64,000 nucleotides of DNA, taken from contig NZ_MPIN01000005.1 in the NCBI RefSeq assembly GCF_001887355.1, positions 366,681 to 430,680 on the forward strand, read 5' to 3'. Source of the DNA: Cystobacter ferrugineus. GTDB taxonomy: Bacteria; Myxococcota; Myxococcia; Myxococcales; Myxococcaceae. A model generated the notes under the pieces. The model saw nothing but the letters and a program-made list of their open reading frames with translations, was not told the DNA's origin and made no database searches. The translations under genes were made by a program, and so were the position numbers. Shown piece by piece: positions 1-64,000 of this stretch (position 1 is its first letter; each line of letters opens with the position of its first letter).

Positions 1-656
<656 letters not shown>

Positions 657-744
657 CGCTGCTCCTCGGAGACTGGCTTACCGACCGAATGGAGAAAAAG
701 GTGCTGCCTCGTGCTTCAAACCCGCGAAAACGTCAATTGAAATC

Positions 745-771
745 GCCTGCTCCCTTCGCGGGAGAGCAGGC
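745..771 (-). terminator. Hairpin between fusA and tuf (attenuator or partial terminator)
   Basis: Bases 745-752 (GCCTGCTC) and 764-771 (GAGCAGGC) are perfectly complementary, with an 11-base loop that can pair further. On the minus strand the hairpin follows the fusA stop codon by three bases and is followed by a moderately T-rich stretch, GATTTCAATT. It could reduce read-through from fusA into tuf or protect the 3' end of a processed message. The T tract is weak, so full termination is unlikely. Confidence 0.5.
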
Positions 772-774
772 TGC

Positions 775-2850
775 TCAGCGATTCAGCGCGTCCTTCGGTG
801 CCGGCGCGTAGTTGCTGAACCGCATGGTGTAGGTCGCTCTTCCCTGGCTGCGGCTGCGCAGGTCCGTCGAGTAGCCGAACATCTTGGCGAGCGGCACCTG
901 GGCGAGGATCGCCTGCACGCCTCCCGGCCGAGGCTCCATGCCCTGGATGCGCCCCCGCCGCGCCGTCAGGTCGCCGATGACGTCGCCCGTGAAGTCGTTG
1001 GGCGTGACGACCTCGCAGTCCATGATGGGCTCGAGGAGCACGGGCTCCGCGCCGCGCACGGCCTCCCGGAAGGCCATCGAGCCGGCGATCTTGAACGCCA
1101 TCTCGCTCGACTCCGTCTCGTGCATGGAGCCGTCATAGGCCTCCACCTTCACGTCCAGCAGCGGATAGCCCGCGATGGGTCCACTCTGCAGCGACTCCTG
1201 CACGCCCTGTTTGGCCGCCTCCACGAACTCCTTCGTCACCTTCTCCGGGGGGATGGTGTTCTCGAAGACGAAGCCCTGCCCCGCCTTGTTCGGGCTCACG
1301 CGCAGCCACACGTGGCCGAACTGGTTCTTGCCGCCCAGGGGGCGCATGAACTTGCCCTCGGTCTCCACCGTCCGGGAGATCGTCTCGCGGTAGGCCACCT
1401 GGGGCTTGCCCACGTTGGCGTCCACCTTGTGCTCGCGCAGGAGCCGGTCGACGATGATCTCCAGGTGCAGCTCGCCCATGCCCGCGATGAGCGTCTGCCC
1501 CGTCTCCTCGTTCGTCCTCACCCGGAACGAGGGATCCTCCGCCGCCAGACGCGCCAGGCTCGTGTGGATCTTCTCCTGGTCCGCCGTGGACTTGGGCTCG
1601 ATGGCCACGTCGATGACGGGCTCGGGGAACTCCATCTGCTCGAGGATGATGGGGTGCTTGTCGTCACACAGGGTGTCGCCCGTGGTGGCCAGCTTCATGC
1701 CCACCACCGCGCAGATGTCCCCCGCGTAGCACTCGGCCACCTCGTCCTTCTTGTCCGCGCGCATCTGCACCAGCCGCCCGATGCGCTCGCGCTTGCCCTT
1801 CACCGAGTTCCACACCGCCGAGCCCGACTCCAGGCTCCCCGAGTAGATGCGCAAGAAGGTGAGCGACTGCGACGGGAACGACGGGTCCGGCATGATCTTG
1901 AACGCCAGCGCGCTCAAGGGCGCCTTGTCGCTCGTCTCCCGCGTCTCCTCCTTGCCCTTGGGGTTCTTGCCCTGCACGGGCGGGATGTCGAGCGGGCCCG
2001 GCAGGTAGTCCACCACCGCGTCCAAGAGCGGCTGCACGCCCTTGTGCTTGAAGGCCGAGCCGCAGAACACCGGGAAGATCCTCAGCGCCAGGCACCCCTT
2101 GCGGATGGCCGAGCGGATCTCCGCCTCCGTGAGCTCCGTGCCCTCGAGGAACTTCTCCGTGAGCGCGTCGTCCTGCTCGGCCGCCGTCTCCACCAGCTCC
2201 GCGCGCGCCGCGTCCGCCTCGGCCCGGAACTCCTCGGGGATCTCCACCTCGTCGAAGCGGCTGCCCATCTCCGAGTCGGAGAAGACGAGCGCCTTCATGC
2301 GCACCAGGTCGATGACGCCGCGGTGCTTGTCCTCGGCGCCCAGCGGCAGCTGCAGGCGCACCGGACGCGCGCCCAGCTTCTCGCGGATGGTGCCCACGGA
2401 CATCTCGTAGTCCGCCCCCACCCGGTCCATCTTGTTCACGAAGCAGATGCGCGGAACCTTGTACTTGTCCGCCTGGCGCCACACCGTCACCGACTGCGGC
2501 TCGACGCCGTTGACCGCGTCGAACACGGCCACCGCCCCGTCCAGCACGCGCAGCGAGCGCTCCACCTCGATGGTGAAGTCCACGTGGCCCGGCGTGTCGA
2601 TGATGTTGATGCGGTACTTCTGCTCGTTGCGGCTCCAGAACGCGGTGATGGCCGCCGAGGTGATGGTGATGCCGCGCTCGCGCTCCTGCACCATCCAGTC
2701 CGTCGTCGTGGTGCCTTCATGCACCTCGCCCATCTTGTGGATGGCGCCCGCGTAGAACAGGATCCGTTCCGTGGTCGTGGTCTTGCCGGCGTCGATGTGC
2801 GCCATGATGCCGATGTTGCGATAGCGCTCGAGGGGATACTCGCGGGGCAT
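775..2850 (-). CDS. fusA: Elongation factor G
   Basis: Ribosomal translocase, 691 residues, normal length for bacterial EF-G. The start is ATG 2850, giving [20 protein letters not shown]; the open frame extends 14 codons further, but that extension is not part of the family and GGAG lies at the right distance before ATG 2850. GTPase motifs are intact: [10 protein letters not shown]-loop, DTPGHVDF switch II, NKMDR specificity loop. Domains II to V follow, including the domain IV region around [13 protein letters not shown]. It sits between rpsG and tuf in the str operon. It is a single canonical EF-G; no fusidate-resistance claim can be made from sequence alone. Confidence 0.98.
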
Positions 2851-2893
2851 GGCTCCAAACCTCTCCAGAAGCGGATGTCTACAAAACCGCAAA

Positions 2894-2924
2894 CACCCGG
2901 ACGCGCGTTAAGCGCATCCGGGTG
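2894..2924 (-). other. Hairpin between rpsG and fusA
   Basis: Arms 2894-2906 (CACCCGGACGCGC) and 2912-2924 (GCGCATCCGGGTG) pair over 13 positions with a single mismatch around a 5-base loop (GTTAA). It lies midway in the 100-base rpsG-fusA gap. There is no T run, so an RNA processing, stability or protein-binding element is as likely as attenuation. In other bacteria, autoregulation by S7 uses an intercistronic RNA fold in this operon; a link here is inference. Confidence 0.5.
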
Positions 2925-2950
2925 CCGGGCACAACAGGAAATTGCGAGGA

Positions 2951-3421
2951 CTACCAGCGGTAGTGGGCGAAGGCCTTGTTGGCCTCGGCCATCTTGTGCG
3001 TGTCCTCGCGCTTCTTCACGGCGTTGCCACGGTTGTTGGCGGCGTCCATGATCTCGCCGGCCAGCTTCTCCATGGCCGTCTTCTCACCACGCGCCTTGGC
3101 GTAGGTGATGATCCAGCGCATGCCCAGCGCCACGCGGCGATCCTGACGGACCTCCACGGGCACCTGGTAGGTGGCGCCACCGACGCGGCGGCTCTTCACC
3201 TCGAGCACCGGCTTGACGTTGTCCAGGGCCTTCTTGAACGTCTTGAGGGGGTCCTCCTTCGCACGCTCCTCGATGAGGCTGAAGGCGCCGTAGCACACCC
3301 GCTCGGCGATGGACTTCTTCCCCTTGCGCATCAGGTCGTTCACGAACTTCGTGACGAGACGGTCCTGGAACTTCGGATCGGGAAGGATCTTGCGCTTGGC
3401 TACTACGCGACGACGAGGCAT
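2951..3421 (-). CDS. rpsG: 30S ribosomal protein S7
   Basis: Primary 16S rRNA-binding protein that nucleates assembly of the 30S head; 156 residues, the usual length. It begins [18 protein letters not shown] and contains the conserved [11 protein letters not shown] and [18 protein letters not shown] stretches, ending in AFAHYRW. It lies 141 bases downstream of rpsL. That gap contains the mutually complementary strings GCCCCGC/GCGGGGC and GCACCC/GGGTGC, which could form the kind of intercistronic fold used for S7 autoregulation in other bacteria. Confidence 0.98.
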
Positions 3422-3562
3422 CTTTTTCTATCCCTTACGCCCCGCTCCCATGCACCCGGGAGTCTTCGAGGGGGCTTCGAACTGCGTTGGCGAATCCGGG
3501 AGGCTCCCCAGGGTGCGGGGCAAGCGTCCCAAGTCATGAAACGAAGGTGATCAGCTCCGAGC

Positions 3563-3934
3563 TCAGCTCGGACGCTTGGCGCCGTACTTGGAACGGCTCT
3601 GCTTGCGGCCGGCCACGCCGACCGAGTCCAGCGTGCCGCGGATGATGTGGTAGCGAACGCCCGGGAGGTCCTTCACACGGCCACCGCGGATCATCACCAC
3701 CGAGTGCTCCTGGAGGTTGTGACCCACGCCGGGGATGTAGGACGTCACTTCGATCCCGTTCGTCAGACGAACGCGCGCCACCTTGCGAAGGGCCGAGTTC
3801 GGCTTCTTCGGCGTCGTGGTGTACACGCGGGTGCAGACGCCGCGCTTCTGAGGGCACTCCTTCAGAGCGGGGCTCTTGCCCTTGATGTTCAACTTCTCGC
3901 GGCCCTGACGGACCAGCTGGCTGATGGTTGGCAC
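3563..3934 (-). CDS. rpsL: 30S ribosomal protein S12
   Basis: Decoding-centre ribosomal protein, 123 residues. It contains the universal [17 protein letters not shown] segment and [13 protein letters not shown]. The residues usually changed in streptomycin resistance are wild type (Lys43 and Lys88, counting Met as 1). Asp89, the usual methylthiolation site, is also present. First gene of the str operon, about 80 bases downstream of the predicted transcription start. Confidence 0.98.
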
Positions 3935-4021
3935 TGAACTCCTCTTCCTTCCCGATTGTCCCGGGCGGGTGTACCCGGGGGCGCATACACACCTACCACT
4001 GCGCTTTGAAAAAGGGCCGCG

Positions 4022-4049
4022 AGTATAGGGAGGGGCCCCCCCGTGTCAA
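4022..4049 (-). promoter_or_regulatory. Sigma-70-type promoter of the str operon
   Basis: On the minus strand a perfect -35 hexamer TTGACA (4049-4044) is followed after 16 bases by TATACT (4027-4022), one mismatch from the consensus -10. The spacer is an unusual G7-C4 block. The predicted start, near 4015, leaves about an 80-base leader before rpsL. Position upstream of ribosomal genes and near-consensus hexamers make this the best promoter in the window. Confidence 0.8.
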
Positions 4050-4108
4050 GCACTGGCGGTCCGTTCCCACACTCTACGGATGGCCGCGCTCCTCTACTCC
4101 CCTGGTTG

Positions 4109-4627
4109 CTAGAAGTCGAGGACCATCACGATCGCGTCCTCGGCGGCCTGGCCCTCGTCCACATAGTAGTTGGGCCGCACGCCCACCGGACGGAACCCGA
4201 ATGATTTGTAGAGGTTGATGGCGGCCTCGTTGCTCTTGCGCACCTCGAGTGTCGCCAGGCTGCACTTGCGTGCCCGGCCCTCGACCAGGGTGGCTTCGAT
4301 CAGGGTCCGCCCCACCCCGCGCCGCCGGTGCTCCGGCGCCGTGGCCACGTTGAGCACGTGCACCTCGTCGTGGACGATCCAGAAGATGGAGATGCCCAGC
4401 AGCCGACGGCCCCCCTCCTCGGTGGTCTCCTCGAGCAGGAAGATGACGGACCAGTCGTGCCCCAGCTCGCGCCGCAGCAGTTCCAGGGACCAGGGGTTGG
4501 TGAACGACGCCTTCTCCAGCTCCATCACCGCGGGCAGATCCTCGTGCGTCATCCGCCGGATGAGGAAAGAGGACGACCGGGCGCTCGGCGGCTTGCTCGC
4601 CCGGGGCTCCTCCCGCATCCGCCTCAT
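4109..4627 (-). CDS. rimI: Ribosomal-protein-alanine N-acetyltransferase, RimI-like GNAT
   Basis: GNAT-fold acetyltransferase, 172 residues; the RimI family acetylates the N-terminal alanine of S18 and sometimes other proteins. Seen: FLIRRMTHEDLPAVMELEKA start of the fold, and the acetyl-CoA pyrophosphate motif VATAPEHRRRGVGRTLI near residues 93-109. LATLEVRKSNEAAINLYKSF and GFRPVGVRPNYY are typical RimI core. About 20 residues before the fold are rich in Arg and Ser and probably disordered. Its ATG overlaps the stop of the upstream chaperone-like gene by 4 bases, so the two are translationally coupled. Confidence 0.85.
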   Translation of the reverse strand: MRRMREEPRASKPPSARSSSFLIRRMTHEDLPAVMELEKASFTNPWSLELLRRELGHDWSVIFLLEETTEEGGRRLLGISIFWIVHDEVHVLNVATAPEHRRRGVGRTLIEATLVEGRARKCSLATLEVRKSNEAAINLYKSFGFRPVGVRPNYYVDEGQAAEDAIVMVLDF

Positions 4628-5337
4628 GGCCGCGCCTCCTGGGCGAAGGGCGCGACCCGGCGCACCCGCGCATCCTCCCGGACCCGCTTGAACTCCTCCT
4701 TCGCGAGCTCTCCGTAGCGCTCCCGCATCAACCGCTCCTTCAAGGCGTCGTGCACGCCCTCGTAGGACCCCCCCAGGGTCGACTTGTGTTCCTCCCAGTA
4801 GCGCCGCACCTCCGCCTCGCTCACCTGGGCGCGCAGGCGGATCCGGCTGTCCAGGATGCGCTCGGCCCGCACGCTCCGCTCCAACACCACCAGCAGTTGA
4901 TCCAGATCCGCGTCGTGCCGCGCCAGGAAGGACAACAGCGCGGGCTCGTCCTCGAAGCGCTCCCGGAACCGCCGCAGCCGCTCCTCCACCGCCGAGCGAT
5001 CCACGGCGAAGGCCTGCAGGCGATCCGCCCCCGCCACCAGCAGCCGCTGGTTGACGCCCAGCTCGAGCGCGCTCAGGAGCGTGCGCTCGTCCAGCCGCTC
5101 ATCGGCCGCCCTGACGCCTCCCCTCTCCACGATCGCCACCCGGGCCTCGAATTCCAGCTCGCTCAGGGTCAGCACCTGCCCCCCCACGACCGCCACCACC
5201 CGATCCAGCACCCGGGAGCCCTCCAGGGATGTCGGCGAAGCGGTCTGTGCCACGGCCCCACCGGAAGTCACCGACACCAGCGCGAGACAGCCCACCACCA
5301 GTCCCCTCTTCACGGTTCGTCCGCGCGGCGCACCCAT
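4624..5337 (-). CDS. SurA-N-like periplasmic chaperone without a PPIase domain
   Basis: Predicted exported protein of 237 residues. I place the start at ATG 5337 (MGAPRGRTVKRGLVVGCLAL) because it gives a proper signal peptide ending near GGAVAQ and has GGGAG upstream; the open frame continues upstream without recognisable sequence. After cleavage, RVLDRVVAVVGGQVLTLSEL closely resembles the start of SurA/PpiD-type chaperone domains, and the rest is charged helices (RRFRERFEDEPALLSFLARH). The parvulin PPIase domain of SurA is absent. It could hold outer-membrane proteins in transit, but the client is unknown. It is coupled to rimI and divergent from dnaJ, a small proteostasis neighbourhood. Confidence 0.7.
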   Translation of the reverse strand: MGAPRGRTVKRGLVVGCLALVSVTSGGAVAQTASPTSLEGSRVLDRVVAVVGGQVLTLSELEFEARVAIVERGGVRAADERLDERTLLSALELGVNQRLLVAGADRLQAFAVDRSAVEERLRRFRERFEDEPALLSFLARHDADLDQLLVVLERSVRAERILDSRIRLRAQVSEAEVRRYWEEHKSTLGGSYEGVHDALKERLMRERYGELAKEEFKRVREDARVRRVAPFAQEARP

Positions 5338-5447
5338 GATCTCCCTCGATCCCCTCACTTTATACATCCGGACCCTGGGCAACACGCCATGCTGGCGCTC
5401 CCCGTACAACTGGTTACGTTCTTGCAATCGTGGAGGATGCCAAGCAC

Positions 5448-6635
5448 ATGGCGGACGACTATTACCAGATTCTCGGAGTGTCCCGGACGGCATCGGCCGA
5501 CGACATCAAGAAGGCCTTCCGCAAACTCGCGCGCAAGTACCACCCGGACGTCAACCCGGGGGACAAGAGCGCCGAGGAGAAGTTCAAGCAACTCAACGCC
5601 GCCTTCGAGATCCTCTCGGACGAGAGGAAGCGCAAGCTCTATGACGAGTTCGGCGAGGAGGCCGCCAGGCTCGGCTTCGACGAGAAGAAGGCCCAGCAGT
5701 ATCGCGCCTACAAGGCCGCGCGCGCCTCCGGTGGCGGTATTCCCTTCAGCGGTGGTGGGAGTGGTGGTGGCGGCGGCGTGGACTTCGACCTGGGGGACAT
5801 CCTGGGCGACATCTTCGGGCGCGCGGGCGGCGGCGCCGGCGGGGTGGACATCGGGGAGATCCTCGGGCGCGCGGGCGGCCGGGCGGCGGGTCCCACTCCG
5901 GGCGAAGACATCTCGGCCACGCTCACGCTCAGCTTCGCCGAGGCCCTCACCGGCACCGAGCGCAGCATCTCGCTGCAACGTCCCGGACGCTGCCAGCGCT
6001 GCCAGGGCGCGGGCCAGGTGGGCACGCCCACCACGTGCGCCACCTGCGGTGGCACGGGCAAGGTGCGCCGCGGCGGCGGCGTGCTGGGCATGACCGGAGG
6101 GGGCACCTGTCCCACCTGCCGCGGCTCCGGACGCGCCGCGCCCCCCTGCCCTTCCTGCCAGGGCTCGGGCGTGCTCGACGAGACGGCCCGGCTCACCGTG
6201 AAGATTCCCGCGGGCGTGCAGACCGGCTCCAAGGTGCGGCTGTCCGGACAGGGCTCCGCGGGCAGCCGGGGGGGTCCTCCGGGCGACCTCTACATCGAGA
6301 CGATCGTGTCCGAGCACCCCCTGGTGCGCCGGGACGGGGATGATCTGTCCATGGATCTCCCGGTGACCGTCTCCGAGGCCATGCTGGGCGCGGAGATCCG
6401 TGTGCCCACCTTCCAGGGCGAGGTCACCGTCAAGGTCCCCCCGGGCTCCCAGTCCGGCCGCAAGATGCGCCTCAAGGGCCGCGGTTCGCCCTCGCTCAAG
6501 GGCGGGCCTCCGGGAGACCTCTACCTCACCCTCCAGGTCAAGGTGCCCGAGCACCCCTCGGACGAGGCGCGCCGCGCCGCGGAGTCGCTCGCCCGGGCCT
6601 ACCAGACGGATGTCCGGGGAGCGATCCACCTCTAG
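5448..6635 (+). CDS. dnaJ: Chaperone DnaJ (type I J-domain protein)
   Basis: Hsp70 co-chaperone, 395 residues. The start is ATG 5448 ([15 protein letters not shown]) with GGAGG 11 bases before it, rather than the upstream in-frame GTG. Domains in order: J domain with KYHPDVNPG (HPD intact), a long Gly-rich segment (about residues 85-150), four zinc-finger repeats ([32 protein letters not shown]), then two substrate-binding beta domains. The Gly/Phe region is longer than usual and carries the repeated phrase GDI(L/F)G and GEILGRAGG. No dnaK or grpE is adjacent, so this may be a second DnaJ paralogue rather than the main operon copy. Confidence 0.93.
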
Positions 6636-6740
6636 GCCCGCCGCCCCCCGGACCTCCCCCCAAGTCTCTTGCGTTCCCCGCCGCCGCGTCCTACACGGCC
6701 CCTCAAGAACCCAACTCATTCCCTCGGAGCCTCTTCTCTC

Positions 6741-7382
6741 ATGGGTATCTTCGACTTCCTCGGCGGCTCCGGCCCCGACAAAGCCCTCAAGCTCAAGCCC
6801 AAGGTCACCCAGAAGTACGGCGACCCCACCTCCCGACAGAAGGCCCTCCAGCAGCTCGGGGAGATGAAGTTCCCCGAGGCCGTCACCGTGCTCATGCACC
6901 GCTACACCATCACCGTGGAGCCGCTCACCACGGACGCGGACGAGAAGGAGCACGTCTTCGAACTCATCAAGGGCTTTGGCAAGGACGCCATCGCCCCCGT
7001 CTCCGAGTTCCTGCGCAAGAACGAACAGGCCACGTCCTGGGCCGTGCGCATCCTCGAGTCGCTCCAGAGCGAGGCCGAGGTCGTCTCCACCGTCGTGGAC
7101 ACGCTCACCGCCCTGAGCTCCCAGTACATGCGCGACCCGGAGAAGAAGGTCGTCCTGCTGCACTACATCACCGGCAAGCAGGACGAGCGCATCGCCCCGG
7201 CGCTCCTCCCCTTCCTCGACGACATGTCCGACGACGTGAAGATCGCCGCCCTCAAGGCGCTCGGGCCCCTCAAGTACGCGCCCGCGCGCGAGCCCATCCA
7301 GAAGCTCACCTCGGGTGACACCGCGCGCCGCGTGCAGATGGCCGCCACCCAGGCGCTCCAGGAGAGCGGCTTCCAGGCCTAG
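6741..7382 (+). CDS. HEAT-repeat protein
   Basis: A 213-residue soluble helical-repeat protein with no signal peptide or membrane segment. The start is ATG 6741 (MGIFDFLGGSGPDKALKLKP). Repeats of the form DDMSDDVKIAALKALGPLKY and SGDTARRVQMAATQALQESG near the C-terminus are HEAT/PBS-lyase type; earlier helices (RQKALQQLGEMKFPEAVTVL) fit the same pattern. Such proteins act as binding scaffolds; the partner is not evident. Same strand as dnaJ, about 105 bases downstream. Confidence 0.8.
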   Translation: MGIFDFLGGSGPDKALKLKPKVTQKYGDPTSRQKALQQLGEMKFPEAVTVLMHRYTITVEPLTTDADEKEHVFELIKGFGKDAIAPVSEFLRKNEQATSWAVRILESLQSEAEVVSTVVDTLTALSSQYMRDPEKKVVLLHYITGKQDERIAPALLPFLDDMSDDVKIAALKALGPLKYAPAREPIQKLTSGDTARRVQMAATQALQESGFQA

Positions 7383-7605
7383 CCAACCCCTGGAAAACCC
7401 TTGGGGTCGGCCGCCCGCCACCCCACCTGATGTCACCTATCCGACACGGCAATTGTCCTGCGGCGAGCGCTGTCCCGCCGCGGTGGCACACCCGGGTTCC
7501 CACCCCCGTGTCCACTGGCGCAGGATTCAGTGCGCGGGGTGAGGCGCCCACCCTCCCCCGTCGATGAGGGGCGGAAGCTCCGCTCCCTGCCGCCGAGGTT
7601 GCTCC

Positions 7606-9288
7606 GTGCCCAAGAAGAAGGTTCCCCATCTGGCCGAAGTCGTCACCCTGCGCCCGGAGCCCAAGAAGCCCGCCGCCCGACGTCTGGTGAAGCCCCAGCC
7701 TCCCGTGGAGAGCGAGGTCGCCGAGCGCACCCTCGCGGAGATGGCCCAGCACATCACCTCGAGCGAGGGCCCCACCGAGGCCCTGCGCGCCCAGCTCCAG
7801 CTCATCCACGGCTTGATGCAGGCCAAGGCGTGCTACGTGGCGCGCTACCTCCCCTCGCGCAACCAGCTCCACGTGGAGCACGTGCGCGGCCGCTACGACG
7901 AGCGCATCACCGCCGCCACCCCCGAGGAGGGCGTGGTGGGCCGCGCCTTCGCCGAGCGTGCCATCCTGCGCGACGAGGAGACCATCGCCGTGCCCCTGGA
8001 GAGCCCCCTGGGCACCAGCGGTGTGCTCGCCATCCTCGCCCCGCGCCGCTCCGCCCCGGACTCGCTCCTCATGGCGCTCGCCAGCCAGCTCTCCGCCTCC
8101 TACGAGGTGGCGCGCCTGCGCGACGACAGCGCCCGGCGCAACAAGGACCTGCAGACGGCCATCGCCGGCCTCAAGGCCCTGGAGCAGAGCCGCGACGAGC
8201 TGCTCGGCAACGTGTCCCATGACTTGAAGAACCCCCTCACCACCATCAAGGCCTACCTGGCGATGATGGGACGCGAGAAGCTCGGGGGCCTGTCGGACGC
8301 CCAGCGCCGCGCGGTGCAGGTGTGCGATCGGAGCGCGGACCGCATGCTGCGCATGGTGAATGATCTGCTCCTCATGTCCCGGCTGCAGGCGGGCAAGATG
8401 CAGCTCAACCAGCGCCCCTTCGGACTCAAGGCCGTGGCCGAGGAGGTGGTGCGCGCCCTCGCCCCCGCCGCCGAGCAGTCCAAGGTCCGGCTCGTCCTTC
8501 CCGCCACGGGCGAGGTCTTCGTGCGGGGTGATCGCGAGCGCATCGCCGAGGCCATCCAGAACCTCGTGGAGAGCGGCATCAACCGCTGCGAGCCCGAGGA
8601 CACCGTGGAGCTGCGCGTGGGCAGCGAGGACGGGCTCGCCCTGCTCACCGTGAAGGACAGCGGCCCGGGTCTGAGCACCGAGGACCTGGAGCACGTCTTC
8701 GATCCCTTCCACCGCCCCGATGGCACGCGCGGCCAGGGCCACAGCCTCGGCCTGCCCCTGGTCGCGAAAATCATGGCGCTGCATGGCGGCCGCGTGGAGG
8801 CCTCGAGCACCCTGGGCGAGGGCACCGCCCTGCAGATGGTCATGCCCCTGTTCGCCGGTGCCGTCAGCTCGCCCGACCTCGCCCAGACCGGACCCCGCGC
8901 CGGTGGCATCCTCCTCGTCGAGGACGACGCCGACTGCCGCGAGGTGCTCCAACAGGTCCTCGAGCAGGAAGGCTACCGGGTGATGTCCACCTCGGGCGCC
9001 TCCGAGGCGCGCTCCATCCTCTCGCACATCCGTCCGGCCATGGTGCTGTTGGACCTGCGCCTGAGCGAGGAGGATGGCCGCTCGGTGCTGCGCTTCATCC
9101 GCGGCACCGAGTCGCTCGCCGACGTGGCCGTCTACATCATCTCGGGCGCCAGCGACGTGTCCACCCTCGGCGCCGGCCAGGGCCTGGATCGCATCGATGG
9201 CTTCTTCGAGAAGCCCCTCCAACTGCCGCGACTGCTCGACACCGTGGCCGCCGTGGTGCGCCCGAGCCGCCGGGGCGCGGTGACCTGA
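7606..9288 (+). CDS. Hybrid sensor histidine kinase: GAF-like, HisKA, HATPase, receiver
   Basis: Soluble hybrid kinase of about 560 residues. The likely start is GTG 7606, with GAGG seven bases before it, giving MPKKKVPHLAEVV. Layout: basic N-terminus; GAF-like sensor about 45-175; a short coiled coil; HisKA with NVSHDLKNPLTTIKAYL (phospho-accepting His205); HATPase domain with VKDSGPGL and GQGHSLGLPL; a C-terminal receiver (VEDDADCR, VLLDLRL, EKPLQLP). The N box reads NLVESGINRC, so the Asn-rich core seen in active kinases is weak. No separate response regulator is next to it. It has no membrane segment and probably senses an internal ligand or partner. Confidence 0.9.
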   Translation: MPKKKVPHLAEVVTLRPEPKKPAARRLVKPQPPVESEVAERTLAEMAQHITSSEGPTEALRAQLQLIHGLMQAKACYVARYLPSRNQLHVEHVRGRYDERITAATPEEGVVGRAFAERAILRDEETIAVPLESPLGTSGVLAILAPRRSAPDSLLMALASQLSASYEVARLRDDSARRNKDLQTAIAGLKALEQSRDELLGNVSHDLKNPLTTIKAYLAMMGREKLGGLSDAQRRAVQVCDRSADRMLRMVNDLLLMSRLQAGKMQLNQRPFGLKAVAEEVVRALAPAAEQSKVRLVLPATGEVFVRGDRERIAEAIQNLVESGINRCEPEDTVELRVGSEDGLALLTVKDSGPGLSTEDLEHVFDPFHRPDGTRGQGHSLGLPLVAKIMALHGGRVEASSTLGEGTALQMVMPLFAGAVSSPDLAQTGPRAGGILLVEDDADCREVLQQVLEQEGYRVMSTSGASEARSILSHIRPAMVLLDLRLSEEDGRSVLRFIRGTESLADVAVYIISGASDVSTLGAGQGLDRIDGFFEKPLQLPRLLDTVAAVVRPSRRGAVT

Positions 9289-9376
9289 AGCAGTCATTCG
9301 AAGGCCGCACGACACGATGCGTCAACAGAAGATGCGCGGAATCCCTGACTCCTTCGCTTAGTATGCCGCGCGTCCC

Positions 9377-11095
9377 ATGAGCACTTCCGCCTACTCGCGT
9401 TACCGGGCTGCATTCGTCGAGGCGCTCGCCCAGTCCCTGGGCGTGCCGGCCTCGGAGATCGACGCCCAGGTCAAGCCGGCCGATCCGGCGCACGGGGACC
9501 TGTCGTTCCCCACCTTTCCCCTGGCCAAGGCGCAGAAGAAGGCTCCTCCGGCGATCGCCGCCGGGCTCGCTCAGAACCTGAAGGTGCCTGGCCTGGAGAT
9601 CGTGGCCGCCGGCCCCTACGTCAACGCCCGCTTCTCGCTGCTGCCCTTCACCGCCGAGGTCATCGACGCGGCACGCGCCCAGGGCACGCGCTACGGCGGC
9701 GGGGACTCGGGCGCGGGCAAGACGGTGGTGATGGACTACTCCTCGCCCAACATCGCCAAGCCCATCGCCTTCCACCACATCCGCTCCACCGTCATCGGCC
9801 ACGCCGTGGCCAACCTGCACCGGGCGCTCGGCTACCGCGTGGAGGGCATCAACTACCTGGGGGACTGGGGCAAGCAGTTCGGCCTCGTCGCCGTGGGCTT
9901 CCAGGAGTACGGGGACCCCACGAAGCGCCAGGACATGGCGCACCTGGTCAAGGTGTACGTCCAGGCCAACCAGCGCGCGGAGAAGGAGCCCGCGTTCGAC
10001 GAGCGCGCCCGCGACTTCTTCCGGCGCATGGAGGCCAATGACGCCGAGGCGCTCGCGCTGTGGAAGGAGTTCCGCGAGACGTCCATCCGCGACTTCCTGC
10101 GCATCTACGCCCGGCTGGGCATCCGCTTCGAGCACATCGAAGGCGAGAGCTTCTACCAGGACAAGATGGAGCCGGTGATCGAGGAGATCTCCCGCACGGT
10201 GGGCGTCAAGCAGTCCGAGGGCGCCCTCATCGTGGACCTGCCCTACGAGGAGAACGAGCCGCCCGTGCTCCTCAAGAAGAACGACGGCAGCACGCTCTAC
10301 GCCACGCGCGACCTGGCGGCGGCCATCGACCGCCACGAGCGCTTCCACTTCGACAAGTCGCTCTACGTGGTGGCCACGGATCAGGCGCTGCACTTCCGGC
10401 AGCTCTTCCGCGTGCTCGAGGCCATGGGCCGCGACTTCGTGGACCGCATGGTGCACGTCAACTTCGGCCGCGTGCACGGCATGAGCACGCGCCAGGGCAA
10501 CGTGGTGCTGCTCACCGACGTGCTCGACGAGGCCCGCTCGCGCGCCCTCACCCTGGTGAAGAACAACATCGCGGAGGGGAAGATCCAGACGGACGACCCC
10601 GAGGCGCTGGCGGAGCAGATCGGCCTGGGCGCCATCTTCTTCGGCGACCTGAAGAACCGCCGCGCCACCGACTACACCTTCGATTGGGACGAGATCCTCA
10701 ACTTCACCGGGCACACCGGCGCCTATCTCCAGTATGCCCATGCACGTGCCTGCAACATCCTGCGCAAGGGCGGCGGCGCGCCCACCACCTATGACGCCAG
10801 CCGGCTCACGCTGCCCGAGGAACAAGCCGTGCTACGCGCCATCGCCCGGCTGCCCGTGGTGGTGCAGGAGGCGGCGGATCAACAGGAGCCGAGCTATGTC
10901 GCCCGGTGGCTGTTGGATCTGGCCGCGGAGTTCAGCCGCTACTACACCCTGGGAAACCAGGATCGGGCCAGGCGCGTCCTCCTCGAGGGGGACGAGCCAC
11001 TCAAGCAGGCGCGGCTGGCGCTCACGGATGCCACGCGCGCGGCGCTCGCCGCGGGGCTCACCCTGCTGGGAATCGCCACACCCGAGAACATGTAA
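9377..11095 (+). CDS. argS: Arginyl-tRNA synthetase
   Basis: Class I aminoacyl-tRNA synthetase, 572 residues. The N-terminal ArgRS-specific domain (HGDLSFPTFPLAKA) is followed by the catalytic core SSPNIAKPIAFHHIRST (HIGH equivalent), GYRVEGINYLGDWGKQFG, VVATDQALHFRQLF and GMSTRQGNVVLLTD (KMSKS-loop equivalent), then a DALR anticodon-binding domain with YAHARACNILRK. Start ATG 9377 gives MSTSAYSRYRAAFVEAL. Transcribed with the acyltransferase gene 34 bases downstream. Confidence 0.97.
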   Translation: MSTSAYSRYRAAFVEALAQSLGVPASEIDAQVKPADPAHGDLSFPTFPLAKAQKKAPPAIAAGLAQNLKVPGLEIVAAGPYVNARFSLLPFTAEVIDAARAQGTRYGGGDSGAGKTVVMDYSSPNIAKPIAFHHIRSTVIGHAVANLHRALGYRVEGINYLGDWGKQFGLVAVGFQEYGDPTKRQDMAHLVKVYVQANQRAEKEPAFDERARDFFRRMEANDAEALALWKEFRETSIRDFLRIYARLGIRFEHIEGESFYQDKMEPVIEEISRTVGVKQSEGALIVDLPYEENEPPVLLKKNDGSTLYATRDLAAAIDRHERFHFDKSLYVVATDQALHFRQLFRVLEAMGRDFVDRMVHVNFGRVHGMSTRQGNVVLLTDVLDEARSRALTLVKNNIAEGKIQTDDPEALAEQIGLGAIFFGDLKNRRATDYTFDWDEILNFTGHTGAYLQYAHARACNILRKGGGAPTTYDASRLTLPEEQAVLRAIARLPVVVQEAADQQEPSYVARWLLDLAAEFSRYYTLGNQDRARRVLLEGDEPLKQARLALTDATRAALAAGLTLLGIATPENM

Positions 11096-11129
11096 CGCCA
11101 CTCATCCGTGCAACTAAGGGGGCTCGCAC

Positions 11130-13682
11130 GTGGACACCGTCCTGGGACCGGCTGTCGATCATCATGAGGCGTTGAGCAAGGAGTTCGGCCCCATTTCGAG
11201 GGTATTGGGGCAGCGCTACTTCGACGGCGTCCGCTTTCCCGCGGAGGCCGAGGCGGAGCTGCGCGCGCTGCACGCCAAGGGCTTCGTGGTGCACGTCATG
11301 CGCACCACGGCGTGGATCAACTTCCTCTATCTCTCCTGGGCGAGCGTGCGCCGGGGGCTGCCGCTCATCCGGGCGGTGGTCAACCTGCGCCCCTGGTTCA
11401 CCCGCCCCTTCCGCAACGCCAAGCAGCGCGGCCCCTTCGAGGAGCGCTTCTCCCACGCGCGCGACTCGGGCAACAGCGGCCTCATCTTCCTGAAGAAGAC
11501 GGCCCTGCTGAGCGCCTCGGGCAAGGACATCGAGGAGAACCCCTTCCCCGCCCTGGTCGCCATGGCGCGCCGGGAAGAGCGCTCCGTCTTCCTCGTGCCC
11601 GAGCTCTTCGTCTGGGAGAAGCGCACCGCGCGCCTCAACCCCAACGTGTGGGACCGCGTGTTCGGCAGCCCCGAGGCACCCGGCTTCCTGCACTCGATGG
11701 TGGCCTTCTTCCGCAACTACCGCCGCGCCCAGTTCCGCGTGGGCGAGCCCATCGATCTCAAGCGCTTCATCGCGGAGAACCCCCAGGACTCCGACGAGGT
11801 GATCGCCCGCAAGGTGCGCGGCGTGCTGCACCACCACCTGTCACGCGAGACGCGCGCCGTCTTCGGTCCCCCGGAGAAGCCCGCCGATCGCATCCTCGAC
11901 GAGACGCTGCGCGATCGCACCCTGCGCAAGGCGCTCGACACCGTGGCCACGGAGAGCAACCGCAGCCCCGAGAGCGTGCTGCGCCAGGCCCGGCGCAACC
12001 TGGAGGCCATCGCCGCCCGCTCCAGCCCCACCATGCTGGCGTTCGTCTCGCCCCTGCTCGCCTGGGTCTTCAACCGCATCTACGACGGCATCGAGGTGGA
12101 CGAGGCCGGCCTCAACCGCGCCCTCAAGGCCGCCAGCAAGGCCCCGCTCGTGCTCTGCCCCTCGCACAAGAGCCACGTGGACTACCTGGTGATGAGCTGG
12201 ATCCTCTGGAACCGCGGCTACGCCGTGCCGCTCGTCGCCGCGGGCGCCAACCTGTCCTTCTGGCCGCTCGGCCCCTTCCTGCGCCGCTGCGGCGCCTTCT
12301 TCCTGCGCCGCTCCTTCAAGGACGACAAGATCTACGCCGCCACCTTCAAGGCGTACGTGAAGAAGCTCGTGCACGACGGCGTGCACCAGGAGTTCTTCCC
12401 CGAGGGCGGCCGCTCGCGCACCGGCAAGCTGCTCCAGCCCAAGCTCGGCATGTTCACCTGGCAGGTGGAGGCCGTGCTCGAGGGCGCGCGCAATGATCTC
12501 ATCTTCGTCCCCGTCTCCATCGACTACGAGAAGGTCGTGGAGTCGGACAGCTACTCGAAGGAGCTGGCCGGCGGGGAGAAGAAGCCCGAGGACTTGAAGG
12601 CCCTGCTCAGCACGCCCAAGGTGCTCGCCACGCGCTACGGCCGCATCCACCTCACCTTCGACGAGCCCCTGTCGCTCGTGGAGTTGATGAAGAGCCGCGG
12701 GCTCGAGCCTGGCCAGCCCCTGACGGACGAGCAGAAGAAGGGCCTGGTGCGCGCCCTGGGCAACCGCGTCATGTACGGCATCAGCAAGGTGTCCACCGTG
12801 ACGCCGCATGCCCTGGTGAGCTCCGCCCTGCTCTCCCACCGCCGGCGCGGCATGACCAGCCGCGAGTTGTCCGAGCGCATCCACCTGCTGCGCCGCATCG
12901 CCAGCGAGGAGCAGGCCCCCCTGGCCATGCTGCTCAAGGACTCGCCGAGCAACCCCGACGCCATGGGCCCCATCCAGGACGCCATGCGCACCTTCTGCTC
13001 CGACGGCATGGTGCGCACCCAGAAGGCTCACGGCGAGGTCATCTACCAGGCCGAGGACGAGCGCCGCGGGGAGATGGCCTTCTACAAGAACACGCTGATG
13101 AACCTGGTGGCGGCGCGCGGCCTCGTGGCCAACGCGCTGCTCGTGGGCTCCCCGGCCCCCTTCGACGAGGTGAAGGCCCGCGCCCTGTGGCTCTCGCGCC
13201 TCTTCAAGGTGGAGTTCATCTACCGGGTGGGCGCCAGCTTCGACACCATCTTCGCCGAGGTCGTCGAGCGGCTGGTGCGCATGGGCCACATCCTCCACGA
13301 AGGCACCACGTTGAGCGTGGCCCCCGAGCCCCATGCCCGGCCAGAGCTGGAGTTCCTCGCCGACCAACTGCGCGACTACCTGGAGGCCTACCTCGTCGCC
13401 GCCCTCACGCTGCCCGAGGTGTCCACGGGCGCGGTGCAGGATCGCAAGTCCTTCGTGCGCCAGGCGCTGGACCTCGGCCGGGCCGAGTACCACTCCGGCC
13501 GCATCACCGCCGCCGAGTCACTCGCCAAGGTGACGATGGAGAACGCGGTGGCCTACATGCTCGACCAGCGCTACCTCGTGGAGGAGGACAAGAAGCTCAA
13601 GCTCGGCCCCGCCGCGCCCGACGTGGCGGCGACCCGGCAGTTCGCCGAGGAGATCCGCCGCTACCTGCGCCACCAGCGCTGA
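11130..13682 (+). CDS. plsB: Glycerol-3-phosphate 1-O-acyltransferase, PlsB type
   Basis: Membrane-associated acyltransferase of 850 residues that makes lysophosphatidate in phospholipid synthesis; E. coli PlsB is of similar size. GTG start at 11130 with AAGGGGG eight bases upstream. All acyltransferase blocks are visible in the middle of the protein: HKSHVDYL (block I, H-x4-D), GAFFLRRSF (II), FPEGGRSRTGK (III) and FVPVSIDYEKV (IV). The long N-terminal part (ARRNLEAIAARSS and before) and the C-terminal helical part are typical of PlsB rather than of short PlsC. Convergent with the lipoprotein gene to its right; a shared hairpin lies between them. Confidence 0.88.
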   Translation: MDTVLGPAVDHHEALSKEFGPISRVLGQRYFDGVRFPAEAEAELRALHAKGFVVHVMRTTAWINFLYLSWASVRRGLPLIRAVVNLRPWFTRPFRNAKQRGPFEERFSHARDSGNSGLIFLKKTALLSASGKDIEENPFPALVAMARREERSVFLVPELFVWEKRTARLNPNVWDRVFGSPEAPGFLHSMVAFFRNYRRAQFRVGEPIDLKRFIAENPQDSDEVIARKVRGVLHHHLSRETRAVFGPPEKPADRILDETLRDRTLRKALDTVATESNRSPESVLRQARRNLEAIAARSSPTMLAFVSPLLAWVFNRIYDGIEVDEAGLNRALKAASKAPLVLCPSHKSHVDYLVMSWILWNRGYAVPLVAAGANLSFWPLGPFLRRCGAFFLRRSFKDDKIYAATFKAYVKKLVHDGVHQEFFPEGGRSRTGKLLQPKLGMFTWQVEAVLEGARNDLIFVPVSIDYEKVVESDSYSKELAGGEKKPEDLKALLSTPKVLATRYGRIHLTFDEPLSLVELMKSRGLEPGQPLTDEQKKGLVRALGNRVMYGISKVSTVTPHALVSSALLSHRRRGMTSRELSERIHLLRRIASEEQAPLAMLLKDSPSNPDAMGPIQDAMRTFCSDGMVRTQKAHGEVIYQAEDERRGEMAFYKNTLMNLVAARGLVANALLVGSPAPFDEVKARALWLSRLFKVEFIYRVGASFDTIFAEVVERLVRMGHILHEGTTLSVAPEPHARPELEFLADQLRDYLEAYLVAALTLPEVSTGAVQDRKSFVRQALDLGRAEYHSGRITAAESLAKVTMENAVAYMLDQRYLVEEDKKLKLGPAAPDVAATRQFAEEIRRYLRHQR

Positions 13683-13700
13683 GCCGCGGCCCCCTCCCCT

Positions 13701-13728
13701 CGCACGGAGGCCCTCACGGCTCCGTGCG
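13701..13728. terminator. Hairpin between convergent plsB and lipoprotein genes
   Basis: CGCACGGAG (13701-13709) and CTCCGTGCG (13720-13728) form a perfect 9-base stem with a 10-base loop. The stop codon of the leftward lipoprotein gene (13714-13716) sits in the loop. Position between converging genes suggests a bidirectional terminator. There is no T run on either side, so the termination mechanism is unclear. Confidence 0.45.
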
Positions 13729-14148
13729 GAAGGGCACCCGCACCTCTTGCGCGAGCGGATTGCCCTGGGTGTCCGTGAGCAGCGTGCGCAGCACCAGCGT
13801 GTAGGCGGTGCCCGGAGTGAAGGCGCCGGAGCTGGCGCGCACCGTGACCGTGGAGGGCACGTCCCCGCGCTCGATGTCGTCCTGCCCCTCCGGCTCCGCG
13901 GGCACCAACACCTCCAGCGGCACCTCCGCCCGGCCCTCGAAGACGGCGATGCCCGGGCGCAGCGTGCGCGCGTCCATCCGCTCGGAGAAGAGGATCTGCA
14001 GCGTGCCACCCGCCTCCACCGTGCCCCCGGCGCTCGGCTCGGTGGACACCACGTCTGGCGGATCCGCGTCGGCCGCGGCGAGGAAGGGATCACCAGGCTC
14101 CAGGCACGCCGCGCAGCCCAGGAGGCCCAGCCACAAGAACCGGCGCAT
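13714..14148 (-). CDS. Ig-like (SbsA/Big-type) lipoprotein of the cytochrome operon
   Basis: Small exported protein of 144 residues. ATG 14148 gives MRRFLWLGLLGCAACLEPGD, a lipoprotein signal with Cys at positions 12 and 15, either of which could be lipidated. The rest (DVVSTEPSAGGTVEAGGTLQ, LFSERMDARTLRPGIAVFEG, YTLVLRTLLTDTQGNPLAQE) is one bacterial Ig-like domain of the SbsA type. Its ATG overlaps the cytochrome stop by one base (TGATG), so it is made together with the cytochrome and is probably an accessory surface or anchoring subunit. Confidence 0.75.
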   Translation of the reverse strand: MRRFLWLGLLGCAACLEPGDPFLAAADADPPDVVSTEPSAGGTVEAGGTLQILFSERMDARTLRPGIAVFEGRAEVPLEVLVPAEPEGQDDIERGDVPSTVTVRASSGAFTPGTAYTLVLRTLLTDTQGNPLAQEVRVPFRTEP

Positions 14149-15320
14149 CAGCGGCACCCCTTCTGGGAGAGGCTCGACTCGGTGTGACACTTGAGGCAGG
14201 CCCGATCATTGCTCGCCGCCACGCGCTTGCACGCCGCGGCGAACCCATCCGGGTGCGGGTTCACCTGCCGCCCCGTCATCCCCGAGTGGCACGTGAGGCA
14301 CGACTCCTCGCGGTGACAGGACACGCACGACTGCATGTCCCGCGACGCCGCGACGCCGTGGTGCTGCGGCCCGGGCACTTCCACCCAGGAGTTGTAGTCC
14401 GGGTGCACCTTCACGTTGCGCGCGCGCAGCGAGCGATCCGCGTTCTGCCCCACTCCCGAGCGCTCGTGGCACGCGACGCAGAAGGACTGCGCGCGGTGGC
14501 AGCTCGAGCAGCGCGTGGAGTCCTGGCGCGCCTGGATGGGGTGCAGGGTGATGAAGTCGTTGGGGTGCACCGACAGCGGCTTCTGGAGCGCGTCGTGGCA
14601 CGTCTGGCAATAGGACTCGGTGTGGCACGACAGGCACGTGCCCCGGTCCATCGACGCGCGGTTGCCGTGGTTGAACTCGTAGCGGGGGCCGTGGTCCAGG
14701 CCGAGGGGATCTCCCTGCATGGGGCGCAGGATGCCGGAGGGGAAGGTGAGCTGCAGTCGCCCCGAGGGCTGCTTCAGGTGGCAGGCGCCGCACTCCTTCG
14801 GGGCCTGGTGGCCGTCATGGCACTTGAGGCACGTGGCCATCTTCGGCAACTGCTGCCGGGTGGCGAGCTGCACGTCCGTCATGGCGCCATGGCACGTCGC
14901 GCAGTCCACCTTCTTCTGCACGTGAAGCTGGTGGTTGAAGTTCAGGTTGGCCGGGGGCGCGTCCAGCTTCGGCGGTGCCAGGTGCACCGTGGCGTCGAAG
15001 CCCGGATGGCACACGTTGCAGGCGGACGGGGGATCCGTCTTCGCGCCCTTTCTCGCCGCGTCGAGGTCGTGACACGTCTCGCACTCCTCGTGGCCCGGCA
15101 GGTTGCGATCCTTCACCGAGGCACTCGTCCGGGCGCTGTCATGGCACGTGGTGCACTCGGCCCCCGCCTCCAGGTGCTGCTTGTGATCGAAGCGCACGGG
15201 GATGCGTTGGGCCGGGTAGATGGCGAGGCTGCGCTCGTTCGCGGTGGCGGCCCAGGCGAGGCCGGCCACCACCAGGGACAGGGCGACGAGGCCCAGGACG
15301 ATTCGGGACTGGCGCTCCAT
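14148..15320 (-). CDS. Exported 13-heme cytochrome c
   Basis: Periplasmic or outer-membrane multiheme electron carrier, 390 residues, with a signal segment in the first 24 residues (VALSLVVAGLAWAAT). I count thirteen CxxCH heme-attachment motifs: CTTCH, CETCH, CNVCH, CATCH, CLKCH, CGACH, CLSCH, CQTCH, CSSCH, CVACH, CVSCH, CLTCH, CLKCH. Extra histidines in FDHKQH, FNHQLH and EFNHGN can serve as distal ligands. There is no extra catalytic domain, so the job is electron transfer. It lies directly after the barrel gene (stop TAG immediately before ATG) and is coupled to the lipoprotein. This order resembles porin-cytochrome conduits, but I cannot assign it to a named family. Confidence 0.92.
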   Translation of the reverse strand: MERQSRIVLGLVALSLVVAGLAWAATANERSLAIYPAQRIPVRFDHKQHLEAGAECTTCHDSARTSASVKDRNLPGHEECETCHDLDAARKGAKTDPPSACNVCHPGFDATVHLAPPKLDAPPANLNFNHQLHVQKKVDCATCHGAMTDVQLATRQQLPKMATCLKCHDGHQAPKECGACHLKQPSGRLQLTFPSGILRPMQGDPLGLDHGPRYEFNHGNRASMDRGTCLSCHTESYCQTCHDALQKPLSVHPNDFITLHPIQARQDSTRCSSCHRAQSFCVACHERSGVGQNADRSLRARNVKVHPDYNSWVEVPGPQHHGVAASRDMQSCVSCHREESCLTCHSGMTGRQVNPHPDGFAAACKRVAASNDRACLKCHTESSLSQKGCR

Positions 15321-16817
15321 CTACAAGCTCGCCTTCAGATCGAAGAGGAAGAACACCTTGGTGTCCCAGCGGGTGTAGGGGTTCACGTTCTGCTCGAACA
15401 CCAGCGACACGCGCGCGGCCCGGGTGAGCGCCTGGCTCGCCCAGAGCTGCGCGCCCAGGAAGCCGCCCGCGAGCAGGGGATTGAAACCATCATGGATGTA
15501 CGCCGCGCTCAGCCGCCCATCCAGGGTGGTGCGGCCCTCGCGGAAGCCGTAGCCCGCGGTGAGATCCGCCCAGAGCTGCGTGCCGCCATACCCCCCGCGC
15601 ACGGACACATCCAGCGCGGAGCGGAAGCGATCCCTCCGCAGCGCCGCCCCCGCCGAGCCGCCCACGGTGAAGGAGGGCTGTCCGCCCGCGGCCTTCGCCG
15701 CCTCGGCCAGTTGCAGCGAGCTGTTGAGCACGGTGTGGTAGAGGCTGCCCACCGCCTGGACGTAGTAGCGCAGGGTGCCGCGCGGGAAGAAGTCCACGCG
15801 CACGCGCGCCTCGTCGCGGGGCGCGTAGGCGAACCAGTACCAGATGGAGTCGGCGGAGAAGACGGGCGACAGGCGCATCGCCTCGCCACTCACGGCCAGG
15901 GCCTCCGCGTCCCAGCGCACCTGGAGCCGGGCCTGCGCGGGCTTGAGCTGCAACAGGTCCACGTCCACGCCCGCCACCGCGTTCAACCCGAGGCCCCGTC
16001 CATACCGGGCCTCCACCGTCGCGCGCTCGACGTCCGTCTTGCCCGCCAGCAGCGCCCGGCGGTAGCCCACGGACGCCGATACCCCCTGGACGTTCTCCAA
16101 CAGCAGCTTCGCGCCGTACACGGGCTCGGGCGCCGTGAGCGTTGGATCCGCGCCGGGCACGCCCTGCTCCAGGCGCCGGGTGTCGCTCTCGCGGACGCCA
16201 TCGGGCTGGTACACCGAGGAGGACAGGAACCCCGCCCCCTTCACCCACAGCCCGCCATACACCTCGGCGCCCAGCCCCACCGGGCTCACGTAGCGCAGGC
16301 TCAGTCCGTCGAAGGCCAGGATGTCCGACACGTCCCCGTAGAGCTGCCGGCCGAGCCGCCCCTCGACACCGCCCACCCCGTAGCGCACGAAGGCGTAGAG
16401 CAGGTCCGCGTCCTCCGAGCGCTCGCCGTCGATCTTCGCCGCCTCCCCGCGCGGCAGACCGAAATCCGCGAAGATGCGCAGGCTGGATTCGAAGCCCAGA
16501 TCCTGCCCGGTGACGAGCTCGTACCCGGCGACCCCCAGGTACTGGACGATGCGCCGGCGCGGCAGCAGCACGGGCTCGCCCGGCGAGGCGTCGCGCCAGG
16601 AGCGGATCTGATACACCTGGGCCTCGGTGCGCGCCTCCACCTGGAACGCCGAGGCCGAGGCCACCGACGAACCGAGCAGCACCGTCAGCAACCCCGCGCG
16701 CTGGAGCCCGACCCGCTCCCGCCCGCTCGTCCGTCGCCGTGTTCGTTCTTCGAATGGGGGCGTCAAGGTCCGGGCATTATAGAAGCGCTTCGCGCCTGGA
16801 TGTCGTGTTTTACACAT
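15321..16817 (-). CDS. Putative outer-membrane beta-barrel partner of the cytochrome
   Basis: Up to 498 residues. A hydrophobic signal (GLLTVLLGSSVASASA) lies around residues 42-57 and is followed by many alternating short strands rich in Tyr, Gly and Arg (VEGRLGRQLYGDVSDILAFD, GLSLRYVSPVGLGAEVYGGL, YVQAVGSLYHTVLNSSLQLA), as in barrels. The start is uncertain. ATG 16817 gives a long n-region and there is a perfect TATAAT at 16781-16776 inside it, so initiation may be nearer 16766 (TTG). First gene of the barrel-cytochrome-lipoprotein operon; a porin sheath for the cytochrome is the obvious reading but is inference. No characterised homologue recognised. Confidence 0.7.
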   Translation of the reverse strand: MCKTRHPGAKRFYNARTLTPPFEERTRRRTSGRERVGLQRAGLLTVLLGSSVASASAFQVEARTEAQVYQIRSWRDASPGEPVLLPRRRIVQYLGVAGYELVTGQDLGFESSLRIFADFGLPRGEAAKIDGERSEDADLLYAFVRYGVGGVEGRLGRQLYGDVSDILAFDGLSLRYVSPVGLGAEVYGGLWVKGAGFLSSSVYQPDGVRESDTRRLEQGVPGADPTLTAPEPVYGAKLLLENVQGVSASVGYRRALLAGKTDVERATVEARYGRGLGLNAVAGVDVDLLQLKPAQARLQVRWDAEALAVSGEAMRLSPVFSADSIWYWFAYAPRDEARVRVDFFPRGTLRYYVQAVGSLYHTVLNSSLQLAEAAKAAGGQPSFTVGGSAGAALRRDRFRSALDVSVRGGYGGTQLWADLTAGYGFREGRTTLDGRLSAAYIHDGFNPLLAGGFLGAQLWASQALTRAARVSLVFEQNVNPYTRWDTKVFFLFDLKASL

Positions 16818-16846
16818 CCCCTTCTCTCGCAGCCGGAGTCCCTTTG

Positions 16847-18049
16847 GTGGAAGACGTCAGCCCCAACCCCGCCCCCGCTTCCGGATCCAGGCCGCTGGAT
16901 CCGCTGAGCGTGGCGGTGGCCGCCACCCTGGCGGTGTTCCTCGCCTTCCTGCTCGTCTCGCCCGTGCAGGTGCTCAACCTGGCCCTGGGCGTCTGGTTCA
17001 CCCAGCTCTTCGTCTTCCTCGGTGGAGGCTGGCTCGTGCTGAGCGCCACCGGGCGGGCTCCGGCGCGCTACACCGGCCTGTCCACCTGGAGCGTGGGGTC
17101 CGCGGCGTTCGGCTTCGCCCTGGGGGTGGCCAACTTCTTCGGCATCATCGCCCCCGTGCAGTACCTGGCCCAGTTCGTCCTGCCCGCGTCCTGGAATGAC
17201 TACGACGTGTCGGGCATCTTCCTGGGACACTCGCCCGTGGAACTGGCCCTCATCGTGGCGGGCCTGGGCATCGGCGCGCCCCTGTGCGAGGAGTTCTTCT
17301 TCCGGGGCGTCTTCTTCCGAGGGCTGCTGTCGCGGGGCGGCCCGCCGTGGCGCGCCCTGTTCTTCTCCGCGGCCCTCTTCAGCGCGTTCCACCTGGACCG
17401 GATGGGCTTCGTGTCGCGCCTGGAGCTGGGCCTGCTGTTCGGCTGGCTCCTGTGGCGCACGGGCTCGCTGTGGCCCGGCATCCTCGCGCACGCGGCCAAC
17501 AACCTCGTGTCCACGGCGCTCTTCTTCAGCGCCCAGCACCTCGAGCCCGCGCAGACACCCTCCCCCGGCGACGAGGGCCGGATGGTGGTGCTGCTCGCTC
17601 TCGGAGGCTGCGCGGTGCTGCTCGGACTGCTGTCCGCCGCGCGCCGCTTTCCGGGCCTGTTGGGGGGACCGCTCCGTCCGGCCGAGGAGCGGGAGGCCCC
17701 CGAGCCGCCCGTCCACCTGGAGCCCCCGGCGCGGCTGCTGCGCCGCGCCTTCCCCGGGATGATGGCCGCGACGCTGGTGCTGGGCGCCTACGTCGTCCTG
17801 GATCCCGTGGGCATCGAGTTGAGCCAGGTGGATCTGCGCTACCCGCTCGCCCCCGTTCCCGAGGAAGCGCCGGATGCCCTGCACGCCGAGCGCAATGCCC
17901 TCTATGAACTCCGGGTGCGCGCCCGCCGGGGCGAGACGCCCGTGGGAGCATACGCCCAGGAGCGCCGCCGACAGTCCCGGCAGTCAGGAGGAGGCCGGCC
18001 CCCCGTCCTTCCCGCCCCGAACCTCCCCCCATCGAAGGAATCCCCGTGA
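16847..18049 (+). CDS. CPBP-family intramembrane metalloprotease (CAAX protease-like)
   Basis: Integral membrane protein of about 400 residues, start GTG 16847 with GGAG eight bases before. Several hydrophobic helices (LAVFLAFLLVSPVQVLNLAL and following) surround the family motifs CEEFFFRGVFFRGLL (EExxxR), FSAFHLDR and ILAHAANNLVST, which supply the predicted metal ligands and catalytic Glu. About 120 residues after the core include another helix and a Pro/Arg-rich tail not typical of the family. Bacterial members act in peptide maturation, immunity to bacteriocins or protein anchoring; the substrate is unknown. Its last 4 bases overlap the HipA-like gene. Confidence 0.85.
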   Translation: MEDVSPNPAPASGSRPLDPLSVAVAATLAVFLAFLLVSPVQVLNLALGVWFTQLFVFLGGGWLVLSATGRAPARYTGLSTWSVGSAAFGFALGVANFFGIIAPVQYLAQFVLPASWNDYDVSGIFLGHSPVELALIVAGLGIGAPLCEEFFFRGVFFRGLLSRGGPPWRALFFSAALFSAFHLDRMGFVSRLELGLLFGWLLWRTGSLWPGILAHAANNLVSTALFFSAQHLEPAQTPSPGDEGRMVVLLALGGCAVLLGLLSAARRFPGLLGGPLRPAEEREAPEPPVHLEPPARLLRRAFPGMMAATLVLGAYVVLDPVGIELSQVDLRYPLAPVPEEAPDALHAERNALYELRVRARRGETPVGAYAQERRRQSRQSGGGRPPVLPAPNLPPSKESP

Positions 18050-18831
18050 GAACCCTTTCCGCGACCCGTTACGTCACGCCCCTGCGCGAGGGCGGCTCGT
18101 GTCCCGCCATCGTCGAGGCGGAGGACTCGGGCATGTATGTCCTCAAATTCCGCGGCGCCGGCCAGGGCATCAAGGCGCTCGTGGCGGAGATCCTCTCCGG
18201 AGAGCTCGCGCGCGCGCTCGGCCTGCGTGTGCCCGAGCTCGTGCTCCTGGAGTTGGATCCCGCGCTCGGCCGCGCCGAACCGGATGGGGAGATCCGCGAC
18301 CTCATCAAGGCGAGCGCCGGGCTCAACCTCGGCATGGACTACCTGCCCGGCTCCATCACGTTCGATCCCACCGTGCGCCCCACCCCCGAGCCCGCGGAGG
18401 CCTCGGCCATCGTGTGCCTCGACGCCTACGTGACGAACGTGGACCGCACCCCCAAGAACCCCAACCTGCTGTGCTGGCACTCGGCGCTGTGGCTCATCGA
18501 CCACGGCGCGTCGCTCTACTTCCACCACGCCTGGGACGACTACCTCGAGCGCAGCCAGAGCCGGTTCCCCGCGGTGCGCGACCATGTGCTGCTGCCCTGG
18601 GCCTCGGCGCTGCCCGAGGCGCTGGCCACCCTGCGCGAGCGCGTGACGGCGGACGTCATCCACGGCATCGTCGCCCGCGTGCCCGAGGCCTGGCTCGGCC
18701 CCACCCAGGAGCCGCGCTTCTCCACCGTCACCGAGCACCGCGAGGCCTACGCCTCCTTCCTGCTCGAGCGCCTGAAAGCAGCTCCCGCGTTCATCGAGGA
18801 GGCCATCCGTGCCCGCGCGCAGCTCGTTTGA
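18046..18831 (+). CDS. HipA-like kinase-fold protein
   Basis: 261 residues with a compact HipA-type kinase fold. Seen: the Lys-containing strand GMYVLKFRGAGQGIKALVAE, the catalytic loop LDAYVTNVDRTPKNPNLL (Asp and Asn in place) and IDHGASLYF where kinases have DFG. It lacks the N-terminal subdomain of full HipA toxins. I know this short HipA-like type from pairs with DUF3037 proteins, and that is the case here. Whether the pair is a toxin-antitoxin module or a metabolic kinase with its partner is unknown. Confidence 0.75.
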   Translation: MRTLSATRYVTPLREGGSCPAIVEAEDSGMYVLKFRGAGQGIKALVAEILSGELARALGLRVPELVLLELDPALGRAEPDGEIRDLIKASAGLNLGMDYLPGSITFDPTVRPTPEPAEASAIVCLDAYVTNVDRTPKNPNLLCWHSALWLIDHGASLYFHHAWDDYLERSQSRFPAVRDHVLLPWASALPEALATLRERVTADVIHGIVARVPEAWLGPTQEPRFSTVTEHREAYASFLLERLKAAPAFIEEAIRARAQLV

Positions 18832-19204
18832 CTACGCCATCATCCGCGTCGTGCCGCGCGTGGAGCGCGAGGAGTTCATCAACGCGGGCGTCATCCTCTA
18901 CTGCCTCACCCATCGCTACCTCGGCGCGCAGGTGGAGCTGGACACGCACCGGCTCGAGGCGCTCGCGCCGGGCACCGACCCGGAGCTGATCCTCCACCAC
19001 CTGGCCTCCATTCCCCGGGTGTGCGCCGGAGGCCGCGCGGCGGGCCCCGTGGGACAACTGCCCCAGAAGGAGCGCTTCCACTGGCTGGTGGCCCCACGCA
19101 GCACGATGATCCAGACGGGCCCCGTCCACTCGGGCCTGTGCGAGGATCCCGCCCAGGCGATCGAGCACCTGATGCGACGGATGGTGCGCTCCCCCTGTCC
19201 CTGA
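18809..19204 (+). CDS. DUF3037 family protein
   Basis: 131 residues starting at GTG 18809, overlapping the HipA-like gene by 23 bases. The opening FDYAIIRVVPRVEREEFINA is the signature of DUF3037, as is GVILYCLTHRYLGAQVELD. The middle (LPQKERFHWLVAPRSTMIQT) is also conserved in the family. Function unknown. The overlap means that it is co-translated with the kinase-like protein and probably binds it. Confidence 0.8.
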   Translation: MPARSSFDYAIIRVVPRVEREEFINAGVILYCLTHRYLGAQVELDTHRLEALAPGTDPELILHHLASIPRVCAGGRAAGPVGQLPQKERFHWLVAPRSTMIQTGPVHSGLCEDPAQAIEHLMRRMVRSPCP

Positions 19205-19316
19205 GCCCCCTCGCCTCCCCGGGCCCGGCTACCGCCCGGGGCCGCCTCTCTGCTACAACCTGGGATGTCTCCTCGCGCGCTCGCGTGGAACCCGGAGACG
19301 AGCAGGAAGGCCTACC

Positions 19317-20543
19317 GTGGACGCTGACTGGATCACCTGCCCACACTGCGCGCTCAAGCACCGGCCTCGGGCCCAGGCCCTGTGTCCCCGCTGTGGACGC
19401 ACCTCGACGGTGGCCCGCGCGTCCATGGCCGTCCCCACCGTCGCCCCGGCCCCGGTGCGCCGGGCCCCGGCCATACCCGCGCCCGCGGCCGCCGCGTCCG
19501 AGTACGTGCCCAGCGTGGAGTACCTCCCGGAGATGGAGCCCGCCTCGTCCGCGAAGCTCTCCCGGGGCGCGCCCTCCCCCGCTCCGGCCGAGCCCGCCGA
19601 GCCGAGAGCCTCCACGCTTCCCCTGGGTGGCGGCCTGCTGCTGCTCAACGCCGTGCTCCACCTGTTCGAGTTCCTCTTCCTCCCCTCGATCTCCATGAAT
19701 GAGTCGCTCCGGGCCTTGCAGCTCGCCGGGACGCTCGTGGGCGTGGGCGTGGACACGTTGCTCGGCATCGGGTTGCTCCGGGGCAAGGAGCAGTTGCGCG
19801 TGCTGGCCTTCCTCCGGCTGGTGGTGGGCCTGTTCGTCTTCGGAGGCATGAGCCTCTACCAGGCGCAGTACCTCTTCACGCTCGTCGTGTGCGCCTTCTC
19901 CTGCGGCGTGCTCGCGCTCGTCTGGGGCAGGCCCTCGGCCTTCCTCGGGGGCGTGGCGCTCACCGCCGCGCTGCTCGGCGTGGCGGTGGAGATCGTCGGC
20001 TTCGTGCGGCTCGCCTCCACCCATTCCCTGGAGGATCGGGCGCGCATCGCGCTGCGGCCGGACCTCGAGGGCAACCGGCTGCTGCGTGACAACATCCTGG
20101 TGAGCCCCCGGTTCGGCTACAAGCTGCCCATTCCCTCGGATGGGTGGTACCGCCACAAGGCCGCCCTGTCGGCGCCAGAGCCCCACGTGGACATGTGGCT
20201 GTCTCATCCGGACGTCAACGGCAACCTGATGGTGGCCGTGCGCGAGTGGAATCCGGCGGAAGCCGCGGATCTGCTCCAGGCGCGGGACGTGGCGCTGCGA
20301 GACCTGCGCGCGCGCCATCCCGACTTCCAGGTGACGGGCACCTCCGAGGGCGCCATGCCGGGGAACAAGTCGCGCCTCGCCACCGTGAGCGGGCACGGCA
20401 CGCGTGGCGGCAAGCCCTTCCAGTTCGAGCTCTCCGTCTACAAGACGGGCAACCAGCTCCTGCGCGTGACGGCCTTCGCCCCCGTCGGTGTCTTCGAGTC
20501 GCTGGAGCTGCCCCGGTCGACCACGAAGCTGCGGTCGAACTGA
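19317..20543 (+). CDS. Zinc-ribbon membrane protein with C-terminal soluble domain
   Basis: 408 residues, GTG start at 19317. N-terminal zinc ribbon (CPHC at residues 8-11 and CPRC about 12 residues later), a Pro/Ala linker to about residue 100, then roughly five hydrophobic helices between residues 100 and 225 (for example LRLVVGLFVFGGMSLY and LFTLVVCAFSCGVLALVWG). The remaining 170 residues are soluble (GYKLPIPSDGWYRHKAALSA, VDMWLSHPDVNGNLMVAVRE). The family is not one I recognise. The tail may sense or bind something outside the membrane. It abuts the convergent glycosyltransferase gene with no spacer. Confidence 0.7.
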   Translation: MDADWITCPHCALKHRPRAQALCPRCGRTSTVARASMAVPTVAPAPVRRAPAIPAPAAAASEYVPSVEYLPEMEPASSAKLSRGAPSPAPAEPAEPRASTLPLGGGLLLLNAVLHLFEFLFLPSISMNESLRALQLAGTLVGVGVDTLLGIGLLRGKEQLRVLAFLRLVVGLFVFGGMSLYQAQYLFTLVVCAFSCGVLALVWGRPSAFLGGVALTAALLGVAVEIVGFVRLASTHSLEDRARIALRPDLEGNRLLRDNILVSPRFGYKLPIPSDGWYRHKAALSAPEPHVDMWLSHPDVNGNLMVAVREWNPAEAADLLQARDVALRDLRARHPDFQVTGTSEGAMPGNKSRLATVSGHGTRGGKPFQFELSVYKTGNQLLRVTAFAPVGVFESLELPRSTTKLRSN

Positions 20544-21737
20544 TCAGGACGCGATGGCGCTCGGGGACTGCCGATCCCTGTACGCGAGGATGGCCTCGGC
20601 CGCGCGGCGGTAGCCTCCCGAGTCGCGGACCTCCCGCTGCATCGTCCGCGCCTTCTCCCGGAACGAGGGCTCGTGCGAGACGCGCTCCACCGCCTGCCGG
20701 AGCTGCTCCACGGTGACGGTCTCCCGTTGCAGGGCCAACCCCAATTCCAGCTCGGCGACCCGCACGGCGTTGAGCGGCTGCTCGGCCATCTGGGGAATGA
20801 CGACCACGGGCACCCCATGGGCGAAGGACTCCATCAGGCTGTTGGCCCCGCCATGGGTGACGAAGACGGACGTGCGCTCGAGCACCTCGAGCTGGGGCAC
20901 CGAGGGACGCACGAGGAAGTTGTCGGGCACGGCGCCCAGCTCCGCCACGTTCACCTGGTGCCCGGTGGAGAGCACCACGCGCCAGGGCGTCCCGCCGAAC
21001 GCCGCGAAGCACATCCGGTAGAACTCCGGCCAGTTGTTGAAGATCGTTCCCAGCGAGATGTAGAGCACCGGCCCGCCCTCGAGGTGCGCCAGGGGGAAGT
21101 CCCCGGTGTCCCCGCGCGCCCGGATGGACGGCCCCACGAAGACGTAGCGCTCATCGAAGCTCTCGCCTCCGGGCTGGAACGAGCGCGGCACGCACACCAG
21201 GTTCAGGGGCTCCTCGTGGCTCAACATGCCCCAGAGATCCGTCGGAGGCAGACCGTACTCCTGCCTCAAGCCGGCGATTTCCTTTCCCGCCTGCTCGAAC
21301 AGGTCCGCGAACATCGCGACCCGGCTCTTCATGAAGTCCAGGCTCGCGCCAGTGGGCGCCACGACCATGGTGGGACGGAAGAGGACCGCGGGGATGCGCA
21401 GGTGGTTGGCGAGGAGCTGCCCCCACAGACAGAGGGGATCGTAGATCACGTAGTCGGGGCGCTGGGCGAGCACGGCCTCGAGCAGCTGGGGGATCACCGC
21501 GCGGCTCTCCGCGGGCATGCGGGCCGGGAGGAACCCCGCGGTGCCGGACTTCAGGAATTCCTCCACCGTACTCTCGTAGCGATGGAAGCGCGCGCCCGCG
21601 CGCTCCACCTGGGGACGGAACGAGTCGGTGAGGTAGTAGGTGATGTCCTCGCCCCGATCCACCAGCTCGCGCACCACGGGAAAAGTGGCGTTGGTGTGCC
21701 CGTGAAAGGGGATGTTGAAGAAAGCGCCTCTGGCCAT
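20544..21737 (-). CDS. GT1-family glycosyltransferase, macrolide/MGT type
   Basis: 397 residues, GT-B fold. N-terminal acceptor domain MARGAFFNIPFHGHTNATFP carries the catalytic-type His of GT1 enzymes; the C-terminal nucleotide-sugar motif FVTHGGANSLMESFAHGVPV followed by IPQMAEQPLNA is the classic MGT/UGT signature. Relatives glycosylate macrolides, flavonoids or other small hydrophobic acceptors using UDP or dTDP sugars, and can serve in self-resistance or tailoring. No biosynthetic cluster is next to it, so the acceptor is unknown. An epoxide-hydrolase-like gene lies 126 bases upstream on the same strand. Confidence 0.88.
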   Translation of the reverse strand: MARGAFFNIPFHGHTNATFPVVRELVDRGEDITYYLTDSFRPQVERAGARFHRYESTVEEFLKSGTAGFLPARMPAESRAVIPQLLEAVLAQRPDYVIYDPLCLWGQLLANHLRIPAVLFRPTMVVAPTGASLDFMKSRVAMFADLFEQAGKEIAGLRQEYGLPPTDLWGMLSHEEPLNLVCVPRSFQPGGESFDERYVFVGPSIRARGDTGDFPLAHLEGGPVLYISLGTIFNNWPEFYRMCFAAFGGTPWRVVLSTGHQVNVAELGAVPDNFLVRPSVPQLEVLERTSVFVTHGGANSLMESFAHGVPVVVIPQMAEQPLNAVRVAELELGLALQRETVTVEQLRQAVERVSHEPSFREKARTMQREVRDSGGYRRAAEAILAYRDRQSPSAIAS

Positions 21738-21863
21738 GTGCGACCTCCGAGTCCGTTCGCGGCGGGGACTCTATCCGCCGGAGAGGAGATGAACAGCCAA
21801 CCCTCGCGGATTCGCGAGCGGTTCGGCCAGCCCTTTCTCCGGCCGGGAGCACAGCGGTAGGGG

Positions 21864-22859
21864 CTAGTTCTCCAGCATGAACTCGCGAAGGTACCGCGAG
21901 ACGAGCTCCGGCTTCTCCAAGGTGACCGAGTGGTCCGCATCGGGGATGCGCCGGAAGGTGAGGTCGTGCACGTACTCCTCCAACCCCACCTGGCCAGACG
22001 GCAGGAGATAGGGATCCATCTCGCCGTGGATGAAGAGCACGGGCAGGTACACCTGGAGCTGATGCGGCTCCAGCCCGTCCAACAGGTTGCTGCCACCCTG
22101 GCTGCCCTGACCATCGGGAGGACCGATCTCCGCCGCCCGGTAGTAGTTGAGCCCGCCGGTGGTGGCGCCCGGCTGCTTCCAGGCGGCGATCATCTCGGCC
22201 TCGTCCTCGGCGGAGATCTGGGCGCCCAGTTGCCGGGCGGCCTCGATCATCCCCTGCCGCGCGAAGGCGTAGTCATCGGCCATGATGAACGGCTCGGCCT
22301 CGGGCGAGCGGAAGAGCAGCATGTACTGGCTGGCCTGCTGCTGAGCGGCGTTCTCGCGCAGGTCCCGGTTGAGGAGGGCGGGGTGCGTGATGTTGATGGT
22401 GACGAACCGGCGCACGTACTCGGGGTGGCGCAGCACGAAGCGCCAGCCCACCAGCGCGCCCCAGTCCTGCGAGACCAGGGTGAACTGCTTGATCTTCAGG
22501 TGGTCCGCCAGCGCGCGGATGTCCTCCACCAGCTTCTCGATGTGGTACTGCCCGACGCCGGTCGGCTTCGAGCTCAGGTTGTAGCCCCGCATGTCCGGGG
22601 CGATGACCTGGTGGTCCTTGCCCAGCTCCGCGAGCGGCTTCTTCCAGACGCCCCAGTACTCGGGGAAGCCATGGAGGAAGATGATGGGTTCACCGGCCCC
22701 CTGCGTCACGTAGTGCATGCGGATGCCGTTGATGTCCGCGTACTGGTGTTGCATGAGCAGTCCCTCTCGGGCCTGTTCTGGAACGTGGGAGCGGCCAGCG
22801 AATGCGGGAGTGGCACACACGAGCCATACGACAAGCAGACCAAATCTTTTCAACTCCAT
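21864..22859 (-). CDS. Exported epoxide-hydrolase-like alpha/beta hydrolase
   Basis: 331 residues. The start is ATG 22859 with AGGAGG upstream and gives a clean signal peptide (MELKRFGLLVVWLVCATPAF, cleavage after AFA). Mature fold: oxyanion segment HGFPEYW, nucleophile elbow VSQDWGALVGW with Asp as nucleophile, acid region FIHGEMDPYL and catalytic His in DADHSVTLEKP. The HGxP plus SQDWG combination is that of epoxide hydrolases and related dehalogenase-type enzymes. Export to the periplasm is unusual for this class and suggests action on an external or envelope substrate. Divergent from the SGNH hydrolase, with palindromes between them. Confidence 0.85.
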   Translation of the reverse strand: MELKRFGLLVVWLVCATPAFAGRSHVPEQAREGLLMQHQYADINGIRMHYVTQGAGEPIIFLHGFPEYWGVWKKPLAELGKDHQVIAPDMRGYNLSSKPTGVGQYHIEKLVEDIRALADHLKIKQFTLVSQDWGALVGWRFVLRHPEYVRRFVTINITHPALLNRDLRENAAQQQASQYMLLFRSPEAEPFIMADDYAFARQGMIEAARQLGAQISAEDEAEMIAAWKQPGATTGGLNYYRAAEIGPPDGQGSQGGSNLLDGLEPHQLQVYLPVLFIHGEMDPYLLPSGQVGLEEYVHDLTFRRIPDADHSVTLEKPELVSRYLREFMLEN

Positions 22860-22886
22860 GAACGCCTCCTCGGACCGCGTCGCGAA

Positions 22887-22946
22887 CATGTACATGATAC
22901 GAAAGGCGTTCGGACTGTTCTGTGACAGAGTGCACATGAATCATGT
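22887..22946. promoter_or_regulatory. Palindromes in the divergent region between two exported hydrolases
   Basis: CATGTACATG at 22887-22896 is a perfect palindrome. ACATGAATCATGT at 22934-22946 is a perfect 6-1-6 inverted repeat sharing the ACATGA half-site, and CTGTGACAG at 22920-22928 is a 4-1-4 repeat. They lie in the 150-base gap between divergent starts 22859 and 23010, where a shared repressor would bind. No regulator gene is adjacent. Confidence 0.45.
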
Positions 22947-23009
22947 GGACCTGATCACAGGGAGTTCAGTCCAAGAGCGTGTTTTGAACACGGACTAGAA
23001 AAGTCAGCC

Positions 23010-24299
23010 ATGAAAGACACCATCACGAAAGACATCCCGCCCCGTCTCTGGCCGGAAGCGGTAACCCGTCGACGCTTCTTCGGCTTCGTGGCCGCCGCGT
23101 GCCTCGCCGCCGGCCTGAGCGCCTGCGACGACGACGATGCGCAGCAGTGGCAGGCCGCATGGACGGCCGCGCCGCAGAACTACAACGAGCCCATTCCTCT
23201 GACGGGGGTGCCGCCGCCGGAGCCGCAATCGTTCCAGGACCAATCGATACGACATGTGATGCGGGTATCGGCTGGCGGGGACAAGGTCCGGGTGAGGGTG
23301 TCGAATCTCTTCGGCACCGCTCCGGTCACCCTCGGCGGCGTGCACATCGCCCGCGGCACCGGCGGCGCCTCCATCCAGGCCACCACGGACACCCTCCTGC
23401 GCTTCAACGGCCAGGAGTCCGTGACGGTCCCCGCCGGCCAGGAGGCCTGGAGTGATGAGACGCGCTTCTCGCTCCCGTCCCAGACGGACGTGGCGGTCAC
23501 CGTGTACGTGCCCCAGAGGACACCCGTGGCGACCGTGCACTCGCAGGGACAGCAGACCACCTCGGTCGCGGCCGGAAACGCCCTCGGCAGCGCGACCTTC
23601 ACCTCAACGGAGACACGGCAGTCGTACTACTGGGTGACCGGCATCGACGTGCGCAACGACGAGGCCCGCGGAGTCATCGTCGCCTTCGGGGATTCCATCA
23701 CCGACGGCGCGGAGTCGACCGTGGATGCCGTCAACCGCTACCCCGACTTCCTCGCGCGTCGCGTCGCGGCCGACCCGGCGCTGGAAGGGTTCAGCGTGGT
23801 CAACCAGGGCATCGGGGGCAACCGGGTGCTCAACGACGTCCTCGGGCCCAGGGGCGTGGACCGCTTCCAGCGTGACGTGCTGGGCACGACGGGTGTCACC
23901 CACGCCATCATCCTGCTCGGCATCAACGACATCGGCTTCGGAGGCTTCGTGCCGGAGCAGGCGGTGACGGCCGACGAAATGATCGCCGGCCTCCAGACGA
24001 TGGTGGACCAGGCGAAGGCGCGCAACGTCGAGGTGTTCCTGGGCACCCTGCTCCCGTTCAAGGGCGCCGCCGCGCCGTACTACAGCCAGGAGGCCGAGGC
24101 CAAACGGCAGGCGGTGAATGCCTGGATTCGCGCCAACACCGCACGGGCCAAGGGCATCATCGATTTCGAAGCGGCCATGCGCGATCCAGCCGACCCGCTC
24201 CAGATACGCCCGGAGTACGACAGCGGCGACCACCTGCACCCCAACGATGCCGGTTACGAGGCGATGGCCAATGCCATCGACCTGGCCTTGTTCCGGTAG
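23010..24299 (+). CDS. Secreted SGNH/GDSL-family esterase-like lipoprotein
   Basis: 429 residues. The N-terminus has a twin-arginine-like motif and lipobox (TRRRFFGFVAAACLAAGLSA then Cys), so it is probably Tat-exported and lipidated. A beta-sandwich-like region (residues 45-210) precedes the SGNH core: FGDSITDGAEST (Ser nucleophile), NQGIGGNRV (Gly), LLGINDIG (Asn) and DHLHPNDAGYEAMA (Asp and His). All catalytic residues are present. Related enzymes remove acetyl groups from polysaccharides or cleave lipid esters; the actual substrate is not evident. Confidence 0.88.
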   Translation: MKDTITKDIPPRLWPEAVTRRRFFGFVAAACLAAGLSACDDDDAQQWQAAWTAAPQNYNEPIPLTGVPPPEPQSFQDQSIRHVMRVSAGGDKVRVRVSNLFGTAPVTLGGVHIARGTGGASIQATTDTLLRFNGQESVTVPAGQEAWSDETRFSLPSQTDVAVTVYVPQRTPVATVHSQGQQTTSVAAGNALGSATFTSTETRQSYYWVTGIDVRNDEARGVIVAFGDSITDGAESTVDAVNRYPDFLARRVAADPALEGFSVVNQGIGGNRVLNDVLGPRGVDRFQRDVLGTTGVTHAIILLGINDIGFGGFVPEQAVTADEMIAGLQTMVDQAKARNVEVFLGTLLPFKGAAAPYYSQEAEAKRQAVNAWIRANTARAKGIIDFEAAMRDPADPLQIRPEYDSGDHLHPNDAGYEAMANAIDLALFR

Positions 24300-24460
24300 G
24301 TGAGCCCGTGCTCCAGCGCGCGAGCCGCTCCAGCATGGCCGCTCGCGCCCGTGCGCGGCTTGACATGCACGCGCCGTTCATCGAGGCCCTGGGTGCCTCG
24401 AAGCAGCGCGTGGCTCCGGCGTGGCGTGAGCGTCAAGTGTTCGCTGCAAGCAACGTCACG
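24300..24460. other. Intergenic stretch, nothing recognised
   Basis: 161 bases between the SGNH hydrolase and the immunity-like gene. I found no convincing gene, hairpin or promoter. Short open frames here do not resemble any family I know. Confidence 0.4.
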
Positions 24461-25036
24461 CTACGGGATAACACTTGGGTCGCTTGTGAACAACGCATGG
24501 AAGAGCGTCACTTCCGAGGGCTCTCGGCCCCCAACAAAGAGCGGTACGGGTGTTTCCGCAAGCTCACAGGAAACCGCGCTGAACCCGAATGTTGTTTCAA
24601 TCTTCCTGGCGACTATCTGAGCCGGGAGAGCCATATTGGAGGGCGGTTGCGCGAAGCTGGCCTTTTCATTCCGCAAGCCACCGTCAGCGTAATCGCATTC
24701 CACGCCGTACACCATGTAGACTGGCGCCAATAAGCTTATGCAGCCAACGACAACCCAATTCGCACCTGGCACTCTGGACTCTTTTGGTGGATAGACCAGG
24801 CAGCGGGGCCCTCCGTCGCTTGACGAGAGCGTATCTCCAACGACAAAGGTTGGAAGCTCGCTCTCCAGTTCGTTCAGGAACGCGTTCCAGGGCCCCATGT
24901 TTTCAAGCCATTGCGTCCACAGGGCGTGAAGGCGCTTTGTTGCTGGGCTCGTTTCTGATGTGTACAGGAATTCACTGCTCGAATCGTAGTAATTCCGTAT
25001 GATGGCAAGCAGGTCGTCTCTGGAGAGGGTCTTCAT
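24461..25036 (-). CDS. Putative Imm52-type immunity protein
   Basis: 191 residues from ATG 25036 (MKTLSRDDLLAIIRNYYDSS). An upstream in-frame TTG exists, but ATG 25036 fits the family better. Segments such as LWTQWLENMGPWNAFLNELE, VVVGCISLLAPVYMVYGVEC, IVARKIETTFGFSAV and ETPVPLFVGGREPSEVTLFH resemble, from memory, an immunity family common beside toxin-like lipoproteins in myxobacteria (Imm52). Immunity proteins bind and neutralise a cognate toxin. The gene lies 18 bases after a small lipoprotein gene in a visibly AT-richer stretch. No intact toxin is adjacent. Assignment is by memory of the family, not by search. Confidence 0.55.
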   Translation of the reverse strand: MKTLSRDDLLAIIRNYYDSSSEFLYTSETSPATKRLHALWTQWLENMGPWNAFLNELESELPTFVVGDTLSSSDGGPRCLVYPPKESRVPGANWVVVGCISLLAPVYMVYGVECDYADGGLRNEKASFAQPPSNMALPAQIVARKIETTFGFSAVSCELAETPVPLFVGGREPSEVTLFHALFTSDPSVIP

Positions 25037-25054
25037 TGTCCGTCCGCTCAAAGC

Positions 25055-25543
25055 TCAGAAAGGAGCGTCAATGCCAAAGACGACCGGCTTTGTCTTGGGA
25101 TCGCACGTCGGCAGGACTCGCGACCCCTTGATGGCGTCATTTAGCGTCTCTCGGTATTTATTCCTGATGGCTGAGCATAGTGTATATAACGGCGGCGGAG
25201 TTGGTTCTGTGATGCTTAGGAGCACGGCATACGCGGCATTGTTGGCGCACTCGGCCGCTTTTTCTTGGGCATCTTCGTTCGGGATGGGTCCATTTTCAGC
25301 GTTTTCAATTGGCATCTCGACACCAAATTGGCAGGTATAGGATTCGCCTGAGTTCCCATGATTGATCCGCGCATGAACGCATGCGGCGCGCCATCCTCCA
25401 GGTCCACGTTTTCTCTGCGGAGTGATCGTGACAAATTCAAAATGCGCTGGTTGGATCAACCCCTCCACACGTCGATGCACGCATCCCGCTTGTGGCGTGA
25501 TACCCAGCAAGACTGCGATGAGTTGTGCAAGCATCGTGGGCAT
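25055..25543 (-). CDS. Small lipoprotein paired with the immunity-like gene
   Basis: 162 residues from ATG 25543. The first 21 residues (MPTMLAQLIAVLLGITPQAG then Cys) are a lipoprotein signal. The mature part (VHARINHGNSGESYTCQFG, EKAAECANNAAYAVLL, DAIKGSRVLPTCDPKTKPVV) has several cysteines and no recognised catalytic motif. The open frame extends 37 codons further upstream, but those codons seem to belong to a separate broken gene. I associate this type with AHH-toxin/immunity loci in myxobacteria. Function unknown. Confidence 0.55.
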   Translation of the reverse strand: MPTMLAQLIAVLLGITPQAGCVHRRVEGLIQPAHFEFVTITPQRKRGPGGWRAACVHARINHGNSGESYTCQFGVEMPIENAENGPIPNEDAQEKAAECANNAAYAVLLSITEPTPPPLYTLCSAIRNKYRETLNDAIKGSRVLPTCDPKTKPVVFGIDAPF

Positions 25544-25743
25544 GACCGCGCCGCCCAGCCGAAAATGCGAGGCGGCAGCAACAGTGCAACGGTTGGGCTT
25601 GAATGCAGCCAAGGCATCAGCCGCGACCTCTTCTGTTGGGAGAAGCAGAGCCATTCTTCGCCCCCTTCGGCGTAGCCACCCGAGGTGGCTGTGCCAACGA
25701 CGTTCTGCAGGTCAATGGCTTGAGCACAACCAACAATCGGCAT
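25544..25743 (-). pseudogene. Frameshifted remnant upstream of the lipoprotein (toxin-like?)
   Basis: One frame reads MPIVGCAQAIDLQNVVGTAT then SGGYAEGGEE and, with a one-base shift near 25651, continues as MALLLPTEEVAADALAAFKP then NRCTVAAASHF before the lipoprotein start. Neither half has a start site with a good ribosome-binding sequence, and the joined text reads as one small-residue-rich, membrane-like protein segment of the kind found near toxin C-termini. I take it as a decayed gene. This is a reading by eye and could be chance open sequence. Confidence 0.3.
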
Positions 25744-25838
25744 TGTCGGGCTAAACGGGTATAAAGCGGGAACGAATAACGCATGGACTACGTGGATTTC
25801 CGGGAAACTATGCTTGATATCCTACCTCCAAGTCAAAC

Positions 25839-25868
25839 GCACCAAGTAGGTTCAAACCTACCTGGTGC
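25839..25868. repeat. 14-base inverted repeat (hairpin)
   Basis: GCACCAAGTAGGTT (25839-25852) and AACCTACCTGGTGC (25855-25868) pair with one mismatch across a two-base loop. It lies in the AT-richer, gene-poor stretch to the right of the lipoprotein remnant. No T run follows on either strand. It may be a terminator, the end of a lost element or a processing site. Confidence 0.5.
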
Positions 25869-26176
25869 ATCCGTAGTGCGTGAGGTACCCGATGCTCCAG
25901 GTCGTGTTTTCGACCGAGCGACGGTGAAGAAGCGCGCGGTGCGGGTTCCGCTCAACTCTTCGAGGTTACAGGGGGATTTAGACAACCTCTAAAGCCACCA
26001 GGCGTGATGGATCTGGTCGACGGCGGGGAACTGGGTCGCAGCGATGACACACCCAATCTATCGCGTGGGGAGCAGGTTTCCCTACTTCGTGGCTCCGGGC
26101 CCTTTCCCGCCGCCTCCACGGCACGGAAGGGACACAGCCGCTCTTCTCCCATGGTGCGAACCCACGCCCGGCGCGC
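25869..26176. other. Gene-poor stretch
   Basis: 308 bases without a gene I can support. Small open frames (for example one on the plus strand ending near 25992) have no recognisable features. Base composition shifts from AT-richer to the normal GC-rich state near 26000, which suggests the edge of an acquired segment. Confidence 0.4.
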
Positions 26177-26923
26177 TCAGGGCCCGGCGGATTGCGGCGG
26201 ACGGCCCTGCTTCGCCACGGGCAGATAGCACTTGCCCTCGTACTCGGCCCGGTCCTCGGCGCAGGGGGGCCGCTGCTCCAGCGCCACCCAGCACCCACCG
26301 TTGATCTCGACCTCGAGCTGATGCCGGGTGTTGCAGGGCGCCTTCTTCTGATTGCTGAAGGGCTGTCTGGGCGGGGGGTAGGCGATGGCCTGCCCGGAGG
26401 CATCCCCGGTGTTGATCAAGGACGGGGCCTTCAGGGGCACCTGCACCGAGGGAAGGGGGCGCTCGGGCGGAGGAGCGCTGTCGGTGACGTGGAACCAGAC
26501 GCCGAGGCCCAGAGCGAGCACGGCGGCGCCCGCGAGGATGCGAGGGGCCTGGGCCGCCCGGCGGGGCTTCACGGGCCCGGCCGCGAAGTGGGCGTGGAGC
26601 CGGGGACTGTCTTCCACGCGCCGGAACGCGGCGCTCATCAACACGAGCAGGTCGGCCACCTGGGTAGGAGGAGCGAAGGGCGGAGCCTTCTCGACCGTCA
26701 GCGACACGTCGGGGGAGCCCTGCTCGCAGGAGAGACCGAGCCGCCAGGGCCCCTCGTGCAGCCAGTACACCCGGCCACTCGGCCTCAACGTCACGGCCGG
26801 TTGGCCCGTGACCACGTGCCGCGACGCATAGAGGTGCCCCAGCTCGGGCCCCACCTCGTCGAACTTCCCACCGAGCCGGAACGGCCCCACTCGCTCGTGC
26901 CGCGGGTCCTTCTCGTCCGCCAC
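26177..26923 (-). CDS. Membrane protein with kinase-tail-like C-terminus (NGGCW motif)
   Basis: 248 residues from GTG 26923, with AGGGGA upstream. An N-terminal soluble region (about 1-125) resembles no catalytic domain I know. A single transmembrane helix follows (ILAGAAVLALGLGVWFHV), then a Pro-rich linker and an extracytoplasmic tail with EINGGCWVALEQRPPCAEDR and YEGKCYLPVAKQ. The NGGCW...KCYxPV pattern is familiar to me from tails of myxobacterial Ser/Thr kinases, but no kinase motifs are present, so this may be a pseudo-kinase relative or sensor. Role unknown. Confidence 0.6.
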   Translation of the reverse strand: MADEKDPRHERVGPFRLGGKFDEVGPELGHLYASRHVVTGQPAVTLRPSGRVYWLHEGPWRLGLSCEQGSPDVSLTVEKAPPFAPPTQVADLLVLMSAAFRRVEDSPRLHAHFAAGPVKPRRAAQAPRILAGAAVLALGLGVWFHVTDSAPPPERPLPSVQVPLKAPSLINTGDASGQAIAYPPPRQPFSNQKKAPCNTRHQLEVEINGGCWVALEQRPPCAEDRAEYEGKCYLPVAKQGRPPQSAGP

Positions 26924-27056
26924 CTGCTGTCCCCTCGTGAGGGCGCACCGATGCGCCAGCCGCGCAGGGAAGCGGATTCAACCAGTCGAGTCAAGCCGAA
27001 GGACGCGTCCTGTTGGGTGATACGAAACGGCTCCGAGAGGGGGTCAGAGAATTCGA

Positions 27057-27395
27057 GTGACGCGTCGTCATTCGTTACCTGCTGTGGGTGGGGGAGGATG
27101 CGGCCATCCACTCAGCGGCGAGGCGGGGTTACATTCGGTGCTGGATGGGCAACGCGCGGAGGAGTTGATGGGCAGCTGGGCCGAGGAAATGATCGAGCGG
27201 GGAGTCCAGAAGGGGCTGACCCAAGGACGTGCCGAGTACATCCTGCGGATTCTCACCGCGCGAGGCGTGCAGGTCAGCGAAGCGGCTCGCCAGCGCATCC
27301 CCACCTGTACGGACCTGGCGACCCTCGACCGCTGGTTCGATCATTCTCTGAACGCCACCACCCTCTCCGAGGTGTTGGACGGCCTCGCCCGGTAG
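27057..27395 (+). pseudogene. 3' fragment of an Rpn/TIGR01784-type nuclease gene
   Basis: The open frame from 27057 has meaningful sequence only from about codon 25: LDGQRAEELMGSWAEEMIER, GVQKGLTQGRAEYILRILTA, RGVQVSEAARQRIPTCTDLA and DRWFDHSLNATTLSEVLDGL. This matches the C-terminal tail (DUF4351-like) of Rpn-family PD-(D/E)xK nucleases often labelled transposase. The nuclease domain is missing, so it is a truncated remnant. Rpn genes are mobile and decay often; it marks the right part of the accessory patch. Confidence 0.6.
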
Positions 27396-27614
27396 GCGGG
27401 GTCGAGCATCCTGTTTGCGCGAGCGTGGCCGCGAACGGTCGGCTCCCCGAGGGCGCTTCGCCCCCCGTCCGGCTCGTCACATCCGCCGGAGCGGCTTTCC
27501 ATCAGGGAGAACCCCCCCTGGCCCCATCAGGCGGTCAGGGAGACGGGCCCTGCGCAATGCCGTGTCAGCGGGCGTGTGCATCGCCAATCATCAGATGTGG
27601 GGGTGTCTTCCATC

Positions 27615-28682
27615 ATGCGTGCCCATCCCGAGACTTATTCCCACCCGCGTGAGGAGGTCGTGAATTTCCGTGCGGGTGATGGCAAGCCATTGAATCTCAT
27701 CCGGGTCCGAGGCACTCGCGCTCCAGTCAAGGGGCCCGTGGTGCTCGTGCATGGCTCCGGCGTGCGCGCCAACATCTTCCGCGCGCCCATTCCACGCACG
27801 CTCGTCGATACCCTCGTCGCCGACGGCTACGATGTCTGGCTGGAGAACTGGCGGGCCAGCATCGACGTGGCGCCCAACGAGTGGACGCTCGATCAAGCGG
27901 CTCTCCATGACCACCCCAAGGCCATCGAGACGATCGTCCAGAGGACGGGCTGGAACGAGGTCAAGGCCGTCGTCCATTGCCAGGGCTCGACGAGCTTCAT
28001 CCTCTCGGCGGTCGCCGGGCTGCTGCCCCAGGTGAAGCTGATCATCAGCAACGCCGTCGCCCTGCATCCGGTGATGTCGCGCGCCACGTACCTCAAGCTG
28101 CGCGAGTTCATCCCCCTGCTCTCTCGGTGGACGTCCTATCTGAATCCCCAGTGGGGCCTCGGGCCCGAGGGCCTGCTCGCCCAGGTCATCACCCTCATGG
28201 CGCGAGCCACCCATCACGAGTGCGACAACACCGTGTGCAAGCTGGTGAGCGTCATCTACGGCCTGGGCCACCCCACGCTCTGGAGCCACGAGAACCTCAA
28301 TCCGCAAACCCATGACTGGGTGAAGCACGAGTTCGCCAGGGTGCCCCTCTCCTTCTTCCGGCAGATGATCGAGAGCCTGCGAGCGGGCCACACCGTTCCC
28401 GTCGAGGGCTACCGGGAGCTGCCCCGGGACGTGGCCCTGCGCCGTCCCCAGACGGATGCCCGGTTCGTCTTCATGGCGGGCCGGAACAACCGGTGCTTCC
28501 TCGCGGAGAGCCAGCGGCGCGCCTACGAGGCCTTGTCCCGCTACCGGCGCGGCTACCACTCGCTGCACATCGTGCCGGGCTACGGCCATCTCGACGTCTT
28601 CATGGGCAAGAACGCGCCCTGGGACGTCTTCCCCCTCATCCAGGCCGAGCTGAACCGGCCTGCCCAGGAGCGCTCCCCATGA
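27615..28682 (+). CDS. Alpha/beta hydrolase with Cys at the nucleophile position
   Basis: 355 residues from ATG 27615 (MRAHPETYSHPREEVVNFRA). Core: VVLVHGSGVRANIF (oxyanion strand), AVVHCQGSTSFILS (nucleophile elbow in which the nucleophile position is Cys, as in HCMG-type hydrolases), and a C-terminal His in VPGYGHLDVFMG. No signal peptide. Its stop overlaps the start of the next gene (ATGA). The three genes of this operon correspond, as far as I recall, to the hydrolase, middle and oxidoreductase parts of large GMC-type fusion proteins in other bacteria. Substrate may be a sterol or lipid ester, by inference only. Confidence 0.75.
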   Translation: MRAHPETYSHPREEVVNFRAGDGKPLNLIRVRGTRAPVKGPVVLVHGSGVRANIFRAPIPRTLVDTLVADGYDVWLENWRASIDVAPNEWTLDQAALHDHPKAIETIVQRTGWNEVKAVVHCQGSTSFILSAVAGLLPQVKLIISNAVALHPVMSRATYLKLREFIPLLSRWTSYLNPQWGLGPEGLLAQVITLMARATHHECDNTVCKLVSVIYGLGHPTLWSHENLNPQTHDWVKHEFARVPLSFFRQMIESLRAGHTVPVEGYRELPRDVALRRPQTDARFVFMAGRNNRCFLAESQRRAYEALSRYRRGYHSLHIVPGYGHLDVFMGKNAPWDVFPLIQAELNRPAQERSP

Positions 28683-29347
28683 CTGCCGCACTGGACGAGA
28701 AGCGAGCCATCCAGGAGACCGCCCCCAACGTCTTCTTCCGCGAGACCATGTCGGGCGGGCTGTCGCTGGGAACCACCGACCCCCGCCAGGGCGCCGCCCA
28801 GGGCCGGCGCACGCCCTTCACCTTCCACGCCACCATTCTCGTGGACGATGTGGACGCCTTCCTCGATCACCCGGAGCACACGGCCCGGCTCCTGGCCCGC
28901 GCCGCCTATTCACCCTTCGGCCAGGAGCTGTATGTGGAGCGGGGGCGCTTCAACCTGTTCCGGCCCGGAGACGCGCCGAGAACCCGGTTGATGACCTATG
29001 GCCTGCCCTTCGTGAGCGGAGGGCGCGCGTATTACCTGTCGGGCACCAAGACCGTGCATGACCACGCGGGCTGGGACATGTGGCGCGACACGACCCGGCT
29101 CGCCTGTCAGCTCCACGAGGGCGAGGACGAGCGCGGCCCGGTCGTGGGCGCGGGAGTGCTCTCGCTGGGGCTCCGGGACGTGCTCGCGCTCATCGCGTCC
29201 ATGGGCTCCTGCCTCCCGGAGCCCGAGGGCCTCCAGGCCCGGCTGCGCTTCGGCGAATTCTTCCTCGGCTCCCTCTGGCAACTCTACGCCCCCCGGCTCC
29301 TGTCCCTCCCGAACGCGGGTCATCCTCTCATCCCCTCTCCCTGGTGA
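28679..29347 (+). CDS. GMC-associated small domain protein
   Basis: 222 residues from ATG 28679. No signal peptide and no known catalytic motif. Conserved-looking stretches: VFFRETMSGGLSLGTTDPRQ, FTFHATILVDDVDAFLDHPE, ERGRFNLFRPGD and TKTVHDHAGWDMWRDTTRLA. I recall this domain as the middle part of long GMC oxidoreductase proteins that also carry an alpha/beta hydrolase. Here it is a separate gene coupled to the hydrolase on one side (4-base overlap) and followed by the oxidoreductase after 11 bases. It probably bridges or structures the complex. Confidence 0.65.
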   Translation: MTAALDEKRAIQETAPNVFFRETMSGGLSLGTTDPRQGAAQGRRTPFTFHATILVDDVDAFLDHPEHTARLLARAAYSPFGQELYVERGRFNLFRPGDAPRTRLMTYGLPFVSGGRAYYLSGTKTVHDHAGWDMWRDTTRLACQLHEGEDERGPVVGAGVLSLGLRDVLALIASMGSCLPEPEGLQARLRFGEFFLGSLWQLYAPRLLSLPNAGHPLIPSPW

Positions 29348-29358
29348 ATGGAGCCCCC

Positions 29359-31125
29359 ATGCGTCCTGGACAGAAACGACGAGAACATTTCGATGTCATC
29401 ATCGTGGGGTCTGGCTTTGGTGGCTCGGTGATGGCCTGGCGGCTGGCCGAGGCGGGTCTGCGCGTCTGTCTCCTGGAGCGGGGCAAGGCCTATCCCCCCG
29501 GCTCCTTCCCGCGCAGCCCCTATGGCATGCGCCACAACTTCTGGGATCCCCACCAGGGGCTCCATGGGCTCTTCAACATCTGGTCCTTCCCCGGGCTCGC
29601 GGGCGTGGTGTCGAGCGGGCTCGGCGGGGGCTCGCTCATCTACGCCAACGTGCTGCTGCGCAAGGACGAGAAGACCTTCGTGCGCGAGTCTCCCCGCCAC
29701 GGGGGCTACGAGTACTGGCCCGTCACCCGTGAGGATCTGGAGTCCCACTACGACGCCGTGGAGAAGATGCTCGGCGCCCAGCGCTACCCGTTCGATCAGG
29801 AGCCCTACCGCCAGACCGCCAAGACGATCGCGATGAAGCTCGCCGCCGAGCGCATGGGGTTGAAGGAGGACTGGGAGCTGCCGCCACTCGCGGTGACGTT
29901 CGGCAACCCCGGACAGCGCCCCATCCCGGGCGAGCCCATCCACGAGCCCCATGGCAACCTGCACGGGCGCACACGCCTGACGTGCCGGCTGTGCGGCGAG
30001 TGTGACATCGGCTGCAACTACGGCAGCAAGAACACGCTCGACTACACGTACCTGTCGGCCGCCCAGCGGGCGGGGGCGGAGCTGCGCGCGCGCTGCGAGG
30101 TGCGCTCCTTCTGGCATGAGCATGACGGCTACGCCGTCGAGTACCTGGACCATTCCCAGGCCCAGGAGGGCGAGCCTCCCCAGGTGCCCTTGTCGCGCCA
30201 GGCGGTCAGTATCATCACGGCGGACAAGCTCGTGCTGTCGGCGGGCACCTTCGGCACCACGTATCTGCTGCTCAAGAGCCAGACGGAGCTGCCGGGGCTC
30301 AGCACCCGGCTGGGCACGCAGTTCAGCGGCAACGGGGATCTGGTGTCCTTCGTCTCCAAGTGCGTCCAGAGGGGCCAACGTGGATACGAGCCGCGCCTGC
30401 TCGATGGGGGCCATGGCCCGGTCATCACCAGCAGCCTGCGCATTCGCGACGCGGCGCAAGGGGGCACCGGCCGTGGCTTCTACATCCAGGACGCGGGCTA
30501 CCCGGAGTTCGTCAACTGGCTCCACGAGGGGCTCAACCAGGCCGCCCTCACGCACCGCCTCGCGCGGCTGGGGCTCCGGCTCGCCCAGGGCTGGCTCGGG
30601 TTGAACAAGGACACCGACGTGAGCGCGGAGATCGCCGATGCGATCGGCGACTGCGTGGGTTCCTCCAGTTCGTTGCCGCTGCTCGCCATGGGCCGGGATC
30701 TGCCCACCGGGCGCTTGTCCCTCAACGACGCGGGCATGCTGACGGTGGACTGGAAGATGCGCGGCTCGTCGTCCTACTTCCAGCGCGTGCAGCGGACCAT
30801 GGCCCGGGTGGCCCGCGTGCTCGGGGGCAGGTTCATCCAGAATCCGCTCAGCTATCTCAGCCGCATCATCGTCGCGCATCCGCTCGGGGGCAGCCCCATG
30901 GGCCGCTCGGTGGCCGAAGGCGTGGTGGACTCCCATGGCGAGGTCTTCAACCACCCTGGCCTCTACGTGGCGGATGGCTCGGTGCTGCCGGGCCCCACGG
31001 GCGTCAACCCGAGCCTCACCATCGCGGCGCTCGCCGATCGCTTCGCCGATCACCTCATCGAGCACTCGCGCCACCCCACCCGCTCGCGCGTCTCCGGGCC
31101 CCCGGAGCCGGTGGCCGTCCACTGA
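29359..31125 (+). CDS. GMC-family FAD-dependent oxidoreductase (cholesterol-oxidase-like)
   Basis: 588 residues from ATG 29359 with GGAG before it. FAD-binding Rossmann motif IIVGSGFGGSVMAWRLAEAG at the N-terminus; SSGLGGGSLIYANVLLRK; a Cys cluster CRLCGECDIGCNYG near residue 210; AGTFGTTYLLL; and the GMC C-terminal region HPLGGSPMG and LYVADGSVLPGPTGVNPSLT. Such enzymes oxidise alcohol groups of sterols or other lipids, passing electrons to oxygen or a carrier; the CxxC...C pattern hints at a bound cofactor in this subgroup. Third gene of the operon with the hydrolase and the small protein. Myxobacteria contain sterols and unusual lipids, so a lipid substrate is plausible but unproven. Confidence 0.85.
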   Translation: MRPGQKRREHFDVIIVGSGFGGSVMAWRLAEAGLRVCLLERGKAYPPGSFPRSPYGMRHNFWDPHQGLHGLFNIWSFPGLAGVVSSGLGGGSLIYANVLLRKDEKTFVRESPRHGGYEYWPVTREDLESHYDAVEKMLGAQRYPFDQEPYRQTAKTIAMKLAAERMGLKEDWELPPLAVTFGNPGQRPIPGEPIHEPHGNLHGRTRLTCRLCGECDIGCNYGSKNTLDYTYLSAAQRAGAELRARCEVRSFWHEHDGYAVEYLDHSQAQEGEPPQVPLSRQAVSIITADKLVLSAGTFGTTYLLLKSQTELPGLSTRLGTQFSGNGDLVSFVSKCVQRGQRGYEPRLLDGGHGPVITSSLRIRDAAQGGTGRGFYIQDAGYPEFVNWLHEGLNQAALTHRLARLGLRLAQGWLGLNKDTDVSAEIADAIGDCVGSSSSLPLLAMGRDLPTGRLSLNDAGMLTVDWKMRGSSSYFQRVQRTMARVARVLGGRFIQNPLSYLSRIIVAHPLGGSPMGRSVAEGVVDSHGEVFNHPGLYVADGSVLPGPTGVNPSLTIAALADRFADHLIEHSRHPTRSRVSGPPEPVAVH

Positions 31126-31155
31126 GGGGAGGTGGCGCCTCGAGGGGGCCTCGGC

Positions 31156-34100
31156 TCAGTCGTGTGCGTGCCGCGCCGCCTCCCCGGGGAGGTGTTCGAC
31201 GTCCTCGGACTCCGGTGACTCCAGGAGCCGCAGGGCGCGCTGCTCGAACAGCCTGGTGCCCTGTTCACGCGCGACGTGCACGGCCCGCTGGAGGAATTCG
31301 CGTGCCCGGGTCTCGTCGCCCAGCGCCCGCCACGCCTGGGCGCCGACGCGGTACACCTCCGCCTCGTAGAAGTGCTCGCCCGCCGACTCCACCCACCGCA
31401 GGGCCTCGTTCACCGCGCGCAGGGCTTCCTGGGGCCGTCTGCGCCGCAGGTGCACCTGCGCCAGCAGGCCCACGAGGTAGGACAGTCCCGAGTTCAGGCC
31501 CACGAGGCGCCACCGGCCCAACCCCTGGCGCATCTGCACCAGGCCCGCCTCGGGCAGGCCCAGCTCGGAGAGCGCCCACGCGCGCAGCATTCCCACCCAC
31601 ATCGCCCATTCCTTCAGCAGGCGCTCGCGCGCGATCTCGAGACAGGCCTCGGCCCACGAGAGCGTCCCGCGCGCATCGCCGCGCTTCTGACAGGCCAGCG
31701 CGGCGTAGAGGAGCACGTAGGCGCGCGTCTGGGGATGACCGATGCGCTCGGAGAGTGTGAGTGCCTCCTGGCCCCAGCGCAGGGCCTCCTCGTGCTGGCC
31801 GATCACCGATTGGATGACGGCGCCGTGGGCGAGAGCCACCGCCGTGGGGTCCACCCACTGCCGCACGGCCAGCCGCATGTGCTCTTCCAGGGGGAAGTTG
31901 GAGCACGCCACGGCGCGCTCCGCGTTGTCGAGCGACTCGCGCATCCGCCCCCAGGTGAAGAGGATGGTGGCCTTCATGCGGTAGCCCAGGACGAGAAACT
32001 CCTGGTGCCGTTGACGGGAGCCCACCTCCACGAGCAGTTCGCCCAGGGCATGGGCCTCACGGTACTCGGCGCGGCTATAGGAGTAGTAGAACGGGCCCCA
32101 GTAGGACACCTCCAGGGCCGGCAGCTCGTCGCCCACGAGGGGGAACAGCTCACGCATCCGCGCGTAGGTGCGCTTGACCTCGGGGTCTCTCAAGCCGCGC
32201 ACCTGGGACAGAGGAATGCACAAGGTGGTGAGCAACTGCAGTTCCTGCTGGGTGCGCTGGGGCGTGTCGGGTTGGGTGCCGAGCAACGTGAGCGCCTGGC
32301 GCAGGTGGTTCACGGACTCCTGGTTCGCCGAACGCAGCAGGGCGCGCCCTCCGGCGCTCCGCCAGTGGACGATGGCCCGCGTGGGGACCCCGGCCTCGGT
32401 GTAGTGGTGGGCGAGCAACTCCGGCTGGGTCTGCACCACCTTGGGGAACTGCTCCTCCAGGGCCTGGGCGATCCGCCGGTGGTGGTGACGCCGCGGGCCC
32501 CGGGGAAGGGACTGGTAGGCGGCCTCCTGGAAGAGGGCATGGCGGAAGTGGTAGGCGACGCCCTCCTCCACGTCTTCACTCCGCTGGAGCAGGCCCGCGG
32601 CCACCAGGTCCTCCAGGTCCTTGCGCAACGAGGACGGCTCGCGCCGGGTGAGCGACGTCATCAACGCCCGGGTGAAGTCGCGGCCCACCACGGCGCACAA
32701 CTGGGCCAGGGTCTTGAGCCGCACCGGCAGCGCATCCAGCCGGGCCAGCAGCAGCCCGTGCAGGGTGAGGGGCAACGCGGGCACGCTGCCGCCGGCGGCC
32801 ACCTGACGCGTCAGCTCCTCGACGAAGAGGGGCACCCCCTCCGTCTTCTCCACCAGCAGGCGGACGGTCTCCTCCGGCAGCGTCGTTCCCGCCGACTCGC
32901 GCACCAGACGGGCCGTGAGGGGTGCCGGCAGCCGCTCCAAGGCCAGGTGGTGGAAGGAGCGCTGCCTGACATGGGCGCCGAGGCCGCTCGCGTCCCGGGT
33001 GCTCGCGATGACGAGCATCCGCGCGTGCCCCACCCGGCGCAGTACCGCGTCGAGCAGCTCCCAGGTGGAGGGATCCGCCCAGTGCAGATCCTCCACCACG
33101 CCGAGCATGGGCCGCGCGCGGGCCAGTCGGAGCAACAGCGCCGTGAGTGCCTCGCGGGTGCGCTCCTTGCGCTGCTCCGGCGTCAGGGGAAAGCGCGGTG
33201 CGGCCGCCTCCGAGGGAAGCGAGAGGAAGGCGGCGAGAAGCTCCCGCTGCTCTTCTTCCAGGCCCCACTCCGTCAGGCGCGCGTCCAGCACACGGCGGTT
33301 GTCCTGGGGCGAGCCCTCCGGTGCCAGCCCGAGGAGCGCCTGCATCATCTCGATGATGGGGTGGAAGGCGCTCTGGGTGAACTGGCTCCAACATTGGAAA
33401 CGCAGGAGGGTGCACGAGGAGGGAGGTATCCGCTGGCGCAGCTCCTGGAGGAGCCGGGACTTGCCCAGGCCCGCCTCACCCGAGAGCAGCACGAAGGAGC
33501 CTCGGCCTTCCTGGGCCTCCTTCCAGAAGCCGAGCAGCCGCCGCAGCTCCTCCTCGCGGCCCACCAGGGGGGTGAGTGCCCCGGCGGCCATCGTGCGATC
33601 GAAGCGGAACACCGCCGCGCGCGCGCGCTCCGCTCGCCACAGTGGCATCGGGCGTGCCTTGGACAACCCCTCGAAGGAGCGTTGCCCGAGGGGAACGGTG
33701 TGGAAGGCCTGTCGCACCAGGGCATGCGTGGCCTGGCTGAAGACGACGGTGCCCGGACGGGCCTGCCGGGCGAGCCACGCGGCGATGCGAGGAGCCTCGC
33801 CCTGGATGGTGGGCGCCCGGCCGTGTAGCTGCGGAAGGCTGTCGTCCAGCACCACCGTCTCCGTATGCAGGCCCATCTGGAGGGCGAGCCCGTTCGCGGA
33901 GAGTTCGAGCGCCGCCGCCACGGCGTGCTCGGCATCCTCCTCGTGGGCCACCGGGTAGCCAAAGCAGGCCAGCACCTCCTCCCCCACGCAGCTCGTGATG
34001 GAGCCCCCATGTGCCTGGATGATCTCCGAGCAGCGCTTGTGGAAGGTGGCCTCCAGCTCACCCAGCTCCTCGGGATCGGACGTCTCGGAAACATCCCCCG

Positions 34101-35175
34101 TGCCCACCAGGAGGCAGGACAGCAGTGTCACCGCCCGGCGCTGGGGCAGCACCGCCCGGGGCTCCTCGCGCCAGGGACCCAGACCCTCCTGCAGTTGGCG
34201 CAGCCGCTCCAGCAGTTGGTGCGCGGAGGAAAGGCGTGCCTCCGGCGCCTTCTCCAGGAGCGAGGCCACCAGGGCCTCCACCTCCTCGGGCACTTCCGGA
34301 CAGCGGGTGCGCACCGAGGGCACCGGCTCGGGCGAGGTGACGTGAGCGCGCAGCTCGTCCAACCCGCCGTCCGGATAGGGCAGCTCCCCACACAGCAGCT
34401 CGTACAGCACGATGCCCGCGGACCAGAGATCGCTGCGAGCGTCCTGCGCGCCTCCCTGCCACTGCTCCGGAGACATATAGGCGGGCGTCCCGGCGATGGG
34501 CAGGAAGGCCGAGGCGGCGTCGCCGGCGAGACGAGACCAGGCGAGCCCGAAGTCGAACAGCTTCACGCGCCCCTGGGGACCGATGAAGACATTGCTCGGC
34601 TTGAGGTCGCGGTGGAGGATGTGACGCTCGTGGGCGTGCGCCAGACCGGCCGCCACCCCTTCCATGACCTCCAGGGCCCGCCGCACGCCCAGCCGCCGCT
34701 CCCGCCGCAACAGGACCGCGAGCGATTCGCCCTCCAAGCACTCCATGATGAGGAAGGGAATCCGGGGCTCCCACGAAGCGCCCACCCATTCGGCCACGTC
34801 GAAGACCCGGATGATGTTCTCGTGATCCAGCCGCGCGATGGCCCGCGACTCCTGCCGCAAGAGCTCCAGGGAGCTACCGGCCTCCTCCCGGGGCCGGAAG
34901 AACTTGAGGGCCACCACGCGCTGCAGCTCCGCGTCGCGCGCGCGGAACACCTGCCCCATGCCCCCCTGCCCCAGCTCCCCGAGGATCTCGAAGCGCCGCC
35001 CATCCGAGCCGCCCAGCCGTTCCCCGACGGCCGGCTTGCGGAACAAGCCGGGCCCCTCGGCCACGGCCCGCAGGAGGGAGTCATCGAACTCGGAATCATC
35101 CCATCCGGCGCTCTGACTTCGTGGCGCCGGGCCCGAGGGTGGATTGTCGGTGCTGTCCGGGGTGCCATCAGCCAT
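31156..35175 (-). CDS. Ser/Thr kinase fused to cyclase-like, ATPase and TPR domains
   Basis: 1339-residue soluble signalling protein. Kinase at about 62-330: GELGQGGMGQVF, VALKFF, HRDLKPSN, LFDFGLA and GTPAYMSPEQ, all catalytic residues present. About 345-525 is a class III cyclase-like fold (RRAVTLLSCLLVG, SCVGEEVLACFGYP), but the two metal-binding Asp positions read Leu and Glu, so nucleotide cyclisation is doubtful. About 540-830 is an AAA/STAND-type ATPase with SGEAGLGKSRLL, then TPR-like helices to the C-terminus. Such proteins integrate signals through TPR-bound partners. Divergent from the dehydrogenase gene. Confidence 0.9.
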   Translation of the reverse strand: MADGTPDSTDNPPSGPAPRSQSAGWDDSEFDDSLLRAVAEGPGLFRKPAVGERLGGSDGRRFEILGELGQGGMGQVFRARDAELQRVVALKFFRPREEAGSSLELLRQESRAIARLDHENIIRVFDVAEWVGASWEPRIPFLIMECLEGESLAVLLRRERRLGVRRALEVMEGVAAGLAHAHERHILHRDLKPSNVFIGPQGRVKLFDFGLAWSRLAGDAASAFLPIAGTPAYMSPEQWQGGAQDARSDLWSAGIVLYELLCGELPYPDGGLDELRAHVTSPEPVPSVRTRCPEVPEEVEALVASLLEKAPEARLSSAHQLLERLRQLQEGLGPWREEPRAVLPQRRAVTLLSCLLVGTGDVSETSDPEELGELEATFHKRCSEIIQAHGGSITSCVGEEVLACFGYPVAHEEDAEHAVAAALELSANGLALQMGLHTETVVLDDSLPQLHGRAPTIQGEAPRIAAWLARQARPGTVVFSQATHALVRQAFHTVPLGQRSFEGLSKARPMPLWRAERARAAVFRFDRTMAAGALTPLVGREEELRRLLGFWKEAQEGRGSFVLLSGEAGLGKSRLLQELRQRIPPSSCTLLRFQCWSQFTQSAFHPIIEMMQALLGLAPEGSPQDNRRVLDARLTEWGLEEEQRELLAAFLSLPSEAAAPRFPLTPEQRKERTREALTALLLRLARARPMLGVVEDLHWADPSTWELLDAVLRRVGHARMLVIASTRDASGLGAHVRQRSFHHLALERLPAPLTARLVRESAGTTLPEETVRLLVEKTEGVPLFVEELTRQVAAGGSVPALPLTLHGLLLARLDALPVRLKTLAQLCAVVGRDFTRALMTSLTRREPSSLRKDLEDLVAAGLLQRSEDVEEGVAYHFRHALFQEAAYQSLPRGPRRHHHRRIAQALEEQFPKVVQTQPELLAHHYTEAGVPTRAIVHWRSAGGRALLRSANQESVNHLRQALTLLGTQPDTPQRTQQELQLLTTLCIPLSQVRGLRDPEVKRTYARMRELFPLVGDELPALEVSYWGPFYYSYSRAEYREAHALGELLVEVGSRQRHQEFLVLGYRMKATILFTWGRMRESLDNAERAVACSNFPLEEHMRLAVRQWVDPTAVALAHGAVIQSVIGQHEEALRWGQEALTLSERIGHPQTRAYVLLYAALACQKRGDARGTLSWAEACLEIARERLLKEWAMWVGMLRAWALSELGLPEAGLVQMRQGLGRWRLVGLNSGLSYLVGLLAQVHLRRRRPQEALRAVNEALRWVESAGEHFYEAEVYRVGAQAWRALGDETRAREFLQRAVHVAREQGTRLFEQRALRLLESPESEDVEHLPGEAARHAHD

Positions 35176-35283
35176 GCCCTACCCCCAATGGGTGTGCCCC
35201 TCCTGTCGAGACAAGAGCCCCGATGATCAAAAGTAGGGGTCCACGGGCGCACGGACCAGCAGGCCGCTCGCCAAGGCGGGTCC

Positions 35284-35305
35284 ACGGTCACCCAACGGTC
35301 ACCCA
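35284..35305 (+). repeat. Tandem 11-base direct repeat upstream of the dehydrogenase
   Basis: ACGGTCACCCA occurs twice head-to-tail (35284-35294 and 35295-35305). An 11-base period is one helical turn and the GTCA core resembles the direct-repeat boxes of PhoB/OmpR-type regulators. It lies 37 bases before ATG 35343 and about 110 bases from the divergent kinase start. Could be a regulator site for either gene. Confidence 0.5.
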
Positions 35306-35342
35306 GGCGAGTCGGCATGGGACTGATAGGGTCGGCGGCTCC

Positions 35343-36311
35343 ATGAACGTCGAACACCTGCTGGTCCTCGCGGATCCCGCGTCCCCCTATCTGGCCCACC
35401 TGCGGCGGCTGGCGCCGGGCGTGCGCCTCACCATCGGCCTCTCCGAGGAGCAACTGGCCCCGGCCATCGAACAGGCCCAGGTGCTGCTGGTGGGCGCGCA
35501 GAAGAAGGAGGTGCTTCGCGCGCTGCTGCCACGGGCCCGCTCCCTGCGGTGGATCCACGCGCTCTCCGCGGGGGTGGAAAACCTCCTCTTCGAGGAGCTC
35601 ATCCAAAGTCCCCTCCCCCTCACCAACTCCAAGGGCGTCTACAGCGGCTCGCTCGGCGAGTTCGCCCTGGCCGCGATGTTGTTCTTCGCCAAGGACCTGC
35701 GCCGCCTGGTGCGCCAGCAGAGCGAGGCGCGCTGGGAGCAGTTCTCGCCCGTGGAGCTGCGCGGACAGACCCTGGGCATCCTCGGCTACGGTGACATCGG
35801 CCGCGCGGTGGCGGAACGGGCCCGGCCCTTCGGCATGCGCGTCCTGGCCTGCCGGCGCCAGCCGTCGCGCAGCGCGGGGGACGCGCTCGTGGACGAGCTG
35901 TATCCCCTCGAGCGCAGGCGCGAGATGATCGCCTCCTCGGACTACCTGCTGCTCGCCCTGCCCCACACGTCCGGAACGCATCGGCTGATGGGCGAGCTGG
36001 AGCTGGGCGCCATGAAGCCGGGCGCCGTGCTCATCAACATCGGCCGCGGTGGCACCGTGGACGAACAGGCGCTGGTGAAGGCCCTGGAGGAAGGACGCCT
36101 GCGCGGGGCCGCGCTGGATGTCTTCGAGTCCGAGCCGCTGCCGATGGGACATGCCTTCTGGCGGCTCGACAACGTCCTGCTCTCACCGCACTGCGCCGAT
36201 CAAACGCCCACCTGGCGCGAGGACGCCGTGGCGCTCTTCCTGAAGAACCTCGAGCGCTTCGACAAGGGCGAGCCGCTGCTCAACGTCGTCGACAAGGCGG
36301 CGGGCTACTGA
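35343..36311 (+). CDS. D-isomer-specific 2-hydroxyacid dehydrogenase
   Basis: 322 residues from ATG 35343. NAD-binding Rossmann motif LGILGYGDIGRAVAERARPF, catalytic Arg in NIGRGGTVDEQAL, Glu in DVFESEPLP and His in LLSPHCADQTPT are all present. The opening (IHALSAGVENLLFEEL) is that of the glyoxylate/hydroxypyruvate-reductase-like branch. It interconverts a 2-oxoacid and D-2-hydroxyacid; the exact substrate cannot be told. Its stop lies 4 bases from the stop of the convergent small gene. Confidence 0.88.
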   Translation: MNVEHLLVLADPASPYLAHLRRLAPGVRLTIGLSEEQLAPAIEQAQVLLVGAQKKEVLRALLPRARSLRWIHALSAGVENLLFEELIQSPLPLTNSKGVYSGSLGEFALAAMLFFAKDLRRLVRQQSEARWEQFSPVELRGQTLGILGYGDIGRAVAERARPFGMRVLACRRQPSRSAGDALVDELYPLERRREMIASSDYLLLALPHTSGTHRLMGELELGAMKPGAVLINIGRGGTVDEQALVKALEEGRLRGAALDVFESEPLPMGHAFWRLDNVLLSPHCADQTPTWREDAVALFLKNLERFDKGEPLLNVVDKAAGY

Positions 36312-36315
36312 CGGG

Positions 36316-36630
36316 CTACATCTCGTCCGCCGACTGCATCACCTTGTCGTCGAAATTCTCGCGGACCCGCACCAGGGGGCTACGGCCCAGCAAGCACCCG
36401 CGCCGGCTCGTGGGCGGATCGAGGAGGCCCAGCGCGTCATCCTCGAACCCGATGACCGTGCGCCGGGGGCTCTCCGCCGGGAGCATCGGTGGGCGCACGG
36501 CGACATCCTCGAAGCGGATGATCGTCATCCGAGGGCTCTCCGCCGGGAGCGTCGGGGCCGTCTGCGCCGAGCCCTGGGCGGGGAGCTGTCCGGACAGGGC
36601 GAGTGGGAGCACGGCGAGCAGCGTCTTCAT
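36316..36630 (-). CDS. Small secreted protein with duplicated FED motif
   Basis: 104 residues from ATG 36630, which has GAGGAGG nine bases before it. N-terminal signal peptide MKTLLAVLPLALSGQLPAQG. The mature part carries a tandem duplication: LPAESPRMTIIRFEDVAVRP then LPAESPRRTVIGFEDDALG. The tail RSPLVRVRENFDDKVMQSAD is charged. FEDD-type strings occur in envelope proteins of myxobacteria as I remember them, but no function is assigned. It is on the same strand as, and 62 bases downstream of, the MarR gene, so may be co-transcribed with it. Confidence 0.6.
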   Translation of the reverse strand: MKTLLAVLPLALSGQLPAQGSAQTAPTLPAESPRMTIIRFEDVAVRPPMLPAESPRRTVIGFEDDALGLLDPPTSRRGCLLGRSPLVRVRENFDDKVMQSADEM

Positions 36631-36692
36631 CGGGCGGCCTCCTCGGAATGTCCCCGCATGATGCGGCAACCCGGGGGCGGCCTCAATCCGGC

Positions 36693-37136
36693 TCACTCCG
36701 CCAGCTGCTTCTCGTGGACGACCGTGTTCGTCCCGAGCGCCACCTGCACCTTGTCCAGCAGGCGCTTCAGCTCGCTCATCTCCTCGGCCGACAGGTGCTT
36801 CGCCACCTCCTCGTCCACGCGCAGCACCTCGTCCTCCAGCACCTCCACCTCCGGCCAGCACGCGTTGGTCACCTGGAGCCGCACACAGCGGCGATCCGCT
36901 CCCGCCTCGCGCGTCACCAGCCCGTCCTCCTGGAGCCGATCCACCAGCCGGCTCGCGGCGGGGGCGTCGATGAGCAGTTGCTCCGCGAGCTGGGCCTGGG
37001 TGTGCACCCCCCGCAGGGCGATGACCTTCAGGGCCACCAGTTGGTGCAACGACCGACGCGTCCGCGCATTCAATCGGCGGACCAACAGCCGGTGCGTGCC
37101 CCGGCGCACAGATGCGAGTTGCTCACAGAGACTCAT
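36693..37136 (-). CDS. MarR-family transcriptional regulator
   Basis: 147 residues from ATG 37136 (MSLCEQLASVRRGTHRLLVR). Winged helix: QAQLAEQLLIDAPAASRLVD as recognition helix region and REAGADRRCVRLQVT as the wing with the conserved Asp-Arg-Arg. N- and C-terminal helices give the dimer interface. Divergent from the RND efflux operon across a 119-base gap containing two matching inverted repeats, so it most likely represses both itself and the pump until a ligand binds. The upstream open frame beyond ATG 37136 reads through the operators and is not coding. Confidence 0.88.
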   Translation of the reverse strand: MSLCEQLASVRRGTHRLLVRRLNARTRRSLHQLVALKVIALRGVHTQAQLAEQLLIDAPAASRLVDRLQEDGLVTREAGADRRCVRLQVTNACWPEVEVLEDEVLRVDEEVAKHLSAEEMSELKRLLDKVQVALGTNTVVHEKQLAE

Positions 37137-37144
37137 TTGACGTA

Positions 37145-37173
37145 GACAATGCTTGTGGTCGACAATAGTTGTC
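37145..37173. promoter_or_regulatory. Pair of MarR-type operators
   Basis: GACAATGCTTGTG (37145-37157) and GACAATAGTTGTC (37161-37173) are two copies of a 5-3-5 inverted repeat, the second perfect and the first with one mismatch, spaced 16 bases start to start. They lie directly upstream of marR (start 37136) and before the efflux operon (start 37256). TTG...CAA-type repeats of this size are usual MarR sites. Confidence 0.7.
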
Positions 37174-37255
37174 AACCGCCGCAACGCGCCGGTTCTTCCG
37201 GGGGTCACCCGGACGACACGCACCGCGTCAACTCTCTCTGGGTGTCCGCCCCTGT

Positions 37256-38644
37256 ATGACTTCCCGTCTCGCCCTACTCGTCCTCGCGCTCACCGCGGCC
37301 CCGCCCCTGGCGGCGGCGCAGGAGCCGACGGCCGCGCCCCCGCCGTTCCAACCCCAGATCAACGATCCGATGCTGGCTCCGGTGGAGCCCGCCCCCCGGA
37401 GGGTGGGGACGTGGCAGGAGGCGCTGGCGCTGGTGCGCGAGCGCTCCACGGACCTGAGGACCGCGGAGGCCAACGTGCAGCGCGCCGAGGGCCGCTGGCG
37501 TCAGGCCCTGTCGCTGCTGTTGCCCAACGCGCGCCTGAGCGCGGGCGTCTCGACGGACCTGCTCCACCCGGGCCTCGCCGTGGGCCTCACGGGCGCGCCC
37601 ATCATCCCCCAGGGGAACCAGCCCACCCCCACGGTGCCGCTGGCCAGCGCCACGGCGTCGCTCACCCAGTCCCTGGTGGACGTGAGCGCCTGGCGCGGGC
37701 TGCACTCCGCCCAGTTCGCCGAGACGAGCGCCCGGGAGAGCCTGAAGGACGTGCAGCGGCGCCTCACCCAGGGGCTCGCTCGCGCGCTCGTGGCCGCGGT
37801 GGCCGCCGAGCGCTCGGCCGAGCTCAACCGGGTCGGTCTGCTCCGGGCCCTCGAGCGGGCGGCGCTCACCGAGCGCTCCTTCGAGCTGGGCGTGGGCACG
37901 CAACTGGACGTGGTGCGTGTGCAACAGGACGTGGAGATCGCCCGGCAGGCCCTCATCTCCGGAGACGAACAGTTGCGCCGCACCCGGGAAGCCCTCGGCC
38001 TCGCGCTCGGCCTCCCCCAGGAGGTAGGTGTCGAGCCCACCTTCCAGCTCCAGGGACTGATCGAGCAGGCGGTCAGTGAGTGCTCGGCCCTGGAGAGCGC
38101 GGACAGGCGCCCGGACGTGGAGGCGGCGCGCGCCCAGCTTCACTCGGCCCGGGACAGCAGGCAGCAGGCAACCGCGGGCTACCTCCCCACCCTGGCGCTC
38201 AACAGCAACCTCAACGGCTACACGACGTCCAATCCGGCACCGGCGACGCTGACCACCTGGAGCCTCGTCGCCGTGCTGTCCGTGCCCATCTGGGAGGGCG
38301 GCCTGCGAGGAGGGCTCGTGCGCGAGCGCCGGGGCATCGAGCAGCAGTCGGCGGAGACGCTGGAGAGTACGCGGCGCAACGTGGAGGTGGAGGTGGCGCG
38401 GGCGAAGCGCAACGTGGGTGTGTCGGAGTCGTTGGTGAAGACCTCGGCCGCGTCGCGGGAGCTGGCCGCGAGGACGGATCAACTCACCCGCCGTGCCTAC
38501 GAGGTGGGCCGCGGGAGCAGTCTGGAATTGGTACAGAGCGGAGCCGCGTTGCGACAGGCGGAGCTGTCGCTGGCTCTGCGTGAATTCGAGCTCGTCCAGG
38601 CGCGCCTGGACGCATTCTTGACGGAGGCCCGGTGCGACTGGTGA
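37256..38644 (+). CDS. Outer-membrane efflux channel, TolC/OprM-like
   Basis: 462 residues from ATG 37256, with signal peptide MTSRLALLVLALTAAPPLAA. Contains the two long-coil repeats of the outer membrane efflux family: LALVRERSTDLRTAEANVQR in the first half and DRRPDVEAARAQLHSARDSR then QQATAGYLPTLALNSNLNGY in the second, and the C-terminal YEVGRGSSLELVQSGAALRQ. It forms the trimeric exit duct for the pump. First gene of the operon; overlaps the adaptor gene by 13 bases. Channel-first gene order is less common than adaptor-pump-channel. Confidence 0.88.
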   Translation: MTSRLALLVLALTAAPPLAAAQEPTAAPPPFQPQINDPMLAPVEPAPRRVGTWQEALALVRERSTDLRTAEANVQRAEGRWRQALSLLLPNARLSAGVSTDLLHPGLAVGLTGAPIIPQGNQPTPTVPLASATASLTQSLVDVSAWRGLHSAQFAETSARESLKDVQRRLTQGLARALVAAVAAERSAELNRVGLLRALERAALTERSFELGVGTQLDVVRVQQDVEIARQALISGDEQLRRTREALGLALGLPQEVGVEPTFQLQGLIEQAVSECSALESADRRPDVEAARAQLHSARDSRQQATAGYLPTLALNSNLNGYTTSNPAPATLTTWSLVAVLSVPIWEGGLRGGLVRERRGIEQQSAETLESTRRNVEVEVARAKRNVGVSESLVKTSAASRELAARTDQLTRRAYEVGRGSSLELVQSGAALRQAELSLALREFELVQARLDAFLTEARCDW

Positions 38645-39813
38645 AAAAGGGACGCCCCCTGAAGGCGATGATGATGGGAGTCTGGGGTGCCGCGATGGTG
38701 GCGGGGAGCGTGGGATGTGGTGGCAAGCCCCCCGCCAAGCCGCCCCCACCGCCGCGCGAGGTGGAGGTGGTGCGGCTGGCGCCGGGCGAGGTGCGTGACA
38801 CCGGGGAGTACCTGGGCACGCTCCTGTCGCGGCAGAGCGTCAACGTGCTGTCGCAGGTGCCCGGCTACGTGCGCAAGATCCACGTGCGCCCCGGCCAGAA
38901 GGTGGAGCAGGGAGACGCGCTGCTGGACGTGGACTCGCGCGAGGCGAGCGCCGCGCTCGACAGCGCCCGGGCCCAGCGCGCCTCCTCGGAGGTGAACCTC
39001 GAGCAGGCCCGCCGCACGCGCGCCCGCATCGAGTCGCTCTACAAGGAGGGCCTCGCCAGCGCCCAGGAGCTGGAGCAGGCGCGGGCGCAGGTGGACGCGC
39101 TGGAGGCCTCCACGCGCGCCGCGGCGGCCCAGGAAGCGCAGCGCGCGGTGCAGTTGCAGTACAACACCGTGCGCGCGCCCTTCGCCGGTACGGTGGGTGA
39201 CGTGCTCGTGCGCCTGGGTGACTTCGTGGGCACCACCACCCCGCTCACCAGCGTGGCCCAGGCGGACGTGCTGGAGGTGAGCGTGGCCATCCCCTCCGAG
39301 CGCGCGCGCTCGCTGCGGCCCGAGACGCCGCTCGAGGTGCTCGACTCCAACGGGCAGGTGCTCGTCACCAGCCCCGTCTTCTTCGTGGCGCCCCAGGCGG
39401 ACCCGCGCACGCAGCTCGTGGAGGTCAAGGCCGCCTTCCGCAACACCGTGGGGCTGCGCCCGAGCGAGCTGGTGCGCGCGCGCATCATCTACTCCACGCG
39501 CAGCGCGCTGCAGCTTCCCGCGCTCGCCGTGCTGCGCCAGAGCGGCCAGCCCTTCGCGCTCGTGGTGTCGGAGAAGGAGGGGCAGACGGTGGTCAACCGC
39601 CGGCCCGTCCAGCTCGGCGCGCTGGGCGCCATGGCCTACGTCGTGGAGGAAGGCCTCAAGCCGGGAGATCGCGTGGCCGTCAGCTCGCTGCAGGCCCTGC
39701 GCGACGGCTCCCCGGTGAAGGTCAAGGAGCCGGCGCCCGCCGCGCCGCCGGCCCAGGCCGAGAAGGCCATCCAAGCCAACGGCGGCGGTGGTGCCGCCGG
39801 GGGCAGCCGCTAG
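38632..39813 (+). CDS. RND efflux periplasmic adaptor (membrane fusion protein)
   Basis: 393 residues from GTG 38632 (an alternative GTG at 38641 is equally possible; GGAGG lies at 38623-38627). Lipoprotein signal ending AAMVAGSVGC. Lipoyl-like domain QSVNVLSQVPGYVRKIHVRP then GQKVEQGDALLDVDS, coiled-coil hairpin (SEVNLEQARRTRARIESLYK onward), second lipoyl half YNTVRAPFAGTVGDVLVRLG and beta-barrel. The tail is Ala/Pro/Gly rich. Links the channel to the pump. A long hairpin lies between its stop and the pump start. Confidence 0.9.
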   Translation: MRLVKKGRPLKAMMMGVWGAAMVAGSVGCGGKPPAKPPPPPREVEVVRLAPGEVRDTGEYLGTLLSRQSVNVLSQVPGYVRKIHVRPGQKVEQGDALLDVDSREASAALDSARAQRASSEVNLEQARRTRARIESLYKEGLASAQELEQARAQVDALEASTRAAAAQEAQRAVQLQYNTVRAPFAGTVGDVLVRLGDFVGTTTPLTSVAQADVLEVSVAIPSERARSLRPETPLEVLDSNGQVLVTSPVFFVAPQADPRTQLVEVKAAFRNTVGLRPSELVRARIIYSTRSALQLPALAVLRQSGQPFALVVSEKEGQTVVNRRPVQLGALGAMAYVVEEGLKPGDRVAVSSLQALRDGSPVKVKEPAPAAPPAQAEKAIQANGGGGAAGGSR

Positions 39814-39823
39814 TCACACCCGT

Positions 39824-39865
39824 GGAAGCCGGGCGCGCCCCCCTGGGACGCCGCGCCCGGCTTCC
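39824..39865 (+). other. 14-base-pair hairpin between adaptor and pump genes
   Basis: GGAAGCCGGGCGCG (39824-39837) and CGCGCCCGGCTTCC (39852-39865) are exact reverse complements around a 14-base loop, 26 bases before the pump start. No T run follows. It could slow transcription, mark an RNA-processing site or change pump translation, lowering pump level relative to adaptor. Confidence 0.65.
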
Positions 39866-39891
39866 GCCGAGAGAATGAGGGCTTCACCGCC

Positions 39892-42800
39892 GTGTTCGTC
39901 GACTTCTTCATCCGCAGACCCGTCTTCGCCGCCGTCTGTTCCATCCTGCTGACGCTGGCGGGGGCGGTGGCCATTCCCACCCTGCCCATCTCCCAGTACC
40001 CGGATCTGGCACCGCCCCAGGTGACCGTCACCAGCACCTACGTCGGCGCGAGCGCCGAGGTGGTGGAGAGCGCCGTCACCATTCCGCTCGAGCAGGAGAT
40101 CAACGGAGTGGAGGGCATGCGCTACATGTCGTCCACGAGCAGCAATGACGGCACCAGCTCCATCACCGTCACCTTCGAGCCCACGCGAGACATCGAGGTG
40201 GCGGCCGTCGACGTGCAGAACCGCGTGAGCCGCGCCTCCGCGCGCCTGCCCTCGCTGGTGAACCAGACGGGCATCGTCGTCAACAAGGCCTCCAGCCAGA
40301 TGCTCATGACGGTGGGCCTGTCCAGCCCCGACAACCGCTACGACGCGAAGTTCATGAGCAACTACGCGGACGTGAACCTCAAGGACGCCATCAAGCGCGT
40401 GCGGGGCGTGGGCGAGGTGCGCATCTTCGGCGAGCGCAAGTTCTCCATGCGCCTGTGGTTGGACCCCACCAAGCTCGCCAGCCGCGGCCTCACGCCGCAG
40501 GACGTGACGCGCGCCCTCCAGGAGCAGAACCTCCAGGTGGCCGCGGGCCAGGTCGGCCAGCCGCCCTCCAACACCGAGCAGCCCTATCAGATGGCGGTGC
40601 GCGCCCATGGCCGGCTCGTGGAGCCCGAGGAGTTCGGCGAGGTCGTCGTGCAGCGCAACACGGACGGAAAGCTCGTGCGCGTGAAGGATCTGGGCCGCGT
40701 GGAGATGGGCGCGGAGAACTACGGCACGCTCTTGCGCTTCAACGGCAAGCCGGGCGTGGGCCTGGCCATCTTCCAGTTGCCCACCGCCAACGCGCTCGAC
40801 GTGCGCGACGGCGTGTACCGGGAGCTGGAGCGGTTGAGCAAGCAGTTCCCCCCGGGGCTCGAGTTCAAGACGGGCACGGACACCACGCTCGCGGTGCGCG
40901 CCTCCATCAACGAGGTGATCCACACGCTCATCGAGGCCATCGGGCTCGTCATCCTGGTCATCTTCCTGTTCCTGCACGGCTGGCGCAGCGTGCTCATCAC
41001 CGCCATCACCCTGCCGGTGTCGCTGGTGGGCACCTTCGCCTTCGTCTACCTGATGGGCTTCTCCATCAACACGCTCACCCTGTTCGGCCTGACGCTGGCC
41101 ACGGGTCTCGTGGTGGACGACGCCATCGTGGTGATCGAAAACATCGAGCGGCTCATGGCCGAGCGAGGCCTGTCGCCCTTCGAGGCGGCGCGCGAGGGCA
41201 TGAAGGAAGTGGCGGGCGCGGTGATAGCCATCTCCATCGTGCTGGTGGCGGTGTTCGTCCCCGTGGCCCTGTTCCCGGGCACCACGGGCGCCATCTACCG
41301 CCAGTTCGCGCTCACCATCGCCGCGTCCGTGGCGCTGTCCACCTTCTGCGCCCTCACGCTGACGCCCGCCCTGAGCGCGCGCCTGCTGCGCCACCACCAC
41401 GGGGAGAAGTGGGTCTTCTTCCGCATGGTGGACAAGGCGCTCGACTGGACACGTGACACGTACAGCCGCGGCCTGCACGCCGTGCTGCGCTACCCCCTGC
41501 TCATCCTCGTCGCCTTCCTCCTGTGCATCGCGGCCACGGGGATGCTCTTCCGCTCGGCGCCCACCGGCTTCATCCCGGACGAGGACCAGGGCTACATCAT
41601 CGTCTCCATCCAGGGCCCCGAGGGCATGTCGCTCGCCCAGACGGAGAAGGTGCTCATGGACGTGGAGAATGTGCTCAAGGAGCAGCCCGAGGTGATCACC
41701 ATGTTCGCCATCGGTGGCTTCTCCATGCAGGGCAACGGCTCCAACTACGCCACCGTCTTCACCCTGCTCAAGCCGTGGGAGGAGCGGCTGAGCAAGGATC
41801 AGTCCGTGGCGGCGCTCGTGGAGCGGCTGCGCGGGCCGTTCAGCCGCATCGGCGGGGCGCGCGTGCTGCCCTTCCAGCCTCCGGCCATCCGCGGCGTGGG
41901 CAGCGTGGGCGGCTTCCAGTACATCGTCCAGGACAACGCGGGCACGCGCACGCTGGATGAGATCGCGGCGGCCACGCAGGAGCTCGTGATGAGCGGCAAC
42001 GAGGAAGGCCGGCTGCGCGGCGTCTTCAGCTCCTTCAACGCCGACACGCCGCTGCTCGACGTGGAGGTGGACAGGCAGAAGGCCAAGGCGCTCGGCGTGC
42101 CCGTGGAGCAGATCTTCAGCACGATGCAGATCTACATGGGCAGCCAGTACGTCAACGACTTCAACTACGCCAACCGCACCTACCGCGTGTACATGCAGGC
42201 CGAGCAGCAGTTCCGCGACACGCCCGAGGACATCGGCTCGTTCTACGTGCGCAGTGACAGCGGCTCGATGATTCCCCTGGAGTCGCTGGTGAAGGTGACC
42301 CCCACGGTGTCCGCCCAGGTCATCCGGCACTACAACCTGTTCCGCTCGGCGGAGATCAACGGCCAGGGCGCGCCGGGAGTCTCCTCGGGCCAGGCGCTCG
42401 AGGCGATGGAGGGGCTGGCCCAGGAGCGGCTGCCGCAGGGCATGAGCGCGGAGTGGACGGGCATCAGCCTCGAGCAGAAGGAGAGCGGAGGCCAGACGGT
42501 CATCATCTTCGCCCTGGGCATCCTGTTCGTGTTCCTGGTGCTCGCGGCGCAGTACGAGAGCTTCAGCCTGCCCTTCGTCATCATCCTGTCGGTGCCGCTG
42601 GCGATCATGGGCGCCCTCGGGTTGCAGCTTTCGAGGGGCTACGCCAACGACGTGTTCTGCCAGGTGGGACTGGTGATGCTGGTGGGTCTGGCGAGCAAGA
42701 ACGCCATCCTCATCGTGGAGTTCGCCGAGCAGCTGCGCGCGAGCGGCAAGAGCGCGGCGGAGGCGGTGGTGGAGGCGGCGGCGGTGCGCTTGCGGCCCAT

Positions 42801-43041
42801 CCTGATGACGTCCATCGCGTTCCTGTTGGGCGTGGTGCCACTGATGACGGCCACGGGCGCGGGCGCCGCCTCGCGCAACTCGCTGGGCACGACGGTGTTC
42901 GGCGGAATGCTCGTGTCCACGGTGGTCAACTTCCTCTTCATCCCCGGCCTGTATGTGTTGATGCAGCGGCTGCGGGGAGAGACGAAGCCCGAGCCCCAGC
43001 CGCACCACGGGGAGCCCGTCCTCCCTGCTCCGTCGCCCTGA
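39892..43041 (+). CDS. RND multidrug efflux transporter (AcrB/HAE1 family)
   Basis: 1049-residue inner-membrane proton-driven pump. GTG start at 39892 (MFVDFFIRRPVFAAVCSILL). Typical family text: PTLPISQYPDLAPPQVTVTS, the TM4 proton-relay LATGLVVDDAIVVIENIERL with the two Asp, and TM10 LVGLASKNAILIVEFAEQLR with the Lys. Two periplasmic porter repeats and 12 membrane segments are present; length is that of AcrB. With channel and adaptor it makes a full tripartite pump exporting drugs, bile-like compounds or own metabolites, controlled by the adjacent MarR. A strong terminator follows. Confidence 0.95.
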   Translation: MFVDFFIRRPVFAAVCSILLTLAGAVAIPTLPISQYPDLAPPQVTVTSTYVGASAEVVESAVTIPLEQEINGVEGMRYMSSTSSNDGTSSITVTFEPTRDIEVAAVDVQNRVSRASARLPSLVNQTGIVVNKASSQMLMTVGLSSPDNRYDAKFMSNYADVNLKDAIKRVRGVGEVRIFGERKFSMRLWLDPTKLASRGLTPQDVTRALQEQNLQVAAGQVGQPPSNTEQPYQMAVRAHGRLVEPEEFGEVVVQRNTDGKLVRVKDLGRVEMGAENYGTLLRFNGKPGVGLAIFQLPTANALDVRDGVYRELERLSKQFPPGLEFKTGTDTTLAVRASINEVIHTLIEAIGLVILVIFLFLHGWRSVLITAITLPVSLVGTFAFVYLMGFSINTLTLFGLTLATGLVVDDAIVVIENIERLMAERGLSPFEAAREGMKEVAGAVIAISIVLVAVFVPVALFPGTTGAIYRQFALTIAASVALSTFCALTLTPALSARLLRHHHGEKWVFFRMVDKALDWTRDTYSRGLHAVLRYPLLILVAFLLCIAATGMLFRSAPTGFIPDEDQGYIIVSIQGPEGMSLAQTEKVLMDVENVLKEQPEVITMFAIGGFSMQGNGSNYATVFTLLKPWEERLSKDQSVAALVERLRGPFSRIGGARVLPFQPPAIRGVGSVGGFQYIVQDNAGTRTLDEIAAATQELVMSGNEEGRLRGVFSSFNADTPLLDVEVDRQKAKALGVPVEQIFSTMQIYMGSQYVNDFNYANRTYRVYMQAEQQFRDTPEDIGSFYVRSDSGSMIPLESLVKVTPTVSAQVIRHYNLFRSAEINGQGAPGVSSGQALEAMEGLAQERLPQGMSAEWTGISLEQKESGGQTVIIFALGILFVFLVLAAQYESFSLPFVIILSVPLAIMGALGLQLSRGYANDVFCQVGLVMLVGLASKNAILIVEFAEQLRASGKSAAEAVVEAAAVRLRPILMTSIAFLLGVVPLMTATGAGAASRNSLGTTVFGGMLVSTVVNFLFIPGLYVLMQRLRGETKPEPQPHHGEPVLPAPSP

Positions 43042-43075
43042 AGCAGGGCTGACGGTTGAGATGGCTCCCCCCCCG

Positions 43076-43114
43076 CCGCGCCCTCTCTTCACTGAGAGGG
43101 CGCGGTTTGTTTTT
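43076..43114 (+). terminator. Rho-independent terminator of the RND operon
   Basis: CCGCGCCCTCTC (43076-43087) pairs perfectly with GAGAGGGCGCGG (43094-43105) around a 6-base loop, followed by TTTGTTTTT (43106-43114). Classic intrinsic terminator 35 bases after the pump stop; the best one in the window. Confidence 0.92.
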
Positions 43115-43319
43115 GGAGGCCAGCGCGGGCCCTTGGTGGAAAGACGACTCCACGAGCGGCCATGCGGCTTCGAGTCATTGGCTGCCCGACATGGCACGGA
43201 GCGCGTCGATGCTGCCGCGTGACTTTCCCCACGAATCTCCCTCATCTTCGAGCGGCCGTGATGTTCGAGAACCCGCTCTGACCGGACACCATCGACACAT
43301 GGAACGGAGCGCGCCTGCC

Positions 43320-43859
43320 ATGCCCCGGACGCTGACGCGACAAACCCAGGAGCGATTCCTGCGCTTTGGACAGGAACGTGGAAATCTCTTTCGCGCGCTG
43401 GGTGACGCCCCCATCGCCGAGAAAGTCCGAACCTACAAGCTGTTCGAGAAGCGGAGCGTCGCCGAAGCACGGACCACCTTCGAGAAGTTGGAACTGCGGA
43501 GGCGAATCACCGAGGACATCCTCATGATCACCTGCACGGGACCATGGAGAGGATTCTCGCCATACCTCCGGCGGATGGAGAAACTCGGCTATTCCTCAAT
43601 GGACTGCCGCCTGCTCGTCTGCGGTTGGTCGGCGCGGGCCAGCAAGGACTCCTCGGCGGGGAAACGCAAGACCGCGGAACTTCTCGCCAGCTTCGAGCAG
43701 CGAACACGTTCTCGGAAAATGCCTCCCGCGCTACGGAAGCAGACGAAGGGTGTTCTCGCGCGGGCCCGGCAACTGGCGGGGCTCGATGACCTTCGAGCTG
43801 CCCATGAAGAGCGTGGGCAGCCAAGAAGGACGAAGGTGGGTCGCCTCCCAAAGTCCTAG
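43320..43859 (+). CDS. Uncharacterised basic helical protein
   Basis: About 179 residues if ATG 43320 is used (GGAG at 43306-43309); ATG 43299 is an alternative. The upstream open frame runs through the terminator and is not coding. Sequence is Arg/Lys-rich with helices (QTQERFLRFGQERGNLFRAL, EKVRTYKLFEKRSVAEARTT, ITEDILMITCTGPWRGFSPY) and no known motif. No signal peptide. Overlap of its tail with the open frame of the next gene is only in non-coding extension. Function unknown; codon bias is typical enough to accept it as a gene. Confidence 0.5.
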   Translation: MPRTLTRQTQERFLRFGQERGNLFRALGDAPIAEKVRTYKLFEKRSVAEARTTFEKLELRRRITEDILMITCTGPWRGFSPYLRRMEKLGYSSMDCRLLVCGWSARASKDSSAGKRKTAELLASFEQRTRSRKMPPALRKQTKGVLARARQLAGLDDLRAAHEERGQPRRTKVGRLPKS

Positions 43860-43929
43860 GTCTCGTCAGGCGCGCGAAGTCCGGAACGTCCAGGGCACGC
43901 GTTCAGAATGCCACCGGAAGGAACGTGCC

Positions 43930-44406
43930 ATGTGCCGATACGGGATATACGGCCCCTACAAGCAGCACTACGCCTGCTTCTCGTGCCGCAAGAGCTTCAA
44001 ATGGCCTCGGGACGCGCACCGGCCTCCCCCCTCGGGTACACCCGACGAGGTGACGTGCCCCCAGTGTGGCGGGCCCATGGCCTGCATGGGAAAGGACTTC
44101 CAGGCGCCGAAGCAGGACGACACGCGCCAGTGGCGCAAGGTGGAAGTGCTCTTCCAACACGGCTACGCGTACCACGCGTGCGGGTGCGATGGGCCCGGCT
44201 ACCGGCCACGGACCTTGAGCGAGGTGCCCGCGTTCCTCGCCCTTCGGCCGCCCCGCTCCGAGGGCGAGGCCCTGCTGCGGCGCACCCTGGCGCGTGAGGC
44301 GGCCCCCCAGCGGTGGAAGCGCGAGCGGAGCCTCTCGGAGAACCATCTCGAGGGACCCGACCACTGGCCGCGCCGCTCGGTGCTCCAGAAGGTACGTGCT
44401 CGGTAG
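43930..44406 (+). CDS. Small zinc-ribbon protein
   Basis: 158 residues from ATG 43930 with GGAAGGA upstream. Two CxxC pairs: CFSCRKSFKWP near residue 15 and CPQCGGPMACMGKDFQAPKQ near residue 47, enough for a zinc ribbon. Later HACGCDGPGYRPRTLSE adds two Cys. I recall similar small proteins (CPxCGxPMxxMGxDFxAP ... GPGYRP) in many bacteria with no assigned role. Ends in a basic tail. It may bind nucleic acid or a protein partner. Confidence 0.7.
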   Translation: MCRYGIYGPYKQHYACFSCRKSFKWPRDAHRPPPSGTPDEVTCPQCGGPMACMGKDFQAPKQDDTRQWRKVEVLFQHGYAYHACGCDGPGYRPRTLSEVPAFLALRPPRSEGEALLRRTLAREAAPQRWKRERSLSENHLEGPDHWPRRSVLQKVRAR

Positions 44407-44437
44407 GCCCGGTCGACGTCGACGACGAAGGGAGTCA

Positions 44438-45031
44438 ATGAGGATGGCGCGACACCGATGGCGAAAGCGCGGGATACATCCGGCACGCATGGCGGTTCTC
44501 GAACGAGCCCTCCGGGGCGGAGACCCCGAGCTGATTCCAGAGCAGGCCGCGAAAGCGCTCGCACGAACTCGCGAAGGACTACGACTGCTGGCCCGGGTGG
44601 CTTCCTCGCCGGGTGCGCCCGAACCGCGCCAGGCCGCGCTGTACGAGTTCTTGTTCACGAACCTCGCTTCATGGCACCTCGCGCTCCTGCGCCGCGTGCT
44701 CGCCAACCCGCGCGAGGCTCCCGACATCCGGGGCCAGGCCGCCGAGGCGCTGGGCTGTCATTACGCCAGATACAGGCACCGCTGGCAGCGCCGCTACCGA
44801 CGCCTCGTGGAGACACTGGAGCACGGCCTCGAGGATCCGGCGCCCGAGGTGCGCTTCTGGAGCATCTACGCGTTGACCTGCATGGAGGAGGCCCGAGTGC
44901 TGCCCAGGCTTCGGCTCATCGCGGCCACCGACACCGCCAGCTGCCCGGGCATGTGGACGCTGCGGCAGGAAGCGCTGTGGGCCATCGCCCAGTTCGAGGG
45001 TCGCGACATCGACGACCCCAGGACTTTGTGA
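44438..45031 (+). CDS. HEAT-like repeat protein
   Basis: 197 residues from ATG 44438, preceded by GGGAG at the correct distance. Helical repeats: ARTREGLRLLARVASSPGAP, NPREAPDIRGQAAEALGCHY, LEDPAPEVRFWSIYALTCME and MWTLRQEALWAIAQFEG, which fit HEAT/PBS-lyase repeats. No catalytic or membrane features. Likely a protein-interaction scaffold. It is third in a same-strand row of small uncharacterised genes and 13 bases from the convergent DUF2381 remnant. Confidence 0.7.
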   Translation: MRMARHRWRKRGIHPARMAVLERALRGGDPELIPEQAAKALARTREGLRLLARVASSPGAPEPRQAALYEFLFTNLASWHLALLRRVLANPREAPDIRGQAAEALGCHYARYRHRWQRRYRRLVETLEHGLEDPAPEVRFWSIYALTCMEEARVLPRLRLIAATDTASCPGMWTLRQEALWAIAQFEGRDIDDPRTL

Positions 45032-45044
45032 GCCGGGACGGGAG

Positions 45045-45487
45045 CTACTCCGTGGAGGGAAAGAGCACCTGTCTCAGGGTGACGAGGTGGGCCCGCCCCT
45101 CCTCCCAGAGTTCGAGTTCGCAGGGGCAGCGCAATCGCGCGGGAGCCCGCTGGGTACCCACCACGACCACGCCCTTTCCCCCCGGAGCAAGGGGCGACTG
45201 CTGCCACACCAGCAGTTCGACTCTCCTCCCAGCCGGCTTTCCCTGCCCTGAGCCCAGTCGGCCAATCGTCCTTCTGGCTCGACCTTCACGGCGCCCCAGG
45301 CGATGGGGGAGTCGAAAACCAGCGTGGTCGGCTGCTCCGGGCTGACGCACACCTCGTGTACGGCTCGGGTGGAGGCGTCCCCCAGGAGCACCCGTGAAGA
45401 CGCGGTGCAATCAGCAATCCGCTCCGGTTCAGCGGCTCGCACGCTCCCCGCGAACAAGACCAGACTCAGGAGGACACCGCGGGTCAT
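45045..45487 (-). pseudogene. DUF2381 gene with internal deletion and frameshift
   Basis: ATG 45487 overlaps the upstream kinase stop (ATGA). It begins with a signal peptide (MTRGVLLSLVLFAGSVRAAE) and continues HEVCVSPEQPTTLVFDSPIA as in the DUF2381/TIGR02268 family known from myxobacteria. Near 45240 the frame must shift: the second frame then gives GRRVELLVWQQSPLAPGGKG and LWEEGRAHLVTLRQVLFPST, matching the end of the family. Total coding capacity is about 145 residues where intact members have nearly 300, so the central coiled-coil part is lost. Intact members are often next to Ser/Thr kinases and are thought to be exported partners. Confidence 0.65.
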
Positions 45488-47355
45488 TCCTCTTCCCCGA
45501 AGCTCTTCGTCGGCACCACATAGAAACGATCCCAGAGCCGCCAATGGCCTGGGGTGCTGCCTGTCGCTGGGCAGAAACCCGCTCCCGGACGTTCACAAAC
45601 ATCGGCTGGCCCGGTGAGATAGGCTTGAACGCAGATCGGGTAGCGCCGCCCCTGGGGTGTCCGGGCCTCGCCGAAGCGGGCGTAGATCCGGTCCTCTTCA
45701 AACCTGTTCTGACCAAACTTCAATGTTCCGGTGAAGACCGTGCCTTGAGGCATCTCGTTCCAGGGATCGTCCAACACCACGGTGAAGGGGCCCTCCTTCA
45801 CCTCGGAACTTTCTCCAATCCACCCGTCCTTCCCGAGCTGAACGACCGTGACATTCATGCGGCGCAGTCCAAACAGCTCGTGGGTGTCCTTCCAACCAGC
45901 GGGGCACTCGATGACGGGGGGAGGCGAGGGGCGCACCTGCGGCGCCGTCGCGCTCGTGCAGCCTTCGAGCGCCGCACCGGCCAGGGCGCCCAGGGCGGCC
46001 GCCTTCCAGCAAGAACGCTCCACCTCGCGGCGGGGAGGGTTGGAATCACGGGACGGTGTCTGATTCACATCGGCGGAGTGGGACATGGGTGTCTGGGATG
46101 ACGCGGGGAGTTGTGCCCTGTCGGGCGCCGCGCCCGGTTGAGCTTGGAATGGCTCCCCCACCCACGCCATTTCATGGACAAACACGGCCTGTTCCGTCCC
46201 CCACCCCTGGGTGGACGTGACAGGTGGGTAGGACGCTCGAAGCCAGAGCGCCGCGGCGCAGAGCCCGAGCACGAGCCCCAGGAGCACCCCCCCCCACGCC
46301 CGGCGAGGTGTCTTCTTCCCGCCCGGCGTCCCCTGCTCCCACGCGCCCTGTCCCCGCCGACGCCTGGGCGCCCTCCCCGGAAACCCGCTCTCGTCTCCCT
46401 CCAGGTCCGAGCCGCCCTCCCCCTCTCTCCGTGGCGGCTCGGGATCGATCAACGGCTGGTCCCAGCCCCCCTCCCCCTCGGACCCCGCGAGCAGGTCCTC
46501 CAGCTCCACGAGGAGCGCCTCGTGGGTTTGGAACCGCGCCCGGGGCTCCTTCTCCAACATGCGCAGACACAGCCGGCTGACCGGCTCGGGAACCCGGGGG
46601 TTGAGCACGTGGGGCGCGAGGGGCGTCTCCAGGCGGATGCGGTCATTCAACCCCGGCGTGTTCCGGGAGCCGAAGGGCAGCGTGTCCGTGAGCAGCCAGT
46701 ACAGCAGCACTCCCGCCGCCCACAGCTCGTCGGACAGCCCATACGTGTACGTCAGCGCCCCGGTCTCGCCCCGGGCGAAGCGCACGGCCTCCGGGCTGCG
46801 GTACTCCGGCGTCCCCGGCGGCAGCAGGCCCGGCACCGTCCGCGTCGGCTCTCCCCGCACGGCGCTGAAGCCGAAGTCGATCAACACCGGCTCGCCATCC
46901 TGCTCCCGGATGAGGATGTTGGACGCCTTGATGTCCCGGTGCAGCACCCCGAGCTCGAAGATGTCCTCGAGCGCCATCACCACCTTGAGGAAGACGGTCA
47001 GCACGGCGCGGACCGGGGGATTGACGCGTGAGGCCCAGTCCTCCAGCGACAGGCCGGGGACGAACTCCATGACGATGCACGGGTAGCCCACCTCCGCGTC
47101 GGGCCACCGGTCGAACGACTTGAAGCGCACCACGTTGTCCAGGGACAGCCGCAGCATGGCCGCGAGCTCGCGCCGGGACCAGCCGCCCTCTTCCAGGGTG
47201 TCGAGCACCTTGATGGCGTAGAAGCGCCCGCCCCGCTCCGCCTTGTAGACGTGGCCCGAGCCTCCCCGGCCCAGCTTCTCGAGAATGCGATAGGCGCCCA
47301 CCATGGCGCCGGGTTGGGGCAGACAGATGACCAGGACGGAGACCTCCGAAGTCAC
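45484..47355 (-). CDS. Transmembrane Ser/Thr protein kinase
   Basis: 623 residues; GTG 47355 or ATG 47304 may be the start, neither with a strong ribosome-binding site. Kinase domain near the N-terminus: LGRGGSGHVYKA, YAIKVL, LHRDIKASN, LIDFGFSAV and GTPEYRSPEA, all catalytic residues present. A charged linker and one transmembrane helix (GVLLGLVLGLCAAALWL, about 365) lead to an external domain with VIECPAGWKDTHELFGLRRM and VYARFG-type beta text (RIYARFGEARTPQGRRYPIC), a tail I know from this kinase group. Signal across the membrane is implied. It is coupled to the broken DUF2381 gene. Confidence 0.88.
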   Translation of the reverse strand: MTSEVSVLVICLPQPGAMVGAYRILEKLGRGGSGHVYKAERGGRFYAIKVLDTLEEGGWSRRELAAMLRLSLDNVVRFKSFDRWPDAEVGYPCIVMEFVPGLSLEDWASRVNPPVRAVLTVFLKVVMALEDIFELGVLHRDIKASNILIREQDGEPVLIDFGFSAVRGEPTRTVPGLLPPGTPEYRSPEAVRFARGETGALTYTYGLSDELWAAGVLLYWLLTDTLPFGSRNTPGLNDRIRLETPLAPHVLNPRVPEPVSRLCLRMLEKEPRARFQTHEALLVELEDLLAGSEGEGGWDQPLIDPEPPRREGEGGSDLEGDESGFPGRAPRRRRGQGAWEQGTPGGKKTPRRAWGGVLLGLVLGLCAAALWLRASYPPVTSTQGWGTEQAVFVHEMAWVGEPFQAQPGAAPDRAQLPASSQTPMSHSADVNQTPSRDSNPPRREVERSCWKAAALGALAGAALEGCTSATAPQVRPSPPPVIECPAGWKDTHELFGLRRMNVTVVQLGKDGWIGESSEVKEGPFTVVLDDPWNEMPQGTVFTGTLKFGQNRFEEDRIYARFGEARTPQGRRYPICVQAYLTGPADVCERPGAGFCPATGSTPGHWRLWDRFYVVPTKSFGEEE

Positions 47356-47427
47356 CGACTCTAGCAGAACCCAACCGCCCCAGTGGGACCGGCGGAGACG
47401 ACGGCTCCTGTCCTCTCCCCGTCTCCG

Positions 47428-48873
47428 CTAGGAGACGCGTGCCGAGCGCCGCAGCCACACGCAGCCGAGCGCCAGCAGGGCGGGATACCACAGCGCGCGC
47501 TTGGGCATGTCCGTCGTGGGGACCATGCGGTAGGCGTGCAGCAGGGCCGGTGGATGGGTCCAGGCCTCGGCCCGGAGACAACGCCAGTACTGCGCGGCGG
47601 TTTCAGGCAACGCGGGCCCGGGGCACAGGCCCTTGTCGACGAACAGCGCGTTGAGCAGCTCGTTGGAGCGGTAGATGCTCACCAGATGGGGCATGGCGGC
47701 CACCATCAGGGCGAGCGCCAGCACCGCCGCCCTCACCGGCGTGGCCACGAGGGGGCGGATCAGCGACTCGGCCGTCCCGGCATACGCGTACAGCAGCACG
47801 AGCAGGGCCGCGGGCAGCCAGGGAATCACCAGGCGCGAGCCCCACGCCCACCAGCCGAAGGGGGCCCACCAGCGGGACAGCAGCACGCACAGCATGCCCA
47901 CCAGCGCGGCCACACCCAGCAAGGGGAACACCGAGACCTCGCCGCGCCGCACCTGCCTCGTCACCGCGATCGCCAGCGTGGCCAGCAGCACCACCAGGAA
48001 GGGCCAGAAGAAGAGGAGCCCCGCGTTGGGTGCCACCCACAACGCGACCAGTTGCTCCAGTTGGACCGGCAGGGAGGGACCCCACCCCGCTTCCTCCAGG
48101 TAGCGCGCGTTGTAGGGGGTGCCAAAGCGGAAGAGGTTGAACGCGGCGAACAGCGCCCCGCTGAGGGCCACGGCGGCGACGCTGCCCACCAGACGTCCGC
48201 GCTCGGCGCGCAGCAGCTCGCGCCACGGCTGGCCCGGCACATGGTGCACCACCACACACGTGGCCCCCAACAGGGCGATGAAGGGGAACGCCGTCTCCTT
48301 GGTGAGCCCGATGACGAACGCCAGCGCGGCCACGAGCCACGGACTCCGGCGGCTCACCCAGGCCGCGGCGAAGGCCGCCGCCGCGAAGGTGGCTCCCATC
48401 TCCCCGAAGGAGCGCGTGGCGTAGTGGAAGAGCAGCCCGCTGGCCAGGACGAGCACCGCCGCCACCGCCACCGGCCGCGAGCGTGCGCTCAAGGTCCGCC
48501 ACGTCACGGCGAGCAGCGCGAAGAAGGAGACGAGGCTCAGGTAGCAGAGCACCTGCCCCGCCGCCTCCGTCGAGCCCCCGGCCAGACGCGTCAGGAGCGC
48601 GGGCACGTATTGCAACAGGGGCCACTTGCCGGCCTCGGTGCAGCCCGACCAGCGCCCCGCGGACAGGCACTCACGCACCCCGTCGGCACACCGGAGCAGA
48701 TCCTCCGTGTCTCCGTCGAGGAAGAGCTGCCTCGCCATGATCCGGGCCAGGGACGCCACGCCGACGAGCCCCAGCACCCATCCGACCCAGGCCCCCGGCG
48801 TCAGGAGGAAGGCACGGGCAGCGGAGCGTGACCGGGAAGGAGGCGTCGGGTGGGGATTCGTCGGAGGAGACAT
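47428..48873 (-). CDS. Multi-pass membrane protein, GT-C glycosyltransferase-like
   Basis: 481 residues from ATG 48873. About 11-12 hydrophobic helices. The first luminal loop has LFLDGDTEDLLRCADGVREC, acidic residues placed as in GT-C enzymes that use polyprenyl-phosphate sugars, and the middle carries RSFGEMGATFAAAAFAAAWV and GLTKETAFPFIALLG. The family name cannot be fixed by eye; PMT/ArnT-like glycosyltransferase or an uncharacterised relative are the options. Transcribed toward the kinase gene; 54 bases from the DUF819 gene end. Confidence 0.6.
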   Translation of the reverse strand: MSPPTNPHPTPPSRSRSAARAFLLTPGAWVGWVLGLVGVASLARIMARQLFLDGDTEDLLRCADGVRECLSAGRWSGCTEAGKWPLLQYVPALLTRLAGGSTEAAGQVLCYLSLVSFFALLAVTWRTLSARSRPVAVAAVLVLASGLLFHYATRSFGEMGATFAAAAFAAAWVSRRSPWLVAALAFVIGLTKETAFPFIALLGATCVVVHHVPGQPWRELLRAERGRLVGSVAAVALSGALFAAFNLFRFGTPYNARYLEEAGWGPSLPVQLEQLVALWVAPNAGLLFFWPFLVVLLATLAIAVTRQVRRGEVSVFPLLGVAALVGMLCVLLSRWWAPFGWWAWGSRLVIPWLPAALLVLLYAYAGTAESLIRPLVATPVRAAVLALALMVAAMPHLVSIYRSNELLNALFVDKGLCPGPALPETAAQYWRCLRAEAWTHPPALLHAYRMVPTTDMPKRALWYPALLALGCVWLRRSARVS

Positions 48874-48927
48874 GGGACTCGCTGCCCATGCTCATACCGC
48901 CTCGCGAGAGCGGATTGAAGCGATGCC

Positions 48928-50049
48928 TCAGGGCCGCAGCAGCCAGGCCACGCCCAGGCCCAGGTAGGTCCCCACCGCGTAGCCCATGAGTCCCGTGGTG
49001 AGCCCGGACACCACGAGCTCGCGGTTGCGCAGCGCGCGCGCCACCGGACCGATGAAGGGCGGCCCGAAGATGGTGGCCGTGGAGGTGATGAGCGCGGTGT
49101 CCGCGTCGATGCGGAAGAGCGCGGCGAGCGCGAAGTGCAGCCCCACGGACACCCCCACCACCGCCGCGCAGAAGGCGAAGACGAACAGGCTCGCCTCCCC
49201 CAGGCGGCTCGCGTCCGCGAGCGTGCCCACCGCCACGCAGAACACGAGCAGCGCGTAGTCCCCCAGCGCATAGCTGGGCAGGTGGCGCACCGCCGGGTGG
49301 AAGGACGCGGCCAGGCTCGCGGACGTCAACACCAGCAACACCACCGGCGGCTCCAACCCCCCCAGCACCACCTGGGACGCCCCCACCGACAGGCCCACGA
49401 GCACCGCCGCCAGCAGCAGGGCCAGCACCATGCCTCCCACCTGTCGCCTCGGGAAGAGCGCCGTCCTCACCTGCTCCGGCGCATCGTCCCAGCCCGTGGC
49501 CGTGGGAAAAGGCGGCAGGAACTTCAGGGCGATCCGCTGCGCCACCGTCACCAGGAAGAGCAGGTACACGGCCCCCACGACGATGTCCGCGGTGTTCAAG
49601 AGGATGAGCGTCTCCTCGCGCACCCGGAGCGCCAGCCCGATGGCGTTCATGTTGGCGGTGCCCCCCGTGTAGACGCCCACGAGCATGCCGGACATCTTCC
49701 ACCACTCGTCCGAGCGCTCGCGGACCATGAGGCCCACGAGCGCCGAGCCCGCCATGGCCGACCCGCACGCCAGGACGAACGACAGCAACGTGGAGCGCGC
49801 CAGCCGCCACCACCGGCGCACGTCCGTGGAGAACAGGAGCAGGGGAATGGCGAGCGGCACGGCGGCCTCGCTCACCGACAGGCTCAGCCGCTCCGACAGC
49901 ACCACGCCCGGCACGTTGCCCAGCAGGATGCCAAAGGCGTAGCAGACGACCACCGGCCCCAGCCACGCCACCTGTTTGACGTGGCGCGCGGCGAGCAGGG
50001 CCAGGGCCGGAAAGCCCACCAGGGCCAGGACTTGGAGCGGTCCGCTCAT
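48928..50049 (-). CDS. DUF819 family membrane protein (YjcL-like)
   Basis: 373 residues from ATG 50049, which overlaps the upstream decarboxylase stop by 4 bases (ATGA). Around 10-11 helices with family motifs VGVYTGGTANMNAIGLAL, STATIFGPPFIGPVARALRN and GLMGYAVGTYLGLGVAWLL. A longer open frame upstream of the start is a shadow of the decarboxylase gene. Members are presumed transporters with no proven substrate. Tight coupling to a PLP amine/lipid enzyme suggests that it moves a substrate or product of that enzyme. Confidence 0.82.
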   Translation of the reverse strand: MSGPLQVLALVGFPALALLAARHVKQVAWLGPVVVCYAFGILLGNVPGVVLSERLSLSVSEAAVPLAIPLLLFSTDVRRWWRLARSTLLSFVLACGSAMAGSALVGLMVRERSDEWWKMSGMLVGVYTGGTANMNAIGLALRVREETLILLNTADIVVGAVYLLFLVTVAQRIALKFLPPFPTATGWDDAPEQVRTALFPRRQVGGMVLALLLAAVLVGLSVGASQVVLGGLEPPVVLLVLTSASLAASFHPAVRHLPSYALGDYALLVFCVAVGTLADASRLGEASLFVFAFCAAVVGVSVGLHFALAALFRIDADTALITSTATIFGPPFIGPVARALRNRELVVSGLTTGLMGYAVGTYLGLGVAWLLRP

Positions 50050-51368
50050 TCCGCCGAGTACAGCCCGTCCATGAACTGCAGGAGGAAGCCCTCGGCCTGG
50101 GCGCGGTCCGGAATGGAGCCCAGCATGCCGTACATGGCGGCGCTGCCGTCCGGGGCGGGCGCTCCCGAGGCGAGCAGCGCCGCACATGCGCGCAGATCCG
50201 CGAGGAAGGACTGCACCACCGCGGCATGGGCGGGCGTCACCATCAGGTGCAGCGCGGGCGGCGACATCTGCCGGTCCAGCTTCCAGCCACGCGCCTCCAT
50301 GGCATCCCCCAAGGCGTAGACATCCAGCGTGTCCGAGGAGAACGCGAAGATGCTCAGCGAGGGCTCGCCCAGCAGCTTCAATCCGGGCACCGCGGCGATG
50401 CCCTCGCGCAGCGCCCGGGCGGTGTCGAGCACCTGGCGCGACAGCCGCAGGTAGCCCTCCTCCCCGAGGTACTTGAGCACGGCCCACGCCGCGGCGATGG
50501 CCCCTCCGGGGCGCGTGCCCGCCATGGAGGGCGAGGCGTAGAGACCGCCGCTCCACCCGGCGAAGGTGAAGAACTGGTACCGGCGCAGCTCGGGCGTGCG
50601 GTAGAGGACGACGGACGCGCCCTTGGCCGCGTAGCCGTACTTGTGCAGGTCCGCCGAGATGCTGGTCACCCCGGGCACCGCGAAGTCGAAGTCGGGGATG
50701 GCGTGGCCGAGCCGCCGGGCGAAGGGCAGCAGGAAGCCGCCGAGGCACGCATCCACGTGCAAGAGCACGCCCCGCTCCTGGGCCAGGGCGGCCAGCTCGG
50801 AGATGGGATCCACCACCCCATGCGGATAGGAGGGCGCCGAGCCGACGACGAGCACCGTGCGCGGACCGATGGCGGCGCGCATGGCGTCCACGTCGGCGCG
50901 CAGATCCGCTCCGACGGGGATGTTCAACGCCTTGACCCCGAAGTAGTGCGCGGCCTTCTGGAAGGCGGGGTGCACCGAGGCGGGCAACACCATCTCCGGC
51001 TCGGTGATGCCGCGCTCGGCCCGGGCGAAGTCACGCGCCGTCTTGATGGCCATCAGGATGGACTCGGTGCCACCAGACGTCATGGTGCCGGCGGCCGTGT
51101 CTCCGTGGAAGAGCTCCGCCGCGATCGTCAGCACCTCGGCCTCGAAGCGCCTCAGGCTGGGAAAGGCCAGCGGGCTCAGGCCATTCTCGGACATGAACTC
51201 GGTGTAGGCCTCGGCGGCCACCCGGCGGAGCTCCTCGCCCGCGTTGTAGACGAGGCTCCACGTGCGGCCCTCCTGCCAGCGGGCATCATCGGTGCGCATC
51301 TCGCGCATCCGCGCGAGCACGTCCTGGTGACTCATTCCCTGGGAAGCCAGATGGGAACTCTTCGGCAT
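50046..51368 (-). CDS. PLP-dependent decarboxylase/lyase, sphingosine-1-phosphate-lyase-like
   Basis: 440 residues from ATG 51368 with GGAG eight bases before; the open frame beyond is non-coding. Group II decarboxylase fold: TMTSGGTESILMAIKTARDF (phosphate binding), HVDACLGGFLLPFARR and the Schiff-base Lys in SISADLHKYGYAAKGASVVL. GWSGGLYASPSMAGTRPG is typical of S1P lyase and related enzymes. S1P lyase splits phosphorylated sphingoid bases; aspartate/glutamate/tyrosine decarboxylases are alternatives. Some myxobacteria make sphingolipids, which supports the lyase reading without proving it. Operon with DUF819. Confidence 0.82.
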   Translation of the reverse strand: MPKSSHLASQGMSHQDVLARMREMRTDDARWQEGRTWSLVYNAGEELRRVAAEAYTEFMSENGLSPLAFPSLRRFEAEVLTIAAELFHGDTAAGTMTSGGTESILMAIKTARDFARAERGITEPEMVLPASVHPAFQKAAHYFGVKALNIPVGADLRADVDAMRAAIGPRTVLVVGSAPSYPHGVVDPISELAALAQERGVLLHVDACLGGFLLPFARRLGHAIPDFDFAVPGVTSISADLHKYGYAAKGASVVLYRTPELRRYQFFTFAGWSGGLYASPSMAGTRPGGAIAAAWAVLKYLGEEGYLRLSRQVLDTARALREGIAAVPGLKLLGEPSLSIFAFSSDTLDVYALGDAMEARGWKLDRQMSPPALHLMVTPAHAAVVQSFLADLRACAALLASGAPAPDGSAAMYGMLGSIPDRAQAEGFLLQFMDGLYSAE

Positions 51369-51387
51369 CACTGCTCCGGAAGTGGGA

Positions 51388-51402
51388 GGTGTTGAAAACA
51401 CC
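51388..51402. promoter_or_regulatory. Palindrome just upstream of the lyase start
   Basis: GGTGTTGAAAACACC is a perfect 6-3-6 inverted repeat at 51388-51402, 20 bases before the lyase ATG on the minus strand and within the 279-base gap to the divergent paoA-like gene. TATAGT on the minus strand directly upstream (51408-51403) could be a -10 box, so the palindrome would cover the transcription start. Candidate operator or leader hairpin. Confidence 0.4.
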
Positions 51403-51647
51403 ACTATAGGTGAAATTCCGGAGCCGCCGCGCGGGGGGTCCTGCCTCTTTCGGTGGCGAGAGGCCTTGACGCGAGGTGGCGAAGCAATGCGGCGCCTCCG
51501 CGTCCCTCCTCCTCCGATTGTTCGTGAATCCTGAAAGGTGAAGACAGTCCCCCTCGTCTTCTCCGGGCCACCGCGTCCCTTTATGCATGTGTGGCCCGGG
51601 TGATGCGACCGGGCCCACACGGCGATGACCCGCTCCCGGGGACGCAC

Positions 51648-52295
51648 ATGAAGACACCTGAGACACCCGACATACCGGACGCCGGCGCCGAGCCAAAGGC
51701 AGACCTCCCTCTCTCCCGACGCGAGTTCACCGTGGGCTCCATCGCCGTGGCGGTCACGACCGGTGGCATGTCGGTGCTCGGCGCGGCCTGCACGGCTCCC
51801 GACAAACCGGTGGACAACCCGAGGACGACCACCCGGCTCCTCGTCAATGGCACGACGACCGAGCTCGAACTGGATCCGCGCTCGTCCCTGCTGGATGTCC
51901 TCCGCGAGCAGCTCCAACTGACCGGCACCAAGAAGGGCTGCGACCACGGCCAGTGCGGCTCCTGCACCATCCACCTCGGGGGCCGCCGTGTCGCGTCCTG
52001 CCTCACCGTCGCCGTCCAGGCGGATGAGCAGGAGATCACGACGATCGAGGGGCTGTCACCAAAAGACGGACCGCTGCACCCCATGCAGCAGGCCTTCATC
52101 GATCACGATGCCCTGCAGTGCGGCTATTGCACGCCCGGTCAGCTCATGGCGGCGGTGGCCTGTGTGCGCGAGGGCCACGCCACCTCCCCGGAGCAGATCC
52201 GCGAGTACATGAGCGGCAACCTGTGCCGCTGCGGTGCGTACGCGGGAATCCTCGCCGCCATCCAGCAAGCGGCCCCGAAGATGGGAGGGAGCTGA
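51648..52295 (+). CDS. paoA: Periplasmic aldehyde oxidoreductase, 2Fe-2S subunit
   Basis: 215 residues from ATG 51648. Tat signal with SRREFTVGS near residue 25 and a hydrophobic stretch, so the folded complex is exported. Ferredoxin-type [2Fe-2S] motif CDHGQCGSCTIHLGGRRVAS plus Cys, and the second cluster motif CGYCTPGQLMAAV with GNLCRCGAY, as in the small subunit of xanthine oxidase family enzymes. Closest known arrangement is E. coli PaoABC (YagTSR). Passes electrons from the molybdenum centre. First gene of the operon, 3 bases before the FAD subunit. Confidence 0.9.
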   Translation: MKTPETPDIPDAGAEPKADLPLSRREFTVGSIAVAVTTGGMSVLGAACTAPDKPVDNPRTTTRLLVNGTTTELELDPRSSLLDVLREQLQLTGTKKGCDHGQCGSCTIHLGGRRVASCLTVAVQADEQEITTIEGLSPKDGPLHPMQQAFIDHDALQCGYCTPGQLMAAVACVREGHATSPEQIREYMSGNLCRCGAYAGILAAIQQAAPKMGGS

Positions 52296-52298
52296 GCC

Positions 52299-53299
<1,001 letters not shown>

Positions 53300-53303
<4 letters not shown>

Positions 53304-55504
53304 GTGCTCGAGCCAGTCACCCAGACATTCCCCGCGTCGACGCGCGCGACAAGGTTCGCGGCGCGACCCGGTATGCCTCTGACCATGTCATTCCCGGGCT
53401 CGCCCACGCGTGGCTCGCGGTGGCCACCATTGGCCGCGGCCGCCTCACGAGCCTCGACACGCAAGAGGCCCTCGCCGTTCCTGGCGTGCGCCGGGTCCTG
53501 ACCCATCTCGACACGGCGGGCATGCGGTCCGCCGGGTTCCTGATGAACGGCGGATACGGTGTCCAGGGCCTCCAGCCGCTGCTGGACACGGCGATCGCCC
53601 ATCGCGGACAACCCATTGCCCTGGTGGTGGCCGACACGCTCGAGGCGGCACGAGAGGGCGCGGCGCTCGTTCGCGCCACGTACGAACAGGAACCCATCAG
53701 CGTGACGCTGGATGCGCCCGGTGCGGAAATCCTCCCCCAGGCGGACTCTCCGCTCCCCAAGCCCGCCTACGCGGACAAGGTGGTGGGCGATGCGGATGGA
53801 GCACTGGCGGCGGCCGCGGTGCGTGTGGACGCGACCTTCCGGGGCCCGCCCCAGCACCAGAACCCCATGGAACTGTTGACCACCGTGGCGGAGTGGCTCG
53901 ACGGAACCCTCACGGTCTGTGAGCCGACGCAGAACGCCGAGGCGGTCCGGCACGGGCTGGCCAGGGTGTTTGGCTTGTCGCCAGACAAGATCAAGGTGTT
54001 CTCCCCCACGGTGGGCGGCGGCTTCGGTCAGAAGAACGCGCTGCAATCCCATACGGCGCTGGTCGCCCTGGCCGCGCGCGAGCTCGGCCGGTCGGTCAAG
54101 CTGGTGCTCACCCGGGGGCAGATCTACAACATCGCCAGCTTCCGCCCCGCCAGCCGCCACACGGTACGGTTGGGGGCGGAGGTGTCGGGCCGCATGGTGG
54201 CCGCCGTGCACGAAACCGACCACCAGACCTCGCGCCACGATCTCTTCCCCCTGTCCTACGCGGAGCTCACCTCACGCCTGTATGGCATCGCGAACTTCCG
54301 TGGCCATGAGCGATTGATCCGCAACGACATCCAGACACCGGGCTACGCGCGAGCCCCCTTCGAGCACATCGCCGCGTGTGCCTTCGAGACCGCCGTCGAC
54401 GAGCTGGCGTACGAGCTGGGGATGGACCCGGTCGCGTTGCGCATCGCCAACGACACGTCGGTGGACGCATTGACCGGCCGGCTGTTGTCGTCCCGGCACG
54501 TCGTGGAGTGCCTGAAGCGGGGCGCCGCGCGGTTCGGCTGGGAGACGCGAAGCCCCACGCCGGGTTCGATGACCCTGGCGGATGGCACACTCGTCGGGTG
54601 GGGTGTCGCCATCGGGGCCTACAAGGCGGCGACCGCGCCCGCCATCGCGCGGCTGCGCGTGACCGATGCGGGCGGAGTCCACGTGAGCGTCGGTGGACAC
54701 GAAATGGGCCAGGGGATCCGCACGGCCATCGCGGCCACCGTCGCGGCGGAACTCGGCGTCCCACCCGAGACGGTGAACGTCTCCGTCGGGAATACCGGGG
54801 GCATACCCCAGCACCTCACCGCGGGCTCATGGGGCACCGCCACGGTGCTGCCGACCGTGCACCAGGCTGCCTTGAACCTGATGAAGGAGCTGCAACTGCT
54901 CGGGGGGAACGGGCCCGCCGGCCGCACGCCCCAGCAGTTCCTGCGGGATGCCGGCAAGCCGTTCCTCGAGGTCGAGGCACGTCACCGTGCGCCCGGCCAG
55001 CCCGAGGCGATCTACGAGCGGTTGTCCCAGGGACTCCCCGCGGGCGCCGGCCCGGTCTATCCCGACTTCGTCTCCTTCAGCTACTGCGCCCACTTCGTCG
55101 AGGTGCGGATCGAGCCGCGCACCCGGCGGATCCGCGTGCCGCGTGTCGTGAGCGTGCTGGACTGTGGCCGGGTCATCAGCCCCCGCACGGCGCGCAGCCA
55201 GGTCTTCGGCGGCGTCATCTGGGGCATCGGCGCGGCGCTGCGCGAGGAGAGCGAGGTGGATCCCCGCTACGGGGGCTTCCTCAACGCCGACCTCGCGGAG
55301 TACGCCATCCCGGTCCACGCGGACATCGGCTCTCTCGAGGCGGAGTTCATCGACGAGCCGGACCCGCTCATCAACGAGCTGGGCGTCAAGGGGCTGGGCG
55401 AGGTGGTGATGGTCGGGGTGGCCCCGGCCCTCGTCAACGCCATCCACCACGCGACCGGGCGCCGCATCCGTCACCTGCCCATCCGTATCGAGGACGTGCT
55501 GTAA
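53300..55504 (+). CDS. paoC: Periplasmic aldehyde oxidoreductase, molybdenum subunit
   Basis: 734 residues from ATG 53300. Xanthine-oxidase-family molybdopterin subunit: SPTVGGGFGQKNALQSHTAL, RNDIQTPGYARAPFEHIAAC, GGHEMGQGIRTAIAATVAAE and catalytic Glu in ELGVKGLGEVVMVG near the C-terminus. Oxidises aldehydes (E. coli relative prefers aromatic aldehydes) using molybdopterin-cytosine dinucleotide. No PaoD-type maturation chaperone is adjacent; it must be elsewhere. Followed 68 bases later by an exported glycoamidase gene that seems to be a separate unit. Confidence 0.92.
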
Positions 55505-55572
55505 GTGAGTCATTGCCCCCGGCGTGCATGAGTCCTACTCTCCAGGCTTTCCTTGCCTACCTGGAGAACTCC

Positions 55573-57201
55573 ATGAATCGTCTCCCCGCGCTCCTCACGG
55601 CGACGGGCCTCGTGCTCGGGGCAATATCCCCCGCCCGGGCCGCCGAGCCGCCCCCCGAGTACGGCACCGATTGGGATGACCCGCGCACCGCCGTTCCCGC
55701 GGTGGAGAAGCCGGCGACGGCCTCGTGCACGGTGAAGATCGTCGACGAGAAGTTCGACGACTTCACCCCCTACACCAGCACCTTCACCCCGCCCGCGGAC
55801 TGCCCCGGACCCTGGAACAAGGTGGTGCTGCGCATGGAAGGCAAGGTCCAGGGCGTCCAGTACGATCGGCTCGGGCACCTGGAGGTGGGCGGGGTCACGA
55901 TCTTCAAGACGTCCACGCCCGAGCCCTCCCGGGAGGGCATCACCTGGTCGGTGGAGAAGGACGTCACCGCCTATGCCCCGCTGCTCTCCCGGCCCCAGCC
56001 CGTCTGGATGCTGATTGGCAACGTGGTCAACGAGACCTACACCGGCGTGCTGGACGTGCAGGTGTACCTGACCTTCTACCAGGCGAAGGGCCGCTACGAG
56101 CCAGCCGACACCGCGAGCGACGTGCTGCCCCTGGCCAACCCGCGCCGCGAGGGCAGCGCGCTCGTGGGAGAGGTGACGGTGCCCGCCAACACAGAGCGGC
56201 TCGTCGCCGAGGTGTACGCGACCGGCTCGGGTGGAGGCTGCGAGGAGTTCTGGTACTTCACCGTGCCCACCGTGGTGCCCTACTCCTGCCCCGCCGACTC
56301 GGGCCCGTACCGCGAGGTGCAGATCGAGGTGGATGGCAAGGTGGCCGGTATCGCCATGCCCTTCCCGCATGTCTACACGGGCGGCTGGTCCAACCCCTTC
56401 GTGTGGTACGTGCTGCCGGCGCCGCGCGCCTTCGACATCCGCCCCATCCGCTATGATCTCACCCCGTTCGTGGGAGGGCTGACCGACGGCCAGCCGCACC
56501 AGCTCGCGGTGCGGGTGCTGGGTGTTCCCGAGGGCCGCCCGGGCTGGGATCTGCCCACCCACGTGTTCGTCTGGCGCGACCCGCGAAGCAAGCGCGTCAC
56601 CGGCGAGCTGACCGAGCATTGGCTCGGCCCGCAGACCAACGACTCGACGCACGCGCTGGTGGATGGCTGGAATCAGGTGGACACGCGGGGCAGCCATCGC
56701 CTGCGCGTCTCCGGCTACCTGTGGACCTCGCATGGCCCGGTGGTGACGACCGTCGAGCAGTCGGTGTCCAACGAGAGCATGCACCGCTGGATGGGAGACC
56801 AGGAGAACCCGGATGCGCTCACCGCGACCTGGAACGACAGCAGCACCGTCACGGTCTTCGATCGCGGCCTCATCCCGACCGTGAGCCGGTCCGACAAGCG
56901 CTTCACGCTCGATGGGCGCATCAGCCTGTCGCCGGAGAACCGGCTCACCACGACCATCTCCCTGCACGACGAGGAAGACGCGCGCACCACCCGGTGGCCG
57001 CTCACGCTGGAGCACCGGAAGCTGAGCGACCTCTATACGGGTGAGGCCGCCTACAACTACGGCGTTCCGCGCGCGGAGCGCAACGCGGTGGGCACCTCCA
57101 CCCACCGCTACCGGCTGACCGGGGAGCGCGGCGCCTGCTACGACCGCTCCATCACCTCGCGCAACGGCTTCGTCACCGAGGACGTCCAGCACTGCGATTG
57201 A
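55573..57201 (+). CDS. Secreted PNGase-A-like glycoamidase
   Basis: 542 residues from ATG 55573 with GGAG upstream. Signal peptide MNRLPALLTATGLVLGAISP then ARA. The mature sequence matches the peptide-N4-(N-acetyl-beta-glucosaminyl)asparagine amidase A family as I know it: WNKVVLRMEGKVQGVQYDRL, HLEVGGVTIFKTSTPEPSRE, WSVEKDVTAYAPLL, and later EEFWYFTVPTVVPYSCPADS and FPHVYTGGWSNPFVWYVLPA. Such enzymes release N-glycans from glycoproteins, including plant and insect types. In a predatory or degradative myxobacterium it would attack foreign glycoproteins. Start and end complete; no adhesion module. Confidence 0.82.
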   Translation: MNRLPALLTATGLVLGAISPARAAEPPPEYGTDWDDPRTAVPAVEKPATASCTVKIVDEKFDDFTPYTSTFTPPADCPGPWNKVVLRMEGKVQGVQYDRLGHLEVGGVTIFKTSTPEPSREGITWSVEKDVTAYAPLLSRPQPVWMLIGNVVNETYTGVLDVQVYLTFYQAKGRYEPADTASDVLPLANPRREGSALVGEVTVPANTERLVAEVYATGSGGGCEEFWYFTVPTVVPYSCPADSGPYREVQIEVDGKVAGIAMPFPHVYTGGWSNPFVWYVLPAPRAFDIRPIRYDLTPFVGGLTDGQPHQLAVRVLGVPEGRPGWDLPTHVFVWRDPRSKRVTGELTEHWLGPQTNDSTHALVDGWNQVDTRGSHRLRVSGYLWTSHGPVVTTVEQSVSNESMHRWMGDQENPDALTATWNDSSTVTVFDRGLIPTVSRSDKRFTLDGRISLSPENRLTTTISLHDEEDARTTRWPLTLEHRKLSDLYTGEAAYNYGVPRAERNAVGTSTHRYRLTGERGACYDRSITSRNGFVTEDVQHCD

Positions 57202-57300
57202 CGGACGCGGAGCCTCAAGAGGGGGCCCATGCCTGGGAGGGCGTGGGCCCCCGAGCCTCTGGGAACACAAGGCGGGCAGCCGACGCGAAGGACGAGGTGA

Positions 57301-58230
57301 ATGGATCGTTTCGACGCGATGCGCGTCTTCACGCGCATCGTCGAGTTGGGCAGCTTCACGAAGGCGGCGACGGACTTGGGGTTGCCGCGCGCGACCGTCA
57401 CGCTCGCGGTGCAGCAACTGGAGGCGAGGCTCGGCGCCCGGCTGCTGCACCGCACGACGCGCGAGGTGAGCGCGACGCCCGAGGGACAGCTCTACTACCG
57501 GCGCTGTACGCGCGTCCTCGCGGAGGTGGAGGACGCGGAGGCGGAGCTGGCACAGGGCGCGGGCAAGCTACGGGGCAAGGTGCGGATCCACATGGTCGCG
57601 GGCATGGCGGCGCACGTCGTCATCCCGGCGCTGCCCGAGTTCCATGAGCGCTATCCGCGGATCGACGTGGAGGTCGGCACCGGGGACCGGGCCGTCGACC
57701 TCACACGGGAGGGAGTGGACTGCGCGTTGCGCGCCGGCGTCGTGGATACGCCACACCTGGTCGTGCGGCGGCTGGCACCGATGCCACAAGCCACCTGCGC
57801 GAGCACCCTCTACCTGGCCCGGAGGGGCGAGCCCCACTCCCTCGAGTCCCTGGACCGGCACTGGGCCGTCAACTACGTGCAGGCCACCACCGGCAAGCCC
57901 TACCCGCTGGACTTCGTCGTGCGCGGCGAGCTGAAGCAGGTGACGATGAACGGCGTCCTGACGGTGATGGACTCGGAGGCCTACGTCTCCGGGTGCCTGG
58001 CGCATTTCGGGCTCATCCAGGTGCCGGCCTATCGCCTCGAGACCCCCATGGCGGAGGGACGATTGCGCGAGGTACTCGCGAACACACGACCCCCGCCCCT
58101 GCCGCTCGCACTGGTGCACCCCTACCAGCGAAAAGTGCCTCCGCGCGTGCGGCTCTTCATGGATTGGATCGCCGCCCTCTGCTCGAAGCAGTTCGGTACG
58201 GCCGCGGAGGATGCGCCCGCCGAGGATTGA
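57301..58230 (+). CDS. LysR-family transcriptional regulator
   Basis: 309 residues from ATG 57301. N-terminal winged helix: MDRFDAMRVFTRIVELGSFT then KAATDLGLPRATVTLAVQQL and GARLLHRTTREV. The effector domain follows (VRIHMVAGMAAHVVIPALPE). No oppositely oriented partner gene is present, so its target is not obvious; the PNGase-like gene upstream and lipoprotein downstream are on the same strand. Similar to the large group of LysR regulators with quinone or aldehyde-responsive targets, so the paoABC operon is a conceivable target but unproven. Confidence 0.9.
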   Translation: MDRFDAMRVFTRIVELGSFTKAATDLGLPRATVTLAVQQLEARLGARLLHRTTREVSATPEGQLYYRRCTRVLAEVEDAEAELAQGAGKLRGKVRIHMVAGMAAHVVIPALPEFHERYPRIDVEVGTGDRAVDLTREGVDCALRAGVVDTPHLVVRRLAPMPQATCASTLYLARRGEPHSLESLDRHWAVNYVQATTGKPYPLDFVVRGELKQVTMNGVLTVMDSEAYVSGCLAHFGLIQVPAYRLETPMAEGRLREVLANTRPPPLPLALVHPYQRKVPPRVRLFMDWIAALCSKQFGTAAEDAPAED

Positions 58231-58316
58231 CGTGGATTGTTGACGAAACGTCACGTCGCGCATGCGCCGGATGGGCCACCGTCCGCCCCTTCGCCTCAGG
58301 GCGCGAGGGACATGAC

Positions 58317-60050
58317 ATGCGAGGATGGAAGGTTCCAGTCGGTGGTGCGTTGACGATGTTCTTGCTGGTGACCGCGGGGTGCGGCTCCGAGCGATTCGAC
58401 GAAAGCGGCGCGGAGGCGGAGTCCTCCTCCCTCTCCCAGGGACTGACGAGCACGGCGTTCCAGGACGGGGTGTCTCCGTCCTCGAGCTACGCGGGCACCC
58501 GCGACGCGATGATCGAGGAGGAAGACACCAATGCCAACCACGGCTCGGCCACCAGCCTCTCGGCGAGCGGTGACACGCCCGCCGGGAGCGGCAACGAGAA
58601 CTACATCCTGCTGCGCTGGGATGTCTCCAGCATCCCGGCGAATGCCACCATCCGCTCGGCCTCCATCGTCGTGACGGTGTCCGACAAGGCGGACCAGACC
58701 TACGACTTCTACGAGCTGACGCGCGACTGGACCGAGAGCCAGGTCACCTGGGAGCAGGCGGACTCCAGCCAGGAGTGGACATCGAATGGCGCGGATGGCG
58801 CGGGCGACCGGAACACCGTCTCGCTGGGCTCCATCCGGGCCTCCGCCACGGGGACGTACACCGTGACGCTGAATGCGCAAGGGCTCGAGGTGGTGCGCAA
58901 GTGGGTGGCCAACCCGTCGAGCAACCACGGTGTCATCGTCGCCAACAAGGACAATGACAACCGGCTGGAGATCCGCTCGAGCGAGTACTCGACCAAGAGC
59001 GCCCGCCCGAAGCTGACGGTGTCCTGGGAGGTGGCCAGCGGGGATGGAGGGACGGATGGAGGAGGCGGCTCCGACGGTGGCACGGACGGTGGGGCTCCGG
59101 TCGCGGGGACGTACAAGGGCACTTGCGATGGCTCGGGCGGGGTGTGGCTCGACTCCACCCACTTCCTGAACTTCAACGACGAGTCCCAGACCGCGCGCAT
59201 CTTCGCCCAGGGCTCGGGCGCCACCGCGGTCCAGAGCAAGGAGTTGAGCAGCGCGTTGGGCCTCTCGTCCTCGGACGAGGCGGACTTCGAGGACGCCGCG
59301 CGCGTGGGCAACCGCGTCTACGTGACCACCTCCCATGCCCGGAACAAGGACGGAGAACTCGAGACGTCGCGCTACAAGTTCTTCGCCCTCGACGTCTCGG
59401 GCACGGCGCCCACCGCCTCGCTGCAGGTCGCGGGAACCTCGTCGAACCTGCTGCGGGACATGCTGGAGGCATCCAACTGGACCGTCCCCAACACCTCGGT
59501 CATCTCGCTGCTGAAGGAGCGCTCGCGGCTGTCGGAGGGCACGGTGCCAGAGCTCGCGCCGAAGTTGAATGGCACCAACATCGAGGGGCTGGCGGCACTT
59601 CCCTCGGGAGAGCTGGTGGTGGGCTTCCGCAACCCGCGTTCCGGCTCGAACGCGGTGATGGTCACGCTGACCAATCCCAGCGCGGTGGTGGCGGGTGCCA
59701 CGGCCCGGTTCGGTCAGGCCCTCCTCGTGAACCTGGGAGGCCAGGGCATCCGGGGCATGGCGTGGTCCGAGGCCCATCAGGCGATGCTGCTGCTCAGCGG
59801 GCCCTCTGACGAGAGCAACGGGCCCTTCGCGCTCTGGCGGTGGAGCGGCATCGCGGGCAGTGCTCCGGTGAAGGTGATGGACCTGAGCGCGCCCTCGGAC
59901 TCCGCTCCGGAAACGGTGATTCCGTCCCCTGCCAGCAAGGACGTGCGCATCGTGTTCGACATGGGCTCGCATCTGATTGGCGGGAAGGCCTGCAAGGACA
60001 CGTCCTCCTCCACCCAGTCGTTCAGCGATCTGATCGTTCATCTGAACTGA
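58317..60050 (+). CDS. Surface lipoprotein: DNRLRE domain plus DUF3616
   Basis: 577 residues from ATG 58317 (MRGWKVPVGGALTMFLLVTA then Gly-Cys). Lipobox LLVTAGC. Residues about 45-230 form a DNRLRE-type beta domain (AMIEEEDTNANHGSATSLSA, ENYILLRWDVSSIPANATIR, ADQTYDFYELTRDWTESQVT, DNDNRLEIRSSEYSTKSARP). A Gly/Asp linker (about 245-260) leads to a DUF3616-like part with GLAALPSGELVVGFRNPRSG and ARVGNRVYVTTSHARN. Domains of this kind occur in secreted surface proteins; carbohydrate or protein binding is possible. Function unknown. Confidence 0.75.
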   Translation: MRGWKVPVGGALTMFLLVTAGCGSERFDESGAEAESSSLSQGLTSTAFQDGVSPSSSYAGTRDAMIEEEDTNANHGSATSLSASGDTPAGSGNENYILLRWDVSSIPANATIRSASIVVTVSDKADQTYDFYELTRDWTESQVTWEQADSSQEWTSNGADGAGDRNTVSLGSIRASATGTYTVTLNAQGLEVVRKWVANPSSNHGVIVANKDNDNRLEIRSSEYSTKSARPKLTVSWEVASGDGGTDGGGGSDGGTDGGAPVAGTYKGTCDGSGGVWLDSTHFLNFNDESQTARIFAQGSGATAVQSKELSSALGLSSSDEADFEDAARVGNRVYVTTSHARNKDGELETSRYKFFALDVSGTAPTASLQVAGTSSNLLRDMLEASNWTVPNTSVISLLKERSRLSEGTVPELAPKLNGTNIEGLAALPSGELVVGFRNPRSGSNAVMVTLTNPSAVVAGATARFGQALLVNLGGQGIRGMAWSEAHQAMLLLSGPSDESNGPFALWRWSGIAGSAPVKVMDLSAPSDSAPETVIPSPASKDVRIVFDMGSHLIGGKACKDTSSSTQSFSDLIVHLN

Positions 60051-60072
60051 ACGCGCGCCTCTGGAGTAGGCG

Positions 60073-60219
60073 GCCCAGGAGATGGGTGGCTCCTCGACAG
60101 CCCACGACGAAGGGCTCGGACGCGGAGCCACGTTCACCCTGGAGTTCCCTACCAACCCGGAGGATACGGGCACCAGGGTGCGAGCCTATTCCTCCTGCTG
60201 GAGGGCGGAGGAGTGTTGA
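60073..60219 (+). pseudogene. 3' stub of a histidine kinase gene
   Basis: In the 327-base gap after the lipoprotein gene, one frame reads MGGSSTAHDEGLGRGATFTL then EFPTNPEDTGTRVRAYSSCW to a TGA at 60217-60219. GLGRGATFTLEFP is the last strand of a histidine-kinase ATPase domain. An in-frame TAG at 60067 precedes it and no kinase body is present, so it is a leftover of a deleted gene. The rest of the gap has nothing I recognise apart from the ribosome-binding region of the next small gene. Confidence 0.55.
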
Positions 60220-60377
60220 GCCCACGCGTCTGGCCGCTCGTGCCCGCTGGGCTCATGTGGTTTTCGAGACATTGATGGCATGGATTGACTCGCACTTCTG
60301 GCATGGGTAGTGAGGCACTGCCTGGGTGTCCATACTCGCCAACGAACCTCGATGTCTCAACTCCACGGGAGACACAC

Positions 60378-60497
60378 ATGGCGAAGCAATTCATTACCCA
60401 GGCCAATCCAATCGATCTTCCCAATGATGAACGGAGGCGGAGCACCCTGAATCCGCGGTGGACGATCAACCTCACGGGCTTCACCCCTCCGGTGTGA
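60378..60497 (+). CDS. 39-residue peptide gene (unknown; possible precursor peptide)
   Basis: ATG 60378 has GGGAGA eight bases before it and the frame ends at TGA 60495-60497, 31 bases before the heme lipoprotein gene. Text: MAKQFITQANPIDLPNDERR then RSTLNPRWTINLTGFTPPV. No signal peptide or membrane segment; hydrophilic front, Trp/Phe/Pro-rich end. Likely the first gene of a transcript with the heme lipoprotein. A regulatory leader peptide, a subunit or a precursor of a modified peptide are all possible. I do not recognise a family. Confidence 0.5.
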   Translation: MAKQFITQANPIDLPNDERRRSTLNPRWTINLTGFTPPV

Positions 60498-60528
60498 ACG
60501 TTGCCGCTGGCCAGGAAGGAACACTCTC

Positions 60529-62136
60529 ATGTCCTCACTTCCCGTTACGCTCGGGCGACTGGTGCTCCCGGGGCTCCTCGCGCTCGGAGCTTGCGTCAAC
60601 CGTCCCACCAACCAGGAAAAACCGGCGGGCACCGAGTCCAAGAAGGGGCCTCCGGTGGCCAAGGCTCCCTCGATCACGGCCGGTACCCGCGCCCCGTGGT
60701 TTTCGTGCAGCGACACCCAGAACATCCATTTCGGCTCCGTCATCCCGCCAGATATGAGCCGTGTCACCAGCCAGCTCGACGCGAACTGCTTCGCCTGGGC
60801 GGAGTTCATCTCCCTGAACTGGCCGGCCGCCGCCGGAACGACGGACGCCTTCTTCGGCTCTCCCGGCGATCTCGGAACGGTCCAATGGCAGACGTTCATG
60901 AGCAAGCAGCAGCTCTTCCCACCGGAGGGGGGGACGCCCCCTCCATGGGGCACACCGCCGAGCATCTCGGAGGACTGTCTGGCCGAGGCGAACGTCAGCT
61001 CCAATCAGGCCAGATCCATGCTGGCGCTGAACGTGGTCTCCAAGTTCGAAACCCAGTTCACCTCGGGGAGCGGCAATCAGGCGTTCCCGCTCGATCTTCC
61101 CTCGTGGCTGGGGGCCGCCCATGGCACCAACGTCTGGTACGACGTCCGGATCAGCCAGCCAGAATACTCGTACATCGTGGGCGCGGGGCTCTACAACGCG
61201 GCCAACCAACAAGCCCTGGTGGACGGGGGCACGGGTAGCCCCGTGGTGAACCCGATGGGCTCCTGGCAGTCGAATACGATAGGTGCTCTCGAGCTGAAGG
61301 CGGCGTGGATGGAGGTGCCCAATCCCCAGGACAGCCGGTGGAATGCGTACAAGCTTTCCCCCGCGGTGGTGGTGGAGCCGACGACCCAGAAGTGCCGGGC
61401 CACCACGGTGGCATTGGTTGGCTTTCACATCGTCCACAAGACGGTCACCCAGCCCACCTGGGTATGGGCGACCTTCGAACATGTGAACAACGCGCCCGAT
61501 CACGGCGCGGACCCCGGGACGACGAGCTGGAACTTCTACGATCCCCAATGCAAACCGCGGACGATCGAATTGGACAAGTCCTGCTCGGTGGATGGTGGCA
61601 CCTCGGTCACGGTGGACTGCACACCGAACGTGCCACCCCCCTACTGGCTCGGCGAGGGTTGCCCCGCTCCCGTCCCCATCCAGGTGACCCGGCTGACCCC
61701 CATCGATCCGGTCGCGCGGGCCGCCAACCAGATCGCCCAGGCCGCGATCGCCCGGAACTACCCGGACTCCGTCTGGAAGAACTACGTGCTGGTGAACACG
61801 CTCTGGTCCAGGGCGCCCAGTCCGGATCCCACGACGCCCGTCAAGACCCCGCTGCCCTTCGCCGGTGCGACTCCGCCCCTCGACGTCCCCATCGCCAACA
61901 CGACGATGGAGACGTACATCCAGACGGGCTCGCCGGACGAGGCGAGCAACTGCATCAATTGTCACAAGAACGCGAGTATCGCCGGGGACTCGGGGTGGGC
62001 TTCCGACTTCAGCTTCCTCTTCGGACTGGCGAGCGCGCCGCCACCACCCGGCAAGCCGCTGAAGCTCAGGAGCCTCGTGCCAGGCAAACCGCCGAAGGTG
62101 GTGTACCCACCGACGATGCGGCGGATCCTCCGCTGA
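60529..62136 (+). CDS. Exported monoheme cytochrome c-type lipoprotein
   Basis: 535 residues from ATG 60529 with AAGGA upstream. Lipoprotein signal MSSLPVTLGRLVLPGLLALG then Ala-Cys. A long region (about 60-460) with DANCFAWAEFISLNWPAAAG, GALELKAAWMEV and LVGFHIVHKTVTQPTWVWAT is followed by one heme motif CINCHKN near residue 485 and SDFSFLFGLA. The same order of features occurs in uncharacterised cytochrome-like proteins of proteobacteria, as I recall. Probably an envelope redox protein or oxidase subunit. Preceded by the 39-residue gene and followed by a P450 after 186 bases. Confidence 0.75.
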   Translation: MSSLPVTLGRLVLPGLLALGACVNRPTNQEKPAGTESKKGPPVAKAPSITAGTRAPWFSCSDTQNIHFGSVIPPDMSRVTSQLDANCFAWAEFISLNWPAAAGTTDAFFGSPGDLGTVQWQTFMSKQQLFPPEGGTPPPWGTPPSISEDCLAEANVSSNQARSMLALNVVSKFETQFTSGSGNQAFPLDLPSWLGAAHGTNVWYDVRISQPEYSYIVGAGLYNAANQQALVDGGTGSPVVNPMGSWQSNTIGALELKAAWMEVPNPQDSRWNAYKLSPAVVVEPTTQKCRATTVALVGFHIVHKTVTQPTWVWATFEHVNNAPDHGADPGTTSWNFYDPQCKPRTIELDKSCSVDGGTSVTVDCTPNVPPPYWLGEGCPAPVPIQVTRLTPIDPVARAANQIAQAAIARNYPDSVWKNYVLVNTLWSRAPSPDPTTPVKTPLPFAGATPPLDVPIANTTMETYIQTGSPDEASNCINCHKNASIAGDSGWASDFSFLFGLASAPPPPGKPLKLRSLVPGKPPKVVYPPTMRRILR

Positions 62137-62322
62137 GTGCCAGGAAGAGGCTGGGGGAATGCGACGCTCGGTCCCGGCTGGCTGCTTGCGATGAACGCCA
62201 TGGCGCGGGCAATCGAGGAAGAGGTCAAGGCGCGGCCCGACTTCGCCCAGGCTTGGGCGGTCGAGGTCATGCTAAGCCACTGGCGAGCGCGACCTCCTCT
62301 TCCACCGCGCTCAGGGAGCCCC
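62137..62322. other. Gap between heme lipoprotein and P450 genes
   Basis: 186 bases. An open frame in the P450 frame (ATG 62191, MNAMARAIEEEVKARPDFAQ then AWAVEVMLSHW) is helical and could be the stub of another gene, but I cannot name it. A ribosome-binding site (GGGAG) for the P450 lies at the right edge. Confidence 0.35.
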
Positions 62323-63546
62323 ATGCAACACGCCACCCATCTCCAGCCCCCCACGTTCGACTTCCTCAGCCTCGAGGCCGCCCGGAACCCTCACCCGATG
62401 TACCACCAGCTCCGGGCCCAGCAGCCGATCCTCTGGAGCCCCCAGCTCAACGGCTGGGTGCTCACCCGCCACGCCGACATCTCCCAGGTGCTGAAGGATC
62501 CCCGCCTGGTGGCCGGGCCGATGACGGGGCAGTTCGAGCGTCTTCCCGAGGAGGTCCGCAAGCAGCTCACGCCCCTGCGCGACGCCGTCAACATGTGGAT
62601 GGGGCACACCACCAACGAGGGCCACCTGCGCTTCCAGGCGCTGCTCAAGCGCTACTTCACCCCGCGCACCGTGGAGAACTTCCGGCCCCGCATCCAGGCC
62701 CTCACCGACACGTTGCTCGACACCGCCGCGGCCCGCGGCCCCTTCGACCTGGTGAAGGAGCTGGCCATCCCCCTGCCCTCGAACGTCATCGCCGAGATGC
62801 TCGGCGTGCCGCTCACCGACGAGCACCTGCTCCAGCGCTGGTCTCGCGACCTGGCGGGAATCTTCAGCAACTTCAATCCCGAGCAGCTCTTCCAGAGCCA
62901 GAAGAGCATCCTGGAGATGATGGATTACATGCGCGAGGTGCTCTCCAAGTACCGCCGCTCCTCGGGCGAGAACATCCTCGAGGTCTTCCTGCGCGCCCAG
63001 GACGAGGGACTCGTCTCCGAGGAGGAGATCCTCGCCAACTGCGCGCTGCTCCTGTTCGCCGGCCATGAGACCACCGCGCGGCTCATCAGCCGGGGCCTGG
63101 CACTTCTCTTCGACCACCCGGAGCAGCTCGCACTGCTGCGCCAGCAGCCCTCGCTCATTCCCCAGGCGGTGGAGGAGATGCTGCGCTACGGCGACGTGGC
63201 GGGCATGACCAACCGGCTCACCGTCGCGCCCGTGGAGCTTGGCGGCCACACGATGCAGCCGTACCAGATGGTGTACGTGATGCTCGCCGCGGCGAACCGG
63301 GATCCCGCCCTCTTCCCCGAACCGGACCGTTTCGACATCACCCGCAAGCCGGGCAAGCACGTGGCGTTCGGGTACGGCTCGTTCTACTGCCTGGGCGCGG
63401 CGCTGGCGCGGCTGGAGGCCCAGGTCTTCTTCGAGACGCTGCTGCGGCGCTTCCCCAACGTGCGGCCCGCGAAGGACGCCTCGCCCGTGTGGCAGCAGGA
63501 GGGTCTCCTCAACATGCACCTGGTCACGCTCCCGGTGGAGCTGTAA
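62323..63546 (+). CDS. Cytochrome P450
   Basis: 407 residues from ATG 62323 (GGGAG upstream). Class I-type soluble bacterial P450. I-helix oxygen-activation motif LLFAGHETTARLIS, K-helix EEMLRYGD (ExxR), and the heme loop HVAFGYGSFYCLGAALARLE with proximal Cys. The heme loop has Phe where most P450s have His (FGxGxHxC), a tolerated variant. N-terminal QAARNPHPMYHQLRAQQP-like text (AARNPHPMYHQLRAQQPILW) is common in CYP107-type and similar enzymes. Substrate unknown; ferredoxin partner not adjacent. Convergent with the kinase at the right edge. Confidence 0.93.
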   Translation: MQHATHLQPPTFDFLSLEAARNPHPMYHQLRAQQPILWSPQLNGWVLTRHADISQVLKDPRLVAGPMTGQFERLPEEVRKQLTPLRDAVNMWMGHTTNEGHLRFQALLKRYFTPRTVENFRPRIQALTDTLLDTAAARGPFDLVKELAIPLPSNVIAEMLGVPLTDEHLLQRWSRDLAGIFSNFNPEQLFQSQKSILEMMDYMREVLSKYRRSSGENILEVFLRAQDEGLVSEEEILANCALLLFAGHETTARLISRGLALLFDHPEQLALLRQQPSLIPQAVEEMLRYGDVAGMTNRLTVAPVELGGHTMQPYQMVYVMLAAANRDPALFPEPDRFDITRKPGKHVAFGYGSFYCLGAALARLEAQVFFETLLRRFPNVRPAKDASPVWQQEGLLNMHLVTLPVEL

Positions 63547-63562
63547 CCCATCACCCCGCTCT

Positions 63563-64000
63563 TCAACGCTCGCCTGCGTGCGGAGCACTTCTACCGGTAG
63601 CGCCGTCCTCGCCCGGGGCTGAAGGAGTCCCGGACCACTTCAGCGGGGACGCATCCCCGGCCGCCTTCGACAACGGCCTTTGCCGGCTCCCGCTGGCGCT
63701 CCGAGGGAACTCGACGAAGAAGGTCGTCCCCACCCCAGGCTCGCTTTCCAGCCAGATTCGCCCGGCGTGCGCCAGGACGATCTCCCGCGCGATGAAGAGC
63801 CCGAGGCCGAGCCCGCCGTAATTGTGCGAGGCCGCGCGTTCGAAAAGCTCGAAGATCCTCGTCTGGTCCTCCTCGGGAATCCCGAGCCCGCGATCCTCGA
63901 CCCGCAGCAGCGCCTTGTCTCCCTCGCTCCACACCTTCATCCGGATGGGGCGATGCGCTCCGTACTTCATCGCATTGGTCAGCAGGTTCATCACGACCTG
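63563..64000 (-). CDS. Sensor histidine kinase, C-terminal part (leaves the window)
   Basis: At least 145 codons; the gene continues beyond base 64000. Visible is the ATPase domain: N box QVVMNLLTNAMKYG, G1 VEDRGLGIPEED, F box IFELFERAA, G2 YGGLGLGLFIAREIVLAHAG and the last strand GVGTTFFVEFP. A Ser/Pro-rich tail of about 40 residues follows. Unlike the hybrid kinase at 7606-9288 the N box is canonical, so it should bind ATP. Partner and sensor unknown. Confidence 0.92.
   Translation of the reverse strand, partial: QVVMNLLTNAMKYGAHRPIRMKVWSEGDKALLRVEDRGLGIPEEDQTRIFELFERAASHNYGGLGLGLFIAREIVLAHAGRIWLESEPGVGTTFFVEFPRSASGSRQRPLSKAAGDASPLKWSGTPSAPGEDGATGRSAPHAGER

Follow-up and report, generated by a model that had tools for sequence, protein, structure and literature searches.

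A barrel, 13-heme cytochrome and lipoprotein cassette of Myxococcaceae as a probable outer-membrane electron conduit

Three tightly packed genes of Cystobacter ferrugineus raise the question of whether a mostly aerobic predatory myxobacterium could pass electrons across its outer membrane. The genes occupy positions 13714-16817 of the window, by which we mean the whole stretch of 64,000 nucleotides that was analyzed, and are arranged head to tail on the minus strand in the order barrel (ORF 16817..15321), cytochrome (15320..14148) and lipoprotein (14148..13714). An earlier, sequence-only reading of the window had these coordinates, the strand and the junctions right. The TAG stop codon of the barrel gene directly abuts the in-frame ATG of the cytochrome gene (15320), and the TGA of the cytochrome gene overlaps the ATG of the lipoprotein gene at 14148 (TGATG). 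The in-frame junction of stop codon and ATG is found in at least 10 other genomes with the family (TAG in nine, TAA in one) and is not universal, being shifted in the locus L023. Genes were called with a codon-likelihood caller, which under-calls in lower-GC loci, and genes in those loci were placed by tblastn. The dN/dS ratios were 0.07-0.35 for barrel and cytochrome and 0.38-0.50 for the lipoprotein, and the cassette is under purifying selection.

The barrel ORF extends back to an ATG at 16817, and its product is a beta-rich protein with a signal peptide. The ORF is present as previously described, but its start probably has to be moved. The window and each of the 27 close homologues that we checked have a TATAAT or TATACT box, followed at a distance of about 9 nt by an in-frame TTG (a GTG in a single case). 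The ATG at 16817 lies upstream of this box and is not conserved among the homologues. In the window the probable -10 box covers 16776..16781 (minus strand), and translation probably starts at TTG 16766. A transcript initiated from the TATAAT box would begin a few bases from the TTG, so the barrel mRNA is likely to be near-leaderless and to use a start codon other than ATG (16764-16781, minus strand). Starting from the TTG, the gene (15321..16766, minus strand) encodes 481 amino acids with a long, arginine-rich signal peptide of about 40 residues (16647..16766, minus strand), which ends in SASA before FQ, a cleavage site judged by eye.

We asked what kind of protein the first gene encodes. The AlphaFold2 model (me81fce907d99), built from 43 aligned sequences with an input of 463 amino acids from position 16712 that covers the mature protein, is a single 22-strand barrel without plug domain (mean pLDDT 84.4, pTM 0.75). 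The protein is hence predicted to be neither small nor a non-barrel, in agreement with the barrel of 20 or more strands that a conduit had been expected to show. Residues in the strands alternate between aliphatic and polar, giving amphipathic strands with a clean alternation of lipid and lumen sides, and the strand number falls within the range of about 18-22 expected of a porin-like barrel in a porin-cytochrome (Pcc) system; published Pcc porins have 18-22 predicted strands (PMC4245776). The sequence-only reading had not recognised the family of the barrel, and our searches agree, with no family in Pfam and NCBIfam reaching a meaningful score and no match between the family profile and sequences of solved structures in the PDB. 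The comparison with MtrB/PioB, which the sequence-only reading had put forward, gave no match to MtrB_PioB (PF11854). Foldseek and VIA matched the barrel model with large barrels of many functions, including TonB receptors, ushers and MtrB. The model aligned with MtrB (6r2q_B) with a Z-score of 15.6 and an rmsd of 5.3 Å over 375 residues, and ushers and TonB receptors scored equally high. These matches are generic to large barrels, so the fold by itself assigns no family. According to simple barrel geometry, the backbone radius is about 20 Å for 22 strands versus 23.5 Å for 26 strands, and a cytochrome in the lumen would therefore sit tighter than MtrA does in MtrB. We searched for a conserved cytochrome-binding interior by comparing the entropy of lumen- and lipid-facing positions (2.04 versus 2.06) and saw none, the lumen side being no more conserved.

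Could the barrel instead export polysaccharides or other solutes, like the alginate exporter, and be associated with the cytochrome only incidentally? We regard this as very improbable. The Alginate_exp porin family (PF13372) gave a sub-threshold match (E = 0.011) in one of 27 homologues and no match in the others, and was rejected as an assignment. Polysaccharide genes were not recognised alongside the cassette, the cytochrome is the constant partner of the barrel, and 22 strands are predicted here versus the 18 of AlgE.

The second gene (14148..15320, minus strand) encodes an exported c-type cytochrome of 390 amino acids with a signal peptide and without lipobox. Its heme-binding region (residues 56-379; 14184..15155, minus strand) contains exactly 13 CxxCH motifs, confirming both the number and the export proposed earlier. 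With these motifs, the signal peptide, the missing lipobox and a gene adjoining that of the barrel, the protein has the features of the periplasmic cytochrome of a Pcc system. In an alignment of 26 rows, 13 motifs are present in 25 (the window protein and 24 of 25 clade-1 homologues) and 12 in one; the cytochrome of the genome G150, which is outside the alignment, was called with 11. The same 26 rows have 13 conserved histidines outside the motifs, of which 11 are invariant and two are conserved at 77% and 88%. This number would allow bis-histidine ligation of every heme, leaving no open catalytic heme, and suggests that the protein could be a wire and not an enzyme. The cytochrome profile matched ActA of Alternative Complex III, cytochromes c7 and, weakly, MtrA. 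The similarity to ActA (6lod, 8k9e; E down to 1e-20) is in the N-terminal part, and the weak match to MtrA (6r2q_A; E = 1e-4) is likewise confined to the N-terminal part or first half. The protein scored 9.9 bits with the model of decaheme MtrA/DmsE cytochromes (TIGR03508), below the cut-off of 192.2, and hence does not belong to the MtrA family.

The third gene (13714..14148, minus strand) encodes a lipoprotein with a conserved cysteine before the motif [LV][ED]PGD and one Ig-like Big_5 domain (E = 1.1e-11). It has no heme motif, and in this the cassette lacks the redox-cofactor lipoprotein of most Pcc systems. A Big_5 lipoprotein is encoded downstream in most Myxococcaceae loci and in the family f11, with variants in L075 and L079, and is missing in several distant cassettes, including L072, L074 and L077. 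In the distant relative L079 (8599-9363, minus strand) the Big_5 lipoprotein gene is upstream of the barrel gene, and its product has a C-terminal PSCyt1-like domain with the motif CNASGCH (CX4CH; E = 4e-4), a hint that the Big_5 lipoprotein may sit near the redox path.

We then analyzed how closely barrel and cytochrome belong together. The order is represented by 145 genomes. Counting only full-length matches, 35 of these have both genes and two have the cytochrome but lack an intact barrel; the barrel never occurs alone. The two exceptions are an incomplete MAG (G088) and a genome whose barrel has an internal gap (G109). The trees of barrel and cytochrome mirror each other (r = 0.949; none of 2000 permutations as high), to which the shared ancestry of the genomes contributes. 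The co-occurrence across genomes that had been predicted for a conduit was thus found. Within Myxococcaceae the cassette is flanked by genes for a glycerol-3-phosphate acyltransferase and an Rce1-like protease; in distant families the order of barrel and cytochrome is kept, usually with the Big_5 lipoprotein, and the neighbours are unrelated. The family was searched in Myxococcota, with other phyla covered by one short-pattern scan, and the barrel profile matched in 75 of 195 Myxococcota genomes, a number that includes remnants and a second, divergent clade. Many Myxococcaceae thus have the cassette, which is old within the phylum and not a one-off. The conduit had been called unexpected in an aerobic predator, and this is partly right, as its hosts are mostly aerobic predators but the cassette is not confined to a single one of them.

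Loci of the second clade combine a barrel with a 12-13-heme cytochrome. Often, large OmcA/MtrC-family proteins with 10 hemes are encoded next to them; those of L140, L142 and L144 exceeded the curated cut-off, and those of L146 and L147 fell short of it. These loci also often contain further multiheme cytochromes and genes resembling quinol-oxidising complexes. Conduit parts of both clades are present in five genomes (G030, G084, G163, G038 and G088; loci L136, L137, L138, L144 and L148). One clade-2 locus (L143) is from a genome (G013) that we take to be an Anaeromyxobacter; it matched the profiles of the barrel (E = 4.9e-9) and the cytochrome (2.4e-42), both proteins are of clade 2, and its cytochrome, encoded beside the barrel, has 345 amino acids and 12 hemes. 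Anaeromyxobacter has published two-gene porin-cytochrome clusters with a 12-heme cytochrome, and the level of the cytochrome Adeh_3392 rises in Mn(IV)-reducing conditions (Shi et al. 2014, PMC4245776). The Pcc cytochromes of Anaeromyxobacter and Kuenenia together span 338-344 amino acids (PMC4245776). Clade 2 appears to include the published Anaeromyxobacter cluster, the size and heme number of the L143 cytochrome fitting Adeh_3392.

The kinship to OmcA/MtrC-associated pairs also bears on a different explanation, in which the cytochrome would carry or store electrons in the periplasm, the barrel would be an ordinary porin transcribed along with it, and no electrons would cross the outer membrane. 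As a proxy for the complex, we modelled barrel and cytochrome as one chain by reading through the in-frame TAG; with a mean pLDDT of 82 and a pTM of 0.54, the model gives no confident relative position of the two proteins and does not support docking, which would agree with a periplasmic carrier. Such a carrier would also agree with the genomes G090 and G128, in which barrel and cytochrome are on separate contigs with different neighbours. We nevertheless consider it improbable, because co-occurrence is near-perfect and the trees match, clade-2 pairs sit with cytochromes of a surface-acting family, and a plugless barrel of 22 strands would be a very large open pore.

How does the cassette relate to known conduits? 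It resembles Shewanella MtrCAB and PioAB/MtoAB in its layout of a barrel and a multiheme cytochrome, the part of the "MtrAB-like" label that stood. The rest of the label did not, as the barrel has no MtrB_PioB match and 22 versus 26-28 strands, and the cytochrome 13 versus 10 hemes; nor was an MtrC found in the genome. The Anaeromyxobacter cluster (Pcc Group IV, Adeh_3392) is from the same phylum and likewise consists of a barrel followed by a large multiheme cytochrome, without a surface cytochrome, whereas the window cassette belongs to a separate clade, has 13 hemes, a longer cytochrome and a third gene with a Big_5 domain, and occurs mostly in aerobic predators. Most Pcc clusters encode one or more outer-membrane lipoproteins with redox cofactors, and those of Anaeromyxobacter and Kuenenia encode none (PMC4245776). 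Compared by description and not by sequence, ExtHIJKL, ExtABCD and OmbB-OmaB-OmcB of Geobacter sulfurreducens share three features with the cassette: a barrel with some 18-22 strands, a periplasmic cytochrome with multiple hemes, and an outer-membrane lipoprotein. The lipoprotein of the window is Ig-like and not a rhodanese or cytochrome, and the window cytochrome has 13 hemes. Like the lipoprotein of the window, ExtH is not a cytochrome (PMC6148476). ActA resembles the window cytochrome in the N-terminal part; the partner of the 13-heme protein, however, is a barrel, and the genome has two separate genes of the ActA type. Most likely, the cassette is a variant of the porin-cytochrome kind and not an MtrAB member, with an Ig-like lipoprotein that lacks heme where other clusters encode a surface cytochrome. 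In the open-access literature that we searched, we found no publication on myxobacterial conduits beyond Anaeromyxobacter.

Taken together, we consider it probable (about 0.7) that the three genes encode a Pcc-type trans-outer-membrane electron conduit, with the cytochrome in or through the barrel lumen and the lipoprotein as an accessory. The conduit first proposed for this locus is supported by the 22-strand barrel, the co-occurrence, the matching trees, the OmcA/MtrC-adjacent relatives and the Anaeromyxobacter cluster (PMC4245776); its MtrAB kinship is not. Several points argue against a conduit. The cluster lacks a surface cytochrome, and a search of the genome for OmcA/MtrC proteins found none. 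The lipoprotein is heme-free and missing from several distant cassettes, the sequence of the barrel matches neither MtrB_PioB nor solved structures, its structural matches are generic, its lumen side shows no extra conservation, the read-through model does not support docking, and the cassette is dispensable. In the proposed conduit the barrel would insert into the outer membrane, with the 13-heme cytochrome held inside or threaded through the vacant lumen, and the chain of bis-histidine hemes would connect the cell surface with electron carriers of the periplasm. The Big_5 lipoprotein would occupy the place that a surface cytochrome has in other conduits and, as an outer-membrane accessory, may cap, dock or orient the complex. 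Electrons would probably come from the quinol pool via Alternative Complex III or a NapC/NirT-type protein. The genome of the window encodes two cytochromes of the ActA type, gave a single weak match to NapC/NirT, and has no match to OmcA/MtrC (TIGR03507) or MtrB_PioB (PF11854). The NapC/NirT-like multiheme protein (L149, 1501-1956, minus strand) adjoins a gene that by eye resembles a molybdopterin oxidoreductase, and is a possible site of electron entry from quinol to periplasm.

The electrons would probably exit to an external acceptor under oxygen shortage. Alternatively, the conduit could run the other way or serve small soluble oxidants, for electron uptake or for the reduction of oxyanions at the surface, as reported for Geobacter ExtI (selenite, tellurite). 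This proposal overlaps with the preferred one and differs only in direction or substrate; we judge it unlikely, as Myxococcaceae are organotrophs and no rhodanese or reductase gene adjoins the cassette. It draws on the absence of a surface cytochrome, which the window cassette and the Anaeromyxobacter cluster share with PioAB, MtoAB and ExtHIJKL, the latter three functioning in Fe(II) oxidation or oxyanion reduction (PMC4245776; PMC6148476).

The dispensability of the cassette is evident within a genus (g19) that we take to be Myxococcus, where 12 of the 27 genomes have a full barrel, eight have fragments and seven have none; many genomes have thus lost it. In six of them (L090-L093, L097 and L098), remnants persist at the ancestral site between the same neighbours. 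The cassette decayed or was deleted in place in each, and the remnants differ, suggesting more than one loss. None of the 16 genomes of the genus g6 had a barrel match.

Outer-membrane electron conduits have been studied mainly in anaerobic metal reducers. We tentatively propose that Myxococcota have an ancient family of conduits whose 22-strand barrel is spanned by the 13-heme cytochrome alone, with a heme-free Ig-like lipoprotein in place of the surface cytochrome, and that aerobic predatory myxobacteria might use it to pass electrons to or from prey, minerals or swarm neighbours. A conduit this small, whose only wire has 13 hemes and whose lipoprotein is non-redox, would be a useful structural target. 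Archangium, several Myxococcus species and other Myxococcaceae have kept the cassette, and close relatives have lost it in place; this presence and absence between sister species makes its function directly testable. If the proposal is true, predatory soil bacteria would be able to exchange electrons with their surroundings.
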